From: Lachnospiraceae bacterium
Lineage (GTDB): Bacteria; Bacillota; Clostridia; Lachnospirales; Lachnospiraceae
Assembly: GCA_017397645.1 (NCBI GenBank)
Contig: JAFQIE010000014.1
Coordinates: 1 to 64,000, forward strand
Length of the DNA: 64,000 nucleotides
Direction of reading: 5' to 3'
In this document: positions 1 through 64,000 of the stretch, in pieces
Layout of the letters: each line of letters starts with the position of its first letter
Numbering within the stretch: position 1 is the stretch's first letter
Position numbers and translations under genes: made by a program
The notes under the pieces: model-generated
Databases searched by the model: none
Told to the model about the DNA's origin: nothing
Seen by the model: the letters and a program-made list of their open reading frames with translations, nothing else

Positions 1-81
1 CGTAAATCCTTGCGTCACAACATGATTATTTTACACATAATCAACTTAACTGTCAATACCTATTTTTGTTTTTTCTTTCGA

Positions 82-118
82 CAAAAAACCCCGACAACGA
101 TTCATTACCGCGCCGGGG
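82..118 (-). terminator. Rho-independent terminator of the DUF3048 lipoprotein gene
   Basis: Read on the minus strand, a CCCCG/CGGGG stem with a long loop is followed by TTTTTT. It lies just past the stop of the gene at 134-1318. The stem is only 5 bp, so strength is uncertain. Positions 1-81 show no gene I can support. Confidence 0.5.
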
Positions 119-133
119 AATTCTTTTTAATAA

Positions 134-1318
134 TTATTCATAAGAAATATACTCTGCGTAATCATCCCAAATCAGGCAAATCCAAGTTTTCCCTTGATTG
201 AATACGATTTCGTCACCATTCTCATCATAGAACATGTTAGGAGAATAATCATCTTTACGCTTCCAGCTACCTTCGATTACCTTACCGTTGGTAAAAATGT
301 AGGCGTCTCCCTTACCATGCACTTCGAATGCCATATAGTCTTTCTCTACAGGTTCGTGGATTTCACCGTGACAAATCTTGAAAATGACATTGGTTACTGC
401 CAGCTGTTCATCGTTGTATTCATCTATCTGTGCGTCGCCGTACTGATAACGATAGTACAGGCGGGTCTTTTCATCATATTTAAAATGCGCTCTGTTGGTG
501 CCGTATCCACCCTTGTTGGAAGTATTTCCGCCGGGGTAAATCTCTGTAGCATCTTCATAAGAATCATACATTGCTGCATAACCCTCATCTGCAAAAGTAA
601 AAGCCTGTTCAAAACGATCATGCGCTTCGTAGGTCTTCTTATATTTCAGACGATTCACTGCATCGTTGTAACCATCAATGAAAAGATATCCGGTAAACTC
701 AGTGGAATAGCCGGGTCTGGAAACACGACCAAATGCCTCGGACGCTGCCACATCAATACCATAGACTGCCTGGCTGATATTGTCCACTCTGGTGGTGTTG
801 ATGACGGGACCTACAAAAGGAACTGCCAATCCCCAGTTTACGTAGATGGAATCATATGCCATGGATTCATATAAATAATAGTCACGGGCACTACGTACAG
901 GGCCAATCTTTTCCAGATTGTCATAATCTTCGAAAATACCCATCAAACGGGTAATACGTCCCTCTACAGGTGCCTCAAAAATAATACTCGCCTGAGAAAT
1001 ACCATATTGAGGAAGTGCCGGAGTATTGTTAGGAATCATAACCGCCATATTTCTCCGCTCTACCACATCCACATCTTTCCACTCACCGGTAAGATAACTT
1101 TGCATCATTCCGTCTTTTTCCACTCTCTTGGTGATGTAATTCGTCTCACCACCGGGATTCAAAGTAGGAATAGGCTTGTCTGTGGGTTCCGGTGTAGGCA
1201 CTTCTTCTTCAAATTCTACAGAATTAATTGTCACGATAGGGGAGTCCATATCCTGACCACAAGCAGTAAGTGCAAACATGATACCTGTCACAAAGGCTGC
1301 TAAAATAATCTTTTTCAT
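134..1318 (-). CDS. DUF3048 (YerB-like) lipoprotein
   Basis: A 394-aa secreted lipoprotein. The signal peptide ends in an LTAC lipobox, with Cys20 the predicted lipidated residue, so it should sit on the outer face of the membrane. A Thr/Pro-rich linker (about residues 36-58) leads into the DUF3048 domain, recognisable from segments such as NMAVMIPNN, SIIFEAPVEG and IGPVRSARDYY. The family is represented by YerB of Bacillus; its biochemical role is not established, though a cell-envelope function is usually assumed. It appears monocistronic, with a terminator at 82-118. Start is ATG with the Lys-Lys n-region expected of a signal peptide. Domain call is firm; function is unknown. Confidence 0.88.
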   Translation of the reverse strand: MKKIILAAFVTGIMFALTACGQDMDSPIVTINSVEFEEEVPTPEPTDKPIPTLNPGGETNYITKRVEKDGMMQSYLTGEWKDVDVVERRNMAVMIPNNTPALPQYGISQASIIFEAPVEGRITRLMGIFEDYDNLEKIGPVRSARDYYLYESMAYDSIYVNWGLAVPFVGPVINTTRVDNISQAVYGIDVAASEAFGRVSRPGYSTEFTGYLFIDGYNDAVNRLKYKKTYEAHDRFEQAFTFADEGYAAMYDSYEDATEIYPGGNTSNKGGYGTNRAHFKYDEKTRLYYRYQYGDAQIDEYNDEQLAVTNVIFKICHGEIHEPVEKDYMAFEVHGKGDAYIFTNGKVIEGSWKRKDDYSPNMFYDENGDEIVFNQGKTWICLIWDDYAEYISYE

Positions 1319-1421
1319 AGTAATTCCTTTCTTAAGCTATTAATACAACTCTATTGTATTCCACTTAAGGAAATTTGTCTAATTAAAGTATATTTAATAA
1401 TTATTAAGATTTTCTTGTGGT

Positions 1422-2711
1422 TTAGTGCAAATGAACCGGATTCTTGGGCTGGTTCTTGGTTCTCGCACTGGTTCTGCCCTCCGGCTTGATTTCTCCGGCT
1501 GCCACCAATGACCGCTTAGTCAATGTAGGACCAACCAATTCGTATACAAGTACGCTGAACAGTACTACATTTCGAATGATGGCTCCGTCCGAAAGATTTG
1601 CTGCTGTTAAGGACATTCCAAGCGCCACACCGGCCTGAGGGAACAAAGTGATACCCAGGTTCTTGATAATCTTCTCATTACATTTAGTAGCTTTACAAGT
1701 AGTAAATGCGCCGTAGTACTTACCTGCTGTTCTTGCAATAATATAAATCGCACCAACCAAAAGCACCAAAGGATTGCCCAAAATCTGCAAATCTAACTCT
1801 GCACCGGACAATACAAAGAACAGAATATTTAAAGGTGCCGCCCAGCGGTCCACGCGATCCATCAATTCTTCGCTGGTCTCGCAGACATTACAGAACACGG
1901 TACCCATCATCATACAGCTGAGTAGCAGAGAAATACCACAATGAACACCTGCCACCTGTCCCTTGATAGCAGAGAAACCAACCATCAAAAGAACAAATGC
2001 TACGGAGATGGACATACGCTTGCTTCTGGAATGGAAAAAGGTTTCTACCAAATTCAACAAATATCCCATCAAAGCACCGATACCCAAGGACAGAATGATT
2101 TCTACCGCCGGCTCAACGACCATACCGATAACGCTGATACCACCTGCCTCAATGGCATTTGCAATACCATAGGAAACGGCAAATAATACAAGACCCACCG
2201 CATCGTCAATTGCCACAACCATCATCAACAGCTTGGTCAAAGGTCCATCTGCTTTATACTGCTTGATAACCATCAAAGTGGCAGCAGGCGCAGTTGCAGA
2301 TGCAATAGCACCCAAAACAATTGCGGAAGGTAAAGATAACAACTGAGGGAATGCCAAATGCAGACCAATCAGTACAGCATCTACCACTACGGTGGTAATC
2401 ACAGCCTGACCGATACCGATAACAATCGCCTGCTTACCCATGGTTTTCAACTGGGAAAGGCGGAATTCGTTTCCGATGGTAAACGCGATGAATCCCATTG
2501 CCGCCTGAGATAGGGCACTGATTCCCTCCACCTGCGCCAGACTATTGAATCCCAAACCGGGAACCCCCAGTGCACCCAGGCAATAAGGGCCAATCAAGAG
2601 TCCTGCTACCAAATACGCGGTAACTGCAGGAAGATTCAATAATTTTGCAACTCGTGATAACAACAGTCCTCCAATAATAGCAAGGGCTAAGCTGATGAAT
2701 AAAACTTGCAT
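1422..2711 (-). CDS. CPA2-type cation:proton antiporter
   Basis: A 429-aa polytopic membrane protein with about 12 hydrophobic segments, matching the Na+/H+ exchanger (CPA2/KefB-like) transmembrane domain. The start of the fold (LPAVTAYLVAGLLIGP) and the conserved charged pair region ATLMVIKQYKADGPLT...AIDDAVGLVLF fit antiporter helices that carry the acidic transport residues. There is no C-terminal RCK/TrkA-N domain, so regulation by nucleotide through that route is not expected. The ATG at 2711 is preferred over the upstream ATG at 2753 because AGAGGTAG lies at the right distance before it. The transported ion (Na+ or K+) cannot be read from sequence. Confidence 0.85.
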   Translation of the reverse strand: MQVLFISLALAIIGGLLLSRVAKLLNLPAVTAYLVAGLLIGPYCLGALGVPGLGFNSLAQVEGISALSQAAMGFIAFTIGNEFRLSQLKTMGKQAIVIGIGQAVITTVVVDAVLIGLHLAFPQLLSLPSAIVLGAIASATAPAATLMVIKQYKADGPLTKLLMMVVAIDDAVGLVLFAVSYGIANAIEAGGISVIGMVVEPAVEIILSLGIGALMGYLLNLVETFFHSRSKRMSISVAFVLLMVGFSAIKGQVAGVHCGISLLLSCMMMGTVFCNVCETSEELMDRVDRWAAPLNILFFVLSGAELDLQILGNPLVLLVGAIYIIARTAGKYYGAFTTCKATKCNEKIIKNLGITLFPQAGVALGMSLTAANLSDGAIIRNVVLFSVLVYELVGPTLTKRSLVAAGEIKPEGRTSARTKNQPKNPVHLH

Positions 2712-2782
2712 AATATCTACCTCTTTTATATGTATTGTTTTACACAAAAACATATCAAATATAGCACTCTATTCCACAATAA

Positions 2783-4387
2783 TCAAGAGTTTTCCACGCT
2801 TTTTTCGGTATCTTTTTTATCGGCTCTTTTGTCTCTTGAAACAACAGATTTTACCAAGGAGGGAATTGCCTTCGCGCCACTTTTGGTTTTTTCCAGCAAA
2901 TACTCCGCCGCCACAGCATACATCGGCACAAGCATTAGGAAATAGGGCATCACATAACGGGGTTTTGCTTCCCATAGCATACTGAATACAAAACCGCCAA
3001 ACACGGCAATCAAAAGGACATACTTTTCTACATTCTTTAACCCTTTTCTGTCAGCAAAAAGCAAAAAGAGAATGCTACCGTACATAAACAATTGATATAT
3101 TTTCATAAATCCCTGCAACAGCACATCCATCTTGGGCCCACCATAGATAGACACCGCCAAGGGCTTCAGCTCGCCATTAAACCTGAAATTCATGATACGG
3201 CTCTGGTACATAGGCGAATTCCACTGATAGTTCATTTTTCTCTGATAAAAATCCAGAGCATATCCCGGATTTTCTGCAAATTCCCGGAGTCTGGCTCTAT
3301 AATCCACCATAGCCTTTTCCGTAGCGATTTTAGGATTGCAACCATTCTGTGTAAAAGAATCCAACGCATAGGCATTATACCAGCCGGGGTTACCGTCTTT
3401 ATCGTTGGTTCCCATCACAAGATACAAAGAAGCAGGAATTCCCTTCAAGGAAGTGTCCCTTACCCCCGCATAAGTTAGGTTTAACGCACCTTGCAATAAA
3501 AGTACACCTGCGATAACACTACACCCGGTAACCAAAACCTGCCATTTGAATTTACCCAGCAATCTCACAAATGCCACAATCACAAGCGCAATCACCAAAA
3601 TCAAGGTGTTTTTCCGCAGTTGTACCATAAGTCCGACTGTCAGAGCCAAGCCAACAACCTTCGGCACACTAAACTTTTCTAAACAGGACAGAAGTAACCA
3701 TGTCGCCAAAAGTCCCAATGCTGTGGACGGCAAATCACCATATACATAGGGAATATACAAATACATAGGTGCACAGCATAAAGCAAATAATAGGTAGAAA
3801 AACTCCGCCTTACGATTCTTGTTGGTCAAATGTCTAACAATCATACAGCCGGAAAGAACCAAAACCGGAACCAGCAGGGCGCTAAAATACTGGAATGCCC
3901 TGTAATTCATGTCGCCGAACCAGCTAAATAAGATACGCAACAATGTCACAATGCCCAGCTGCTGAGGGTACACTGTGAGATAACTAATTTCCTGAATACC
4001 TTCATAATTATCATGATTAAATGCCATAGCATAATCGCAGATGGTAAACTGATCCGCCACCGGATAATTAGGTGCGGCCGTCACCCACCAGATACTAAAA
4101 ATTCCCACAAAGACACATGCTGCTGCCAACAGAATGTTGGGATGAATCTTATAAATAATTCGGTCATAAATCTTACCCGCCAAGAACAATACACCGGTAG
4201 CCGCCAATAATTTCACTGCGTTCCACCAAAAGGAATCCTGCTGCCACAGCACAAACTCTGAAGGTGTCCCTATAATCTGCTCCTTTCCCGTACCAAACAT
4301 ACCGTTGATAAACAGGGTAAAGAACAACACTAACGCTATATAATGAAATATTTTAGTCAATACATTCTCAACTGTCCGTTTTTCCAT
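2783..4387 (-). CDS. GT-C-like multi-pass membrane protein (glycosyltransferase 39 type)
   Basis: A 534-aa protein with roughly 11-12 transmembrane segments and a charged cytoplasmic tail (last ~30 residues rich in K, R, D). The overall plan, with an early extracytoplasmic loop followed by helix blocks and a C-terminal KPRYVMPYFLMLVPMYAV segment, matches GT-C fold lipid-phosphosugar-dependent glycosyltransferases of the ArnT/PMT (GT39) type. In that family an acidic residue in the first loop is catalytic; APNYPVADQFTICDYAMAF (about residues 104-122) is the likely loop here. Sugar donor and acceptor are unknown. Its only near neighbour is the antiporter, separated by 71 nt. Family placement is by architecture, so moderate confidence. 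Confidence 0.62.
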   Translation of the reverse strand: MEKRTVENVLTKIFHYIALVLFFTLFINGMFGTGKEQIIGTPSEFVLWQQDSFWWNAVKLLAATGVLFLAGKIYDRIIYKIHPNILLAAACVFVGIFSIWWVTAAPNYPVADQFTICDYAMAFNHDNYEGIQEISYLTVYPQQLGIVTLLRILFSWFGDMNYRAFQYFSALLVPVLVLSGCMIVRHLTNKNRKAEFFYLLFALCCAPMYLYIPYVYGDLPSTALGLLATWLLLSCLEKFSVPKVVGLALTVGLMVQLRKNTLILVIALVIVAFVRLLGKFKWQVLVTGCSVIAGVLLLQGALNLTYAGVRDTSLKGIPASLYLVMGTNDKDGNPGWYNAYALDSFTQNGCNPKIATEKAMVDYRARLREFAENPGYALDFYQRKMNYQWNSPMYQSRIMNFRFNGELKPLAVSIYGGPKMDVLLQGFMKIYQLFMYGSILFLLFADRKGLKNVEKYVLLIAVFGGFVFSMLWEAKPRYVMPYFLMLVPMYAVAAEYLLEKTKSGAKAIPSLVKSVVSRDKRADKKDTEKSVENS

Positions 4388-4477
4388 CTTTGCTACCTGC
4401 CTACTGCATTTTCCATTATTTTAACACATTCCCGACAATTGTAAAACAAGATTTCAGCAATGGGTGCTGTTACTGCA

Positions 4478-4512
4478 ATAAAATAGGGAAATGCCTTTTG
4501 GCACTTCCCTAT
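4478..4512 (-). terminator. Terminator of the tRNA-Tyr/tRNA-Leu unit
   Basis: On the minus strand a 13-bp near-perfect stem (arms 4500-4512 and 4483-4495, loop AAAA) is followed by TTTATT, 12 nt past the tRNA-Leu 3' end. Confidence 0.75.
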
Positions 4513-4523
4513 CATTTCTACAA

Positions 4524-4607
4524 TGCCGGCGACCGGACTTGAACCGGTACGGGGTTGCCCCCGAGGGATTTTAAGTCCCTTGCGTCTGCCTATTCCGCCA
4601 CGCCGGC
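4524..4607 (-). tRNA. tRNA-Leu (anticodon TAA)
   Basis: The minus strand folds as a class II tRNA: acceptor GCCGGCG/CGCCGGC with discriminator A at 4524, D-arm with GGCGGAATAGGCAG, anticodon loop CTTAAAA giving TAA, a long variable arm (CGGGGGCAACCCCG), and a T-arm with TTCAAGT. Reads UUA/UUG codons. No CCA is encoded, so it needs the CCA-adding enzyme at 20703-22049. Confidence 0.95.
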
Positions 4608-4610
4608 ATA

Positions 4611-4692
4611 TGGATGGAGGTGGATTCGAACCACCGAAGCAATTTGCAGCAGATTTACAGTCTGTCCCCTTTGGCCACTCGGGAATCCATCC
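4611..4692 (-). tRNA. tRNA-Tyr (anticodon GTA)
   Basis: Minus-strand class II tRNA: acceptor GGATGGA/TCCATCC with discriminator A at 4611, D-arm with CCCGAGTGGCC, anticodon stem-loop CAGACTGTAAATCTG giving GTA, variable arm, T-arm GTGGTTCGAATCCAC. Only 3 nt separate it from tRNA-Leu, so both are surely one transcript. No encoded CCA. Confidence 0.95.
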
Positions 4693-4804
4693 ATGTGTCA
4701 GTTGCCTGACTGAAAAATCATAGCATAAAGAACTGTAAAATGCAAGCAAATTTTTGTCCCTTTCAACATACTCCCGACATCTTCTAAAACATGCGCGGTT
4801 GTAA

Positions 4805-6901
4805 CTATCGATATATAACTTTCAACACCGTGGCCGATGTTGCGGGAAGCGTTATGGTGATCTTTCCATCCATGATAGTGTATTCTTCACCATCCACGAG
4901 ATAACCTTCTTCACCCGTTTGTACCAGCACCTGCATGCGTCCACCTTGAGGTGCACCAACTTCCCACACCGGAATGGTCTTTTCTATCTCCCAATCGTTG
5001 TTATTGATTAACACCACGCTGATGTCCCTACCTGTAAAACGCCCATAGGATAAAAAGCCTCTATCTCCCTCCAAAGGTTTCAAAGAGCCCGCTTTGAATT
5101 CCGGATACTCCTTGTGTAAACGGATCATATCTTTATGGAAGCGGATCAATTCATAATCTTCCCTGCCCCATGGATAGGTTCTTCGATTGTCCGGATCGGT
5201 AAATCCGCATACCCCCGCCTCGTCACCATAATAAAGAGTGGGAGCTCCAGGCCAAGTCATTTGCATCACCACAGCCTCACGGAAAATTCCTTTGCGAATG
5301 CCTTCCCGGGCTGCATCTGCACCCAATGCGCCTGCTCTTCCCACTTTTCCGTTCGTCCTGGTTAAGAATCGGGAATGGTCGTGATTGGAAAGTTCATTCA
5401 TCGCCACCTGCAAACTGGGGTTGCTGAAGCTGGCATTATGATAATGCATGGCGCGCCAAAAATAGTCCACATCGCCTTTCAGTTCCGGCTTGCTGCCGTC
5501 GCTGTGCTTTTCCATACCGGTCAAAAACCAAGTCACCGGCTCCATAAAAGCATCATAGTTCATGACGGAATCCCATTCCTCACCCTGCAACCATTCCTTG
5601 GTATTGCCGTAATGCTCTGCCAAAATCAAGGCCTCCGGATTGGCTTCCTTCACTGCCTTGCGAAACTCCTTCCAGAAAAAGTGGTTAAACTCTCGGCTAT
5701 GACCTAAGTCTGCTGCCACATCCAACCGCCAACCATCTACGAAAAACGGCGCCGACACCCACTTCTTGGCTATTTTCATCACATACCGGCACAATTTCTC
5801 AGATTCTTCGTAGTTCAGCTTCGGTAATGTGGCATGATTCCACCAACCGTCATAACTGCCATTATAGGGCCATCCTTCCGGATCCTTAAAATCAAAATAA
5901 CTTCTGTAGGCACTATCCGCGCTTACATAAGCTCCCTTTTCATAGCCCTCCGCGTCCTCGTAAATACGCTCTCTGTCCAGCCATTTGTTGAAAGAACCAC
6001 AATGGTTGAAAACACCGTCTAAAATTACGCGGATGCCCCTCTTGTGCGCTTCCTCTACCAATTTAGCGAATAGTGCATTACTTGCTTCTAAATTCTCTTT
6101 GTTCGTCACACGGTTTTTATACAGTGTAGCAAAACGGTTTTCTGTCTCACCATCCGCGAGCAACTCGCCCCGGTCATTTATGATTTTACCTAAGTGGGGA
6201 TCAATATAGTCGTAATCCTGACTATCGTATTTGTGATTGGAAGGAGACACAAACAAGGGGTTAAAGTAAATCACTTCCACGCCCAAATCCTGTAAGTAAT
6301 CCAGTTTATCCATAACACCCTGCAAGTCACCGCCATAAAACTCGCGCACGTCCATCTGCGCCGGGACGCGGCTCCACTCCTCCACTCGCTTCACCGGCTC
6401 ATTAATATAGCAGTATTCCCCGGTCAACACATCGTTGGACGGGTCTCCGTTGCAAAAGCGATCCGTATAGATTTGGTACATTACCGCACCCTTTGCCCAG
6501 GCAGGGGTCTTAAATCCGGGGATAATGGCAAAGCGATAAGCGTCTTCCGGCGTATCCACCACGCCTCTGGTATCGTAATAAATAGTTCCCTCTGAGGTGA
6601 TGATTGCAAAGTAATAAGCAAATTTCTCCGTCCCCAGAGTCACTTGACAACTGTAATAATCAAAGCGGTCCGAATGCATAAGCATTCCATCCCACTCGGA
6701 TGCCATAGCACCTTCCTCGATTTTGTTCAACGGAATCTGCTGACTGCGGCGGACAATATAGACTGCCTCCACTCCCTGTTTAGGGGCACGCATGCTAATA
6801 GTTACATTTCCATATTTTTCCGGCTCCGCTGGAAAAATAAAATTCTGTGTTGTATCGCTGAAAAAAGCGTTGCGGAATGCACTGCTTTGTGTGTTTAACA
6901 T
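4805..6901 (-). CDS. Glycoside hydrolase family 13 (neopullulanase/cyclomaltodextrinase-like)
   Basis: A 698-aa intracellular alpha-glucan hydrolase with no signal peptide. Residues 1-130 form an N-terminal beta domain (CBM34-like), and the (beta/alpha)8 barrel starts near AVMYQIYTDRF (139-149). The four GH13 regions are present: DGVFNH (295-300), GWRLDVAAD with nucleophile Asp394, LILAEH with acid/base Glu429, and LSNHDHSRF with Asp508. The N-terminal domain plus the MPDRF-like YTDRFCNGD segment point to neopullulanase/cyclomaltodextrinase/maltogenic amylase activity on maltodextrins or cyclodextrins taken into the cell. It stands alone, with no sugar ABC genes beside it. Exact substrate is inference. 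Confidence 0.9.
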   Translation of the reverse strand: MLNTQSSAFRNAFFSDTTQNFIFPAEPEKYGNVTISMRAPKQGVEAVYIVRRSQQIPLNKIEEGAMASEWDGMLMHSDRFDYYSCQVTLGTEKFAYYFAIITSEGTIYYDTRGVVDTPEDAYRFAIIPGFKTPAWAKGAVMYQIYTDRFCNGDPSNDVLTGEYCYINEPVKRVEEWSRVPAQMDVREFYGGDLQGVMDKLDYLQDLGVEVIYFNPLFVSPSNHKYDSQDYDYIDPHLGKIINDRGELLADGETENRFATLYKNRVTNKENLEASNALFAKLVEEAHKRGIRVILDGVFNHCGSFNKWLDRERIYEDAEGYEKGAYVSADSAYRSYFDFKDPEGWPYNGSYDGWWNHATLPKLNYEESEKLCRYVMKIAKKWVSAPFFVDGWRLDVAADLGHSREFNHFFWKEFRKAVKEANPEALILAEHYGNTKEWLQGEEWDSVMNYDAFMEPVTWFLTGMEKHSDGSKPELKGDVDYFWRAMHYHNASFSNPSLQVAMNELSNHDHSRFLTRTNGKVGRAGALGADAAREGIRKGIFREAVVMQMTWPGAPTLYYGDEAGVCGFTDPDNRRTYPWGREDYELIRFHKDMIRLHKEYPEFKAGSLKPLEGDRGFLSYGRFTGRDISVVLINNNDWEIEKTIPVWEVGAPQGGRMQVLVQTGEEGYLVDGEEYTIMDGKITITLPATSATVLKVIYR

Positions 6902-7074
6902 CTATAACTCTCCCTGAAATCCCTAGGTCTAATTTCTACTCTAATCATTCAAATTTCTCTACCCTATATCTTACCCAAATCCGAAAAAAATGTAAAGAAA
7001 AAAGCAACCATCTCTGGTCGCCTTTTAAGAAGGTATTTCTTCTTATGGGTATAGCAAAAAACTACAAATGTATT

Positions 7075-7096
7075 GGGGGGGGTTACGTTTATTATA
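7075..7096 (-). promoter_or_regulatory. Possible GH13 -10 box with C8 tract at the transcript start
   Basis: The gap 6902-7145 holds no gene. On the minus strand TATAAT (7091-7096) lies about 190 nt before the GH13 start, followed within about 8 nt by a run of eight C (7075-7082). I could not find a convincing -35 at 16-18 bp spacing, so this is tentative. Confidence 0.35.
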
Positions 7097-7145
7097 GTAC
7101 CATCGCGTCCCGAATCTGCCAACTCCAAATTTGAACAAAGTTTAT

Positions 7146-7193
7146 AAAAACGAAGTGTTGTTTTTGTGAATATTGCACAAAAACAGCGCTTCG
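7146..7193 (-). terminator. Terminator at the end of the ftsH/PTPS-related cluster
   Basis: On the minus strand CGAAG...TGTTTTTGTG...CACAAAAACA...CTTCG forms a long interrupted stem followed by TTTTT, 28 nt past the stop of the 7221-8156 gene. Confidence 0.8.
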
Positions 7194-7220
7194 GACTCTC
7201 TCCAACCAAAGATAATCCCC

Positions 7221-8156
7221 CTATATGCCCGGTGTATAAAAGGTCAAAGTATTGCAAAAATAAACTGCTCCGGCCATGGCGCCCAGCCATATAGTAATCA
7301 GACTGCCCTCAACCAATTCCCCCGCGTGCTCTTTCCGCAGAGCTTCCGCAACCCATGGTATCAACAGACAAAGCACGAAACAGGCGATTCCAAAGAGTAC
7401 CGCCGGACTGCCAAGCAGGGACACCAGTTGCAACGATAATCCGCTGATTCTCTGTGCCATCTCCCAGGGAAAAAATTTGGTAGCCATGAGACAGAACAGC
7501 ACAAAAATGCCAAGAAGTAGTTTTCTCTCTTTGGACAATTTGCCCTCTTCCACAATCAACGCCCATAACAGACCTATACCGCCAAGAATCAACCCCAGTC
7601 CCAATCCGGGTTTATCCGAAAACTTCCACATAGTGAGGAAATCTGAAACGGCATAGCCTTTTGCTGTTATATTTTGAAAGGTCAATCCATCATTCGCTGA
7701 CAACATCAAATAAATAAGGACACCTATCACAGCACTTACCGGCACTGAGAAGAACTGAAGCCAACGCAATCTGATTTTTTTCAAAATCAAAACCAGCCAC
7801 GGCAATAGTGCAAATAGAATTGCCTGATTGAAATCCACCTGCTGATAAATCACGGACAGGCGGTAAGGACAACTCATATAGAGAGTAACACCCAGCAGGC
7901 ATGCGACGGAGTCATCATAGACGGCCGTCATCAACAGACACATTCCCGCAAATGTTATGATTTGTATCAGCACCACCGCAACAAGATACCATAGCACCAC
8001 GCTTCCCACCATTTTATATAGAAAGGTTTCCGTCAGCCGTTGTGCCCATTCATGTATTTCTCCGGTGTTCATCAGGTACCCTAAGGTCAAAGGGATGCAA
8101 GTTACCAGTAGGACGGACGCATATAACCATTTGATTTTCTTAACAATCTGTTCCAT
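7221..8156 (-). CDS. Short, divergent PTPS-related membrane protein
   Basis: A 311-aa protein, almost entirely hydrophobic (8 or so helices). I do not recognise a named function. Two segments align by eye with the larger neighbours: YMSCPYRLSVIYQQVDFNQA versus YMLAPYRIYNFYNRGAIGE, and MATKFFPWEMAQRI versus MSTRYFPWDALLKV. It therefore looks like a shortened relative that has lost the N-terminal extracytoplasmic domain, the HLMRIEG motif and the C-terminal beta-rich domain ending RIAEIISL. Its ATG overlaps the end of the upstream gene by 17 nt, with a strong GGAGGG site inside that gene, so expression is translationally coupled. Could be a degenerate paralog or an accessory subunit. Confidence 0.7.
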   Translation of the reverse strand: MEQIVKKIKWLYASVLLVTCIPLTLGYLMNTGEIHEWAQRLTETFLYKMVGSVVLWYLVAVVLIQIITFAGMCLLMTAVYDDSVACLLGVTLYMSCPYRLSVIYQQVDFNQAILFALLPWLVLILKKIRLRWLQFFSVPVSAVIGVLIYLMLSANDGLTFQNITAKGYAVSDFLTMWKFSDKPGLGLGLILGGIGLLWALIVEEGKLSKERKLLLGIFVLFCLMATKFFPWEMAQRISGLSLQLVSLLGSPAVLFGIACFVLCLLIPWVAEALRKEHAGELVEGSLITIWLGAMAGAVYFCNTLTFYTPGI

Positions 8157-10359
8157 GGTCCCTCCTTCTTTGAATCAGCTTCATGATAATCAGTCCTACA
8201 ATACCAAACAGTGAAATAATCTCCGCAATCCGATATAAGGCAAGCCCATTATAAGCAATTTCCAGTTTTCCTTCAAATCCGGCAGGAATGTTAACCCGAA
8301 GATCACCGTGGGCGCCAAAATGTTCGGAAATATAGGGCTCTTCCCCAACAGATATGTCTTTGCCCGATAAATCATTTCCCTGCAATGTCTTAACCCGATA
8401 TCCCGGATAAGCGATTAAGGGCAACTCCAACCAACCTTCTTCTGTACCCCTGTTGGACACCTGCAGTTCTATCTTCGTACCCTCTTTCTGATAGTCCTGC
8501 CACTGTACTTCTTGTGAAGCCACAGGCTCATGGTAGGAATAATCAGACACTTTTGTTCCTTCCAGCAAATACTCTCCATTAAACACGGCGGTCGTACCCA
8601 AATTTTCTGCAGTATGCAGATAAGTAGCCGGTGTCTGATAGATAATATCATTGATATGGAACACAGCAGTTACCAAAGCAACCGTTCCAAAGAAAATTGT
8701 AATACTACGCCTTACCCTCGTTTCCTTTTCCCGAAGGACGAAGAATACGCCAAAGAAGGCACAGAGTACACTGGCTGCTGCCATCATGCGCGTGGGGATT
8801 TGGATGGAACCCAAGACCCTGCCCAATACCGGCACCTTTAACAAAGCATCCCAAGGGAAATAGCGAGTACTCATAAACATAGTAACCGCCACGCCTAAAA
8901 CCAACACCAGACAAGTAAGCGTAGCACCCTTTGGTTTCTTCCATGTGGCCAGGAAACAAACCAGCATCATCAGACACGCCGCACCAATCTGGATGGGTTC
9001 ACAATTATACATTCCGGTCTGAAAACCACCCATATAGGGTACCAGTTGAAAAACTCCTGCGAGCTCAGTTCCCCTGATTTGCAAGTCCATCGCTGTAATA
9101 GAGGTAAAATGATAGCCACCCTGTACCATGGTCTGTAGTATAGGAACCCAGAACCATGCGTTGAGGAGCAAAGTCAAGCCAATACCTTCTAACAACTGCA
9201 AAACCGTGCCCTTGCGGAAAGTCCTTTTCCAGCAGATAAGACACACAAATCCTGCGCAGATTCCCGCGATGGCAGTGGAAATCAGATGACTTTGCAACAG
9301 ACAGGTAAATCCTGCCACAAGATAGTATTTATAAGAGGTGTATTCCTCCTTCGTTTCCTCTTCATGAAGCAATAAATAAATGCCGCAAACCACCAACGGG
9401 AAAAAGGTCATTCCCATACACTCCCCAATGGCGCCTCTGTTATAGAAATTATAAATCCGGTAGGGCGCCAGCATATAAATCACCGTACCGAACAATGCTG
9501 CTAAAGGTGTCTTCACGCACTTCTTGAAACAAAAATGTGTTATCAAAGCAGTCGCTATCTGCAAGCCAATGACCAGCATCCGATAGGTTTCCATCATAGA
9601 AAAACCACAAATGCGAAGAAGTGCCGACGGCAACAGGAATAAATCCCCATAGAACATAGACACCTGATATCCATGATCAAACATCCAATAATCCTGCACC
9701 CTGATAGGGAACTGTTCCATATGCAGCAGACTGTGTTTCAGGCCCTCAATCCGCATCAAATGAAAAGGGGTGTCCCCCTTGATACCCATTGCGTCAGATA
9801 AAAGTGGTGCGGACGCAATCAAAACGCATCCCATCAACACCCATACGACCACCTGTTGGGGGATAGATATTTTTTTCTCCTGCACCAATTTGTAAAAATG
9901 CAAAAATAAATTGATTCCTACGGAACACAAAAGCGTAAGGACTGCCAACATAAAGAATCCCAGATTGGTCCGGATAATCTGTAGACCTATAATCTCTGCC
10001 TGCGGTGAGCCATCTTCCAGGCGGCCGCCCAATTGCAGCACTTCATGGGACGTTGTCACGTAGAATTCATAGCAAAGTTCCTTCTGCCCTGCCCTCATAT
10101 TTACAGCGTTTTGAAGCAATCCGCGAAACTTGGTGGCAGACGCAGGAATCACACTAAACTCTATGTTACCACCCTGTGGAATTTCAGCCTCTACCATCAC
10201 CCGATAAACACCGGGCGCCGCAGCAAATTCTGCCACTGTCGCACTTTCCTTCAATTCCTTCCGGGTTACATCCGCAATCGTTTCCTGTGGTCGGAAGCAA
10301 CCAATACCTACAAACAGAAGAACGAAAAGGAGTTCAATTGCATAGAGTATCTTCTTCAT
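8140..10359 (-). CDS. PTPS-related (YfhO/GT-C-like) membrane protein, paralog 2
   Basis: A 739-aa protein: N-terminal membrane anchor, a small beta-rich extracytoplasmic domain, about 12 helices and a C-terminal extracytoplasmic domain closed by a last helix (LYRIAEIISLFGIVGLIIMK). The segment TPFHLMRIEGLKHSLLHMEQ followed by FPIRVQDYW and APYRIYNFYNRGAIGE is the signature of the family annotated as 6-pyruvoyl-tetrahydropterin synthase related, which resembles GT-C membrane glycosyltransferases; no pterin chemistry is implied. The start at 10359 (MKKIL) is chosen over one 75 nt upstream because GGAGGGAGAGCG precedes it and it forms an ATGA overlap with the upstream gene's stop. Probably handles a lipid-linked glycan or envelope polymer; this is inference. 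Confidence 0.82.
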   Translation of the reverse strand: MKKILYAIELLFVLLFVGIGCFRPQETIADVTRKELKESATVAEFAAAPGVYRVMVEAEIPQGGNIEFSVIPASATKFRGLLQNAVNMRAGQKELCYEFYVTTSHEVLQLGGRLEDGSPQAEIIGLQIIRTNLGFFMLAVLTLLCSVGINLFLHFYKLVQEKKISIPQQVVVWVLMGCVLIASAPLLSDAMGIKGDTPFHLMRIEGLKHSLLHMEQFPIRVQDYWMFDHGYQVSMFYGDLFLLPSALLRICGFSMMETYRMLVIGLQIATALITHFCFKKCVKTPLAALFGTVIYMLAPYRIYNFYNRGAIGECMGMTFFPLVVCGIYLLLHEEETKEEYTSYKYYLVAGFTCLLQSHLISTAIAGICAGFVCLICWKRTFRKGTVLQLLEGIGLTLLLNAWFWVPILQTMVQGGYHFTSITAMDLQIRGTELAGVFQLVPYMGGFQTGMYNCEPIQIGAACLMMLVCFLATWKKPKGATLTCLVLVLGVAVTMFMSTRYFPWDALLKVPVLGRVLGSIQIPTRMMAAASVLCAFFGVFFVLREKETRVRRSITIFFGTVALVTAVFHINDIIYQTPATYLHTAENLGTTAVFNGEYLLEGTKVSDYSYHEPVASQEVQWQDYQKEGTKIELQVSNRGTEEGWLELPLIAYPGYRVKTLQGNDLSGKDISVGEEPYISEHFGAHGDLRVNIPAGFEGKLEIAYNGLALYRIAEIISLFGIVGLIIMKLIQRRRDHGTDC

Positions 10360-12593
10360 CGCTCTCCCTCCTTCACTTTGTAAACCACAAAGCCAATTGC
10401 TGTTAAAAGGGAAATCACTTCCGCAATCCGCCAATAAATGGGTGGCACAAAACGCACCACAAAAGTACCTACGTACCCTTCCGGCAAAAGGATTCTCACC
10501 TGACGTCGCTCATTGGAGGTCATTTCCAACTGCAGTCCGGATTCGTCCTTACACTGATATCCCCGATAATGCACCAAAGGTACATCCACATAGCCCTCCT
10601 GCGTCGACTTATTTGCACAGGTTATTTCCATACGCAGAGAACCCTTCACCCAACTTTGTATTTCTACCTCTTCGGCTGCAACCGGATTCTCGTAGGTATA
10701 CTCCAACGGATTCATGCCATCTATCAGGTATTCTCCACCGGCCACATAACCGGCTCCCATACCCTTTTCATGATAAACATGGAATGTACCTGCTCCGTCC
10801 AACACATGCTCAGACATATAACAGGTGGAGGTAAGTACGCTAAACAGCACCACTCCAAGTCCTACATGGACGAGTGTATTCCATCCCTTTTGCTCGAAAA
10901 ACCACAACGCTGTGCCAAATACCACAACTAAAAGCACAGTGGCCCATCCAAGCACCCGGGTAGGAAACTGCAGACTGCTGACTAGTGCCGCAAATACCTG
11001 TCCCATTTCCTGCAAATGATCCCAAGGGAAAACATTCAAACTCATAATCAGCAGAACAACGCCTAAAACCGCTGCCACTTTTCCCAGCCCAATTTGCTTT
11101 TTCTCTTTGTAGTCAGCGGAAAAACCATTGAACCAAAGAACCAAAAATACAGCAAGTCCAACCAAAAGCACAAAGCCCACACCTACCGGATAGGTGAACT
11201 GGGCTCCATTGTCGCCAAGAGGTGTTTTGCTTCCTCTCTGCCAAAAATGGAAAAACATATGGGACAATGTCAAACCGGTGTTTTGAATGGTTCTGGCTGC
11301 CAGGTTTTTGATATGTATATTCTGCGTCAAATAGTAGTCCAAACAGGGAATCAAAAACCATAAACTTAATAGAACTGCAACTGCCGCACCCTTAAACAAT
11401 TCCCAAAAAACATGTTTTTGAAACACTTTCTTTATAAATATGAGGAGGATTACCACCGTCAGCAATAATGCCACCTCACAAGTGAGGATATGGGTCTGCA
11501 TCAGCCCTGCATATCCTATTGCCAGCGCGATCCAAGCGGTTTTATATCCTTTTTCTTCCGGGTTTTCCCCAAACACACGAAAATACCCGTACACAATCAA
11601 CGGGAAGAATAACAGGGCAATTCCTTCACCCACATCCCCGGTCTGATACAGTTTATAGATACGATACGTAGACAAGGTGTAAAGCGCACTGCACGCAAGT
11701 CCCACCTTGAAACTGCCAAAGATTTTTTCAAAACAACGATACGCCACAATCGCCGTGGCAAGATTTAGCACCACAAAAAACACATGGCTTGCCGTCACAA
11801 CCGTGAATCCCAGCAAACGTAGCAGTGCAGGAAACAGCAAAAAAAGATTGCAATAGAAGATAGAACAAGCGTACCCTTGTCCATAGAGCCACTCCGGATC
11901 GATTCTCACTGGGATCTGTCCGCTTGCCAAACCATCTTTCACGCCCTCAATCCGCATATAGTGGAACATCAAATCAATAGAATTCAGGGCACCGTCCGCC
12001 AATTGGAAGAAGGAAGAAAACAACGTAATCAAACCAATACCCCAAAGAACGATTTTTTTCTCTCTGGAAAGGCTCTCCCTCCACACATAATGGTACGTGA
12101 TACCCAAATATACCAACACTCCACAAGCAACAAAAATGGCCAAAAGCTGCGTCCACATGTGATGGGTTTCTGTGAACCTCACTCCTTGAATCTGTAAAGC
12201 ACCGCTCCCTTTGTAGAACCCGATGACCTCCATTTGTTCTGTGGGCTCGTAGAGCCATACCATAAAGTCTGTGGAGGATTTGGTCTTGTAAAGCGTTTCC
12301 CCGTTACTCTTTAGTCCACCCGTAAATACCGTGTTGTCACGCAAATAGATGTCTGCAATATAATCGTTTTCCGCGGTATAAAAAACCTCTACCCGGTAGG
12401 TACCAAATCCAAGGAAAATTCCGTCAAACAGCACATTCTCACCTGCTGAAAACGCCTCTGTTTTCAGCGCCGATTGGTCTACAAAACGGGTCTCTTTAGG
12501 CAAGCATAATTGCAAAACACAAAAAAAAGACAGCACAAGGAACAGTCCTATCGCAATCATAGATATCTGTTTCCTTCCTCTGTCTTTTTTCAT
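10356..12593 (-). CDS. PTPS-related (YfhO/GT-C-like) membrane protein, paralog 1
   Basis: A 745-aa multi-pass protein of the same family as 8140-10359 and 59422-61542. Shared marks are LMFHYMRIEGVKDGLASGQ then IPVRIDPEWLYGQGYACSIF, STYRIYKLYQTGDVGE, a short FPWDHLQEM loop, SLQFPTRVLG, and the C-terminal IYWRIAEVISLLTAIG. Only 2 nt separate its ATG from the ftsH stop, and its ribosome binding site GGAGGAG lies inside the ftsH tail, so it is co-transcribed with the ftsH operon. Followed by an ATGA overlap with paralog 2. Role unknown; an envelope glycan or lipid-linked sugar step is the likeliest reading from fold and neighbours. Confidence 0.82.
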   Translation of the reverse strand: MKKDRGRKQISMIAIGLFLVLSFFCVLQLCLPKETRFVDQSALKTEAFSAGENVLFDGIFLGFGTYRVEVFYTAENDYIADIYLRDNTVFTGGLKSNGETLYKTKSSTDFMVWLYEPTEQMEVIGFYKGSGALQIQGVRFTETHHMWTQLLAIFVACGVLVYLGITYHYVWRESLSREKKIVLWGIGLITLFSSFFQLADGALNSIDLMFHYMRIEGVKDGLASGQIPVRIDPEWLYGQGYACSIFYCNLFLLFPALLRLLGFTVVTASHVFFVVLNLATAIVAYRCFEKIFGSFKVGLACSALYTLSTYRIYKLYQTGDVGEGIALLFFPLIVYGYFRVFGENPEEKGYKTAWIALAIGYAGLMQTHILTCEVALLLTVVILLIFIKKVFQKHVFWELFKGAAVAVLLSLWFLIPCLDYYLTQNIHIKNLAARTIQNTGLTLSHMFFHFWQRGSKTPLGDNGAQFTYPVGVGFVLLVGLAVFLVLWFNGFSADYKEKKQIGLGKVAAVLGVVLLIMSLNVFPWDHLQEMGQVFAALVSSLQFPTRVLGWATVLLVVVFGTALWFFEQKGWNTLVHVGLGVVLFSVLTSTCYMSEHVLDGAGTFHVYHEKGMGAGYVAGGEYLIDGMNPLEYTYENPVAAEEVEIQSWVKGSLRMEITCANKSTQEGYVDVPLVHYRGYQCKDESGLQLEMTSNERRQVRILLPEGYVGTFVVRFVPPIYWRIAEVISLLTAIGFVVYKVKEGER

Positions 12594-12595
12594 TC

Positions 12596-14410
12596 TTAAT
12601 TCTCCTCCGCGAAAAGAGCCTCAAACTCTTCTCTGGAAATCTTCTCTTTCTCTAACAGTAGCTGTGCGCAGGCATGCAAAACCTTCTCATTTTCTTTGAT
12701 AACTGCTTTTGCCTTATTGTAACACTCGTCAATAATTGCCTTTACCTCTTTGTCGATTTCTCCGGAAATGGCTTCACTATGAGATTTTGCGTGTGCCAAA
12801 TCTCTTCCGATGAACACTTCTTCGTCTCCATCATCGTAACAGATTACGCCAATATTCTCGGACATACCGAATCTGGTGACCATACTTCTGGCCACCTTAG
12901 TGGCTCTCTTAATATCGCTGGAAGCCCCGGTGGTAATATCACCAAAAATCATGTCCTCCGCAATACGACCACCCAGAGATACCATAATATCCTGCATCAT
13001 TCTGCTCTTAGTAGCGAACATGTCATCCCGCTCGGGCAAAGGCATGGTGTAACCTGCCGCACCGACACCTGTGGGTATGATGGATACTGTATACACAGGA
13101 CCCACATCCGGCAACACATGGAATAGAATTGCATGACCCGCTTCGTGGTATGCCGTAATCTTCTTTTCTTTTTCGGAAATGATACGGCTCTTTTTCTCGG
13201 CACCAATGCCCACCTTGATAAAGGATTTTTTGATATCCTCCTGGGTCAGATAGGCTCTTTCGTCCTTGGCTGCCTGAATCGCCGCTTCATTCATCAAGTT
13301 TTCCAGATCCGCTCCGGTAAACCCGGCCGTTGTCTGCGCCACCTGCTTTAAGTCCACATCATCTGCCAGCGGTTTATTCTTGGCATGTATTTTGAGAATA
13401 TCCTCTCTGCCGGAAACATCCGGTGTCCCCACACCAATCTTACGGTCAAATCGTCCGGGACGAAGGATTGCCGGGTCCAAAATATCCACACGGTTAGTGG
13501 CTGCCAAAACTATGATTCCCTCATTTACGCCAAAGCCGTCCATTTCTACCAGCAACTGGTTTAATGTCTGCTCTCTTTCATCATGTCCGCCACCCATACC
13601 GGTGCCACGGCGTCTTGCCACCGCGTCAATCTCATCAATGAATACGATACAAGGCGCATGTTTTTTGGCATCTTCAAAAAGGTCACGCACACGGGAAGCG
13701 CCCACACCCACAAACATTTCCACAAAATCCGAACCGGAAATACTAAAGAAAGGTACACCAGCCTCCCCTGCAATGGCCTTGGCAAGTAAGGTTTTACCTG
13801 TTCCGGGCGGTCCCTCCAAAAGCACACCCTTAGGAATCCTTGCCCCCACCTTAGTATACTTTCCGGGTGCCTTTAGGAAATCTACGATTTCTTCCAGATC
13901 TTCTTTTTCTTCCTTTAATCCGGCAACATCCGCGAAAGTAATGGCCTTGTCTCCCATGGACATCTTAGCCCGGCTCTTGCCGAAATTCATCATTTTTCCA
14001 TTGTTGCCGCCACCGGCTCTGCCACTCAAAATAGAGAACAGGATGACACCCGCCACCAGCATAAACAGCATGGGCAAAAAGGTAGAAAGCCACCAGCTTT
14101 CCCTGGGAACATCCGTAACCAAAGGATCAAATCCATACTCTCGCACAAGCGTCTCCGCCGCCTTGATGTCAGTCACATAGAGTTTTTTCAAATGTCCTCC
14201 GGTCAACTCGATCATCAAATATCCGGTGGGCACCTCTTTGTTCTGGTTTACCGTTATCTCTACAACCTTCTTGGCTTCCAGATCGGTAATCAGCTGCTGC
14301 TTCGTATATCTTTCATCCACCTTGCCAAAAGATGATGCAAAGGTGATGAATGCCAATAACAGCAACATAAATATAAAAATCGGGTTAAACCCACTCCGTC
14401 TTTGCTTCAC
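12596..14410 (-). CDS. ftsH: ATP-dependent zinc metalloprotease FtsH
   Basis: A 604-aa membrane-bound AAA+ protease that degrades misplaced membrane proteins and regulators. Two N-terminal transmembrane segments flank a ~75-residue extracytoplasmic domain; the AAA module has Walker A GPPGTGKT (about 200-207), Walker [12 protein letters not shown], and the second region of homology with RPGRFDRKI. The zinc site HEAGH is at about 422-426. GTG at 14410 is preferred to TTG at 14413 since AGGAGG is 8 nt before it. The position after tilS and hpt matches the Bacillus arrangement; downstream, three PTPS-related membrane proteins follow without a gap, which is not the Bacillus layout. Confidence 0.97.
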
Positions 14411-14422
14411 CAAAAAAGCCTC

Positions 14423-14950
14423 CTATTCCACGAATTCTACCACACCGATATAGGGCAGATTACGATATCTCTGGTCATAGTCCAAACCATAACCAACCAC
14501 GAATTCATCAGGAATCTGGAATCCCGTATAATCCACGGGCACCTGAATCACGCGTCTGGATGGTTTATCCAGCAAAGTACACAGGCGCAGGGATTTCGGT
14601 CCTCTGTCATGCAACATTTCCAGAAGATAGCTTAATGTTCTTCCGCTGTCCACGATATCCTCTACAACAATAACATCCTTGCCGCGGATGGACTCATCCA
14701 AATCCTTCACGATTTTTACAATTCCACTGGATTTGGTATCTCCGCCATAGCTGGATACAGACATAAAATCAAAAGTTACCGGCACACTGATTCTCTTTGC
14801 CAACTCGCACATGAAAAAGCTGCCGCCCTTCAAAATGCAAATCAAATGAACCTCCTTACCGGCATAATCTTTGCTGATTTGCTCTCCCAACTCCTGAATT
14901 CTGTCGTCTACTTCCTTCTCTGTCAAAAGTACCTTAATCTGCTCAGCCAT
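14423..14950 (-). CDS. hpt: Hypoxanthine phosphoribosyltransferase
   Basis: A 175-aa cytosolic purine-salvage enzyme that makes IMP/GMP from hypoxanthine/guanine and PRPP. The PRPP-binding loop VIVVEDIVDSGRTLSYLLEM is intact, as are the flexible-loop SSYGGDTKSSG segment and the C-terminal base-binding region GYGLDYDQRYRNLPYIG. The ATG at 14950 has GGAGGATAAA in front of it and is favoured over the 14983 start, which overlaps the tilS end. It lies between tilS (13 nt upstream) and ftsH (12 nt downstream), the classic Firmicute order in which TilS and HPRT jointly affect ftsH transcription in Bacillus. Confidence 0.97.
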   Translation of the reverse strand: MAEQIKVLLTEKEVDDRIQELGEQISKDYAGKEVHLICILKGGSFFMCELAKRISVPVTFDFMSVSSYGGDTKSSGIVKIVKDLDESIRGKDVIVVEDIVDSGRTLSYLLEMLHDRGPKSLRLCTLLDKPSRRVIQVPVDYTGFQIPDEFVVGYGLDYDQRYRNLPYIGVVEFVE

Positions 14951-14963
14951 TTTATCCTCCGTT

Positions 14964-16400
14964 TCACTGCATTTCGCAGTCATTTCTTATTAATTTTACC
15001 TCTAATATGGTATTTGTATTCTCAGTAACCTTAAATTCTTCACTGATTCGTCCGCCTACCACCCACAAGACATGTGAGCCGTCCGCCAGTATCGGGATTC
15101 TATCCCTTTCCTGCTTAGGTATTTTCTCATCTATCATATACTGTTTCAGGGTCTTATGTTTCATCTCCCCATCCGCATTCCTAATACAAAGAAAATCTCC
15201 CTCGCTCCGATGTCTTATTTCTAAAGATTGTATTATTTTACCACAATCCAACCATTTCGTATACCTATTCCGTGGAATTTCACCCGCTTCTTTCGCGTTA
15301 AATTTACGGATTTCCAAAGTTCCCAGCCCGGGCAACACAAAACTGCCTTCTGATAAATCCAAGTTTAAAGCTTGCTGCAAGTGACATTCTTCTTTTGATG
15401 ACAGGGTGTCAACTTCAAATACAATTTCTCCATAGCGGCGGCTTACCACAATGCCAAAGGGCAAGTGAATACTCCGATTCTCTTCCTTTTGTATCAAAGA
15501 CATCATATCCTTCACATGGATTTGTCCAATATCCTTACCCGTAGGAGAAAACTCCTTTGCCGCCGCAAACAAGACCCGTTTTTGGATAATCTCGGGATGT
15601 TGGGATAAACGGGAGCAATCCAACCGCCCTCTTCCCACGGATACCATCTGTATCGCACTTTCCGTCTGCTGTGAAAGGTATTCCTCGGCTTCCCTTAAAC
15701 TCTGCGCACTCTGCGCCACATGTTCTACCGCTCCCTGCACGATTTTCTCTTCTGCATAGGGTATAATATGATGACGAATCCGGTTTCTGGTGTAGTCATC
15801 GGAGTCATTGGTACTGTCCGTACACCAGGGAATTCCCCGGTCCGTAAGATAGCTTTCTATTTCTTCCCGCTCCAAACACAAAATAGGCCGGATGATGTAA
15901 TTGTCATCCTCTCCCTTTCGCATCGGTGACATACCTGCCAGCCCGCCGATGCCACTTCCCCGGAACAAGTGAAAAAGTACCGTCTCGGCGTTATCGTTTG
16001 TATTATGGGCCACCGCAATTTTTGTAGCCCCTTTTTCCTTTGCAATCTCATAAAAAGTTTCGTATCGTGCTTGCCTTCCGGCAGTTTCCGTAGAGACTTT
16101 TTTTGCTGCCGCAAGCCCGGGTACGTCCACCCGCCTGCACACGTAGGAAACCTCTGCCTTTTGACACAATTCCTCTACAAACTTGGCATCTTCTTCCGCT
16201 TCCGTCCGGATCCCGTGATGAATGTGGACGACTTGTATCTCAAAAGGCATCTTTTTTTGGTACTCCAGTAACAGAAATAAGAGGCAAACCGAGTCCGCCC
16301 CTCCGGATACCCCTACCACTACCTGTTCTCCGGGGTCTACCATATGATTCTCCTCCATAAAAGAGAATACCTTTTTTTCTGTTTTTTCCCAAATATTCAT
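14964..16400 (-). CDS. tilS: tRNA(Ile)-lysidine synthase
   Basis: A 478-aa enzyme that converts C34 of tRNA-Ile(CAU) to lysidine so that it reads AUA. The N-terminal PP-loop SGGADSVCLLFLL identifies the ATP-pyrophosphatase domain, followed by HIHHGIR and AHNTNDNAETVLFHLFRGSG, both family hallmarks; the C-terminal part (RSEGDFLCI...KTLKQYMIDEKIP...WVVGGRISEEFKV) is the tRNA-recognising TilS-C domain. ATG 16400 is chosen; a TTG at 16406 is possible and sits closer to the AGGAT site. It is 31 nt downstream of spoIIE. AUA decoding capacity is of side interest given the apparent ATA start at 26035. Confidence 0.96.
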   Translation of the reverse strand: MNIWEKTEKKVFSFMEENHMVDPGEQVVVGVSGGADSVCLLFLLLEYQKKMPFEIQVVHIHHGIRTEAEEDAKFVEELCQKAEVSYVCRRVDVPGLAAAKKVSTETAGRQARYETFYEIAKEKGATKIAVAHNTNDNAETVLFHLFRGSGIGGLAGMSPMRKGEDDNYIIRPILCLEREEIESYLTDRGIPWCTDSTNDSDDYTRNRIRHHIIPYAEEKIVQGAVEHVAQSAQSLREAEEYLSQQTESAIQMVSVGRGRLDCSRLSQHPEIIQKRVLFAAAKEFSPTGKDIGQIHVKDMMSLIQKEENRSIHLPFGIVVSRRYGEIVFEVDTLSSKEECHLQQALNLDLSEGSFVLPGLGTLEIRKFNAKEAGEIPRNRYTKWLDCGKIIQSLEIRHRSEGDFLCIRNADGEMKHKTLKQYMIDEKIPKQERDRIPILADGSHVLWVVGGRISEEFKVTENTNTILEVKLIRNDCEMQ

Positions 16401-16431
16401 ACACAAATGTTATCCTATCCGACAAAAAAAA

Positions 16432-17607
16432 TCAAGTATTCCAAAATCCAACTACACCAATTGTCATATCATCCGCCACTCTACCACGACTGCTACAGAT
16501 GGCCATCCCCATCAAATGCTCTGCCAAGTGCTTGGGGTTTAGTTCTCCTGCTGCCAAAATGGCGTTTTGGATTCCCCTCTCCTCTAAAGAACCTCCAAAG
16601 GCTTCCAGCACCCCGTCAGTCACCATAATAATGTAATCTCCATCCTGAAGCATAATGCTTTGCGCCTCCAACTTGGGCTGTTCAAAGCTTCCCAGCGGCA
16701 GGCTCTCCGATGCAAATACCTCAACCCTATTGTCACGTTTCAAAAAGGTAGGAGCACCGCCCAATTTTCTGATCTCTGCAATCCCTTTGTACAAATCCGC
16801 TTGACATACATCCAGCGTGGGGTGATTATTGTCTTCATCAAGAGCAAAAAGGCATCGGTTCACCATATGTATTGCCGTAGAAATATCGTATCCGGACTCC
16901 GCCATCTTTTCCATCAGATCCAAGACCCGTGCACTATCCTTACCCGCCGTCTCTCCGGAACCGGTCCCGTCGGATAGCATGGCCAGCAACTTTCCGTTTT
17001 CTGTTTCCACCACCGAATAATTATCACCGGATGACGTCTCTCCTTCTTTAACAGCGCGGGAGAAACCGGTCATCACATGAAATCCGGCCTCTTCTTCCAA
17101 TACAAAACCACGGGGTGAAGACTCCACCAAATACGGACTTATAGCGGATGGCAATAGTCGCTTGTCCAATATCACAGAAATCATATCCGCTACTTCATCC
17201 ACCGGAACAGTTCTATCGCGAGTGGTGTACATGGTAAGCGCAATGTCGTTTCGTCCGTCTTCCCTGGGCAGATAACAGGGACTCTCCACCACAATCCCTT
17301 CTTCTTCCATGTTCGAGACAAGTAGCTTTGCCTGCTTTTGCTCCATGGGTCTATATACCAGAACTTCACTTGCTACTTCAGTCATAACCTTAGCCATTTC
17401 CCGCATATTACTTCGTATAATTCTGCGGCTTTCCCCTAATCGTTCTTCTAAAAGCCGGGTTTGTCTGTCCTGCACCTTGGGTAGCATTTCCTTTTCATAA
17501 CTCTTAGCAAGAGCATAAAAGCTATCTGCGTATCGAAGTAATTTTTGCCGACACATCTCCGAAATCTGTATAGAGTACAATTCCATGTTTTCTTTTTGTT
17601 TCTTCAT
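16432..17607 (-). CDS. SpoIIE-type PP2C phosphatase lacking the membrane domain
   Basis: A 391-aa protein with no membrane segment. The first ~150 residues are helical and charged, corresponding to the regulatory/oligomerisation region of SpoIIE. The rest is the PP2C catalytic domain with its metal-binding acidic motifs: SGDNYSVVETENGKLLAMLS, DGTGSGETAGKDS, MVTDGVLEAFGG and ADDMTIGVV. In Bacillus SpoIIE is about 820 aa with ten N-terminal helices and dephosphorylates SpoIIAA to activate sigma-F at the septum. This protein has only the cytosolic part, and only 44 nt separate its start from its own promoter's -10 box. ATG 17607 has GGAGG 8 nt upstream. The slot between divIC and tilS supports orthology. 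Confidence 0.86.
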   Translation of the reverse strand: MKKQKENMELYSIQISEMCRQKLLRYADSFYALAKSYEKEMLPKVQDRQTRLLEERLGESRRIIRSNMREMAKVMTEVASEVLVYRPMEQKQAKLLVSNMEEEGIVVESPCYLPREDGRNDIALTMYTTRDRTVPVDEVADMISVILDKRLLPSAISPYLVESSPRGFVLEEEAGFHVMTGFSRAVKEGETSSGDNYSVVETENGKLLAMLSDGTGSGETAGKDSARVLDLMEKMAESGYDISTAIHMVNRCLFALDEDNNHPTLDVCQADLYKGIAEIRKLGGAPTFLKRDNRVEVFASESLPLGSFEQPKLEAQSIMLQDGDYIIMVTDGVLEAFGGSLEERGIQNAILAAGELNPKHLAEHLMGMAICSSRGRVADDMTIGVVGFWNT

Positions 17608-17650
17608 CGCTCCTACCTCCACCATTTTAAGCATTTTCATAATGACCTTC

Positions 17651-17683
17651 ATTATAAAAATTAGTCTCGGATTAATTTGTCAA
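17651..17683 (-). promoter_or_regulatory. spoIIE promoter with 21-bp spacing and possible Spo0A box
   Basis: On the minus strand TTGACA (17678-17683) and TATAAT (17651-17656), both perfect sigma-A hexamers, are separated by 21 bp instead of 17. The -35 overlaps TGTCAAA on the plus strand, one mismatch from the 0A-box TGTCGAA; a second near match (TGTCGCA on the minus strand) lies at about 17709-17715. The Bacillus spoIIE promoter is known for a similar over-long spacer activated by Spo0A-P. Confidence 0.7.
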
Positions 17684-17714
17684 ATTCCGTGGAGCGTTCC
17701 GATAAGTTTTGCGA

Positions 17715-17742
17715 CAAAAAAAGCGGCGGAGAATCTCCGCCA
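17715..17742 (-). terminator. Terminator after divIC
   Basis: Minus strand: GGCGGAG-ATT-CTCCGCC stem followed by GCTTTTTTT directly after the divIC stop codon. It separates the rqcP-divIC unit from spoIIE, which then has its own promoter. Confidence 0.88.
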
Positions 17743-17743
17743 C

Positions 17744-18052
17744 CTAATCCTTTTTCTTAAATTGTATTTCCCCTTCGTATATTAATCCCATAACCTCTCT
17801 GGCAATTCGCTCAATGTATCCCGGGGTTTTAATTTCTTTTTCAAAATTCTCTATCTCGACGGCCCTTTCTTCCTCGGCCTGTATGCTTTGCTCCAAGGCC
17901 TGGGCCTCCATCGTCTTTTGGTCGATTTTCTCGCGAAGTTCCACACTTCTGACGGCAACCACAACCATGATAACCACAAGAACAAAAATAACCAAGAACA
18001 TACTCAATCTATTCTGTTGATTCCTTTGGTATGCCACCTTTCTTCTTGCCAT
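17744..18052 (-). CDS. divIC: Septum formation initiator (DivIC/FtsL family)
   Basis: A 102-aa bitopic membrane protein: short basic cytoplasmic N-terminus (RRKVAYQRNQQNR), one transmembrane helix (about residues 17-35), then a coiled coil (VELREKIDQKTMEAQALEQS...) and a C-terminal segment ETPGYIERIAREVMGLI-like (KTPGYIERIAREVMGLIYEG) typical of DivIC. It joins the FtsL-DivIB complex at the division site. Start ATG has AAGGAAG upstream and the gene overlaps the end of yabQ by 44 nt, implying coupling. Located where Bacillus has divIC. Confidence 0.9.
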   Translation of the reverse strand: MARRKVAYQRNQQNRLSMFLVIFVLVVIMVVVAVRSVELREKIDQKTMEAQALEQSIQAEEERAVEIENFEKEIKTPGYIERIAREVMGLIYEGEIQFKKKD

Positions 18053-18530
18053 GGTCTTCCTTTCTGTCTCTCTGCTTTTTCTTCCGACCTGCTCCTAAAC
18101 TCATTTTAAGTATTTTTCGGAGAATCGTCAACCTTTTGTTCACTCCCCTTTTTATCCGGCGGAAGATATTGCGTGTTGTCTTCACTGTTGTTTTTATGGG
18201 CGGTTCTACCAGTTTTAGAATAAATATTTTCACATGCGACAGCACGGATATTCCAAAACCTACCAATCTTCTGCCCAGCAGTTTTTTGTACAGGATCATT
18301 CCAACCAGGGCTCCCGCCACGGCAAACCAGCGCAGTGTTCCGTTCCCTTCTCTGTTTAGAAACAAAAATACTGTGACGAAAAAATAAGCACAATAAAAAT
18401 AGTCCTCCAGGGCAACCATCCATCCTTTATGACGCACAATCCCGCGGAATATCCGGAATAAATCATAGACAAATAACATGTAAAATCCAATATATCCGGC
18501 ATGGAGAATCAGTGTACTTTCTTTCCCCAT
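18009..18530 (-). CDS. yabQ: Spore cortex protein YabQ
   Basis: A 173-aa protein with four hydrophobic segments in its first ~95 residues (LILHAGYIGFYMLFVYDLFR, YCAYFFVTVFLFL, WFAVAGALVGMILYKKLLG and a last amphipathic one) and a very basic C-terminal tail (RKKKQRDRKEDHGKKKGG). This is the YabQ family plan. In Bacillus YabQ is needed for spore cortex formation and sits in the outer forespore membrane. It follows yabP by 4 nt. Presence supports a sporulating ancestry. Confidence 0.87.
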   Translation of the reverse strand: MGKESTLILHAGYIGFYMLFVYDLFRIFRGIVRHKGWMVALEDYFYCAYFFVTVFLFLNREGNGTLRWFAVAGALVGMILYKKLLGRRLVGFGISVLSHVKIFILKLVEPPIKTTVKTTRNIFRRIKRGVNKRLTILRKILKMSLGAGRKKKQRDRKEDHGKKKGGIPKESTE

Positions 18531-18534
18531 AGAA

Positions 18535-18822
18535 CTACCTGAATAAACGACTCATCAAGGACTCCTGCTTCTGTCCCGTCATCCCCGTGTCAGAGTATGA
18601 ACAACTGTCTACTCTGCCGTCTATATCGATTTCTCCCTTGTCCAAAGTGAGCCGGTTCACATGCAATTCTTTGCCCTTGATACTCAACATGCCCATTGTG
18701 GTTTCCAGCAAAACCTCGTGCTCATCAAAGGACAACACATCGTTTACCCCGCTGACCGAGCAACCGGCTCTGTTAGTAACTGTAATTTTATGTGATCTTG
18801 TTCCCGTATTTAGATTCTCCAT
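18535..18822 (-). CDS. yabP: Sporulation protein YabP
   Basis: A 95-aa soluble protein of the YabP/YqfC family: HKITVTNRAGCSVSGVNDVL, SFDEHEVLLETTMGMLSIKG and KELHVNRLTLDKGEIDIDG are the expected beta-strand repeats. YabP is a mother-cell (sigma-E) protein whose exact action is not known. The gene lies between rqcP and yabQ, the conserved order. ATG 18822 is preceded by GGGAGG. Confidence 0.92.
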   Translation of the reverse strand: MENLNTGTRSHKITVTNRAGCSVSGVNDVLSFDEHEVLLETTMGMLSIKGKELHVNRLTLDKGEIDIDGRVDSCSYSDTGMTGQKQESLMSRLFR

Positions 18823-18887
18823 GCGGCCTCCCTGCTTACACTATGTTATATAGCATATGCGGGAAGTCACACTTCCAGAACTCCTCG

Positions 18888-19127
18888 TCAAAGATATTTG
18901 AACAATTCTTTGGCCTCGTCTTTTTTTACCGTTTCCTGTACATCCAACACTTCTACCTTGACTTCCTTGTTGCCAAACGCAATGGTAATCACATCCCCCA
19001 CCTTCACATCAGCAGATGCCTTGGCTGTTTTATCATTGATCATGACTCTGCCACTGTCACATGCTTCATTCGCTACGGTCCTGCGCTTAATAAGTCTGGA
19101 CACTTTTAGGTATTTATCTAATCTCAT
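18888..19127 (-). CDS. rqcP: S4-domain RNA-binding protein RqcP (YabO/Hsp15-like)
   Basis: A 79-aa protein made of one S4 RNA-binding domain (MRLDKYLKVSRLIKRRTVAN...SGRVMINDKTAKASADVKVGD). In Bacillus RqcP (YabO) works with RqcH on stalled 50S subunits to add alanine tails to incomplete chains. It heads the yabP-yabQ-divIC unit, 65 nt before yabP, and is separated from hup by a strong terminator. Confidence 0.92.
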   Translation of the reverse strand: MRLDKYLKVSRLIKRRTVANEACDSGRVMINDKTAKASADVKVGDVITIAFGNKEVKVEVLDVQETVKKDEAKELFKYL

Positions 19128-19157
19128 TTCTCACACCCCGATTCTTTATATAGGAAA

Positions 19158-19200
19158 ACAAAAACCCCGGTAAATGTCTCCTGGAGCATTCACCGAGGTT
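19158..19200 (-). terminator. Terminator of hup
   Basis: Minus strand: a 12-bp stem CCTCGGTGAATG/CATTTACCGGGG with a 10-nt loop, then TTTTTG. It lies 22 nt past the hup stop codon, so hup is probably monocistronic. Confidence 0.88.
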
Positions 19201-19222
19201 GATTACAAAATTTTCTGATCGA

Positions 19223-19498
19223 TTATGCGTTCAGCATATCCTTCAGAGCCTTGCCAGCTTTGAACTTAGGAGCCTTGGAAGCTGCGATCTTCATAGCCTT
19301 GCCAGTCAAAGGATTTCTACCTTCTCTAGCTGCTCTTTCAGATACTTCGAAAGTACCAAAACCAACCAACTGAACCTTCTCGCCTTTTTTCATTTCTGCT
19401 GCAACAACATCTGTGAAAGCCTTCAGAGCCTTCTCAGCGTCCTTCTTAGAAATTTCAGCCTGCTCAGCCATAGCTGCAATCAATTCTGTCTTGTTCAT
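19223..19498 (-). CDS. hup: HU family DNA-binding protein
   Basis: A 91-aa nucleoid protein that bends and coats [23 protein letters not shown] starts the helical dimerisation part; [20 protein letters not shown] forms the beta-arm with the conserved RNP motif that intercalates in DNA. AGGAGG lies 8 nt before the ATG. Codon use is strongly biased to a few codons, as expected of a highly expressed gene. Confidence 0.97.
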
Positions 19499-19562
19499 AT
19501 TAGAGTCCTCCTATATGATTTTCGATTTGTAACCCTGCGCCTTTTATAAACGCTTAATATTA

Positions 19563-19591
19563 TATATACCCATTTTTGGTGGATTTGTCAA
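19563..19591 (-). promoter_or_regulatory. hup promoter
   Basis: Minus strand: TTGACA (19586-19591), 17 bp, TATATA (19563-19568). Predicted start near 19556 gives a leader of about 58 nt. Confidence 0.8.
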
Positions 19592-19637
19592 GGATTTTCG
19601 GTTGATTCTGGATTTTTTGATGATTTTTTGCCAAAAA

Positions 19638-20614
19638 TTATTCGATTTTACGCAGTAATTTTTGCAAAAACTGCTGTTTTGCGTTTTCCTGGAAGACGAT
19701 ACGGTCTAATTTTTCTTGATTTTTTCCGGGAAGCCACGCCTTTCCCGTATTATAGTAGAAATTTGCAATCTTCCAAAATTTCTCCGGATATGACAGTCGG
19801 TACAACAAATCTATGCGACTATATGCGCTCAAAGGTCTTTCCTGTTCATAGGCGTCCAAAATATTTTTCCCCAATTCCACAGACCAGTTCGTTTTTTCCA
19901 GCAGCTTTCTCATCAGCAGATACAAATCCCTCACCGGATCATCCCGGGTACATTTTTCAAAATTCGCCACAAACCATTGGTTTCCGCATTTAATGATATT
20001 ATGATACTGATAATCTCCATGACAAAAACATCTTATCGTGTTTCTATCTATCAAATGACTATACTGTTTCCATTCCTCCGTTACTTCATATGCCTGCTCC
20101 AAAAAAAAGTCCAACCGGTTCTGCAATTCTATCTCAAAAGAATTCTTCTGTCCCTTCTTTTGAAGAAATTTCTTTACCTTACGCAACTCCCGGTTGTGCT
20201 TTTCATACTCCTCTTCCGGGGAATGTGCCGGTGGGAGGTCCTCTTCCCTAGGCAACTCCATACGATTATGTAACCTTCCTAAAATACGCGAGGCACTTGA
20301 CATTCTTCTTTATCATATATATTGCATTCCCGTCCCTCCCGCCACGTTTTGAGCAGGTATTGTGTTCCATCAAAGCCTTTTACAAATAGTTGACCTTCCC
20401 TCGTTGGCAGTATTTCCTCGACTTCAGGGTCTGTACATGTCGCCATTTGGTCCAGTAATTTTTTCTGCAGCGCGAGTTTTTCTTCCCTTCCGGAATATTC
20501 CTTGAAAATGAGCAAGCCCGCATTGGTTTCACAGAGAATTGAGCCCCTTCCCTTCCTTGTCTGCAAAACTTCTATGTCGTATTGTTCCAACAACTGCAAT
20601 GCCTGGTCGTTCAC
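19638..20614 (-). pseudogene. CotS-family spore coat kinase-like gene broken by a frameshift
   Basis: Two minus-strand pieces make one CotS/YsxE-like protein. Piece 1 (20614-20279, GTG start with GGAGG 8 nt upstream) carries the N-lobe: LLEQYDIEVLQTRKGRGSIL, FKEYSG, LLKTWREGRECNIYDKEE. Piece 2 (in frame from about 20303 to 19638) carries on with SASRILGRLHNRM and the catalytic region FCHGDYQYHNII. A one-base frame change near 20300 would join REGRECNIYDKEE to SASRILGRLH, as in family members. I see no canonical slippery heptamer. The usual metal-binding IDF is ANF (ANFEKC), so even a repaired protein may be catalytically weak. Either a decaying gene, an assembly error, or recoding. Confidence 0.75.
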
Positions 20615-20629
20615 CTTGATTTCCTCCCA

Positions 20630-20667
20630 TAAAAATATAGTCATGAACTCGTTTGGTTCATGACTAT
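20630..20667 (-). terminator. Terminator after cca
   Basis: A perfect 11-bp inverted repeat (20637-20647 with 20657-20667), read on the minus strand, is followed by ATTTTTATGG. It sits between the cca stop and the CotS-like gene and includes an in-frame ATG (20644) that should not be used as the start. Confidence 0.7.
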
Positions 20668-20702
20668 ACTATGAGCGAACTCTATAAAGTATGTTTCTTA
20701 GA

Positions 20703-22049
20703 TTATTTATATTTTTCCGCTTCTGCCAAGAGTTTCTCCTTGGTATTGTACTCGGGGTTTTCTAAAACCATCTCCAACAACGCATTAAGTATACTTCCCA
20801 TTTTTTTACCGGGTTCTATACCGACTGCAATCAAATCCGCTCCGGAAACGGCTAACGTCTTTAAAGATACGCATTCTCTCCTGGCAACAATTTCCCCATA
20901 TATTTCTTCCCAAAGGGTAATCAGATGTAGTTTTTCTTCCCTATACATCTCACTTTGCGCCAGAACATCCGCTCTTCTTACCTCAATCAACAAAGGAAAT
21001 AGGTCCTCACCAATTTTGTTCATGGCTCTGCGCACTTTTCTTGCATCCGGGACAACACCCTTTCCATAATCGTGGTATCTAACCAACTTACTTACCTTCG
21101 CTATGGTATCATTGTCAAATTTCAACCGACGCAAGACTTCCCTTGCAATTTTTTCGCTATATTCTTCATGCTGATAAAAATGATCCGTTCCGTCTTCGTC
21201 TGTGGTTCTTGCTTGTGGTTTCCCCAAATCATGCATCAGCATGGTTAAACGAAGCACCTTATCCGGCGCTATATTACACATGCCCTTCAAAATATGCTCT
21301 CCGACAGTATAGCAGTGGTGTTCCGTATTCTGTTCCACACCCATACACACATCAAATTCCGGGAAAAATACCTGCGTTACGCCGCATTCATATGCAACTT
21401 CCAGATACTCCGGATGGGGAGAGGTAACGAGTTTTACTAATTCTACTTGGATGCGCTCTGCACTTATTTTGCTTAAGGTAGGTGCCAATTCCCGAATGGC
21501 ATCCAAAGTTTCTTTCTCTATTCTATATCCTAATTGTGCGGAGAAGCGAATCGCGCGAAGAATGCGAAGCGCATCTTCTTCAAAACGATTCTTTGCCACT
21601 CCTACGCATCTTACAATTTTTCTCTCAATATCCTGCATACCACCAAAAACATCAATCAAACCTACATAGTCATTGTATGCCATGGCATTGATAGTCAAAT
21701 CCCGGCGCTTTAAATCCTCTTCTAAATTAGAGGTAAAAACTACCTCCTTAGGATGTCTGCTGTCTTCATATTCTCCGTCAATACGATAGGTGGTAACTTC
21801 GAAAGCTTCCTTGTCGATCAAAACGGTGACCGTTCCGTGCTGTAACCCTGTGTCCACCGTACGGGTAAACAGCTCTTTGACCTGCATTGGCTTTGCGCTG
21901 GTGGTGATATCCCAGTCATCCGGGATTCTGCCCAGAATGGAATCCCGCACACAACCGCCCACCACATAGGCTTCATGTCCCGCTTCCATGAGGGTATCTA
22001 TGATATATTTGGCGCTTGACGGCACTTCAATATTTATATTGCCAGCCAT
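20703..22049 (-). CDS. cca: CCA tRNA nucleotidyltransferase with HD domain
   Basis: A 448-aa class II nucleotidyltransferase that adds or repairs the 3' CCA of tRNAs. Residues 1-150 hold the head domain with GGCVRDSILGRIPDDWDITT (Asp-x-Asp metal site) and EEDLKRRDLTINAMAY; the neck follows with EDALRILRAIRFSAQLGY. The C-terminal half has an HD motif (MLMHDLGKPQART and QHEEYSEKIA), so it belongs to the HD-containing group that also repairs or processes ends. It is needed because the tRNA genes here lack encoded CCA. ATG 22049 has AGGAG upstream. Could in principle be a poly(A) polymerase, a close relative. Confidence 0.93.
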   Translation of the reverse strand: MAGNINIEVPSSAKYIIDTLMEAGHEAYVVGGCVRDSILGRIPDDWDITTSAKPMQVKELFTRTVDTGLQHGTVTVLIDKEAFEVTTYRIDGEYEDSRHPKEVVFTSNLEEDLKRRDLTINAMAYNDYVGLIDVFGGMQDIERKIVRCVGVAKNRFEEDALRILRAIRFSAQLGYRIEKETLDAIRELAPTLSKISAERIQVELVKLVTSPHPEYLEVAYECGVTQVFFPEFDVCMGVEQNTEHHCYTVGEHILKGMCNIAPDKVLRLTMLMHDLGKPQARTTDEDGTDHFYQHEEYSEKIAREVLRRLKFDNDTIAKVSKLVRYHDYGKGVVPDARKVRRAMNKIGEDLFPLLIEVRRADVLAQSEMYREEKLHLITLWEEIYGEIVARRECVSLKTLAVSGADLIAVGIEPGKKMGSILNALLEMVLENPEYNTKEKLLAEAEKYK

Positions 22050-22122
22050 AGGACTCCTTTCTTTGCTTTTCCGATAATGTGAAAATGGCGGTGGAAAAAC
22101 CACCGCCACCAAATTTACTTAC

Positions 22123-23646
22123 TTATTCAGCCGCCTGAGAACTTTCTACGGATGCCTCTGCGGAAGCCGTCTCAGAGCTTGCAGCAGCTGCTGCCTCTTC
22201 TTTCTCAATCAATTCAGGATATTTCAATTTATCCTTAGGATCTCCAACCACCATCTTTGCAACCAGTTCATCGATATACTCGTTCATTCGCTCTGTTGCG
22301 ATGGTATTTTCAATGCTCAGAATCCATTCTTCCTTATTGGGTTCAATGTAGTAAGCTACATACTGATAATTCTCTCCCTCAGGAACAATCACGGTCGCAT
22401 CACCTGCGGTACGTGCAGAATCAAATACCCATTCTTTTACTTCTTCAGGAACACTGGTGGAAACCAGTCCTTCGAAATAACCATCCTTGTTTGAGATGAT
22501 AGCGGGATCATTATATTTGTTGCATAGTTCTATAAAGCTTTCTTCTGTTGCGGCACCTGCTGCCCACTCATCGTAGATCGCCTGTCCGTCTCCGTTTGCG
22601 GTAATTACCAAACGGACATTTGCGGAAGGGGTCTTGTCCAGGTAGCGGTTTTCAAATGCTACTGCATAGTAACGATTGCTGCTTTCATCCTCGATAACAG
22701 TTGTATCGCCTGCTTCTCTTGCCTCATCAAACAACCACTCTCTAAGCACCTCAAAAATCTGTGCCTGGGTTTTGTTCTCATTAAGCTCGCCTTTTTCTTT
22801 GATTTCTTCTACTGCAGCTTCTGCATCAGCCTTTGCCAATTCCATTGCTGCCGCCACTTCTTCCTCGGTGGGCTGGGTAGCCTGCTCGCTATCAGGTGCA
22901 GCCGTAGGCAATACTGCTTCTGCAGTGTACAGATAATAATCTACAGAATCATAGGTGTCCTTGTTTTCTTCATAATATGCTTCTACTTCTTCTTCCGTAG
23001 GCTTCTTGGTCTCGCCAACTTCCTTATAATACTCGTTGACATAGATTTCTTCCATTACATATGCCTTTACGCGTTCTTCGTTAGCGTAAGGACCATACAT
23101 ACTCTGCAAAAACGCCTTTTTGTTCATGCCGGCATTCGCTGCGGAAGTCTCTACGTTCGCAAGATAATCTGCATAATCTTCTTCCAAATCCTCATAGACG
23201 AATCCTGCCGCCTGTGCATCTGCTGCAAGCGCCTTGATACGGGTCAAATTGTCCACTGCCATCTCGTCAAAGTAGTCCTTGAAGGTTCTCTCCTCTGTAT
23301 ACGCCTGAGAATCAATGGTGTTCACATCCATTCCCATATACATGAAGGTATAACCATAGGTATTCATAAAGTTTGACTTCGCTGTATAGTAGTGATAATC
23401 GTATTCCACCTTGGTGATGGGTTGCTCATTTAACTCAATGTACTTTCCGTTAATCGCTAGTAAATTACGAATCGGGAAGGAAATCACCAAAAGAGCCAAA
23501 GCAACCACAAGCACGATACCGGTGATGGTATCTTTGCGCTTTTCCTTCAGCTGTCTCTCCTTCTCCTCTTTTCTTCTCTGCATTTTCAGGTCATATTTTG
23601 TCATAACCTTTTCCTGTACAGGCTGGTTTGTTTCTTTATTAGACAT
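22123..23646 (-). CDS. Membrane-anchored SurA/parvulin-like protein
   Basis: A 507-aa protein: highly charged cytoplasmic N-terminus (KMQRRKEEKERQLKEKRKD), one transmembrane helix at about residues 43-65, then a long acidic extracytoplasmic part. EEEVEAYYEENKDTYDSVDYYLY and ETKKPTEEEVEAYYEEN resemble SurA/PrsA N-domains, and the region NVRLVITANGDG...SFIELCNKYND...DGYFEGL resembles a degenerate PpiC/parvulin fold; I do not see the full set of prolyl isomerase residues. The C-terminus is a low-complexity Ala/Ser/Glu tail. Likely a foldase or chaperone for exported proteins. Lies between leuA and cca. Confidence 0.7.
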   Translation of the reverse strand: MSNKETNQPVQEKVMTKYDLKMQRRKEEKERQLKEKRKDTITGIVLVVALALLVISFPIRNLLAINGKYIELNEQPITKVEYDYHYYTAKSNFMNTYGYTFMYMGMDVNTIDSQAYTEERTFKDYFDEMAVDNLTRIKALAADAQAAGFVYEDLEEDYADYLANVETSAANAGMNKKAFLQSMYGPYANEERVKAYVMEEIYVNEYYKEVGETKKPTEEEVEAYYEENKDTYDSVDYYLYTAEAVLPTAAPDSEQATQPTEEEVAAAMELAKADAEAAVEEIKEKGELNENKTQAQIFEVLREWLFDEAREAGDTTVIEDESSNRYYAVAFENRYLDKTPSANVRLVITANGDGQAIYDEWAAGAATEESFIELCNKYNDPAIISNKDGYFEGLVSTSVPEEVKEWVFDSARTAGDATVIVPEGENYQYVAYYIEPNKEEWILSIENTIATERMNEYIDELVAKMVVGDPKDKLKYPELIEKEEAAAAASSETASAEASVESSQAAE

Positions 23647-23725
23647 AACTGCTGTCTCCTTCCTAATGTTTACCGAATCATTTTACAGCATTTTTATAAA
23701 AAAGTGAAGTGATTTCATATTTTTT

Positions 23726-25744
23726 TCACGAATGGGACTGTTTTTTCGTCTGTTTGCGGTATTGAACCGGCGTTATTCCATAGTTTCTTTTGAACAATCT
23801 GTTGAAATGTTCCACAGTTTCATATCCCACTTCTGCCGCCACAGTCTCTACGGTATAATTGGTTTCCCGCAACAGTTCTTTTGCTTTTTTCATACGGGCT
23901 TCTTTCACCACTTCCTGGAATGTGATACCCGATTTTTCTTTGATATACTTGGATAAATAGGGTTTGGACAGATGAAAAGTATCCGACAATACATCAAGCG
24001 TCACATTTTTATAATCATTCTGGATGTAGTTGATAATCTCAACAATTCTATACTCTCTACCCTCCACAATATGTTGTTCTTCTGCCAATTTATTCACAGC
24101 CACTGCCAGTGCTTCAATGGAGGATTTGATAATATCCTCATCTACACCTACGCCCCAGTACATCTTCTCGTCAAGTGTGACTGCCACATAGGACGCTGCC
24201 TTGGAACCGGAACCCTTGGAAATCGCATGTTCCTCGTAGACAGATAACTCATAACTGATGCCAAAGAATGTTTTCAGCGCATTGCTGACTGCATCCAAGC
24301 GACCATTGCCCATGGTGCGGATCACTCGGCGCTCTCCGCCCTGCTCTATGAAAACTTCTGCCTGAATACCCTTATCCTGTTTGAAATGACACTCCGGAAT
24401 GCGGAAAATCATCTGAGGCTCCATATAATGCTCTTCGAAAATGCGGTAAATCTCCGCGGGTTGCAATTCGTGATGCTGTTTGTCGGAAACACCCTTTACC
24501 AGGTATCCCACTTCTTCCTTCATTGCCGCGGGCAAGGAGAAACCAAACTGTTGTTTCAGCACAAAGGCCACGCCACCCTTTCCGGACACACTATTGATGC
24601 GGATCACATCAGACTCATACTCTCTTCCCACATCTGCAGGATCAATGGGCAGATAGGGAACATCCCATCTATTGCCGCTTTTTCCTTCTTTATTATAATT
24701 CATGCCTTTACTAATAGCATCCTGGTGGGAACCGGAAAACGCCGTAAACACTAACTCACCTGCATAGGGCGTACGCTCGTGCACCTTCATTCCCGTAAAA
24801 GACTCGTAAGCTTCTTTTATCCCCAGTATATTGGAGAAATCCAGGCCGCTGTCCACGCCATGACTCATCATATTCACAGCCACGGTTACCAAATCTACAT
24901 TTCCTGTTCTTTCACCATTACCGAAAAGCGTTCCTTCCACCCGGTCAGCGCCTGCCAAAATACCAAACTCCGCATCACTGACACCACATCCTCTGTCGTT
25001 GTGGGGATGTACGCTAATCACTACACTATCCCTATACTTCAAATGCTTGTGCATGTATTCCACCTGACAGGCAAACACATGGGGCATTGCCACCTGCACG
25101 GTAGTAGGCAGATTAATAATTGCTTTGCGCTCCGGCGTAGGCTGCCAAACATCCAAAACTGCGTTGCAAACTTCCAGAGCGTAATCCACCTCTGTCTGAG
25201 AAAAACTTTCCGGGCTGTATTCAAAAGTAAAGTTCCCTTCCGTTTCCTCTGCCAACTGCTTTAACATTCTCGCACCTTCCACCGCCAGCTGTTTAATGGC
25301 AGACTTATCCTTCTGAAAAACCTGTTCTCTCTGTTCCACAGAAGTAGAGTTATAAAGATGTACTACCGCGTGGGGTGCACCTTTAACAGCCTCAAAGGTT
25401 TTGCGGATAATATGCTCTCTGGCCTGGGTCAATACCTGTATGGTGACATCCTCAGGAATCATATTTCTCTCAATCAAGGCACGGATAAATTTGTACTCCG
25501 TATCGGAAGATGCCGGAAAACCAACCTCTATCTCCTTAAACCCTATCTCCACAAGCAACTGAAAGAATGCCAGTTTATCCTCCAGACTCATAGGGTCTAT
25601 CAATGCCTGATTTCCGTCACGAAGATCCACACTACACCAAATAGGCGCCTTTTCTACGGTGTCTTTTTTTACCCAGTCATAGGTCATTTCAGGCGGAAGA
25701 TGGTAGGATTTTTTATATTTCTCGCTGTAATCTATCTTTGACAT
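23726..25744 (-). CDS. leuA: 2-isopropylmalate synthase fused to an AraC-type DNA-binding domain
   Basis: A 672-aa protein in one uninterrupted frame. Residues 1-430 are the LeuA type 2 (Mycobacterium-like) catalytic barrel, with RDGNQALIDP (42-51) and the metal site HPHND (246-250), condensing acetyl-CoA with 2-ketoisovalerate in leucine synthesis. Residues about 440-558 are the LeuA dimer/regulatory domain. From residue about 563 (nt 24058 to 23747) a full two-helix-turn-helix AraC domain follows: LDVLSDTFHLSKPYLSKYIK, then VETVAAEVGYETVEHFNRLF and GITPVQYRK. Ordinary LeuA ends near residue 560. The fusion suggests an enzyme that also regulates transcription. ATG with GGAGG 9 nt upstream. 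Domain calls are firm; regulatory role is inference. Confidence 0.92.
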   Translation of the reverse strand: MSKIDYSEKYKKSYHLPPEMTYDWVKKDTVEKAPIWCSVDLRDGNQALIDPMSLEDKLAFFQLLVEIGFKEIEVGFPASSDTEYKFIRALIERNMIPEDVTIQVLTQAREHIIRKTFEAVKGAPHAVVHLYNSTSVEQREQVFQKDKSAIKQLAVEGARMLKQLAEETEGNFTFEYSPESFSQTEVDYALEVCNAVLDVWQPTPERKAIINLPTTVQVAMPHVFACQVEYMHKHLKYRDSVVISVHPHNDRGCGVSDAEFGILAGADRVEGTLFGNGERTGNVDLVTVAVNMMSHGVDSGLDFSNILGIKEAYESFTGMKVHERTPYAGELVFTAFSGSHQDAISKGMNYNKEGKSGNRWDVPYLPIDPADVGREYESDVIRINSVSGKGGVAFVLKQQFGFSLPAAMKEEVGYLVKGVSDKQHHELQPAEIYRIFEEHYMEPQMIFRIPECHFKQDKGIQAEVFIEQGGERRVIRTMGNGRLDAVSNALKTFFGISYELSVYEEHAISKGSGSKAASYVAVTLDEKMYWGVGVDEDIIKSSIEALAVAVNKLAEEQHIVEGREYRIVEIINYIQNDYKNVTLDVLSDTFHLSKPYLSKYIKEKSGITFQEVVKEARMKKAKELLRETNYTVETVAAEVGYETVEHFNRLFKRNYGITPVQYRKQTKKQSHS

Positions 25745-25782
25745 AACAAACTGCCTCCCAAACTAAATTGAAAACTTCTCTT

Positions 25783-25811
25783 ATAGTAGCATATATTTTA
25801 ACCTAAAACAA
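25783..25811 (-). promoter_or_regulatory. Tentative leuA-araC promoter
   Basis: Minus strand: TTGTTT (25806-25811), 17 bp, TACTAT (25783-25788), giving a leader of about 30 nt. The leader is too short for a leucine attenuator or T-box, so regulation, if any, acts on DNA in the 25745-26034 divergent region shared with the FNT gene. Confidence 0.4.
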
Positions 25812-25970
25812 TAGTACTATCTTTGCTTTTCTTGACCTATTTTAATGTGATTTTGTAATTATTTCTGTTTTTTCTATATTTTATGTGTTCTTAATATTGT
25901 GCAATTTTGCATCTTTTTCTTTTATGAATTTGACTGATTTTAACATTTTTAGGAAATTTTGAAAAATTTG

Positions 25971-25999
25971 TTGTTGAAGTTTTCCCGTTCCTATATAAT
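25971..25999 (+). promoter_or_regulatory. FNT transporter promoter
   Basis: TTGTTG (25971-25976), 17 bp, TATAAT (25994-25999). Predicted start near 26006, about 28 nt before the likely start codon at 26035. The intergenic stretch 25812-25970 is AT-rich and holds no gene I can see. Confidence 0.65.
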
Positions 26000-26034
26000 G
26001 AAACTACGAATAAAACGAAAAGGAGATTACGACG

Positions 26035-26898
26035 ATAGCTACCAGACATGTTCTATATTCTGATCCTACACAAATTGTAAAACACACCATTGAAGCAGCA
26101 GAAGAAAAAGTCCATTATACCACCCGCAGACGTATCTTGCTCGGAATTATGGCAGGACTTTTCATCGGTTGCGGCGCCGCAGCCAGTACCGTTGCTGTTC
26201 ACAATGTAAGTACCTTAGGTATTGCCAAAGTTCTTGGTGGTATTATTTTCCCCGTTGGATTAATGATGGTCCTGTTTGTGGGAGGAGAACTTTTTACCGG
26301 CGATTGCCTGATGATTACCGCCTTCTTACACAAAAAAATTAAGTTCCGACAAATTTGCAAGGTTATGCTCACAATTTATGTGGCCAACTTTGTGGGGGCC
26401 GTAGGTTGTGCCTTCTTAGTCTTCTGTTCCGGACAAATGAATCTTTCCGGAGGACTTCTGGGCGCATACAGTATACATGCCGCCATGGGTAAACTAAATC
26501 TTTCCTTTACATCAGCGCTTGCCTCCGGCATCCTATGTAATATTTTAGTTTGCACCGCTATCTTGATGTGCACTGCAGCACGGGATATCAGTGGCAAAGT
26601 CTGGGGTATTTTCTTCCCTATTTTCGCCTTTATCGTTAGTGGATACGAGCACTGTGTGGCGAATATGTATTTCGTCCCTGCCGCATTGTTTGCCAAAACA
26701 AACAGCACCTACGTGGATTTGGCCATGTCCCATTACGGATACACCCAAGAACAGATGGATTCCCTTAACTGGGCGCATTTCCTGGAGAGTTCTATTCCCA
26801 TCACGTTGGGAAACATTATAGGCGGTATGCTTATCGTGGGTGTGATTCTATACTATATCAACCATGAACATTTGGAAGAATTAGAAGAGCATAAATGA
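26035..26898 (+). CDS. Formate/nitrite transporter family protein, apparent ATA start
   Basis: About 287 aa, six transmembrane helices, FNT family pentameric channel for formate, nitrite or hydrosulfide. Helix 1 is RILLGIMAGLFIGCGAAAST; LFVGGELFTGDCLMIT carries the conserved loop, and GYEHCVANMYFVPAAL holds the conserved central His region. The first ATG in frame (26137) falls inside helix 1 and would remove the family's N-terminus. Upstream in frame the protein continues as ATRHVLYSDPTQIVKHTIEA, back to ATA at 26035, which has AGGAG 9 nt before it; ACG codons at 26029 and 26032 are alternatives. No ATG, GTG or TTG fits. Substrate not decidable. Confidence 0.85.
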   Translation: MATRHVLYSDPTQIVKHTIEAAEEKVHYTTRRRILLGIMAGLFIGCGAAASTVAVHNVSTLGIAKVLGGIIFPVGLMMVLFVGGELFTGDCLMITAFLHKKIKFRQICKVMLTIYVANFVGAVGCAFLVFCSGQMNLSGGLLGAYSIHAAMGKLNLSFTSALASGILCNILVCTAILMCTAARDISGKVWGIFFPIFAFIVSGYEHCVANMYFVPAALFAKTNSTYVDLAMSHYGYTQEQMDSLNWAHFLESSIPITLGNIIGGMLIVGVILYYINHEHLEELEEHK

Positions 26899-26920
26899 TA
26901 ACTTTTCTGTATAACAAAAA

Positions 26921-26948
26921 GGGCGTCCCTCGTGGGATGCCCTTTTTT
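26921..26948 (+). terminator. Terminator after the FNT gene
   Basis: GGGCGTCCC-TCGT-GGGATGCCC stem with TTTTTT, 22 nt past the FNT stop. The A-run on the left (26916-26920) lets it also serve the convergent minus-strand gene. Confidence 0.85.
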
Positions 26949-26960
26949 ACATGACGTGCT

Positions 26961-27446
26961 TTACAGCACTTCTATCTTTTCAAAATACTTTATCATAATA
27001 TCCGCACAATTCTCTGCGCCCAATCGGGAGGTGTCTAAAATCATATGGTAATTATTCACATCTCCCCATACTTTACCGGTATGCTTCTCGTAATAAGCCG
27101 CACGATCTTTATCGTTTTTCTCCAGCATTTTCTTTGCTTCACCGTAACTTAAGCGTTCCTTCTCCATAACTCTGGAAATTCGGTCTTCTTTATCCGCACT
27201 GATATACACGTGGAATCCATACGGACAATCCTTCAACACTTCTGACGCACAACGCCCTAAAATAATACAGGAATTTTCTGCCAGTTCTTTAATCAGTTTA
27301 GCCTCATTGGCAAAATTGTCCTGCTCCAGTTCATGTTCCATATACGCCTTATCATATACGGGAATTCCTAGTTTTTCTGATAGTTCCTTCGCTATCATGC
27401 TGGCGCCTGTGCCAAATCTTCGGCTCATGGTAATCACAAGTTTCAT
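26961..27446 (-). CDS. Short cytidylate-kinase-like protein
   Basis: A 161-aa P-loop protein of the cytidylate-kinase-like family (Cytidylate_kin2). MKLVITMSRRFGTGASMIAK is the degenerate glycine-rich loop, GIPVYDKAYM follows, CIILGRCASEVL is a conserved core strand, and ISADKEDRISRVMEKERLSY... the lid with the DKDRAAYY motif. Members are usually nearer 200 aa, with a helical insert after YDKA; here that insert is very short (EHELEQDNFANEAKL). True cytidylate kinase is normally a separate longer gene, so this may have another substrate. Confidence 0.78.
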   Translation of the reverse strand: MKLVITMSRRFGTGASMIAKELSEKLGIPVYDKAYMEHELEQDNFANEAKLIKELAENSCIILGRCASEVLKDCPYGFHVYISADKEDRISRVMEKERLSYGEAKKMLEKNDKDRAAYYEKHTGKVWGDVNNYHMILDTSRLGAENCADIMIKYFEKIEVL

Positions 27447-27502
27447 TTGTAACTCCCCCTTCGTAGGTATAGGATATCATGTAAAAAACAATTTCTCAAA
27501 TC

Positions 27503-28432
27503 CTATTTTTCCCATTTCGTATTTTCATAAAGGGTTTTCAATACATCCTCTGCAGACAGATTTTTCCAATCATCTGCGTCTGTCATGGTTTCTGCACTCC
27601 AGCGAAATACTTTGGACTTCGTCAAGTAATTATAACTTACATCGCAAGCGGGATACTTGGCGTACCATTCCGGGTAATGCTTTTCCATGTATTCTTCTGC
27701 TAATTGTACAGCCTCGCTCTTTTCTCCATTTGCCAAACGTGTACCGCAAAGCCGCACACCCGGCGGGCTGGCATGAAGAACGACAACAGAACCATCCTCG
27801 CACATACCCAAAGACAACCACACATGTCCCGGCATACTGCAGATATCACCGGGCTTCCACACTCCCGCACTTGCGGAAATGCACTCACCCCAACCTTCCT
27901 CCGCAAATTTCTCTGCCATTTGCGAAGAGGGAAATACATATCCATCTGTGCTAACAGTGGACTCTTTGGTCTCAAACACGTTGTAAATCAACCACCCGAT
28001 ATAACCTGAACAATCCAAGCCATCATTGATTTGATACTCGGTTTCCTTATAATTGTATGTGGAATCTTGCTTTTTTGCAAATTCTCCCCATGCAGCGCTG
28101 ACGCCAAATGAAAGTGCAGGGATTCCTGCACCGGTATCCTCTTCGTTCCATCCGCCGCCCCAGACATACATGGTTCTTCCCACCGGTTCAAGGGCGGTGA
28201 GAAGCAGATTTTCCATGGATATATTGCCGGGCGAGGGTAGAGTTGTTTCTTTTTGAGATATGCTTTCTTGCACACTCTCTCCAAACAATACCATCGACAA
28301 ACTCTCTCTTTCCACAGGAATAAATGTTTCCTTACTGTCGCAGCCTGTCATACCTAAAACTACACAGCAAAGGATTATCATGTGGTATGGTTTTATGGTT
28401 ATCTTATTTATTTTCAATCGATGCTTTTCCAT
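27503..28432 (-). CDS. NlpC/P60-like peptidoglycan hydrolase lipoprotein
   Basis: A 309-aa lipoprotein: lipobox LGMTGC with Cys31 predicted as lipidated. The catalytic triad candidates of an NlpC/P60-type cysteine peptidase are visible: Cys141 in GLDCSGYIG, His203 in PGHVWLSLG, and His220 in VVLHASP. A sizeable insert separates Cys141 from His203. Members cleave cell-wall peptide stems outside the membrane. The ATG at 28432 has only a weak AAAGG next to it; translation may be coupled to the PII-like gene whose stop lies 16 nt upstream. An internal ATG at 28381 would still leave a signal peptide but has no ribosome binding site. Confidence 0.8.
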   Translation of the reverse strand: MEKHRLKINKITIKPYHMIILCCVVLGMTGCDSKETFIPVERESLSMVLFGESVQESISQKETTLPSPGNISMENLLLTALEPVGRTMYVWGGGWNEEDTGAGIPALSFGVSAAWGEFAKKQDSTYNYKETEYQINDGLDCSGYIGWLIYNVFETKESTVSTDGYVFPSSQMAEKFAEEGWGECISASAGVWKPGDICSMPGHVWLSLGMCEDGSVVVLHASPPGVRLCGTRLANGEKSEAVQLAEEYMEKHYPEWYAKYPACDVSYNYLTKSKVFRWSAETMTDADDWKNLSAEDVLKTLYENTKWEK

Positions 28433-28448
28433 CCTTTATCGTAACGAC

Positions 28449-29132
28449 CTATATTTTCAGTGCTCTTTCCACAGGAACTGCACATACGGTACCCCTGGCA
28501 GGGGTTCGTAGGCCAAATTCCTTGTTTACTTCTTCCATAATTGCACCGCAGGTGGTGGTAGGAGATAAAATGGTGATGATTTCCTTCTCTTCCTGTACAT
28601 CTGCAATGTCAACATGCTCTAACATTTCTTCTCCCGCCTGTCTGGCACGAATGATCGTACCTCCGGTTGCACCGGCTTTTTTCGCAGTCTTCATTACTTC
28701 TTCTGCAAATCCTTCATTTACCGCAATTAGTATAAGATTGAATTTTCCTTCTCCTTTTGTCATTCGAGATTCCTCCTTTCCGGTGCCCTCTGTACGGGAA
28801 CGGGTGATTATTTCTGCTGCCAGACGATTCATTGCCGATAGCTTTGTCACCATAAGTAATCCGCCATAACGGACACTTCCTTCTAAGTTCTTCGACATAT
28901 CGGCCAGCAGTGCGCTCACATCCTTTTGCGCCGCAATACTGATAATCACATCTTTATCATTGGTTCCTAATCCCAAAATATCCATCATCTCAGAGGTTGC
29001 CGTACCATGTCCCACGCTCTGCAGGTTCATACGGATATTTTTTTCCGCAATCATGTCGATGTAACGCTTTCCTTTTCCTCGAGCCAGGATGGAAACCATC
29101 AGCATCATTCGATTTGCATCTGCTTTACTCAT
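28449..29132 (-). CDS. Tandem PII-like signalling protein
   Basis: A 227-aa protein built of two PII (GlnB)-like ferredoxin folds: residues about 5-105 (MMLMVSILARGKGKRYIDMI, SVGHGTATSEMM) and about 127-227 (FNLILIAVNEGFAEEVMKTA, GATGGTIIRARQAG). The linker (RTEGTGKEESRMTKGEG) contains a possible internal start, Met126. PII proteins bind ATP/ADP and small effectors and gate transporters or enzymes. Its ATG overlaps the stop of the DUF1538 gene by 4 nt, so the two are made together, and PII-like control of the DUF1538 transporter is likely. The uridylylation tyrosine cannot be assigned. Confidence 0.82.
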   Translation of the reverse strand: MSKADANRMMLMVSILARGKGKRYIDMIAEKNIRMNLQSVGHGTATSEMMDILGLGTNDKDVIISIAAQKDVSALLADMSKNLEGSVRYGGLLMVTKLSAMNRLAAEIITRSRTEGTGKEESRMTKGEGKFNLILIAVNEGFAEEVMKTAKKAGATGGTIIRARQAGEEMLEHVDIADVQEEKEIITILSPTTTCGAIMEEVNKEFGLRTPARGTVCAVPVERALKI

Positions 29133-30652
29133 GCGCGCACCTCCTCATCATAAAAGATGATATCGTCCTCTATCAGCAAAAGTTCGCTCTGTACTCTCTG
29201 AATCCGTTGCTTGCGTTTGATTCTGCCGTACAATCCCAGCACCTGTATGGTAATCAGTGGCGTCATAGCTATCATTGCCACAATACCGAAAGCATCCGTC
29301 ATGACATTTCCACCTAACATTTCACAAGCGCCCACTGCAAAGGGAAGCATAAAGGTGGTGGTCATAGGACCGCTTGCTACACCACCGGAGTCGAACGCAA
29401 TACCGGTATATATATGCGGTACGAAAAAGGTGATAATCAAAGAAACTGCATAACCTGCAATCAAAAACGGTAAAATGGGTATTTCCGTAAGAATTCTAAG
29501 CATAGAAATTCCCACAGACACTGCCACACCGATGGAAAGTGCATTTCCGATTGCTTTTTGAGAAATCGCACCATTCGTCACTTCCTCTACCTGTTTTTTC
29601 AAGGAATGAACTGCAGGCTCTGCGGAAACAACGAAATATCCCATTAACATACCGACGGGGATTAATATATATTTATACTCACCGCCTGCAATAGATGCAC
29701 CGATCAGGCGACCCGCAGGCATAAATCCCACATTTGCACCGGTCAAAAATAGCACCAGACCAATATAGGTGTATACCAAACCAACTGCAATTCGAATCAA
29801 CTGGATTCTGTGAAAACGACGGTACATCAACTGGTAAATCAGAAAAACTGCCACGATGGGAACAAATGCGATAAACACTTCCTCACAATAATGAGGAAGG
29901 GCATTCAAAAACTGGGCAAAGGCATCCCTGGTATTCTCTGTGATTGCTATGGTTGCCTGTGAGGTTTCCGCTTCGGGCTTGAAACAGATACTCAAAATCA
30001 GAACCGAGAGAATCGGCCCGATACTGCATAAGGACACCAAACCGAAGCTGTCTTCTCCGGAATGCTTGTTTTTACCCACAGATGCCATACCTGCACCCAA
30101 CGCCATGATAAAAGGCACCGTAATGGGTCCAGTGGTCACGCCGCCGGAGTCAAACGCTGTAGGGATAAAGGTATCCGGCACAAAAAATGCAAGCGCAATC
30201 ACACCGCCATAAAAGATCAACAGCAGTGTGGACAAAGGAATCGCTTTGCGGATACGGAATGTAGCAATAGAAAGAAAGATTCCCACGCCGACTGCGACAC
30301 AAAGAATCAAAACCATATTTGGAATAGAGGGAACCTGCTCTGCCAAAACCTGCAAATCCGGTTCCGCAATGGTGATAATCGCGCCCAAGACAAAACTCAC
30401 AATCAAAGGAAAAACGATTTTCTTAGATTTTCCGATTTGCGCACCGATTCCTTCGCCCAAAGGCTGCATGGAAACGCCGGAACCGATGGTAAAGAAGCCC
30501 ATTCCCAAGATTAAGAGAAGGGTCCCAAACAAAAATTGGACAAGTACGCCATTGTGAAGCGATGTAACGCTGACGCTTAACAGCAACACGATAGCCGATA
30601 TGGGTAATACCGACGTCAAAGATTCATTCAAATAACGATAAAACTGCTTCAC
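29129..30652 (-). CDS. DUF1538 membrane transporter with two repeated halves
   Basis: A 507-aa polytopic protein containing two DUF1538 units. Each half repeats the same motif: FDSGGVTTGPITVP (167-180) and FDSGGVASGPMTTT (420-433); and AEPDLQVLAEQV (96-107) versus AEPAVHSLKKQV (345-356). The buried FDSGG-TGP motif looks like a substrate or ion site. As I recall, a separate-subunit DUF1538 pair (UmpA/UmpB) from a halophile was reported as a cation/proton antiporter; here both halves are one chain. Transported species unknown. First gene of a unit with the tandem PII-like protein and perhaps the NlpC lipoprotein. Confidence 0.85.
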   Translation of the reverse strand: MKQFYRYLNESLTSVLPISAIVLLLSVSVTSLHNGVLVQFLFGTLLLILGMGFFTIGSGVSMQPLGEGIGAQIGKSKKIVFPLIVSFVLGAIITIAEPDLQVLAEQVPSIPNMVLILCVAVGVGIFLSIATFRIRKAIPLSTLLLIFYGGVIALAFFVPDTFIPTAFDSGGVTTGPITVPFIMALGAGMASVGKNKHSGEDSFGLVSLCSIGPILSVLILSICFKPEAETSQATIAITENTRDAFAQFLNALPHYCEEVFIAFVPIVAVFLIYQLMYRRFHRIQLIRIAVGLVYTYIGLVLFLTGANVGFMPAGRLIGASIAGGEYKYILIPVGMLMGYFVVSAEPAVHSLKKQVEEVTNGAISQKAIGNALSIGVAVSVGISMLRILTEIPILPFLIAGYAVSLIITFFVPHIYTGIAFDSGGVASGPMTTTFMLPFAVGACEMLGGNVMTDAFGIVAMIAMTPLITIQVLGLYGRIKRKQRIQRVQSELLLIEDDIIFYDEEVRA

Positions 30653-30731
30653 TAAACTTTTCCTCGCTTCACACGCAATTAGTATTTTTAATTATACTGG
30701 TTAAACCCCTTTTGTTCAATAAATTTTATAC

Positions 30732-30770
30732 AAAAAAGCGACTATGACTGATTTATCATAATCGCTTTTT
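30732..30770 (-). terminator. Terminator of the ABC transporter operon
   Basis: Minus strand: AAAGCGATTATGA...TCATAGTCGCTTT stem followed by TTTTTTG, 11 nt past the ATPase stop codon. Confidence 0.85.
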
Positions 30771-30781
30771 GTTGATGTATA

Positions 30782-31588
30782 TTATTTCGATAATATAGCC
30801 TTGTCACTGCCGAATTTGCTGCCACTGGACACTTCAAACATCTGAAGAAGTTGCTCAATGGTAAGCTTCTTCTTTTCCTCGCCACTGACATCCACTACGA
30901 TTTCGCCCTCGTGCATCATAATCAGACGATTGCCGTATTCAATGGCATCATGCATGTTATGGGTGATCATCAACGTGGTCAAATGGTTCTCCGAAACAAT
31001 CTTGTTCGTTAAATACAACACCTTAGATGCCGTTTTCGGGTCCAGAGCTGCCGTATGTTCATCCAACAACAAAAGTTTCGGACGATTCAAGGTAGCCATC
31101 AGCAAGGTTACCGCCTGTCTTTGTCCACCGGACAAAAGTCCGACTTTAGTGGAAAGACGATTTTCCAAACCCAGTTCCAGGGTGGCAAGCAGTTCCTTGT
31201 ACTGTTTCCTGTCGCTTTTCTTCACGCCCCAGCGGAATTTTCTCTTGATGCCTCTTTTTGAAGCGATCGCCAGGTTTTCGGCAATTTCCATATCCGGGGC
31301 CGTTCCCTTCATGGGATCCTGAAACACACGGCCCAAGAATTTTGCACGTTTATGCTCCGGCATATTAGTCACGTCAATGCCATCTAACTCGATGGTGCCA
31401 TAGTCCGGCTTCCACACACCGGCAATAGCATTGAGCAGGGTGGACTTTCCTGCACCGTTGCCACCGATGACTGTAACAAAATCACCATCCGCAAGCGTTA
31501 AGTCCAAACCGCACAAAGCCACCTTTTCATTTACAGTGCCGGGGTTAAAGGTTTTTTGCAAGTTAGTAATCTTAAGCATCGCCTTCAC
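30782..31588 (-). CDS. ABC transporter ATP-binding protein (TrpXYZ-type)
   Basis: A 268-aa ATPase with Walker A GGNGAGKST (about 42-50), Q-loop (GRVFQDPMKGTAPDM), signature LSGGQRQAV, Walker B LLLLDEHTAALDP and the H-loop MITHNMHDAI. The HTAALDP segment, with His after the catalytic Glu, is typical of the branched subgroup paired with PF04392 binding proteins. Powers import of a small solute through the permease encoded just upstream; the genes overlap by 17 nt. Part of a three-gene operon behind a T-box. Confidence 0.93.
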   Translation of the reverse strand: MKAMLKITNLQKTFNPGTVNEKVALCGLDLTLADGDFVTVIGGNGAGKSTLLNAIAGVWKPDYGTIELDGIDVTNMPEHKRAKFLGRVFQDPMKGTAPDMEIAENLAIASKRGIKRKFRWGVKKSDRKQYKELLATLELGLENRLSTKVGLLSGGQRQAVTLLMATLNRPKLLLLDEHTAALDPKTASKVLYLTNKIVSENHLTTLMITHNMHDAIEYGNRLIMMHEGEIVVDVSGEEKKKLTIEQLLQMFEVSSGSKFGSDKAILSK

Positions 31589-32498
31589 CTCCCGTGGTAT
31601 TTTTCACAATTGGCGGAACCGTCTTTTTGCTCTGGAAATGTGTGGTTTTCAGGTACGGAACTGCCAGGAAGATAGCAACTATGATTGCGGAAAGCATCTT
31701 CAGGAAGTCTGTTTTAAGACCAAGCAAAATCACAAAGTTATATACAATGTAATAAATCACACCACCGCAAGTAACACCAATTAGGCTGACAACAAAGTTC
31801 GGTTTGATTTTTAACGATACGGACAATCCGATGAATATCGCTGCCAAACCGATAACAATCGCTCCCCGTCCATCATTGATGTTTGCAGACCCCTTGTACT
31901 GGGCAAGCATTGCACCCGCAAGAGCTACAATACCGTTGGAAATAGCAAGTCCAATCACCTTATTGCGGCTGACGTCCACGCCCTGTGCACGGCTCATATC
32001 CGCATTATCACCGGTAGATTTCAGCGTTAGGCCAATTTCTGTATAGAAAAATAGCCAAAGACCAATGATAACTGCCGCGACAATCCCAATCATTACAATA
32101 ATGGACTTGGGGTTATCGCTCATGTTAAGCAACAGCCGGTTGGTCCTGGGATCGATGGTTGCCAGACTCTTTCCTCCCAAAATGGTCAAATTAACAGAGT
32201 ACAGCATGAGCTGCGTCAAAATACCGGCAAGTATGGACGGAATGCCTAACGCTGTGTGAAGCAGTCCTGTGACAACTCCTGTCACAGCGCCGGCCAAAAA
32301 GGCGACTATCACTGCAGGAATCACGGGGCAACCAACGCCAATCAGCACTGCGCACACGCATGCTCCGGTACAGACAGAGCCATCCACTGTTAAGTCAGCA
32401 ATGTCCAGCACTTTATAAGATATATAGACACCAATCGCTAAAAGGCCCCATATGAGACCTTCCGCGACAGCGCCGGGAAGTGTGTTTAAAAAAGCCAT
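31572..32498 (-). CDS. ABC transporter permease (TrpXYZ-type)
   Basis: A 308-aa permease with about 8-9 membrane segments, branched-chain/ribose-type fold (BPD_transp_2): LPGAVAEGLIWGLLAIGVYI, ISYKVLDIADLTVDGSVCTG, GLTLKSTGDNADMSRAQGVD and GAMLAQYKGSANINDGRGAI are characteristic. Last residues are charged and cytoplasmic. It lies between the binding protein (21 nt upstream) and the ATPase (17-nt overlap), forming a homodimer in the importer. Confidence 0.92.
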   Translation of the reverse strand: MAFLNTLPGAVAEGLIWGLLAIGVYISYKVLDIADLTVDGSVCTGACVCAVLIGVGCPVIPAVIVAFLAGAVTGVVTGLLHTALGIPSILAGILTQLMLYSVNLTILGGKSLATIDPRTNRLLLNMSDNPKSIIVMIGIVAAVIIGLWLFFYTEIGLTLKSTGDNADMSRAQGVDVSRNKVIGLAISNGIVALAGAMLAQYKGSANINDGRGAIVIGLAAIFIGLSVSLKIKPNFVVSLIGVTCGGVIYYIVYNFVILLGLKTDFLKMLSAIIVAIFLAVPYLKTTHFQSKKTVPPIVKNTTGGEGDA

Positions 32499-32519
32499 TG
32501 TATACCTCTTCTATTTGTA

Positions 32520-33449
32520 TTATTCGGGAATGGTAATTCCAAGTTGTGCACAAAGTTCCTCGTTATAAGAAACGGAAGGTGTGAGTGTTTTAATCTCAAT
32601 GTCTGCAGGTGTTTTCTTTCCAAGAAGAATCTCTGCTGCCATCTTTCCGGTCTCCTGACCAAGTGCATAATAGTCAATTGCCAAACTAGCGTAGCAAACT
32701 GCACCGCCGTAGCTGGTGTAAACAGGCACATTCTTTTCATTACAAATGGTTCCTACTACAGTATCATTGTCTGCAACAGTATTGTCGGAAGGAACATAGA
32801 TTGCCTTGCTTTCGCTTGCTGCATTGGTCACAATACCCTGAAGTTCTGTGGTGTCAGAGAAAGTATAAGCCTTTACCACAATGCCCTGTGTTTCAAATTC
32901 AGCCTTTACTGCTTCATACTGAATCACGGAATTAGACTCGTTAGAGCAATAGAGAACACCAACCTGATCTCCTGCTGCAAGACCAAGGGATTCCACCATC
33001 ATCTTTGCCTGCTCGTCGAAAGGAACAGCATCAGATGTACCGCTTACATTTTCAGGAATATTGTTTGCGAAGGTATCTGCATAATCTGTTACAGAAGTTC
33101 CTAAAACAGGAATCTTGCTGTTGGTGGTTGCGTTTGCTGCCGCAAGAAGTGCAGGCGTTGCATTTGCCATAATAAGATCCACATTTTTTGCGGTCATGGT
33201 ATTGATTACTGTGGAACAAAGGTTAGGCTCACCGGCCACCTGAGTGTCGATGGCAACAGTCTTACCTTCCTTTTCCAGTTCTGCTGTCAAAGCGTCTACA
33301 AAGCCCTGTGTCGCTTTGTCCAGGGATTCATGCTCCATCAACTGACAAATTCCAACGGTAAAGTCGGTTTTTTCTCCACAGGATGTCAAGGTAAGGCATG
33401 CGCCTGTACACATGACAAGTGCGAGTACTAAAGATACTACTTTTTTCAT
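32520..33449 (-). CDS. ABC substrate-binding lipoprotein, PF04392 (TrpX-like)
   Basis: A 309-aa lipoprotein; the lipobox LTSC places the lipidated Cys at residue 24. The mature protein begins TDFTVGICQLMEHESLDKAT, the signature of the ABC_sub_bind (TrpX/YtrX-like) family, with two Rossmann-like lobes (DLIMANATPALLAAANATTN; GVLYCSNESNSV). Streptococcal relatives in this family are linked to tryptophan uptake. The mRNA leader carries a T-box whose specifier reads best as UUC, so phenylalanine or a related aromatic is the predicted ligand here. First gene of the operon. Confidence 0.9.
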   Translation of the reverse strand: MKKVVSLVLALVMCTGACLTLTSCGEKTDFTVGICQLMEHESLDKATQGFVDALTAELEKEGKTVAIDTQVAGEPNLCSTVINTMTAKNVDLIMANATPALLAAANATTNSKIPVLGTSVTDYADTFANNIPENVSGTSDAVPFDEQAKMMVESLGLAAGDQVGVLYCSNESNSVIQYEAVKAEFETQGIVVKAYTFSDTTELQGIVTNAASESKAIYVPSDNTVADNDTVVGTICNEKNVPVYTSYGGAVCYASLAIDYYALGQETGKMAAEILLGKKTPADIEIKTLTPSVSYNEELCAQLGITIPE

Positions 33450-33521
33450 AATATTGTCTCCTTTTATTTTGAGAATTTATTGACACAGCCTTGATGCTGT
33501 GAAAACCGTATTGATAAAACA

Positions 33522-33805
33522 AAAAATCTCTGTTCATCCCCGTATCGGGATGAACAGAGACAGTTATTCACCGTGGTACCACTCTGCTTCGCCCTTTTCT
33601 CACGAAAAGCGCCTTATTAGGTGCATCTTTACACCCGTTTCGATGTAACGGTCGAACCCGGACAGCCTACACAGTTAAAACCTTCAGCCAACAGCTCACG
33701 GAATGAATTCACCATTTTTGCATTACTGCCTCGCACCCACCGACAGCTCTCTGAAACACAATTGTAACAGCTACTACTTTCCGTTCAAACGCTTTTTTAT
33801 ATTTG
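33522..33805 (-). promoter_or_regulatory. T-box riboswitch, probable Phe (UUC) specifier
   Basis: The minus-strand leader has every T-box mark. Stem I starts near CAGAGAGCTG with GGTGGGTGCGA and has GTGAATTCATTCCGTGAGCT on its 3' side; the conserved T-box AGTGGTACCACGG pairs with tRNA NCCA (33572-33583 on plus). A strong terminator follows: CTCTGTTCATCCC/GGGATGAACAGAG then TTTTTTG (33522-33560). By the family pattern GAA-specifier-A/G, the specifier is TTC (33706-33708), reading uncharged tRNA-Phe. Uncharged tRNA would block the terminator and switch on the transporter. ATT as specifier is a weaker alternative, and UGG in the lower stem is unlikely by position. Confidence 0.85.
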
Positions 33806-33811
33806 TTTAGG

Positions 33812-33840
33812 ATTATATCACTATGATTTTTGATTGTCAA
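33812..33840 (-). promoter_or_regulatory. Consensus promoter of the T-box/ABC transporter operon
   Basis: Minus strand: TTGACA (33835-33840), exactly 17 bp, TATAAT (33812-33817). A perfect sigma-A promoter, so control must come from the T-box downstream. Confidence 0.92.
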
Positions 33841-33863
33841 TTTCAAAAATCATTCTTTTTTAA

Positions 33864-33935
33864 CACCGCTTGGGGGAATCGAACCCTCAACTAGCCCTTA
33901 GGAGGGGCTTGTTATATCCATTTAACTAAAGCGGC
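33864..33935 (-). tRNA. tRNA-Arg (anticodon CCT)
   Basis: Minus-strand tRNA: acceptor GCCGCTT/AAGCGGT with discriminator G, anticodon stem AGCCC/GGGCT around CTCCTAA giving CCT (reads AGG), T-loop TTCGATT. The T-stem GAGGG/CCCCC contains an A50-C64 mismatch and the acceptor begins with a G-U pair. It lies 24 nt before the promoter of the T-box operon and after the DUF3881 gene start. No encoded CCA. Confidence 0.9.
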
Positions 33936-33954
33936 TTATGAATCGTAACCGTCG

Positions 33955-34851
33955 TTACGCATTCTCCGGAAAATTAATTTGTCCCTGAAGCCAGATGATT
34001 CCCTTGAATCTTTTGCCCACCTGAGGTTCACCGAATAAATCCATTATATTGATTGCCACATCAAAAGTCAATTCGTTACAGCAAATCGTGAGCACATAAA
34101 TCTGTTCCCCTGTAATGTCGTTTTGGGTCATTCTAACAGCCACTATCTCTCCTAAAACAGAGTACTGGTCACATTCGACACCATAGGGCATAAAATAAGT
34201 ATCCACAATCTGGAAAATATCTTCCGTACGGGCACGATGATGAATCGCATTATAGGTGTCCATATCTTCTGTTGTCAGAGTTTCTATGGCTTCTTCGTCT
34301 CCCTGTCTGGCAGCAGCCAGCAGATTGCGGCGCTCCTGACGGTTCTTTCTGACAGTATTCATCTGTCTTTCTTCCTTATACAGGGGCATAATTACCGTTC
34401 CCTGTACAGACAAACCGGAAAGCGTCAGCGTCGTTCCTACCACCGGCAGCTTTCCGGCAGTTTGTGCCTTTACGTAAGGCAGGCTGTCTTTAACAAAGAA
34501 AATCAAGGTAATACCTACATTGATATCATCGCAAACACCGGCATAGGAATCTTTTTCCGCATGGCGCTCCACAGTAATATCCTCTGTGGAAGTAATACCT
34601 GTACCGGTTAAATAGGGATAGTAGTACTCATAGGTAAATTTTTCTTCCTCGTCAAATCCACCGCACACAGAAACCCCTAATCCGGGAGCAAAATCCTTGC
34701 AAAACTCGCCCAACATCAAATCATCCTTGTTTGTAGCGATTGCGCGCCTGTCGGAATTAACGACAACTTCTGTCAATAATTCCTGCAGTTTTTTCCAACT
34801 CTCTATTTTGCTAAAACCAATGGCACGCATGTATTTGTGCAAGAATTTCAC
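33955..34851 (-). CDS. DUF3881 family protein
   Basis: A 298-aa soluble, acidic protein of unknown function. The opening MRAIGFSKIESWKKLQELL and the ending KRFKGIIWLQGQINF match the DUF3881 proteins of Lachnospiraceae as I remember them; I cannot verify by search. The sequence is a mix of beta-rich segments with a helical, charged central part (EERQMNTVRKNRQERRNLLA). No catalytic motif is evident. It lies 34 nt downstream of serS and so is probably co-transcribed with it. Confidence 0.65.
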   Translation of the reverse strand: MKFLHKYMRAIGFSKIESWKKLQELLTEVVVNSDRRAIATNKDDLMLGEFCKDFAPGLGVSVCGGFDEEEKFTYEYYYPYLTGTGITSTEDITVERHAEKDSYAGVCDDINVGITLIFFVKDSLPYVKAQTAGKLPVVGTTLTLSGLSVQGTVIMPLYKEERQMNTVRKNRQERRNLLAAARQGDEEAIETLTTEDMDTYNAIHHRARTEDIFQIVDTYFMPYGVECDQYSVLGEIVAVRMTQNDITGEQIYVLTICCNELTFDVAINIMDLFGEPQVGKRFKGIIWLQGQINFPENA

Positions 34852-34885
34852 CTCCTTTTCTTTTTATTATATGCGATATTGTTCC

Positions 34886-36172
34886 TTATTTGGTAGGAAC
34901 AATTTTTTCCTTTCCGCCCATGTAAGGACGCAAGGCAACGGGAATCTTGATAGATCCGTCTTCGTTTACATTGTTTTCCAGGAAAGCAATCAAGCCTCTG
35001 GGGGTCGCCAATACAGTGTTATTTAATGTATGCACATAGTAGGTACCATTTTCACCCTTGGTTCGGATGCCAAGGCGTCTTGCCTGCGCGTCGCCCAATG
35101 TAGAGCAAGAACCAACCTCAAAATATTTCTGCTGTCTGGGACTCCAAGCCTCCACATCACAGGATTTTACCTTCAAATCCGCCAAATCTCCACTACAGCA
35201 CTCCAAGGTACGCACGGGAATGTCCAGGCTGCGGAAGAATTCAACCGTATAAGACCACATTTTATCGTACCATTCCATAGAATCTTCAGGTTTGCACAGA
35301 ACTACCATTTCCTGCTTCTCAAACTGATGTACACGGTACACGCCTCTTTCCTCAATTCCGTGGGAGCCTACTTCCTTTCTAAAGCAAGGAGAGTAAGAAG
35401 TCATACTGATGGGAAGATTTTTTTCCTCTACTATTTGTCCCTGGAACTTTCCAATCATAGAATGTTCACTTGTACCGATTAAGTATAAATCCTCGCCTTC
35501 AATCTTATACATCATAGCTTCCATTTCTGCGAAGCTCATTACACCGGTCACCACATTACTTCTAATCATAAAAGGGGGTATACAATAGGTGAAGCCCTTA
35601 TCAATCATAAAATCTCTTGCGTAACTGAGCATCGCAGAGTGAATTCTCGCCGCGTCACCCATCAAATAGTAAAAACCATTGCCACTGGTTCGTCCTGCAG
35701 AATCCTTATCCAAACCACTGATACTGTTCAAAATATCTGCATGATAAGGCACCTCAAAAGCAGGTACAATCGGCTCACCATATTTTTGAATTTCCACATT
35801 TTCATTGTCATCCTTACCAATGGGAACGGAAGGGTCAATGATGTTAGGGATAGTCATCATGATTTTCTTGATTTTTTCCTGAAGTTCAGGTTCAATTGCC
35901 TCTAATTCTGCCAATCTCTTGGCGTTTGCAGCCACTTCTGCCTTCTTAGCTTCAGCTTCTTCCTTTTTGCCCTGTGCCATTAAGCCACCGATTTCCTTAG
36001 AAATCTTGTTCTTAGCGGCACGCAAATCATCACCCTCCTGCTTTACGGCTCTTACCTGCGCGTCTAAAGCGATGACTTCATCCACCAACGGTAACTTTTC
36101 ATCCTGGAATTTCTTTTTGATATTCTCCTTTACAAGATCCGGATTTTCTCTCAAAAACTTAATATCTATCAT
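34886..36172 (-). CDS. serS: Serine--tRNA ligase
   Basis: A 428-aa class II aminoacyl-tRNA synthetase. The N-terminal ~100 residues form the long helical arm that grips the tRNA-Ser variable arm (AVKQEGDDLRAAKNKISKEI). The catalytic core shows motif 2 (SPCFRKEVGSHGIEERGVYR, followed by VHQFEKQEMV) and motif 3 near LRPYMGGKEKIVP. Full family length (about 425 aa). No T-box precedes it. It is followed at 34 nt by the DUF3881 gene. Confidence 0.97.
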   Translation of the reverse strand: MIDIKFLRENPDLVKENIKKKFQDEKLPLVDEVIALDAQVRAVKQEGDDLRAAKNKISKEIGGLMAQGKKEEAEAKKAEVAANAKRLAELEAIEPELQEKIKKIMMTIPNIIDPSVPIGKDDNENVEIQKYGEPIVPAFEVPYHADILNSISGLDKDSAGRTSGNGFYYLMGDAARIHSAMLSYARDFMIDKGFTYCIPPFMIRSNVVTGVMSFAEMEAMMYKIEGEDLYLIGTSEHSMIGKFQGQIVEEKNLPISMTSYSPCFRKEVGSHGIEERGVYRVHQFEKQEMVVLCKPEDSMEWYDKMWSYTVEFFRSLDIPVRTLECCSGDLADLKVKSCDVEAWSPRQQKYFEVGSCSTLGDAQARRLGIRTKGENGTYYVHTLNNTVLATPRGLIAFLENNVNEDGSIKIPVALRPYMGGKEKIVPTK

Positions 36173-36207
36173 GATTTATTCCTCCTGTTGTCGAACATAT
36201 GTTTGTT

Positions 36208-36714
36208 TTATTGTTTGTTGCTATTGATAGCCATTGCCATTGCTTCGGACTCTTCCTTACTCAGATCCAGCTTGCATTTTCCATTCCAGACTTCCTTTGC
36301 ATAGGAATAGCAACCTTCCGTACTATGTACAGAGTTTATGATATATCCGCAATTGTTCTCATCCAGCAACACCAAGCAGAAACTCAACTGTCCACCCATC
36401 TGCTGAAAAGCGTCGTATTTTACCAAGCCAAGCTTCTGATAGGTACTTTGAAGTCTTCTTCTCTGGTCTTTTAACTCTTTCCTGTTTTTCTCAGTTGCTT
36501 CTTTTAAATGAGAGATGTCTTCTATCGCTCTAACTACGGCTTCTTCTAAATTCTGTCCACTTCTGCCGGTCATAAACCTCTTTAAACGATGTTTTATTCT
36601 CGAGGTATTTGATAACTGGACAATCAGCAGCACAATGGTAGTAATCAGCAAAACGGCCAAGACCAGCATGCCAATGATGATTGTGTCCGTACTTATATTA
36701 AATATTGTCTCCAT
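36208..36714 (-). CDS. DUF4446 membrane protein
   Basis: A 168-aa protein: one N-terminal transmembrane helix (about residues 12-32), a charged coiled-coil stretch (AIEDISHLKEATEKNRKELK), then a small C-terminal domain (YQKLGLVKYDAFQQMGGQLS, FCLVLLDENNCGYIINSVHS). This is the DUF4446 layout, commonly found beside parB in Clostridia. Function unknown; the neighbourhood hints at a link with chromosome segregation or the division site. It starts 15 nt after the parB stop. Confidence 0.88.
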   Translation of the reverse strand: METIFNISTDTIIIGMLVLAVLLITTIVLLIVQLSNTSRIKHRLKRFMTGRSGQNLEEAVVRAIEDISHLKEATEKNRKELKDQRRRLQSTYQKLGLVKYDAFQQMGGQLSFCLVLLDENNCGYIINSVHSTEGCYSYAKEVWNGKCKLDLSKEESEAMAMAINSNKQ

Positions 36715-36729
36715 TTGTTTATCCTTCCC

Positions 36730-37641
36730 TTAGTTTCTTATAGAATCAAATATTCTATCCAGATCCTCATGATTGTAGAACTCTATCTCAATCTTTCCGG
36801 ATCCATCTCCCTTGGGCTTAATGGATACCTTGGTACTGAGCTTCTGCTTCATTTTCTCTTCTAAATCCTGATAAATAGCAGTCAGCGTTGTGTTTTCGTC
36901 CACTTTTTTAGGTTTTGCAGGCTTGTTCAAATTCTTGACCAGCTTTTCTACCTCACGAACGCTCATTTTTTCGTCAAAGACTCTCTGGGCAATGTTGTAC
37001 TGCTCGTCCTTATCTTCGATAGCCAGCAAGGCTCGTGCGTGTCCGGTGGAAATTTTATCGTCAATCACCATCTCCTGCACTGCATCGCATAATTTCAACA
37101 ATCTGACAGAGTTGGTGATGGCTGTACGACTCTTGGAAACTCTTTCCGCCACTTCATCTTGTTTCATGTGAAACTCTGTCAACAATCTCTTGTATGCCTG
37201 CGCTTCTTCGATGGGATTCAAATCCTCACGTTGAATGTTCTCAATCAAAGAGATTTCTGCGATTTCCTGCTCGGAATAATCACGGATAATCACAGGTACT
37301 TCCTTTAATCCAGCCAATTTTGCTGCTCTCCAACGACGCTCGCCGGCAATAATTTCATAGTGATCTTTTCTATCTTGTACCAAAATGGGCTGTAACAGAC
37401 CGAACTGTTTGATGGAATCTGCTAATTCCTGCAGCGCATCTTCATCAAAATTTTTACGAGGCTGCTTCCTGTTAGGCTCTACCTTGGTAATCTTTACCAC
37501 GGAATCCGGCTTTTTTGCCTCCTCCGGAGCGGGCTCAACCGTTTTTCCGGGTGCGTTTGTCTTTGGTTTTACTTCGCCAACCATGTTGGGAATCAGTGAA
37601 TCCAAACCTTTTCCTAATCCTCTTCCTGCTTTTGTAGCCAT
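36730..37641 (-). CDS. parB: Chromosome-partitioning protein ParB (Spo0J)
   Basis: A 303-aa CTP-dependent DNA clamp that loads at parS. It starts RGLGKGLDSLIPNM, carries the CTPase/ParB N-domain (QLADSIKQFGLLQPILVQ-like, EIIAGERRWRAAKLAGLKEV, SLIENIQREDLNPIEEAQAY) and the central HTH that reads parS (KQDEVAERVSKSRTAITNSV). The C-terminal dimerisation tail is present. Its likely targets are the parS sites at 38557-38687, next to parA. Twelve nt follow parA. Confidence 0.97.
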   Translation of the reverse strand: MATKAGRGLGKGLDSLIPNMVGEVKPKTNAPGKTVEPAPEEAKKPDSVVKITKVEPNRKQPRKNFDEDALQELADSIKQFGLLQPILVQDRKDHYEIIAGERRWRAAKLAGLKEVPVIIRDYSEQEIAEISLIENIQREDLNPIEEAQAYKRLLTEFHMKQDEVAERVSKSRTAITNSVRLLKLCDAVQEMVIDDKISTGHARALLAIEDKDEQYNIAQRVFDEKMSVREVEKLVKNLNKPAKPKKVDENTTLTAIYQDLEEKMKQKLSTKVSIKPKGDGSGKIEIEFYNHEDLDRIFDSIRN

Positions 37642-37653
37642 AATAACCTCTTT

Positions 37654-38418
37654 CTATTTATTGTTGTCTATGATTTCCTGTGCCAAATTCTTATATGCCT
37701 CTGCTCCTGCGGATCTGGAATCATACAGATTGATGGGCAAACCGAAGCTGGGAGCTTCTGCTAAACGGATATTTCTAGGTATTAGTGTATTATATACCTT
37801 TTGATTCAGGTTTTGTTTCACGTTTTCCACCACCTGCATGGAAAGATTGGTTCTGGCATCATACATAGTAAACACCACACCTTCCATATATAAATCCGGA
37901 TTCAATCTTTCTTTTACGAGATTTATGGTATGTATCAACTGGCTTAATCCCTCCAATGCGTAATACTCACACTGAATCGGCACAAGCACACTATCTGCCG
38001 TCGTCATGGAATTGATGGTCAACATATTCAAGGAAGGAGGACAGTCAATGATAATGTAGTCATAATCTTCCTTAATATAATCCACTTCATCTTTTAGAAT
38101 ATATTCTTTCTTCTCAACACCAATCAGCTCTATCTCTGCCGCTGCCAAATTTACATTTGCAGGAATTACTTCCACGCCTTCCATAGCGCCCGGATAAATA
38201 CAATCTCCGATAGAACATTCCCCCAACATCAATTCATATATGGTATTGTCCAGATTATTCTTATCAATTCCGAGTCCACTTGTTGTATTTCCCTGGGGAT
38301 CCGTGTCGATTACCAACACTTTCTTGCCAAGTTCAGCAAGGGATGCGGCTAAATTAATGGATGTGGTGGTCTTTCCTACGCCACCTTTTTGGTTTGCAAC
38401 CGCTATTGTTTTTCCCAT
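37654..38418 (-). CDS. parA: Chromosome-partitioning ATPase ParA (Soj)
   Basis: A 254-aa deviant Walker ATPase with KGGVGKTT at residues 11-18, LVIDTDPQGNTTSG, and IIDCPPSLNMLTINSM. It lacks an N-terminal HTH, as in chromosomal Soj. It works with ParB in origin segregation and influences DnaA activity in Bacillus. ATG is preceded by AAAGGAAG. First gene of parA-parB-DUF4446. Confidence 0.97.
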   Translation of the reverse strand: MGKTIAVANQKGGVGKTTTSINLAASLAELGKKVLVIDTDPQGNTTSGLGIDKNNLDNTIYELMLGECSIGDCIYPGAMEGVEVIPANVNLAAAEIELIGVEKKEYILKDEVDYIKEDYDYIIIDCPPSLNMLTINSMTTADSVLVPIQCEYYALEGLSQLIHTINLVKERLNPDLYMEGVVFTMYDARTNLSMQVVENVKQNLNQKVYNTLIPRNIRLAEAPSFGLPINLYDSRSAGAEAYKNLAQEIIDNNK

Positions 38419-38556
38419 GATTTCACCTTCCTTTGAGTAGCCCTTACATTATAGCATTATTCTTTTAGGATAGCCATAACAATTTATAGTAAAATTGCTT
38501 TTTTCTAAAACACTATATATAGTCTATAATTTTCTTTCTAAATCTTATTATTACAA

Positions 38557-38572
38557 TGTTTCACGTGAAAAT
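38557..38572. other. parS: Imperfect parS site
   Basis: TGTTTCACGTGAAAAT matches the 16-bp parS consensus at 14 positions. A weaker half-like copy (TGTTTCACGGAAATTG) begins at 38580. Confidence 0.7.
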
Positions 38573-38616
38573 TTCTTAATGTTTCACGGAAATTGTTACA
38601 ATATATTGGGTAAAAT

Positions 38617-38632
38617 TGTTTCACGTGAAACA
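38617..38632. other. parS: parS site (perfect)
   Basis: TGTTTCACGTGAAACA, an exact match to the bacterial parS consensus, about 200 bp upstream of parA and 8 kb from oriC. Confidence 0.95.
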
Positions 38633-38659
38633 TTATCTTGTGTTGTGGTTTAGGGCAGT

Positions 38660-38687
38660 AAGGAATGTTTCACGTGAAACATTCCTT
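38660..38687. other. parS: parS site within a 28-bp perfect palindrome
   Basis: The 16-bp parS core (38666-38681) is exact, and the symmetry extends six more bases on each side (AAGGAA ... TTCCTT) to give a 28-bp perfect palindrome. Confidence 0.95.
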
Positions 38688-38914
38688 GATATGATTTATA
38701 CCTACATACAATATATAGAACAACGTACTTGCTTGAGTGCTATTAACAAATAGATAAATTGGATTTTATCTATTTTATTGTTTTCCTGACCTTAGGAAAA
38801 TATTTATCTACACTTTTACTAATGTTTTCACAAGTTAACCTATATAACATAACCCCATACATACGAACTATGATCTATGTCGTCCCTCGTTCCAAGGAGC
38901 TCGGTCAAATCTGG

Positions 38915-39079
38915 TTTACCTACTACATAACAATTCTGGAGCTGTAGTCTGTAAGTTTCCGACAAAACTTCTATGTTTTACCCACCCAGGGAACACTTTT
39001 AGTTTACAATAGGTAATAATGTTGCGAAACGCCCGTTTTTTACCTACTGCGCATCTATTCCCGATACATAATAGGTAAA
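38915..39079. repeat. Four copies of TTTACCTAYT-like motif in the parA-rsmG intergenic region
   Basis: TTTACCTACT occurs at 38915-38924 and 39039-39048; reverse-complement copies AATAGGTAAT and AATAGGTAAA lie at 39008-39017 and 39070-39079. A further TTTTACCCACC at about 38977 is related. The rest of 38688-39130 shows no gene I can support. Confidence 0.55.
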
Positions 39080-39130
39080 TGAATGACGAAGCGCCTTAAT
39101 TGCAGTTGTTATTTCGTTAATATATATTCT

Positions 39131-39853
39131 TTATATCGGCTCTTTCGCCGGCAAACCTGCTTTTCTAGGGTACTTTCCGGGTGTGGGTTTTTCCTTCCTT
39201 ATGACCACCAAGTTCCTATAAATGTCCGTACCTGGCAACTGGAATTCTACCTGTTTCTCTTCCTTCCCACCTAGAATCTGTATTGCGCTCCCTGCCTCCG
39301 TCATCTCCTGGGTAAGTTTCTCGGATTTATATGCCACAAATCTGCCACCTACTTTTACATAAGGTAAACAATACTCTGATAAGGTAGAAAGGTTTGCCAC
39401 AGCACGGGAAACGCACAAATCATACTTTTCTCTCAATTTACCGGGCTTGGAAAAATCCTCTGCGCGTCCATGAATGGTTTCTACACCGGTTAATCCCAGT
39501 TCCTCGATAACAGCATCTAGGAAGGAAATTCTTTTGTTGAGGGAATCCAACAAAGTAACCTTTAATTCAGGGAATGCGATTTTGAGTGCTAGTCCGGGAA
39601 ATCCTGCACCTGTACCCACATCAATGACAGATAATGGTTTGGAAAGGTCCATCGACTTGATGAGGGACGCACTGTCAACAAAGTGCTTTTTCATCACTTC
39701 GTCGTACGACGTAATCGCAGTCAAGTTCATTACAGAATTCCATTCTAGCAAAAGCTCATAATAACGGATAAACTGCTCGACTTGGCTATCTGTCAGCGTC
39801 ACCCCGATGGCCTGCATATCTTTTTCAAAAGTATCGGTATTGTACTTGTTCAC
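39131..39853 (-). CDS. rsmG: 16S rRNA (guanine(527)-N7)-methyltransferase RsmG
   Basis: A 240-aa SAM-dependent methyltransferase (GidB) that modifies G527 of 16S rRNA. SAM site VIDVGTGAGFPGLALKIAFP, then VTLLDSLNKRISFLD and YDLCVSRAVANLSTLSEYCL are diagnostic. GTG at 39853 (AGGAG, 7 nt) gives the correct N-terminus; a start 150 nt farther up would add 50 residues inside mnmG. Follows mnmG by 14 nt. Confidence 0.95.
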   Translation of the reverse strand: MNKYNTDTFEKDMQAIGVTLTDSQVEQFIRYYELLLEWNSVMNLTAITSYDEVMKKHFVDSASLIKSMDLSKPLSVIDVGTGAGFPGLALKIAFPELKVTLLDSLNKRISFLDAVIEELGLTGVETIHGRAEDFSKPGKLREKYDLCVSRAVANLSTLSEYCLPYVKVGGRFVAYKSEKLTQEMTEAGSAIQILGGKEEKQVEFQLPGTDIYRNLVVIRKEKPTPGKYPRKAGLPAKEPI

Positions 39854-39867
39854 AAGGAATCTCCTTT

Positions 39868-41781
39868 TTAATGCTCTAAATATACCAGCAACACGGAAAT
39901 ATCTGCCGGTGAAACACCGGAAATTCTGGAAGCTTGTCCGATAGAGGCGGGACGGAAGCTCTTTAATTTCTGCCTTGCTTCCAAACGAAGGGAAGGCACG
40001 CAATCATAATCAATATCTTCCGGTATTTTCTTTTCTTCCATTTTTCTATACTGCTCTACCTGTTTGCGCTGTCTGATAATATATCCTTCGTACTTAACTT
40101 CAATTTCCACCTGCTCAATCACATCTTCAGGCAAAGTAGGCATTCCGCACAGTTCCATGGCGAAGGCTTCTCTTTCTTTATCAATTTCCTTCAGACATTC
40201 ATAAGTCAGTTCCGGTCTGCAAATCAATTCTGCCATGGAAGCTGCAGTTTTCAAGGTGGCACTGTTGTGTGACTCTAAAAATGCTTGGATTTCCTTGTTG
40301 GCGCCTACATTTGTGGACTTTAATCTGGCTATCTCTGCCTGTATCAATCGTTCTTTTTCCAAAAGCGCTTGGTATTGTTCCTCGGAAATCAGTCCAACCT
40401 CATATCCTTTTTTACGCAGACGGATATCCGCATTGTCCTGACGAAGAAGTAAGCGATATTCTGCCCGGGAAGTCATCATACGATAGGGCTCTCTGTTTTC
40501 TTTGGTAACCAAATCGTCAATCAAAACACCTATATAACTTTCCGAACGGTCTAAAACCAAAGGGTCTCTTCCAAAAATCGACATTGCCGCATTGATTCCT
40601 GCTACCAAGCCCTGAGCTGCCGCTTCCTCATAGCCACTGCTTCCATTAAACTGTCCTGCACTGAACAATCCCTTGATATCTATAAATTCCAAGGATGCAT
40701 CCAATTGGCGTGCATTGATACAATCGTACTCTATAGCATAGGCATTACGGACAATCTTGCAATTTTCTAATCCGGGTACCGTACGATACATGCGAATCTG
40801 CACATCTTCCGGCAAAGAGGAAGACATACCGCTCACATACATTTCGTTGGTGTGCAAACCTTCCGGCTCTAAAAATACCTGATGTCTTTCTTTATCAGAA
40901 AACTTTACTACTTTATCTTCGATAGAAGGACAGTATCTGGGGCCGGTTCCTTCTATGATGCCGGCATAAATCGGCGATCTGTCCAAATTAGCCCGGATGA
41001 TATCATGGGTTTCTTCATTAGTATAAGTCAGCCAGCAGGAAACCTGTTCTTTTTGAATAGACGCAGGATCCGTGGAATAAGAAAATGGAACTATTCTCTC
41101 GTCGCCGAACTGCTCTTCCATCTTAGAAAAATCAATACTTCTCCTATCCATTCTGGCGGGCGTTCCGGTTTTGAACCGGTTCATCTCCACGCCGAGCGCA
41201 TTTAAGGAATCCGTCAAATGTGTGGCTGCCTGTAAACCGTTAGGCCCGGTATAGGTAATCGCCTCACCACACAGACACCTTGCACGCAAATAGGTTCCGG
41301 TACAAAGAATCACGGCCTTACACTCATAAATTGTTCCTGTATATATCTTAACACCTGTGATTTTCTTCTTATTGTCTGGCATATTTTCCCAAAGTAAATC
41401 GCATACTTCCGCCTGTTTAATGGTCAGATGTTCCTGATTTTCCAGAACTTTACGCATTTCTCTGGTATAATCCGCCTTGTCCGCCTGCGCGCGTAAGGAA
41501 TGCACCGCAGGACCCTTGGAAACATTCAGCATTTTAGACTGGATAAAGGTTTTGTCAATGTTTTTACCCATTTCTCCGCCAAGGGCATCCAGTTCCCTCA
41601 CCAAATGTCCTTTACTGGTACCACCAATATTCGGATTGCAGGGCATCAGCGCGATACTATCCACACTGACCGTAAAAATTACTGTCTCAAGCCCAAGTCT
41701 GGCACATGCAAGAGCCGCCTCACATCCGGCATGTCCCGCACCTACCACGCATACATCTACTTTTACTCGAAATTCTGACAT
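39868..41781 (-). CDS. mnmG: tRNA U34 carboxymethylaminomethyl synthesis enzyme MnmG (GidA)
   Basis: A 637-aa FAD protein that with MnmE installs the cmnm5 group on U34 of several tRNAs. FAD-binding [19 protein letters not shown] is near the start; [20 protein letters not shown], the Cys-containing FAD-reducing motifs ([14 protein letters not shown]) and [20 protein letters not shown] are hallmarks. The C-terminal helical domain, which binds MnmE, ends [13 protein letters not shown]. It is 24 nt after mnmE. Confidence 0.97.
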
Positions 41782-41805
41782 TTTTTCATGCCTTTCTCAT
41801 CGTAT

Positions 41806-43227
41806 TTATTTTCCCATACAGAATTTAGAAAAAATCTCCTGTACTAAATCGTCATCCACTTCTTCACCAATAATATGACCCAAAGCAGCATAAGCACTCA
41901 TCAAGTCTATAGAATAGAAGTCCTCCGGCATTTCATCTTCCGCAGATCTTTTTACCATTTTCATGCTTTCCAGTGCTTCCATCAATGCCTCTTTGTGGCG
42001 CAAATTTGTAATCACCACTTCATGATTTATGTTGATTTGTCCTCGGAAAAACATATCCTTAATGGTTTCTTCCAATTCTTCTAATCCGATATGCTCTGTG
42101 ATGGAGGTACGGATTACCTTGGTTTCAACACATCCTTGCTCTTGCAGAAGTGCTTCTAATTCTTCCTCTTTAACTTTTTGTACCAAATCTGTTTTGTTTA
42201 ATAAAACAATAGCTTTTTTATCTTTGATCAACGGGATAATTTCCCGATCACTTTCATCCAAATGAACGGAGGCATCTACTACATACACAATCAAATCTGC
42301 ATCACCGGCAAATTTCTTTGCTTTTTCAACACCGATTTTTTCCACCACATCCTCCGTGTTACGGATACCGGCAGTATCAATAATATTCAAACTGATGCCC
42401 TTTAATCTAATGGTCTCTTCCAATACATCTCTGGTGGTGCCGGCGATGTCCGTTACAATCGCACGGTCCACTCCTAACAGGGCGTTTAAAAGGGAGGATT
42501 TCCCGGCATTTGGTTTACCTACTATAACAGTAGAAATGCCTTCTTTCATTAGTTTTCCATTATCTGCACTGTCAATCAATTTCTGCAATCTATAGATAAT
42601 CTCTTCTACTTTTTTTGTCAGCTTCTCACTGTAGCCCTCTAAACTGATGTGTTCCGGGTCATCCAGTGCAGCTTCGATAAAAGCCAGCTCATACAAAATT
42701 TCACTTCGCAGGAGCTTAACCTGATCAGAAAGCAACCCTTTTAATTGATTGACCGCGGATTTATGGGCAAATTCATTTTGGGAATGAATCAAATCAATCA
42801 CTGCTTCTGCTTTTGCCAAGTCCATTTTACCGTTTAAAAATGCCCTTTTCGTGAATTCTCCCGGCTCTGCCAATCGGGCTCCGTTACGGATTGTACATTC
42901 CAACACCTTTTGCAATACCAGCAAGCCACCATGACAGTGGATTTCTACCGTATCTTCACCGGTAAAACTTTTTGGAGCCCTCATCACTACAGCCATCACT
43001 TCATCCAAAATATGTTCTTTCCACGAAGAATCGTCATCTTCTCCATCTACCACAAAACCATATTGCAATAAATGACTGGGCATGTCTGCTAAAACTTTTT
43101 TTCCGGAAGACATGCGGAATAAGCGGTCTCCCACCATGACAGCCTCGGGACCGCTGATTCTGATGATTCCTATGCCGGAATCCGTTAATCCTGTTGCAAT
43201 TGCAGCGATTGTATCTTTTTTAAACAT
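41806..43227 (-). CDS. mnmE: tRNA-modification GTPase MnmE (TrmE)
   Basis: A 473-aa GTPase partner of MnmG. N-terminal formyl-THF-binding domain (TIAAIATGLTDSGIGIIRIS), helical domain, and the inserted G domain with GKPNAGKSS, DIAGTTRDV, DTAGI and LNKTDL. It ends FCMGK, matching the catalytic C-x-G-K tail. ATG 43227 with GAGG 8 nt upstream is right; a start 96 nt earlier adds a non-homologous tail. Confidence 0.97.
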   Translation of the reverse strand: MFKKDTIAAIATGLTDSGIGIIRISGPEAVMVGDRLFRMSSGKKVLADMPSHLLQYGFVVDGEDDDSSWKEHILDEVMAVVMRAPKSFTGEDTVEIHCHGGLLVLQKVLECTIRNGARLAEPGEFTKRAFLNGKMDLAKAEAVIDLIHSQNEFAHKSAVNQLKGLLSDQVKLLRSEILYELAFIEAALDDPEHISLEGYSEKLTKKVEEIIYRLQKLIDSADNGKLMKEGISTVIVGKPNAGKSSLLNALLGVDRAIVTDIAGTTRDVLEETIRLKGISLNIIDTAGIRNTEDVVEKIGVEKAKKFAGDADLIVYVVDASVHLDESDREIIPLIKDKKAIVLLNKTDLVQKVKEEELEALLQEQGCVETKVIRTSITEHIGLEELEETIKDMFFRGQININHEVVITNLRHKEALMEALESMKMVKRSAEDEMPEDFYSIDLMSAYAALGHIIGEEVDDDLVQEIFSKFCMGK

Positions 43228-43280
43228 ACTGCTTTCCTCTATATAAATTATAGAAAAAATTTTTTTAAACCTAAATGCAC

Positions 43281-43318
43281 TAAAAAGGCTGTTACAATCA
43301 TTATAATTGCAACAGCCC
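43281..43318 (-). terminator. Terminator after jag
   Basis: Minus strand: GGCTGTTGCAAT/ATTGTAACAGCC stem (one mismatch) with loop TATAATG, then TTTTTAG. Splits yidC-jag from mnmE-mnmG-rsmG. Confidence 0.85.
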
Positions 43319-43329
43319 TTCATTAAAAG

Positions 43330-43962
43330 TTATTTCTGCAAAGTTACAACAACTCTTCTGAAAGGCTCCTCGCCCTCACTGTGAGTGGTAACATATTTAT
43401 CGCCCTGCAAAGCCGAATGAATAATTCTTCTTTCATAGGGATTCATGGGTTCCAAAGTAACCGCTCTCTTTGTTCTCTTTACTTTGTAAGCAATATTCTT
43501 TGCCAAATTCTCCAATGTATCTTTGCGTCTTTGTCTGTAGTTTTCTGTGTCAACCTTTACACGGATGTAATCAGATGCACCTTTGTTAACTACCAATGAA
43601 ACCAGATACTGGAGAGAGTCCAAAGTCTGACCTCTTTTTCCAATCAAAACACCCATGTCTTCGCCTTCTAAATTGATATCCATGGTGTTTTCTGTTTCGT
43701 CATAGGATACTGTTACAACCACTTCCATTTCCATCGCTGCAAATACTTCCTTTAAGAATTCCTTTGCAACTTCTGAAACATCCCCTTTTTCCTTCTTTAC
43801 GGATGCTTTAATGACAGCGGGTTTTGCTCCCAAACCTAAGAATCCGGAAGAACCTTCATCTATTACTTCATATTCTAATCTGTCACTGGTGATTCCTAAT
43901 TTTTGGCACGCATCAGTAATTGCTTCTTCAACTGTTTTTGCTGATACTTCTATAAATTCCAT
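43330..43962 (-). CDS. jag: SpoIIIJ-associated RNA-binding protein Jag (KhpB)
   Basis: A 210-aa protein with the full Jag layout: Jag-N domain (EFIEVSAKTVEEAITDACQK), a KH-type domain with GKRGQTLDSLQYL, and an R3H domain at the C-terminus (MNPYERRIIHSALQGDKYV, followed by TTHSEGEEPFRRVVV). It binds RNA and, in cocci, affects division and cell elongation. It lies 15 nt after yidC, the usual pairing. Confidence 0.95.
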   Translation of the reverse strand: MEFIEVSAKTVEEAITDACQKLGITSDRLEYEVIDEGSSGFLGLGAKPAVIKASVKKEKGDVSEVAKEFLKEVFAAMEMEVVVTVSYDETENTMDINLEGEDMGVLIGKRGQTLDSLQYLVSLVVNKGASDYIRVKVDTENYRQRRKDTLENLAKNIAYKVKRTKRAVTLEPMNPYERRIIHSALQGDKYVTTHSEGEEPFRRVVVTLQK

Positions 43963-43977
43963 CTCATTTCTCCTTAT

Positions 43978-45282
43978 TTACTTCTGATTATTCTTTTCAT
44001 TATAATCTCTAACCATATTTGCTTTTGCCATCATGCTGCCGGGTTTTGCCTGGCTCACAGGTCTGCTTACTGCTTCCTCATCAGAACCGGTTTTTCCGGA
44101 AGAAATAGGTGCCGTACTGGGAATATTCTTTGTCTTCATATTCGCATAGGCATTCATCATTTCCTGACGCTCTTTCATTTTTTCAAGCTTCTTTGCGCTT
44201 TTTGCGCTGTTCTTCTTGATCAATTCTTCGAAATCCATCTTATCAATATTCTTATTGATAACTACCTGCTGGATACTTCTGATCACACTACCTGCTACCC
44301 AGTAGAGACCCATACCTGCGGGCAATGAGAAACAGAACCAAGCAGACATCAAGGGCATAATCTTATTCATGGTCTTCATGGAATTTGCCATGGAGTTTGC
44401 CTGATCATTGCTGCTTGGCTGCTGTTGAGGCATCAACTTCACACTGATCCACTGAGTCACTGCAGAAAGTACAGGAATCAAGATAGCACCAATCACAATT
44501 CCCCATGTACCGGCTGCAATACCTGCCTTTATCAAAGCCATAGGAGAATCACCTATGTTTAATCCAAGAAAATTATTGTAAGTATTGATTAAACCATCGC
44601 TACCTAAAATCAATTTATCTCCAAAAGTCAGGGCATTTAATTCATAGTGATCTGCAACAATTGCCAAATCTGAAGATGACAATCTGTTCAATACATCTAT
44701 GATACCATTTGACAAATTCTCACCGGACATACTTTTTCCATACATGGAAACCGTACTGGTGATAGAATTAATACTTTCTTCTGCAATTCCTGTGGGATTC
44801 TGAAGAAAAGCACCTTTGTCCACGCTGATAATCTTCTCAGCCAACACTCTAAATGTATCTCCTACCTTTCCAACATAAGCAGGAATTGCATAAATTACAC
44901 GATACAATGCAAAAAGGATAGGCATCTGAATCAACAACTGTACACAACTACCACTGGGAGAAACACCATATTTTGCGTAAACTGCCTGTATTTCCTGATT
45001 CTGTGCCATCATAGAATCGTTGTCTTTTTTATTCTTATACTTTGCCTGAATTGCCTGAAGTTCAGGATTCATCTTTGCAGAAAGTTTAGAAAATTTTTGC
45101 TGCTTCACGGTAAGCGGCAACATAAGTACATTTACAACAATTGTAAAAAGAATAATTGCTAAACCGATGTTAGGAATGCCTATCCAATCAATTACCCGGA
45201 AAATACCATCCATGATAATTCCCAATAATTTAGCAATAGGCCCCAAAATTCCGCCGGTTTGCGTCATTAAAATAAAATTCAT
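43978..45282 (-). CDS. yidC: Membrane protein insertase YidC/Oxa1 (SpoIIIJ)
   Basis: A 434-aa insertase. TM1 and the positively charged hairpin (KQQKFSKLSAKMNPELQAIQ) are followed by PSGSCVQLLIQMPILFALYR, LSAVTQWISVKLMP and LPAGMGLYWVAGSVIRSIQQ, the conserved core helices. It carries a long insert between TM2 and the later helices (about residues 150-230) and a basic, low-complexity C-terminal tail that can touch the ribosome. Longer than Bacillus SpoIIIJ (about 260 aa) because of these parts. Sits between yidD and jag. Confidence 0.95.
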   Translation of the reverse strand: MNFILMTQTGGILGPIAKLLGIIMDGIFRVIDWIGIPNIGLAIILFTIVVNVLMLPLTVKQQKFSKLSAKMNPELQAIQAKYKNKKDNDSMMAQNQEIQAVYAKYGVSPSGSCVQLLIQMPILFALYRVIYAIPAYVGKVGDTFRVLAEKIISVDKGAFLQNPTGIAEESINSITSTVSMYGKSMSGENLSNGIIDVLNRLSSSDLAIVADHYELNALTFGDKLILGSDGLINTYNNFLGLNIGDSPMALIKAGIAAGTWGIVIGAILIPVLSAVTQWISVKLMPQQQPSSNDQANSMANSMKTMNKIMPLMSAWFCFSLPAGMGLYWVAGSVIRSIQQVVINKNIDKMDFEELIKKNSAKSAKKLEKMKERQEMMNAYANMKTKNIPSTAPISSGKTGSDEEAVSRPVSQAKPGSMMAKANMVRDYNEKNNQK

Positions 45283-45301
45283 TTATCCTCCATTCTGTGT
45301 A

Positions 45302-45511
45302 TCAGGGTACCGGATCGTAACCACCTTTTGAAAAGGGATTACATCGAAGAATTCTCCAAATAGCCAAAAATCCACCCTTTAATGCCCCATATTTTTCAAT
45401 GACCTCTATTCCATACTGGGAACAACTGGGGATATATGGGCATTTCGTCCTTTTCATGGGAGAAATATATTTTTGATACCATCTGATACATGCAATAAAA
45501 ACTTTTTTCAT
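45302..45511 (-). CDS. yidD: Membrane protein insertion efficiency factor YidD
   Basis: A 69-aa protein with the compact family motif: [20 protein letters not shown], then [14 protein letters not shown] and [16 protein letters not shown]. The three conserved Cys residues are present. Its ATG overlaps the rnpA stop (TAATG), so both are coupled; yidC follows by 19 nt. Confidence 0.95.
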
Positions 45512-45867
45512 TATTCTTCTAAATACAAAAAAACTTTTATAATCTGATGAAGCTTTCCAAGGTGTAACAGCGCACTTTCTATTTCTGTGTATCCCACCGA
45601 TGCTGCCGTAGCCCTTGCGACGATTACAATGTCTAAACCACTATTAAACACTGCTTCATGTAACCGGTAACTTTCCCGTAACAGCCTTGTTATTCGGTGT
45701 CTTACAACACTGTTACCAACTTTTTTACTCACACTGATTCCAATTCTGTTTACGCTTAAGCCATTTTCCTTCACATACATCACAAGATATTTGTTTGCGT
45801 ATGATTTTCCGTTTTTATAAACAAATTGGAACTGATGATTCTTTTTTAAACTTTCAGAAAATCTCAT
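45511..45867 (-). CDS. rnpA: Ribonuclease P protein component
   Basis: A 118-aa basic protein that binds RNase P RNA for tRNA 5' processing. The RNR motif region reads [20 protein letters not shown] and is intact. ATG 45867 (MRFSES) with GGAGG 6 nt upstream is the start, not the codon 33 nt before it. Confidence 0.95.
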
Positions 45868-45924
45868 TTGTTCCTCCGCTATTATAATAAGAACAAACAA
45901 GGAAAACGAATTTTCCTATAAAGT

Positions 45925-45951
45925 GAAAAAAAGGTCACATTGCTGTGACCT
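45925..45951 (-). terminator. Attenuator-like terminator at the rpmH end
   Basis: Minus strand: AGGTCACA-GCAA-TGTGACCT then TTTTTTT. The stem overlaps the rpmH stop codon and precedes rnpA by 58 nt, so it probably lowers rnpA expression relative to rpmH. Confidence 0.85.
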
Positions 45952-46084
45952 ATGCGGATAATTTCTTTCTTCCTTTTGCGCGTCTTGCTGCCAGAACTTT
46001 TCTTCCGCCGGGAGTACTCATTCTTGCTCTAAATCCGTGAACTTTAGAGTGGGAACGCTTCTTAGGCTGAAATGTCATCTTCAT
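45950..46084 (-). CDS. rpmH: 50S ribosomal protein L34
   Basis: A 44-aa, very basic protein: [19 protein letters not shown], then the conserved [20 protein letters not shown]. Too short for a standard ORF list but clear. GGAGG lies 9 nt before the ATG. Leftmost gene of the origin block on the minus strand. Confidence 0.97.
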
Positions 46085-46247
46085 GGAAAGGCACCTCCTT
46101 CTCTCTAAAACCTTTATATATAAAGGTAACTAAATTTTCTTAAATTTTAGGAAAATAGCAAATTGATTGTATAAGAAAAACCTAACAATGTCAAGGAAAA
46201 TCAATGATTTTTTATATTAAAAAAATTTTTATTTTATTAATTTAGAG

Positions 46248-46511
46248 TTATACACATAGATATCCACAATTAATACAAAATAAACAAAATTGCTTATTTT
46301 TCTATTTTTTTGTGGATAACTATTTTTTTCTGTGTATAAATATGTTATTATTATGTGGATAACTCTTAAATTATCATATTTTCCTTGTTTTTTCATTTTT
46401 ATTACTTTTGTGGATTTTTCCACATTCTTAATAAAAAAATTATTTTATAAACTAACTTATCCACAGTTTGTGGATAACTAATTTTTGTTTTTATAATTTT
46501 TATGTTGATAA
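46248..46511. other. oriC: oriC, left part: cluster of DnaA boxes
   Basis: The 46085-46586 gap, very AT-rich, carries DnaA boxes: TTATACACA at 46248-46256, TGTGGATAA at 46311-46319 and 46354-46362, TGTGTATAA at 46331-46339, TTATCCACA at 46457-46465, TGTGGATAA at 46469-46477, and looser copies at about 46260, 46409, 46416 and 46503. It overlaps the dnaA promoter, so DnaA probably also autoregulates. Confidence 0.9.
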
Positions 46512-46586
46512 CTAATATTTGAAAAAATAACTATTCTATATTAAAATATTATAAATATTTACTATTCTTAAAAAGTGGGGTTTACT

Positions 46587-47945
46587 ATGGATTTAATAAG
46601 AGAAAATTGGACATCCATCAAAGAGGCTATTAAAGAAGAATACAATATTACTGATATTTCGTATAAAACCTGGGTGGAACCCCTAAGTTTTTATAACATT
46701 ACAGACAATACCATTAATATTGTAATATCCAAAGAACAGAGCCACCACGCACTTTCTTATATTTCTTCTAAATATAAGAACTTTTTCAAAGTAACCATTT
46801 CTGAGATGTTTGGTGTGGATTATGATATTAACTTCATTATGGAAAATGACAAAGATGACTATTCTCATCATGATATTCCATCTCCCATAAATTTCAACGA
46901 AAACTATGAAAATTCTAATTTGGACAGTAAATATAAGTTTGATTCTTTTGTAGTAGGCAGCAATAACCGTTTTGCCCATTCCGCTGCATTAGCTGTTGCA
47001 GAATCTCCGGGCGAACTTTATAACCCCTTATTTATATATGGTGGTCCCGGTTTAGGTAAAACCCATTTAATCCATTCCATCGGAAACTACATTATAGAAA
47101 ATAATCCTAATAAAAAAGTTTTATATGTAACCAGTGAAGATTTTACAAATGATGTAATTGATTCCATCAGACATGGTACTTCTTCATCTATGTCAGAACT
47201 TCGAGAAAAATACAGAACCGTTGATGTTCTTATTATCGATGATGTACAGTTTATTATAGGAAAAGAAAGTACACAGGAAGAATTTTTCCACACATTTAAC
47301 GTTCTTCATTCTGCCAATAAAGCAATCATTATTACATCTGATAAACCTCCGAAAGACATGGTAACTTTGGAAGAAAGATTCAGATCCCGTTTTGAATGGG
47401 GATTGATTGCAGATATTCAAGTACCTGATTATGAAACAAGAGTTGCTATCTTAAAAAAGCAGGCAGAAAAATTTGATAAAAAGATAGATGATGAAATATT
47501 CCAGTACATTGCTTCTAATATCAAAACAAATATTAGAGAACTGGAAGGAGCTTTTACTAAAATAATTGCCTTTGCTAAATTAAATAATGTGGAACTTACA
47601 AAAGAACTTGCAGAAGAAGCATTAAAAGATGTTATTTATCCCAATAAAAGCAAAGAAGTTACATGTAATTCTATACTTAATACGGTTGCAGAACATTATA
47701 ATATCAGTCCGGAGGACATTAAATCAAAGAAAAGAAATGCTGAATTTGTAATTCCAAGACAGGTTGTAATGTATTTATGCCGTACCTTAACAGAAGATTC
47801 TCTTTCTTATATTTCAAACATTGTAGGAAAGAATGATCATACCACTGTTATAAATGGTTATAAAAAAATTAAAGAATATATGGAAACAAGCGAAGAAATG
47901 AATAAAACAATCGAAATAATAATGAAAAAAATCATTCCTTCCTAA
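46587..47945 (+). CDS. dnaA: Chromosomal replication initiator DnaA
   Basis: A 452-aa initiator AAA+ protein. Domain I is residues 1-85, domain II a short acidic linker (DKDDYSHHDIPSP), domain III has Walker A GPGLGKT (153-159), Walker B VLIIDDVQF and sensor regions, and domain IV the DNA-binding signature VGKNDHTTVINGYKKIKEYM. ATG 46587 is chosen with GTGGGG upstream; a GTG 12 nt earlier coincides with that site and is less likely. Codons are strongly AT-biased. Confidence 0.98.
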   Translation: MDLIRENWTSIKEAIKEEYNITDISYKTWVEPLSFYNITDNTINIVISKEQSHHALSYISSKYKNFFKVTISEMFGVDYDINFIMENDKDDYSHHDIPSPINFNENYENSNLDSKYKFDSFVVGSNNRFAHSAALAVAESPGELYNPLFIYGGPGLGKTHLIHSIGNYIIENNPNKKVLYVTSEDFTNDVIDSIRHGTSSSMSELREKYRTVDVLIIDDVQFIIGKESTQEEFFHTFNVLHSANKAIIITSDKPPKDMVTLEERFRSRFEWGLIADIQVPDYETRVAILKKQAEKFDKKIDDEIFQYIASNIKTNIRELEGAFTKIIAFAKLNNVELTKELAEEALKDVIYPNKSKEVTCNSILNTVAEHYNISPEDIKSKKRNAEFVIPRQVVMYLCRTLTEDSLSYISNIVGKNDHTTVINGYKKIKEYMETSEEMNKTIEIIMKKIIPS

Positions 47946-47972
47946 ACATAAAAAATATTCTTTAATTTTAAT

Positions 47973-48074
47973 TGTGAATAACTTGTTTTTTATACACATA
48001 AAAAGTGGAAATATACACAAGTTTTCCATAGCATTTTTCCTTGTAAAATGGTATAATAGAGGCAGTTATCCACA
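47973..48074. other. oriC: oriC, right part: DnaA boxes between dnaA and dnaN
   Basis: TGTGAATAA at 47973-47981, TTATACACA at 47990-47998, ATATACACA at about 48011 and TTATCCACA at 48066-48074. With the left cluster this makes a bipartite origin around dnaA as in Bacillus; the unwinding element is likely in this AT-rich gap. Confidence 0.8.
48049..48057 (+). promoter_or_regulatory. Extended -10 promoter of dnaN
   Basis: TGGTATAAT forms an extended -10 (TGn plus TATAAT) 109 nt before dnaN, with no good -35. Just downstream is a DnaA box (48066-48074), so DnaA could repress it. Confidence 0.55.
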
Positions 48075-48165
48075 TATCAACAACCCCTACTATTAATACT
48101 ACTGAATTATTTTCTTTATTGTATAATAAAAGCCTTTTTGGCCACAAAAAACGGAGGTTAAAAAA

Positions 48166-49275
48166 ATGAAAATTGTTTGTTCCAAATCTGATTTATTAAA
48201 TGGAGTTCAAATCGTGTCAAAAGCTGTTTCTAATAAAACAACAATGTCTATATTAGAATGTATTATGGTTGATACTACAAAAGGTATCGTCACATTAACT
48301 GCTAATAATATGGATTTAGCAATTGAAACAGTAATAGAAGGTCAGATTATTGAAAGAGGATCTATTGCTTTAGATGCAAAAATATTTTTAGAGATAGTAA
48401 GAAAACTACCTGATAGTGATATTACTATCCAAACAGACAATAATTATTTAACCACCATTACTTGCGAAAAATCTAAATTCAATATCATTGGTAAATCAGG
48501 TCATGATTTTTCATATCTTCCTGCTGTTGAAAGAGAAGAAAGTATCAGAATCAGTCAGTTTACCTTGAAGGAAGTAATAAGACAAACAATTTTTTCTATT
48601 TCTGACAACGAAAATAATAAATTAATGACCGGCGAACTGTTTGAAATTAAAGATAATGTTCTAAGAGTTGTTTCTTTGGATGGATTTAGAGTTTCCGTTA
48701 GAAAGATTGAATTAAAAGAATCTTATAGTCCTAAGAAAGTAGTTGTTCCCGGTAAAACCTTAAATGAAATAAGCAAGATTTTAAATGGAAATGCGGATAG
48801 TATAGTAACCATTTATTTCAACCCTAAACACATTGTATTTGAATTTGATAATACAGTAGTGGTTTCCAGGTTGATAGAAGGTGAATACTACAAAATTGAT
48901 CAAATGCTTTCCAGCGATTATGAAACAAAAGTAAAGATTAATAAAAAAGAACTTTTGAATTGTATTGATAGAGCAACTCTTTTGGTAAAAGAAGGGGATA
49001 AGAAGCCCATTATCATTTCTATCAATGATGAAAATATGGAATTAAAGATTAATTCTACTCTTGGAAGTATGAACGAAGAGATAGATATTAAGAAAGCCGG
49101 TAAGGATTTGATGATTGGCTTTAATCCTAAATTCTTAATTGATTCCTTGAAAGTGATAGATGATGAGGAAATTACCTTGTTTATGGTGAATTCTAAGGCT
49201 CCCTGCTTTATAAAGGATGAAGCAGAAAATTATATTTATCTGATTCTTCCTGTTAATTTTAATACCGTAAGTTAA
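48166..49275 (+). CDS. dnaN: DNA polymerase III beta clamp
   Basis: A 369-aa sliding clamp with three repeated domains. It starts MKIVCSKSDLLNGVQIVSKA and ends YIYLILPVNFNTVS, near the family's M-P-(M/V)-R end where R is replaced by N. GGAGG precedes the ATG. Second gene of the dnaA operon block. Confidence 0.97.
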   Translation: MKIVCSKSDLLNGVQIVSKAVSNKTTMSILECIMVDTTKGIVTLTANNMDLAIETVIEGQIIERGSIALDAKIFLEIVRKLPDSDITIQTDNNYLTTITCEKSKFNIIGKSGHDFSYLPAVEREESIRISQFTLKEVIRQTIFSISDNENNKLMTGELFEIKDNVLRVVSLDGFRVSVRKIELKESYSPKKVVVPGKTLNEISKILNGNADSIVTIYFNPKHIVFEFDNTVVVSRLIEGEYYKIDQMLSSDYETKVKINKKELLNCIDRATLLVKEGDKKPIIISINDENMELKINSTLGSMNEEIDIKKAGKDLMIGFNPKFLIDSLKVIDDEEITLFMVNSKAPCFIKDEAENYIYLILPVNFNTVS

Positions 49276-49287
49276 GCAGGTAAAAAA

Positions 49288-49494
49288 ATGGAAAAATTAA
49301 AATTAAGAGAAGATTACATCAAATTAGGACAGGCAATTAAGGCAGCCGGATTCGTAGAATCAGGTGTAGAAGCTAAATTTATTATCCAAGACGGCTTTGT
49401 CAAAGTAAACGGTGAAGTAGAATTCCAAAGAGGAAAAAAATTAATAGCCGGGGATACTGTAGAATTTGACGGAAATGTGTTGGTAATTGAATAA
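49288..49494 (+). CDS. rlbA: S4-domain ribosome maturation protein RlbA (YaaA)
   Basis: A 68-aa S4-domain protein (LREDYIKLGQAIKAAGFVES, IIQDGFVKVNGEVEFQRGKK). Always found between dnaN and recF in Firmicutes; linked to late 50S assembly. Twelve nt after dnaN. Confidence 0.9.
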   Translation: MEKLKLREDYIKLGQAIKAAGFVESGVEAKFIIQDGFVKVNGEVEFQRGKKLIAGDTVEFDGNVLVIE

Positions 49495-49516
49495 ATAAAA
49501 GTCAAAGGAATTTTTC

Positions 49517-50602
49517 ATGATTATTAAATCAATCGAGTTGGCAGATTACAGAAATTATGATTTTCTGACCATGGAATTTGACAAAGGAACAAATATATTA
49601 TATGGGGATAATGCCCAGGGTAAAACAAATATTCTGGAAGCTATTTATGTAGCGGCTACAACAAAATCCCATAAAGGAAGCAAAGATAAAGAGATTGTAA
49701 ATTTCGATAAAGAGGAAGCTCATATAAGGACTTATATAGAAAAAGAGGGCATAGAAACAAAAGTGGATATGCATCTTAGAAAAAATAAGTCTAAAGGAAT
49801 TGCAATTGACGGACAAAAAATAAAAAAAGCCGCAGATTTGCTTGGTTTATGTAATGTTGTTTTCTTTTCTCCGGAAGATTTAGGAATTATAAAAAATGGT
49901 CCGGCAGAGAGAAGAAGATTTGTTGACATGGAATTATGTCAATTGGACAGTTTTTATCTTTATAATCTAAACAATTATAACAAAATAGTAAATCAAAGAA
50001 ATAAGCTTCTAAAAGATATGTATATGAACAGTGATTTGAAGGAAACCTTAAATATATGGGATATGCAATTGGTTTCTTTTGGAAGTAAAATCATAGAAAG
50101 AAGAAAGCTTTTTATAGATCAGTTAAATGAAATCATCTTTGATATACATAAAAAATTGTCCGGCGGAAAAGAAGAATTAAAAATAAACTATGAACCGGAT
50201 GTAGAAATAGAAAATTTTGAAAAAGTATTAAGACAGAGCCAGGAAAGGGATATTAAAGCAAAAATTACAACAGTAGGTCCTCACAGGGATGATTTTTGTT
50301 TTATGATAGGTGATGTCGATATCAGAAAATTCGGATCTCAAGGGCAACAGAGAACTGCAGCACTTTCTCTAAAACTTGCGGAAATAGAAATAGTAAAAAG
50401 AATTGCAAAAGATACACCGGTATTATTGCTTGACGATGTATTATCCGAATTAGATTCTAATAGGCAAAATTATTTATTAGATAGTATTGGTGATATACAG
50501 ACAATTATTACCTGTACCGGTTTAGAAGATTTTGTAAATGACAGATTTCAAATAAACAAAGTTTATAAAGTGTCAGAAGGCACTGTGACATGTATGAGTT
50601 AA
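49517..50602 (+). CDS. recF: DNA replication/repair protein RecF
   Basis: A 361-aa SMC-like ATPase that helps load RecA at gaps. Walker A GDNAQGKTNIL (about 31-41), NVVFFSPEDLGIIKNGPAERRRF, signature FGSQGQQRTAALSLKLAE and Walker B VLLLDDVLSELD are intact. Slightly AT-rich codons like its neighbours. gyrB follows. Confidence 0.97.
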   Translation: MIIKSIELADYRNYDFLTMEFDKGTNILYGDNAQGKTNILEAIYVAATTKSHKGSKDKEIVNFDKEEAHIRTYIEKEGIETKVDMHLRKNKSKGIAIDGQKIKKAADLLGLCNVVFFSPEDLGIIKNGPAERRRFVDMELCQLDSFYLYNLNNYNKIVNQRNKLLKDMYMNSDLKETLNIWDMQLVSFGSKIIERRKLFIDQLNEIIFDIHKKLSGGKEELKINYEPDVEIENFEKVLRQSQERDIKAKITTVGPHRDDFCFMIGDVDIRKFGSQGQQRTAALSLKLAEIEIVKRIAKDTPVLLLDDVLSELDSNRQNYLLDSIGDIQTIITCTGLEDFVNDRFQINKVYKVSEGTVTCMS

Positions 50603-52717
<2,115 letters not shown>

Positions 52718-52738
52718 TTATAAGAAAAGAGGATTACT

Positions 52739-55231
52739 ATGAACGACGATATTTTTGACATTCAGCCAGAAATAGACAAAATTCATGAAGTTGACCTAAA
52801 AGAAAGAATGGAAACTTTTTACATCGACTATGCTATGAGCGTTATTGCCGCCAGAGCACTGCCCGATGTAAGAGATGGTTTAAAACCGGTACAGCGTCGT
52901 GTACTGTATTCCATGATTGAGTTGAACAATGGTCCTGACAAACCTCATCGTAAAAGTGCGCGTATTGTCGGTGATACTATGGGTAAATATCACCCCCATG
53001 GCGACAGCTCCATTTATGGTGCTTTGGTAAATATGGCGCAGGACTGGTCTACCAGATATCCCTTGGTGGACGGACATGGTAACTTCGGTTCCATGGACGG
53101 CGATGGCGCTGCTGCAATGCGTTATACCGAGGCGAGACTTTCCAAGATTTCCATGGAACTTTTGGCAGACATCAACAAGGATACCGTAGATTTCGTCCCC
53201 AACTTCGATGACACAGAAAAAGAACCTGCTGTTTTGCCCAGCCGTTATCCTAACCTGCTGGCAAACGGTACCACCGGTATCGCAGTTGGTATGGCTACCA
53301 ATATTCCCCCTCATAATTTGCGGGAAATCATTGGTGCTGTAGTAAAGATTATTGATAATAAGGTAGAAGAAAACCGCGACACATCCATCGAAGAAGTGAT
53401 GGAAATCGTCAAAGCACCCGACTTCCCTACGGGTGGTATCATTCTTGGTACCAGAGGTACCGAAGAAGCATTCCGTACCGGTCGTGGTAAGGTTATCGTG
53501 CGTGCGGTAACAAATATTGAAACTTTGCCCAACGGAAAGAGCCAGATTATTGCCACCGAACTTCCTTACATGGTAAACAAGGCAAATTTGGTTATCAAGA
53601 TTGCCGATTTGGTCAAAGAGAAAAAGATTGATGGCATCACAGAAATTCGAGACGAGTCTAACCGCGAAGGTGTGAGAGTTGTTATTGAAGTAAGAAGAGA
53701 CGCCAATGCAAATGTCATTCTCAATCAGTTGTTCAAACATACCCAGCTGCAGGACACCTTTGGTGTGATTATGCTGGCATTGGTAAACAACGAACCCAAG
53801 GTATTGAATCTTTTGGATATGCTGAAGCACTACCTGAAACACCAGGTAGATGTGGTGACCAGAAGAACGAAATATGAACTGAACAAAGCAGAAGAAAGAG
53901 ATCACATTTTACAAGGTCTTTTGAAAGCATTGGATGTCATAGATGAAGTAATATCCATCATCAGAGGAAGTAAGACAACCCAAGAAGCAAAAGAAAAACT
54001 CATGAATCGCTTTGATTTGTCAGATGCACAAGCACAAGCAATCGTGGATATGCGTTTGAAAGCGTTGACCGGTTTGGAAAGAGAAAAACTGGAAAACGAG
54101 CACCGTGAATTGGAACTGCGAATCAATGAATTGAAAGCAATTCTGGCCGATGAAAAACTGCTTTTGGGTGTGATCAAAGAAGAAATCATCCAGATTTCAG
54201 ACAAATATGGAGACGACAGACGTACTCAGATTGGTTACGATGACTCAGATATCTCTATGGAGGACTTGGTGCCCAGAGGAGAAACCGTTATCGCAAAGAC
54301 GAATTTGGGTTACATCAAGAGAATGACTGTAGATAATTTCAGAGCCCAGAATCGTGGTGGTAAGGGTATCAAGGGCATGCAGACCATTGAAGACGACTTT
54401 ATCGAAGATTTGCTGATGACCAATACCCATCATTACCTGAATTTCTTTACCAGTTTTGGTAGAGTTTACCGACTGAAGGCCTATGAAATTCCTGAAGCAA
54501 GCAGAACAGCCAGAGGAACTGCAATCATCAACCTGCTACAGTTGAATCCGGGTGAAAAAATCACAGCTATGATTCCCATTGAGGAGTATACGGATGATAA
54601 AAACCTCTTTATGGTAACCAAAAACGGAACCGTGAAGAAGACGTCCTTGATGGAATTCGCAAATGTTAGAAGGAATGGCCTGGCTGCCATTAACTTGCGA
54701 GACGATGATGAACTCATTGAAGTAAAGATTACAGACAAGGATAACCATATTTTCCTTGTATCCAAGTTTGGTATGTGTATTCGATTCAAAGAGACGGATG
54801 TCCGCGCGACCGGTAGAACTTCTATGGGTGTTATCGGTATGAATCTGGCTCCCGAAGACGAAATCGTCGGCATGCAGCTGGATAACCAGGGTGATTCCCT
54901 CCTCATCGTTTCTGAGAATGGATTGGGTAAGAGAACCTATTTGGAAGAATTCCATGTACAAAACCGTGGCGGTAAGGGTGTAAAATGCTACAAGATTACC
55001 GAAAAGACCGGAAATGTGGTTGGTGTTAAGGCAGTGACGGATGAAGATCAGTTGCTGATGATCACCACAGAGGGCATCATTATTCAGTTACGCATGCAGG
55101 ATATTTCCACATTAGGCAGAATTACCTCCGGTGTGAAGATGATGAATCTGGATGAAGGTATCGTCATTGCACAGATTGCAAAGGTACGGAATCCACTTGA
55201 TGAGGAAGCAGAAGAAACAACAGAAGAATAA
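52739..55231 (+). CDS. gyrA: DNA gyrase subunit A
   Basis: An 830-aa breakage-reunion subunit. Active tyrosine Tyr129 lies in [14 protein letters not shown]; the quinolone-determining region reads [20 protein letters not shown]. The C-terminal beta-pinwheel contains the GyrA-box [11 protein letters not shown] needed for DNA wrapping, confirming gyrase rather than Topo IV. Starts 21 nt after gyrB. Confidence 0.98.
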
Positions 55232-55238
55232 CAAACAG

Positions 55239-55269
55239 AAATCTCCCGGCCATCAGACCGGGAGATTTT
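55239..55269 (+). terminator. Terminator after gyrA
   Basis: Perfect 11-bp stem AAATCTCCCGG/CCGGGAGATTT followed by TATACTT; can act for the convergent gene at 55292 as well. Confidence 0.85.
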
Positions 55270-55291
55270 ATACTTAAGATATTATATTTTA

Positions 55292-55831
55292 TTAATCGGA
55301 AACCTTCTTTCTATGAAAAACGGACAACCAGTTTTCCAAACGTTCCCTCGGAAGAAGTGCATTTACAAGTAGAGCCAAAAGTACACCGATACCGGTATCT
55401 ACGATTCTGTTTAAGGAATATGAGATATAGGTTTCCACGGGTGTGTTAAATAAGATGATACATAACACCACGCCACCCGGCTGCACTGCACCAACCCAGT
55501 GGAACCATTGACAAAACAGAATTAACAAAACGGTACCTATAAATAATGGAACCAGCAGGAAAGGATGAAGACCGCCCTCCGGATAAAAAATAATATAGAA
55601 GCGGAAGAGGACCATACCCAGCAAGCCACCGATGAGGGTTCCAAAGAAACGGTTGCCACCGTGAAGTTTAGAATTGGTCATATCACTACCCATACCAAAG
55701 ATTACTCCGATACACGCAAAGGTCGGGTTTCTATCTATGAGAAAATAAACAAAAGCGCAAAGACAGGCAGTAAGCGCCGTCTTGATATTTCTTTGTCCAA
55801 TGTGAAGCGGATTTGTAGGCATTGGTGTCAT
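55292..55831 (-). CDS. Aromatic acid exporter family (FUSC-like) protein
   Basis: A 179-aa protein with about five helices, matching the short membrane module of the aromatic-acid exporter/FUSC group (GQRNIKTALTACLCAFVYFL, GVIFGMGSDMTNSKLHGGNR, FGTLIGGLLGMVLFR, then RIVDTGIGVLLALLVNALLP). Longer members carry a C-terminal cytosolic domain that is missing here. Substrate unknown. Convergent with gyrA. Confidence 0.75.
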   Translation of the reverse strand: MTPMPTNPLHIGQRNIKTALTACLCAFVYFLIDRNPTFACIGVIFGMGSDMTNSKLHGGNRFFGTLIGGLLGMVLFRFYIIFYPEGGLHPFLLVPLFIGTVLLILFCQWFHWVGAVQPGGVVLCIILFNTPVETYISYSLNRIVDTGIGVLLALLVNALLPRERLENWLSVFHRKKVSD

Positions 55832-55992
55832 AAGTAAATTCTCCTAATATCCTTAGAATCAAAACGATATTATTATATCACTGTTGCAGAAAAAAACAAC
55901 CTAAAAAATACACATTTTATAGAGAAATAAAGTCGTAAAACTATACAATTTTCTTTAAATCTTATAATATTATTTTTAGTCTTTTAATTTTA

Positions 55993-56021
55993 TTGACAAA
56001 GGAAAATACAGGTGCTATAAA
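55993..56021 (+). promoter_or_regulatory. Promoter of the DUF5107-MFS operon
   Basis: TTGACA (55993-55998), 17 bp, TATAAA (56016-56021). The TTG of the -35 box mimics a start codon for an N-terminally longer frame; the transcript should begin near 56028, ruling that start out. Positions 55832-55992 hold no gene. Confidence 0.8.
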
Positions 56022-56082
56022 GAAGATAAATCGGCAAAAAAAGGCTGATAAAAAAGGAGAAATAGAGGAGAAACTTAAGGAA

Positions 56083-58191
56083 ATGTCACTCAGAATCGAA
56101 CAGATGACCATTCCCGGTGCGCCGATAAAAGGACTCGGCACCCTTCCTGTCTTTCACAGCAGAAAAAAAGTGACTGTGGACACCACAGAAGGATTTCCGG
56201 AAGAACTAAAAGAAGGCCTCGGTGCCAGATGGAGATTTTTGCCTTATAAATTACAGAACAGATATACCAGAGAACATGAGCAACTGACGAAGAAGACCAT
56301 TGTTCTGGAAAATGACTATTTAAAAGCAGTGTTTTGGCCGGAGGACGGTGCAAAGCTTTATTCTCTGTATGATAAAAAAAGAGACCGTGAATTACTGATG
56401 TGCAATCCGGTATACCAACCCGGAAACCTGGCTATCCGTAATGCATGGCTGTCCGGCGGTATAGAGTGGAATTTTGGTAATTTGGGCCATAATCCATTTA
56501 CCTGCGACCATGTCTTTGCAGCAGTACTTAAGGATGACGAGGGAGAGGAATTTGTCAGATTCTACGAATTTGAACGTTCCAAAACAGCACTTTATCAGAT
56601 GGATTTTTACTTGCCGGAGAAGTCAGAAGTGCTTTATTCCCACGTAAAACTCATCAATCCTACGGATCAGGATAAAACCACCTATTGGTGGACCAACATT
56701 GCTATCCCTGAAGTGGGTAACACCCGTGTAATGTCCAATGCAGATATGGTAGTGGGTATTGCGAAGCAAGGTCTTGGATACGAAAGAATGCCCTATCTCT
56801 CTTATTTTAATGGAAAAGATCTTTCCTATCCGGACAATGCGGAACTGGCATTTGAATATTTCTTCCAGACACCGGCGGAAGAGAAGAGTGCTTGGGAAGC
56901 AGGCACCGCAGAAGACGGCAATATTTTCTATGAGCGCGGCACCAATCCGTTGTTGTACCGCAAAATGTTCTGCTGGGGTAACACCAAGGGCGGAAAACAT
57001 TGGCAAGATCAGTTGGCGTTGCCCGGAAAAGGATACTATGTGGAGATTCAGTCCGGAATCGCAAGCAGCCAGCTTCACGACAGAAAGTTTAAGGCAAGAG
57101 AAGTCATCGAATGGACCCAGTGCTTTGGTGGCTTGAAGCTGGATGAGACACAACTTCATCAGGAAGACTACCATGCAGCCGCAAAATATGTGGGTGAGCA
57201 TATAGAAAAGGCACTCAGCGAAGAAACCTTGCTTGCTATGGACGCCAAATTCAGAGTTCTCTCCGATAAAGAAGTAGCAGAAAAAGATTTGATTCATATA
57301 GCAAGCGGATGGGGTGCCCTTGAGCAAGCCCGTTTGGAAAAAACAAAAGACGGGGAATTCCCTAAGAGTATGTGTTTTCCTAAATCCACCATAGGGGAGG
57401 AACAACGTCCATGGTACCAACTGCTGACAGAAGGGAAAATGCCAAAGGAAAATCCGGCGGACATCCCCGCGTCATGGATGGTATCCGAGCCCTGGTATAG
57501 AATTGCAAAAGAAGCAGTTGAAAAGGGCGAAGCGTCTTGGAATCTTTTGTTCCATATAGGTGTAATGCTGTACGAAAAAATGGATGAAGTAAATTATGTT
57601 CCCGAGGCTTCCTGCTGGCCGGAGTATGAAAAATATGCACTTCTTGCAAAAGAAGCATTTCTAAAATCCATCGAGATTCAGCCCTCCGTATGGGCATACA
57701 GATGTCTTTTCTGTATTGAGAGAGACGCAGAAAACTTTGACCGGGCCGAATACTATTATGACAAAGTATTTGAGATGGAAGCGGCAACAGTGGATTATGA
57801 ATTTGCAGCAGAGTACATGCACTTTCTGAACGGCCGTCATAAATATGAGAAAGCATTGACTATATATAACTCCTTGCCCGAAGAAATTCAAAACCAGGAG
57901 CGAATGATTATCCGTATGGCGCAGACGGCGGTGAAGTTGGACAAATTAGAGTTGGTGGAAAAGTGTTTCGACAAAACCTATGCCGGCATCAAAGAGGGAG
58001 AAACTTCTCTTACTACCATATGGTTTGAGTATTGTGCACGTAAAATGGCCAAAGAGAGAGGCATTGAAAATCCTACCAAAGAGCAAATAGAAGAATTAGC
58101 GGATGAAGCTTGGGACCTTTGTCCCCCTCCGAAGAACCTTGACTTTAGAATGTCCTACGACAAGAAAAAGAAGTATCGTATGGAGGAATAA
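56083..58191 (+). CDS. DUF5107 protein with C-terminal TPR-like repeats
   Basis: A 702-aa cytosolic protein. The N-terminal ~270 residues resemble DUF5107, a beta-sandwich fold related to aldose-epimerase/galactose-mutarotase modules: LENDYLKAVFWPEDGAKLYS, NPVYQPGNLAIRNAWLSGGI, EWNFGNLGHNPFT. The remaining part is helical with TPR-like repeats (SWNLLFHIGVMLYEKMDEVN; NFDRAEYYYDKVFEMEAATV; HKYEKALTIYNSLPEEIQNQ). The ATG at 56083 follows GAGGAG and lies after the predicted transcript start. DUF5107 proteins usually accompany carbohydrate genes; the MFS gene 9 nt downstream fits sugar uptake. Exact reaction unknown. Confidence 0.8.
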   Translation: MSLRIEQMTIPGAPIKGLGTLPVFHSRKKVTVDTTEGFPEELKEGLGARWRFLPYKLQNRYTREHEQLTKKTIVLENDYLKAVFWPEDGAKLYSLYDKKRDRELLMCNPVYQPGNLAIRNAWLSGGIEWNFGNLGHNPFTCDHVFAAVLKDDEGEEFVRFYEFERSKTALYQMDFYLPEKSEVLYSHVKLINPTDQDKTTYWWTNIAIPEVGNTRVMSNADMVVGIAKQGLGYERMPYLSYFNGKDLSYPDNAELAFEYFFQTPAEEKSAWEAGTAEDGNIFYERGTNPLLYRKMFCWGNTKGGKHWQDQLALPGKGYYVEIQSGIASSQLHDRKFKAREVIEWTQCFGGLKLDETQLHQEDYHAAAKYVGEHIEKALSEETLLAMDAKFRVLSDKEVAEKDLIHIASGWGALEQARLEKTKDGEFPKSMCFPKSTIGEEQRPWYQLLTEGKMPKENPADIPASWMVSEPWYRIAKEAVEKGEASWNLLFHIGVMLYEKMDEVNYVPEASCWPEYEKYALLAKEAFLKSIEIQPSVWAYRCLFCIERDAENFDRAEYYYDKVFEMEAATVDYEFAAEYMHFLNGRHKYEKALTIYNSLPEEIQNQERMIIRMAQTAVKLDKLELVEKCFDKTYAGIKEGETSLTTIWFEYCARKMAKERGIENPTKEQIEELADEAWDLCPPPKNLDFRMSYDKKKKYRMEE

Positions 58192-58200
58192 CCCTTTTTC

Positions 58201-59391
58201 ATGGATAATAAATACAATAAAACAATCAAAGCCTGTCTCGTGGGATATGTCGTGCAGGCGATTGTCAATAATTTCATTCCTTTGCTTTTTCTGATGTTCC
58301 ATAGCCAATACGGGATTCCGTTATCACAGATTACCTTGCTTGTGACCATCAATTTCGGCGTACAATTATTTGTGGATTTCCTGTCTGCAAGTTTTATTGA
58401 TAGGATTGGATACCGTGGTTCTATGGTGTTGGCACATGGTTCAGCCGCATTGGGTCTGATTCTTTTAGCAATCCTGCCCGATTTATTGCCATCTCCTTTC
58501 TTAGGCATACTGTTATCCGTGATAGTTTATGCGGTTGGCGGAGGCATATTAGAGGTTTTGGTAAGTCCCGTGGTGGAAGCCTGTCCCACGGATAACAAGG
58601 AAAAGGCAATGAGTATGTTGCATTCCTTTTATTGCTGGGGATATGTGGGAGTAGTACTCCTTTCCACCCTGTTTTTTCAGGTATTTGGTATTCACAATTG
58701 GAAACTCATGGCACTGATTTGGTCCTTGGTACCGATGGTAAATGGCATCGTATTTACCAAGGTACCCATTGCAACCCTGATACAAGACGGCGAAACAGGA
58801 ATGAGCATCAGAGACCTTTTGAAAAGCAAAATATTCTGGATTCTTGCCGTTATGATGATTTCTGCCGGTGCCAGCGAGCAGGCGGTGAGCCAGTGGGCGT
58901 CCACCCTTATGGAAAAAGGATTGGGCATACCAAAAACCTTGGGAGATTTAGCAGGCCCAATGATGTTTGCCATATTAATGGGCTCCTCAAGAGCTATCTA
59001 TGGTAAATTCGGAGACAAGATACAATTAGATAAATTCATGGCGGGTAGTTGTATTCTTTGCATTGTGTCTTACTTAGGAATATCCCTTGTGCCAATACCG
59101 GGTCTAAATTTGGTAGCATGTGCCCTATGCGGACTATCCGTGGGTATTATGTGGCCCGGTACATTCAGTAATGCGTCCGTGGTATTAAGAAATGGCGGAA
59201 CGGCAATGTTTGCCCTGCTGGCACTTGGGGGAGATTTAGGATGTTCCTTAGGACCCACCGTGGTTGGATTTGTATCCGGTTTACTGAAAGACAATCTTAA
59301 ACTAGGAATTTTGTTTGGTGTCGTATTCCCTATATTATTATTACTGGGAATTATCGGATGTCAGAAGCATAGAATAAGCCCACTCATTTGA
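58201..59391 (+). CDS. MFS transporter, probable sugar permease
   Basis: A 396-aa major facilitator with 12 predicted helices. FNN-like start (KACLVGYVVQAIVNNFIPLL), ASFIDRIGYRGSMVLAHGSA (loop 2-3 signature), EVLVSPVVEACPTDNKEKAM and a 'GGDLGCSLGPTVVGFVSGLL' segment fit the sugar (FucP/NarK-like) branch. Overlaps no gene; 9 nt after the DUF5107 gene, so both act in one pathway, likely uptake of an oligosaccharide or glycoside. Confidence 0.82.
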   Translation: MDNKYNKTIKACLVGYVVQAIVNNFIPLLFLMFHSQYGIPLSQITLLVTINFGVQLFVDFLSASFIDRIGYRGSMVLAHGSAALGLILLAILPDLLPSPFLGILLSVIVYAVGGGILEVLVSPVVEACPTDNKEKAMSMLHSFYCWGYVGVVLLSTLFFQVFGIHNWKLMALIWSLVPMVNGIVFTKVPIATLIQDGETGMSIRDLLKSKIFWILAVMMISAGASEQAVSQWASTLMEKGLGIPKTLGDLAGPMMFAILMGSSRAIYGKFGDKIQLDKFMAGSCILCIVSYLGISLVPIPGLNLVACALCGLSVGIMWPGTFSNASVVLRNGGTAMFALLALGGDLGCSLGPTVVGFVSGLLKDNLKLGILFGVVFPILLLLGIIGCQKHRISPLI

Positions 59392-59407
59392 GTAGGCTTA
59401 TTTTTTT
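59373..59407 (+). terminator. Terminator of the DUF5107-MFS operon
   Basis: AATAAGCCCACTCA/TGAGTAGGCTTATT stem with TTTTTTT; it overlaps the end of the MFS gene. Confidence 0.82.
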
Positions 59408-59421
59408 AACGATTTATTAGG

Positions 59422-61542
59422 TTATATTTTTTTCTTTTTATATGCCCAGATGAACCATCCAATGGTCAACAAACTAATCAACTCGGCAATTCTAAAATAC
59501 CACAAGCCGGTGTAGGAGATATGTACCTGTGTACTACCATTTTCCAAGAGAACCCGGAGTACGTGGTTGTCGCCGTCCACAATTTCCAATCTGTTTCCTG
59601 CATTATCCTTTGCTTTATAACCGGGATACCAGAGAAGAGGAACCTCGACCCAGGAACCTTCCGTGGCTCCACTTAACACTAAATCAATGTTTGTGCGGTC
59701 CTTTTCGTATTCTACCAATTGCGCGCCACCGCCGGTGTTATACCTATTTGCCTCCAGCATATAGGGAGAGGTGCCTTGGATGTAGTACTCGTTATCGAAG
59801 CCCACTGCACCGCTGGTGGAAACTGCCTGTCCTTTTTTCACTACAGGGCCTTGAGAAGTGGTATAAGCACTGCCCCAAACAGTGAATGCAAAGATACTAA
59901 CCAAAGCAACGATGGCCAGTGTGGCGGTCTGTGCCTTTTTGTCCTTAATAAAGTCCACCACATAGACGCAAGCTAAAATAGTGATACATGCACTTGCGGG
60001 ACTTAAGAAACGACTGGGCAGACGAACAGTACCGCAGAAGCTGTTTAGCAGGGGGCTCTGTTGGATGATCCGCCAAGGGAAAATCGTGGTGGTCATCAGT
60101 ACCATCATCAGACTCATCCAGAATAAAGTTTGTGCAAAGGTTTTTTCTGCGGTTTCATTTTTCTTTAGGAAATGATAGCAGAAGACAAATACCAAAGCAA
60201 CGGTAATTCCCACGCCCAGGGTGGCTGACATATCATGCATTACGCCTTGGTCCAACAAATAGGAATAACCGAATCTCGTACCCAGTAGGTTAAACAACTG
60301 GGAGGGGAATAACGCGTGTTGATAATACTCCGTATTCTCCGGGAAATACTTTATGCTTAAATCTAATCCCAAATAGTAGGTCAGGAATCCGGCAAGGAAC
60401 CAGGCGTTCAGCGTAACGGTTGTCACACCCATTTTTACAAAAGCCAGAAATCTGTCTTTTTGGATGAAGTCTTTCCAGAATACAATCAGGAAGACGACAA
60501 TCATCAAAGCTACCATCACAGTGCTAATGATATGAGACATGAACACACCGGTGCATCCAATCGTCAGAATCCACCATTTTTTGTGATTGCCCCTTAATAT
60601 ACAGAAAAGACCATAGAACACCAAGGGGAAGAAAATCATACTCAGCGCTTCGCCTAAAGCTGCACGGTAATACAGATTTATTACACGCCAGGTGGAGAAG
60701 GTATAAACGATTGCTGCCAACTGTCCTGCAAAAGAGGATTTCGTGATTCCTTTCACGGAAAAATACATCGTAAACGCGGTGGCAATATTAATACAGAAGA
60801 AGAAAGTATGATAAGCTGTCACAGCGCTCATGCCCAAGATACGGAAAATGGCCGGTATGTAGAAAAACAATTCCGGATATACCCCGGGGGTGATGTAGCC
60901 ATAGCCGTTATTATGCGTAGGATGTACGCGCACCGGGAACTGACCTGCCAGCAAACCATCCTTGATTCCTTCGATTCGATACAAGTGGAAGTTCAAATCG
61001 TGACCAAACAAAATGGTATCTGTAAAAGCCGGGAAAGTTGCCAGTACGGCAATTCCTATCAAAATCAGCTGGGAGATATCATTGTCGTCAAGAGGGCCCT
61101 TTTTGTTTTTCTTATAAAGAGCAAATGCGATAAATGCCACAACAAATAAGGATATAAAAGTAACATCGCTATACAGACTGCCTTCTTTTACAATAGTAAA
61201 GGAAGACAGCATACCCGTTTCTTCACAACAGAAGATGATATCACTTTCGTCCTTTTCCAAAACAAAGGTAGTGGTGGTTCCTGCATTTCCTTCGTGCAAA
61301 AGGTTGCCGTCTGCCGTGTATACAAAATACCGACCGGAACCATCAACGGAAAGTTGATATTCTCCCTTGGGATAACTGAAATGAGGAGTATGTACCTGTT
61401 GACCACGTTGATTTACGCTTTCTGCAGACAGGCTATAGTGTGCCTTGTCGGTACCGTAGCCATTTAATAGCAGCAGGATGAGCAAAACCAAAAGCCCAAC
61501 CAATGTTTTTTTGTAAGAAAGTAAACTTTTTAAGTGCTTCAT
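59422..61542 (-). CDS. PTPS-related (YfhO/GT-C-like) membrane protein, distant paralog
   Basis: A 706-aa protein homologous along its length to those at 8140-12593. Shared: DLNFHLYRIEGIKDGLLAGQ then FPVRVHPTHNNGYGYITPGV, STWRVINLYYRAALGE, TIFPWRIIQQSPLLNSFCGT and the C-terminal WYFRIAELISLLTIGWFIWA. An N-terminal anchor, a beta-rich outside domain (about 30-110), about 13 helices and a C-terminal outside domain. It lies more than 45 kb from the ftsH-linked copies, and codon use is more standard. Role unknown; possibly glycan or envelope polymer biosynthesis. Confidence 0.82.
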   Translation of the reverse strand: MKHLKSLLSYKKTLVGLLVLLILLLLNGYGTDKAHYSLSAESVNQRGQQVHTPHFSYPKGEYQLSVDGSGRYFVYTADGNLLHEGNAGTTTTFVLEKDESDIIFCCEETGMLSSFTIVKEGSLYSDVTFISLFVVAFIAFALYKKNKKGPLDDNDISQLILIGIAVLATFPAFTDTILFGHDLNFHLYRIEGIKDGLLAGQFPVRVHPTHNNGYGYITPGVYPELFFYIPAIFRILGMSAVTAYHTFFFCINIATAFTMYFSVKGITKSSFAGQLAAIVYTFSTWRVINLYYRAALGEALSMIFFPLVFYGLFCILRGNHKKWWILTIGCTGVFMSHIISTVMVALMIVVFLIVFWKDFIQKDRFLAFVKMGVTTVTLNAWFLAGFLTYYLGLDLSIKYFPENTEYYQHALFPSQLFNLLGTRFGYSYLLDQGVMHDMSATLGVGITVALVFVFCYHFLKKNETAEKTFAQTLFWMSLMMVLMTTTIFPWRIIQQSPLLNSFCGTVRLPSRFLSPASACITILACVYVVDFIKDKKAQTATLAIVALVSIFAFTVWGSAYTTSQGPVVKKGQAVSTSGAVGFDNEYYIQGTSPYMLEANRYNTGGGAQLVEYEKDRTNIDLVLSGATEGSWVEVPLLWYPGYKAKDNAGNRLEIVDGDNHVLRVLLENGSTQVHISYTGLWYFRIAELISLLTIGWFIWAYKKKKI

Positions 61543-61571
61543 GGAAAGAAACTCCTTTATAGATCAATCAA

Positions 61572-62204
61572 TTAGTAAGCAAACGGATCTTGTTCAGGTG
61601 CTGCCGCAGGCTCCACAATTACGGGCTTCAAACTCTGGTATGCGTTTGTGTAAGTCGCATTAATATAAGGAATCACATAGATATAAGCAATGCCGAAAGT
61701 GATAATACCCAGTAATGCCCAGCCCAAGAAGGATAAATCTAACACAAACAAATCCATCTTGTGTCCGTTGGTCATACTCTTGGATTCATTGATGCATTCA
61801 AGCGCAGGTTTTTCTTTGTTCTCTGCCAGAATGTATAGGGACATGGAATAGGAATAAGCCTTCACGATACCCGGGATGATAAAGAGCAGGGACCAAAGGA
61901 ACGTGAACAGCCCCACCAGAAACTGCACCTTGAAAGCGGACCAGAAATCATCAAATCCACTGAAAGCATCCTTAACTTCCGGTTTTTGACCGTGGAAAAG
62001 ATTGAGATATACACGAACAATACTAAGTGCAAAAGCGGGAGTGATAATAATGGAAATAGCCAAAGAACCTACCGGACCCGCAAAAGAAAGTACACCACCA
62101 GCCGCACCGGAAATGGCTGCAATAATCAATGTGATAACAAAAAGGATACCGATTTTGCCGGAAATTTGTGCTTTCGCATTCGCTTTTAATTCTATTCTAT
62201 TCAT
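61572..62204 (-). CDS. DUF975 family membrane protein
   Basis: A 210-aa protein with five to six helices; MNRIELKANAKAQISGKIGI and GIVKAYSYSMSLYILAENKE are DUF975 signatures, as is the NESKSMTNGHKMDLFVLDLS motif. Function unknown; members are common in Firmicutes and some are linked to exported peptide genes. 29 nt upstream of the PTPS-related gene, so probably co-transcribed. Confidence 0.88.
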   Translation of the reverse strand: MNRIELKANAKAQISGKIGILFVITLIIAAISGAAGGVLSFAGPVGSLAISIIITPAFALSIVRVYLNLFHGQKPEVKDAFSGFDDFWSAFKVQFLVGLFTFLWSLLFIIPGIVKAYSYSMSLYILAENKEKPALECINESKSMTNGHKMDLFVLDLSFLGWALLGIITFGIAYIYVIPYINATYTNAYQSLKPVIVEPAAAPEQDPFAY

Positions 62205-62315
62205 ACTGCGTTCCTCCTTTAGAGAGATTTTTTGTAGTTAAATCATATCATATTTGAGAAATAAAAAAAATAGAAAAGTTTTATAGAGTTATTAATTGAA
62301 AATATATAATGAACC

Positions 62316-62343
62316 AAAAAAAGGAGTGTGAATTCACACTCCT
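62316..62343 (-). terminator. Terminator after the SipW-type surface protein gene
   Basis: A 20-bp perfect palindrome GGAGTGTGAATTCACACTCC (62323-62342) followed on the minus strand by TTTTTTT. It contains the stop codon of the gene at 62334-63320. Confidence 0.85.
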
Positions 62344-63320
62344 TCAATAATAGGCTCAGAGAGCTCAGAATCATGGGCTACGGGACTCTCTTCGGTTGAG
62401 GGCAAAGGGTTTTCCGTTGCATCGGTTATTGGTTCCTCGGTTGCAGCCGGTACAGGAATCTCCGTTTCCGCCGGTGCAGGTGCTTCTGTCGCAGCCGGTG
62501 TGGGAGCAGCAGAAGATATAGGTGTTGCTGTAGTTTCAGGCGGAACAGGGGTAGCCATAGGCTCCGGTGAAGACGTAACACTAGGCACAGGAGTTCCGGT
62601 GGTTACAGGAACCGGCGTTGCAGTTACTTCAGGAATCGGAGAAGCACTCGCTTCAGGATTGGGTGAAGTACTGGGTTCCGGGCTGGATGAAGCCATCGGC
62701 TCAGGTGTAGGTGTTACAATAGGTTCAGGTGTAGGTGTCACAGAAGGATTCGTAATAATGATATCCACCGATTGACCCTCTACAATATAATACGGGTTTC
62801 CGTCACCGGTCTGTTCCTCGCCGGAGACAGTAGCCACACCATTGTTTCCATACAAGGATGATGTACCCCAGTGGGAATAGAAAGTAACGGTAGTAGGTGC
62901 GGAAACAGACAATTTAAAGGTAAGCATATCCGTCCTACCCTTAGTTGAACCAACATCTTCTCCAATTTGCTGAGTATGATAGTCTTGACCTTCATATCCC
63001 TCTGCAGAAATCACACAAAAACCGGTGGAAGCAGTTCCTACGGATTTGAGCAGTACCGTGTACTCCGTTTCGGGCATCAAGAATGCTCTAAAAGTTTTAT
63101 TATCTATGCTTTCAACTTGATCGTATGCAACTTCAGAATCTTTCTCGAAGATTGTAATATCAAGTTCATAATTTGCCGTCTGAATACAGTTGGAGCCGGA
63201 GGTAATGCTACGAGAGAAGTATGCGTATGTAGTTAATGTCATTGCAACCAGACAAACTGTCAGGGTGGCAACAGCGGACCATAAACAACAGGTTTTTTTC
63301 GCTTTTCTTTGTCTTCTCAT
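62334..63320 (-). CDS. SipW-type secreted protein with Pro/Thr-rich stalk
   Basis: A 328-aa exported protein. The N-terminus (RRQRKAKKTCCLWSAVATLT, then a hydrophobic stretch ending LTTYAYFS) looks like the SipW-dependent signal of TasA/camelysin proteins. A beta-rich domain follows (about residues 40-195), then a ~120-residue Pro/Thr/Ser stalk (SVTPTPEP repeats). The end LPSTEES lacks the hydrophobic segment and charged tail of a sortase signal. Likely a surface or fibre-associated protein. It is 34 nt downstream of a second SipW-type gene. Confidence 0.65.
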   Translation of the reverse strand: MRRQRKAKKTCCLWSAVATLTVCLVAMTLTTYAYFSRSITSGSNCIQTANYELDITIFEKDSEVAYDQVESIDNKTFRAFLMPETEYTVLLKSVGTASTGFCVISAEGYEGQDYHTQQIGEDVGSTKGRTDMLTFKLSVSAPTTVTFYSHWGTSSLYGNNGVATVSGEEQTGDGNPYYIVEGQSVDIIITNPSVTPTPEPIVTPTPEPMASSSPEPSTSPNPEASASPIPEVTATPVPVTTGTPVPSVTSSPEPMATPVPPETTATPISSAAPTPAATEAPAPAETEIPVPAATEEPITDATENPLPSTEESPVAHDSELSEPIIEGV

Positions 63321-63354
63321 GTTTTCCGCCTCCTTTCCAAAAATTTTTCCATTA

Positions 63355-64000
63355 CTAATTCTTTAACTGTTCGGCACTGACAGTAAGACCGAGAGTCACC
63401 TTGGGGATTACACCCCCGCGATAATTTGCTTCATTCCCCACATCTTCCGGCATAAAAACGACCAGAGCAATGTATTTCGTACCATTTTCTTTTAGCGTCG
63501 CCACCTCAGTAGAGTAATTGCGAAGCGTCATAACTGCAAAATCTTTTGCCAAATCTCTATTTGCTACACCGGCGAGAAGTTCTGCTTCAGAATCTGCCTG
63601 CATTAATCCGAACTTTATGTAATCCTGTAAATAAAAGGAATCGCCGTAAACATTGGTCGCCGGAACCGGTGCGCTTGTAATGCTGACCGCCGTGTGAAAA
63701 AGGAAGGGGCAGTCACCCAGATTATCCACTTTTAAGTAAATCACCTGTGTATAGCCCGGTTCGTACAAAGCTTCCTCGTCGAACAGTTTTGTCTGATTAT
63801 CCACTGGTGCCCAGGTTCCGTTCGGCAAGCGATGTGATACCTCTAAGTCAAAATCTGCAAAATAGAACATATTTGTAACCGGCTTTGCAGTATCTACAAA
63901 CCATGCTAAGGATGTTCCTGTGCCCAGCAAAGTCCACAGGAGAATCGTGCAAAGACTTAGGACAAAAGCGATCTTCTTTGATGATTTCAGTAAGTTTTGA
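63355..64000 (-). CDS. SipW-type secreted protein, 5' end beyond the window
   Basis: Partial: the frame stays open to the window edge (codons from 63999 encode QNLLKSSKKIAFVLSLC..., a signal peptide). The region LGTGTSLAWFVDTAKPVTNM is the characteristic post-signal motif of camelysin/TasA-like proteins, followed by a beta-rich domain. The TTG at 63930 is inside the signal and is not the start. In tandem with the Pro-rich protein; I see no sortase motif. Possibly a fibre or surface-layer component, by analogy only. Confidence 0.65.
   Translation of the reverse strand, partial: QNLLKSSKKIAFVLSLCTILLWTLLGTGTSLAWFVDTAKPVTNMFYFADFDLEVSHRLPNGTWAPVDNQTKLFDEEALYEPGYTQVIYLKVDNLGDCPFLFHTAVSITSAPVPATNVYGDSFYLQDYIKFGLMQADSEAELLAGVANRDLAKDFAVMTLRNYSTEVATLKENGTKYIALVVFMPEDVGNEANYRGGVIPKVTLGLTVSAEQLKN

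Follow-up and report, generated by a model that had tools for sequence, protein, structure and literature searches.

The locus described here raises the question of whether an enzyme that is inhibited by its end product can also be the transcription factor that controls its own synthesis. 2-Isopropylmalate synthase (LeuA) forms a dimer whose subunits are joined through their C-terminal regulatory domains, and leucine inhibits the enzyme at the C-terminal domain. In the window, by which we mean the whole 64,000-nucleotide stretch of Lachnospiraceae DNA that was analysed, a single open frame encodes a LeuA followed by an AraC-type DNA-binding domain.

A complete LeuA joined in frame to an AraC domain

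The initial annotation read this frame as a complete LeuA fused to an AraC domain, and the reading is borne out by a 672-aa frame that lacks an internal stop and by its Pfam domains (Table 1). All three LeuA domains (catalytic, post-catalytic, and LeuA_dimer) are present, and residues 8–552 are a 2-isopropylmalate synthase by NCBIfam NF002991, at 793.8 bits against a cut-off of 455. The AraC/XylS two-HTH domain is also above its Pfam cut-off, with an HTH_18 match covering residues 586–665 (E 1e-22; 80.7 bits against a cut-off of 33.6). Pfam and the residue counts given below together place an enzyme with intact catalytic motifs and its own DNA-binding domain in one chain. An additional internal start within the 672-aa frame is possible.

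A stop or frameshift near position 24058 had been named as what would undo the fusion. The frame is unbroken through 24058, the same frame is continuous in family relatives, and an assembly error at about this position is excluded by the continuous frame in many genomes of the family. In the window's own assembly (G000; 46 contigs, 1.81 Mb, 74% complete), there is no second LeuA match; 36 further AraC-domain matches are present there besides the fusion.

Table 1. Features of the leuA-araC gene, its protein domains, and its predicted promoter region, in window coordinates.
Feature	Position	Strand	Basis
leuA-araC fusion gene, 672 aa	23726..25744	(-)	ATG start, no internal stop; frame continuous in relatives
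HMGL-like catalytic domain, residues 34-310	24815..25645	(-)	Pfam E 9e-69
IPMS post-catalytic domain (IPMS_D2), residues 330-397	24554..24757	(-)	Pfam E 2e-31
LeuA_dimer allosteric/regulatory domain, residues 426-553	24086..24469	(-)	Pfam E 7e-25
Linker, residues 554-565	24050..24085	(-)	dN/dS
AraC-type DNA-binding domain, two HTH motifs, residues 566-665	23750..24049	(-)	Pfam, conservation, dN/dS
Predicted operator half-site 1 (ATTAAAATAGGTCAAG)	25831..25846	(-)	PWM match
Predicted operator half-site 2 (AAGATAGTACTATTG), degenerate in the window, overlaps the -35 region	25809..25823	(-)	PWM match
-35-like TTGTTT, 17 bp before the -10	25806..25811	(-)	read from sequence
-10 TACTAT with upstream TG (extended -10)	25783..25788	(-)	TGNTANNWT in relatives
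Ribosome-binding site GGGAGG	25754..25759	(-)	read from sequence

Distribution of the fusion

The search for this architecture across genomes, which the initial annotation had called for, found it well beyond the window. Among the matches listed, a fusion frame reaching query residue 663 or beyond is present in at least 44 of the 200 genomes sampled from the window's family, its own included, and a LeuA match at E ≤ 1e-60 is present in 181 of the 200. With a junction query, the fusion was found in 17 of 295 genomes of the order sample, all of them within the window's family, and in 4 of 398 genomes of the phylum sample. One genome of another class (G753), which shares only its phylum with the window, carries the fusion with 58% identity over the junction query. 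In a collection of named genomes, 43 of 60 loci were flagged as fused, one of them (L086) with a broken frame, and the named fused strains include Acetatifactor muris DSM 23669, Lachnospiraceae GAM79, and Lachnoclostridium An181. Many sequences from the host bacteria come from animal guts and faeces, as given in the record titles. In the open PMC full-text literature, we recognised no published description of a LeuA–AraC fusion among the matches listed.

Several genomes depart from the common arrangement. Two that belong to the same genus and are 99% complete (G391 and G470) gave no junction match at E ≤ 1e-40, and the fusion may have been lost within that genus. In three loci (L073, L101, and L106) the AraC domain lies directly 3′ of leuA in a different frame, with the operator described below kept. 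The junctions of L073 and L106, at the window equivalent of ~24050–24090, hold A9 and A8 runs, respectively; the frame change could stem from a homopolymer error, from a split gene, or from programmed slippage. Beside the fused LeuA, three genomes (G022, G144, and G009; L118, L119, and L120) encode another LeuA that is unfused, belongs to a different lineage, and is ~50% identical.

Both parts of the protein are conserved

We compared the fused proteins with two unfused sets, the close LeuA relatives (U1) and a more distant LeuA lineage (U2). The catalytic motifs RDGNQ (R42 D43 G N Q in fusion numbering) and HPHND (H246 P H248 N D250) are invariant in 68 fused, 32 U1, and 18 U2 proteins, and both HTH recognition segments are nearly invariant across the 68 fused proteins. 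In a 57-row alignment of fused proteins, G479 N480 G481 and Y503 are also invariant. They align with G531 N532 G533 and Y554 of the Mycobacterium tuberculosis LeuA, and we take the residues equivalent to these to line the leucine pocket. The residue counts and the tree described below leave out L050 and L099 in addition to the rows dropped from the matrix sets, which are L055, L063, and L091 (treated as near-duplicates), L086 (broken frame), L095 and L137 (cut), and L073.

The median dN/dS in close pairs, computed only from pairs with usable dS (15–23 of 37), comes to 0.051 in LeuA (22 pairs) and 0.056 in the AraC domain (15 pairs). Of the five parts tested, the linker is under the weakest constraint, with a median of 0.139 (20 pairs). 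Purifying selection acts on the AraC part as it does on LeuA. It could be argued that the fusion is an assembly artefact or a non-functional read-through, given that the window comes from a 46-contig assembly that is 74% complete, but its presence in the family genomes and named strains counted above, together with this purifying selection, makes such an origin almost negligibly probable.

A predicted operator upstream of fused leuA

The first sign of an operator was an AT-rich repeat ahead of a −10, in the DNA upstream of the fused genes. The predicted operator 5′ of fused leuA is a direct repeat of ~15 bp, spaced 22 bp start to start, which adjoins an extended −10 and whose half-site consensus resembles TTAAAWWHATCAWT. 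Repeat identity peaks at lag 22 (0.47 versus 0.35 shuffled; at lag 23, 0.40 versus 0.34), and the spacing of the half-sites is mostly 22 bp (39 counts versus 4 for 23 bp). The extended −10, TGNTANNWT, was found in 59 of 66 sites. If the start site lies 7 bp after the −10, which we assumed, the candidate operator spans approximately −69 to −33. This 22-bp-spaced repeat was found by sequence only, and AraC/XylS-type binding to it is predicted. The operator of the window itself scores 14.0 bits, the second-weakest of 37 clade A sites (only L064 is lower), and is still the best match in G000 (E 1.4e-5).

The operator tracks the AraC domain

We built the PWM separately on the clade A and clade B halves of the fused set and then cross-tested the two, with shuffles made in blocks of two bases. 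The PWM trained on clade A recovered 23 of 32 clade B sites, and the one trained on clade B recovered 32 of 37 clade A sites. In the sets first classed as unfused, each half-trained PWM matched 3 of 35 U1 loci and none of 18 loci of the U2 lineage, to which the second LeuA copies of G022, G009, and G144 belong. With the combined matrix, three U1 matches score high. One of them, L099, is a fused gene truncated where its contig ends; in the other two, L101 and L106, the AraC domain is encoded in the next frame. A fourth U1 match, L108, is weak (10.3 bits) and lies beside a T-box.

Scores above 10 bits occur in 72 of 73 fused loci, a count that includes the training loci and two exact duplicates (L009/L055 and L017/L091); L064 fails. 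When leuA genes are divided by the presence of the AraC domain, 70 of 71 AraC-bearing versus 2 of 50 AraC-lacking genes exceed 10 bits, and 69 of 71 versus 0 of 50 exceed 15 bits (Fisher p < 1e-29, a value that ignores shared ancestry and includes training rows). A further 20 fused genes all score above 10 bits, with a range of 11–51. One of them, L296, is the training locus L067, hence 19 are independent; all 19 exceed 10 bits and 15 exceed 15 bits. In L015, L016, and L019 the operator lies outside the last 400 bp, further upstream and ahead of a T-box (at −525, −824, and −416, respectively).

The same association is seen genome-wide. With a 67-position model, the best match in the genome lies upstream of the fused leuA in 33 of 35 fused genomes, and in 16 of the 18 fused genomes whose own locus was not in the model. 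The exceptions are G116, in which the leuA site is second best, and G135, in which it is not among the matches listed. In the 30 fusion-free control genomes, the strongest match (E 3.9e-5) is a partial one in front of a gene that reads as rplS from its sequence. Three fused genomes have a leuA site weaker than this best control: G156 (4.3e-5), G062 (0.09), and again G135. In the genome of another class (G753; L295), fusion and operator are found together.

A decayed form of the element is found 570 bp upstream of an unfused gene, L102 (G112); it scores 13.4 bits, keeps half-site 2 and the −10, and lies ahead of a T-box. This element may be the relic of a lost system.

The operator could belong to a separate transcription factor, the AraC domain being structural or meant for other DNA. 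Binding of the fusion to the operator is predicted from sequence, and the 36 further AraC-domain matches in G000 would supply candidates for such a regulator. However, an operator above 15 bits occurs only with the AraC domain, and this holds even for AraC-lacking genes that are placed among the fused ones on the tree; moreover, fusion and operator appear together in a transfer to another class. We regard a separate owner of the operator as quite improbable, and the fusion itself very probably binds the candidate leuA operator physically.

The leuA promoter is the only strong conserved target predicted

The initial annotation had guessed at three kinds of target: the gene's own promoter, the divergent FNT gene, and other leucine or branched-chain genes. 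The first of these stands, as the conserved operator that tracks the AraC domain strongly supports the own promoter as the predicted target. The FNT gene was rejected, for it lies near fused leuA in only 1 of the 37 fused loci that exceed 9 kb, whereas the operator is present in nearly all. The neighbourhoods of leuA are varied, with leuA standing alone in the loci examined and a PpiC-like gene nearby in 19 of the 37 fused loci longer than 9 kb.

For other leucine and branched-chain genes the signal is at best weak. The leuC genes were chosen from aconitase-family matches by length and an adjacent small-subunit gene, no leuC model being used; in 10 leuC loci the best match with the full matrix is 9.7 bits, ~70 bp before leuC in L191. 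Operator-only matches above 10 bits are absent from 28 of 30 ilvN loci and from 25 of 26 ilvE loci. The matches near ilvN score 14.6 bits in G042 (L185/L223), 11.9 in G198 (L247), and 9.4 in the ilvN locus of G036, and those near ilvE score 12.1 bits in G091 (L175/L272) and 9.7 in G057. These single-genome sites are perhaps lineage-specific targets or chance. The ilvN, ilvE, and leuC loci together gave 3 matches above 11.5 bits in 0.49 million positions, and control DNA gave 2 (16.5 and 12.3 bits) in 1.19 million positions, so that the excess near branched-chain loci is marginal at most.

These matches, including the one before leuC, and their marginal excess over control positions could indicate that the AraC domain governs a wider branched-chain regulon in which leuA is only the strongest target. 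But the sites outside leuA are weak and not common to genomes, whereas the medians of the leuA sites are near 40 bits, and the control DNA has its own matches of similar kind. We consider a regulon extending to leuC, ilvN, and ilvE improbable. Secondary genome-wide matches, at 17 loci, lie mostly near seemingly unrelated genes and do not recur (an SDR oxidoreductase, a BASS transporter, a MarR regulator, rplS, and others, named by eye). In what was searched, namely the leuC, ilvN, and ilvE loci and the genome-wide matches, leuA is the only strong conserved target found. It is highly probable that LeuA–AraC acts on its own promoter as a dedicated autoregulator.

T-box leaders and the history of the fusion

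Many leuA genes without the AraC domain are preceded by a T-box. By pattern, a T-box lies upstream of 27 of 32 U1, 1 of 18 U2, and 3 of 71 AraC-bearing genes, the pattern search having missed at least one (L313). By Rfam gathering score, T-boxes are present at 11 of 17 U1 loci and at 7 of the 44 AraC-bearing loci scanned; the window leuA is among the 37 of 44 in which Rfam found none. In seven leuA T-boxes with alignments shown, the specifier, read by eye, is CUC or CUG, both leucine codons. A strict rule by which the T-box is swapped for the operator is ruled out, because 7 of the 44 AraC-bearing loci have both. The protein system appears largely to replace the RNA system and sometimes to be stacked on a T-box. 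Elsewhere in the window, a T-box leader at 33553–33798 (−) lies upstream of an apparent ABC transporter operon, in which a substrate-binding protein (32520–33449), a permease, and an ATPase were recognised by eye.

We placed the AraC domain on a LeuA-core tree, made by a quick method from 83 of 121 rows (every fourth clade A row and every third U2 row). AraC presence changes seven times on this tree, with at least three changes forced by starred branches. This pattern is consistent with one gain and several losses of the AraC domain, without proving it. The operator follows the AraC domain in an average of 2.8 of 3 independent contrasts on starred branches, which are too few for significance.

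A model for coupled feedback

We propose that the gene would encode a working 2-isopropylmalate synthase that doubles as a transcription factor for its own promoter. Because LeuA is dimeric, the fusion would present two AraC DNA-binding domains, and these would bind the direct repeat, with half-site 2 at the −35 of the extended −10 promoter. The leucine-free enzyme would activate leuA transcription. Leucine at the allosteric domain would then inhibit catalysis and also release or reorient the DNA-binding domains, so that one sensor would close both the enzymatic and the transcriptional feedback loops.

The sense of this control can be weighed from the promoters. Class-II AraC/XylS activators have an operator geometry that overlaps the −35, and this geometry favours activation by the leucine-free enzyme. 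In clade B, promoters have a poorer −35 (2–4 of six) beside the extended −10, which suits dependence on an activator. An autorepressor would bind the same operator, block RNA polymerase at the −35, and use leucine or the leucine-bound enzyme as co-repressor. Such an arrangement would agree with the overlap of half-site 2 with the −35 region and with the clade A promoters, which have fair −35s (3–5 of six to TTGACA) and good −10s (4–5 of six to TATAAT), but it sits poorly with the class-II geometry and with the clade B −35s; we consider autorepression possible though rather unlikely. LeuA–AraC is thus likely to be an activator rather than a repressor. As the DNA-binding domains come right after the allosteric domain, leucine would be the most economical effector, and we hold it to be a reasonably likely one. 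For the complete reading, in which the allosteric end-product site of LeuA would do the ligand sensing for an AraC-type activator that serves only its own promoter, and in which this system interchanges with or stacks on the leucine T-box, we see about an even chance.

If the model is true, a single binding of leucine would curb the activity of the enzyme and its synthesis together. The feedback circuit would be unusually compact, one polypeptide serving as enzyme, allosteric sensor, and transcription factor, with its operator predicted. Many natural relatives with and without the AraC tail exist, and how RNA-based (T-box) and protein-based control of leuA have replaced one another in evolution is directly testable. 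If leucine is the effector, the fusion would offer a natural, ready-made design for a leucine sensor.

Comparison with known systems

The M. tuberculosis LeuA (1sr9, 3fig) is homologous over residues 29–523, with a weak second stretch to 554, but its solved chain ends at the regulatory domain and has no AraC match. Leucine T-box leaders resemble the system described here in that they precede leuA in most U1 relatives. They differ in that they work by RNA attenuation, sensing uncharged tRNA, and at fused genes they are mostly absent or follow the operator as a further level of control.

The operators of AraC/XylS proteins are direct repeats with near-helical spacing that reach the −35 region. 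The fusion shares with this family the HTH_18 two-HTH domain, and the predicted operator upstream of fused leuA is a direct repeat reaching the −35 region. The N-terminal part of AraC/XylS proteins is a small ligand-binding domain, whereas that of the fusion is a complete LeuA enzyme.

PutA and BirA, known as trigger enzymes, work in metabolism and are described as repressors of transcription as well (PMC6978683). The likeness is that an enzyme which senses the state of its pathway itself controls the transcription of that pathway, which in LeuA–AraC is predicted. PutA and BirA control operons, whereas LeuA–AraC is the feedback-inhibited first committed step of a biosynthesis. To our knowledge neither PutA nor BirA uses an AraC domain; LeuA–AraC carries an AraC-type domain, and the only strong conserved target found for it is its own promoter.
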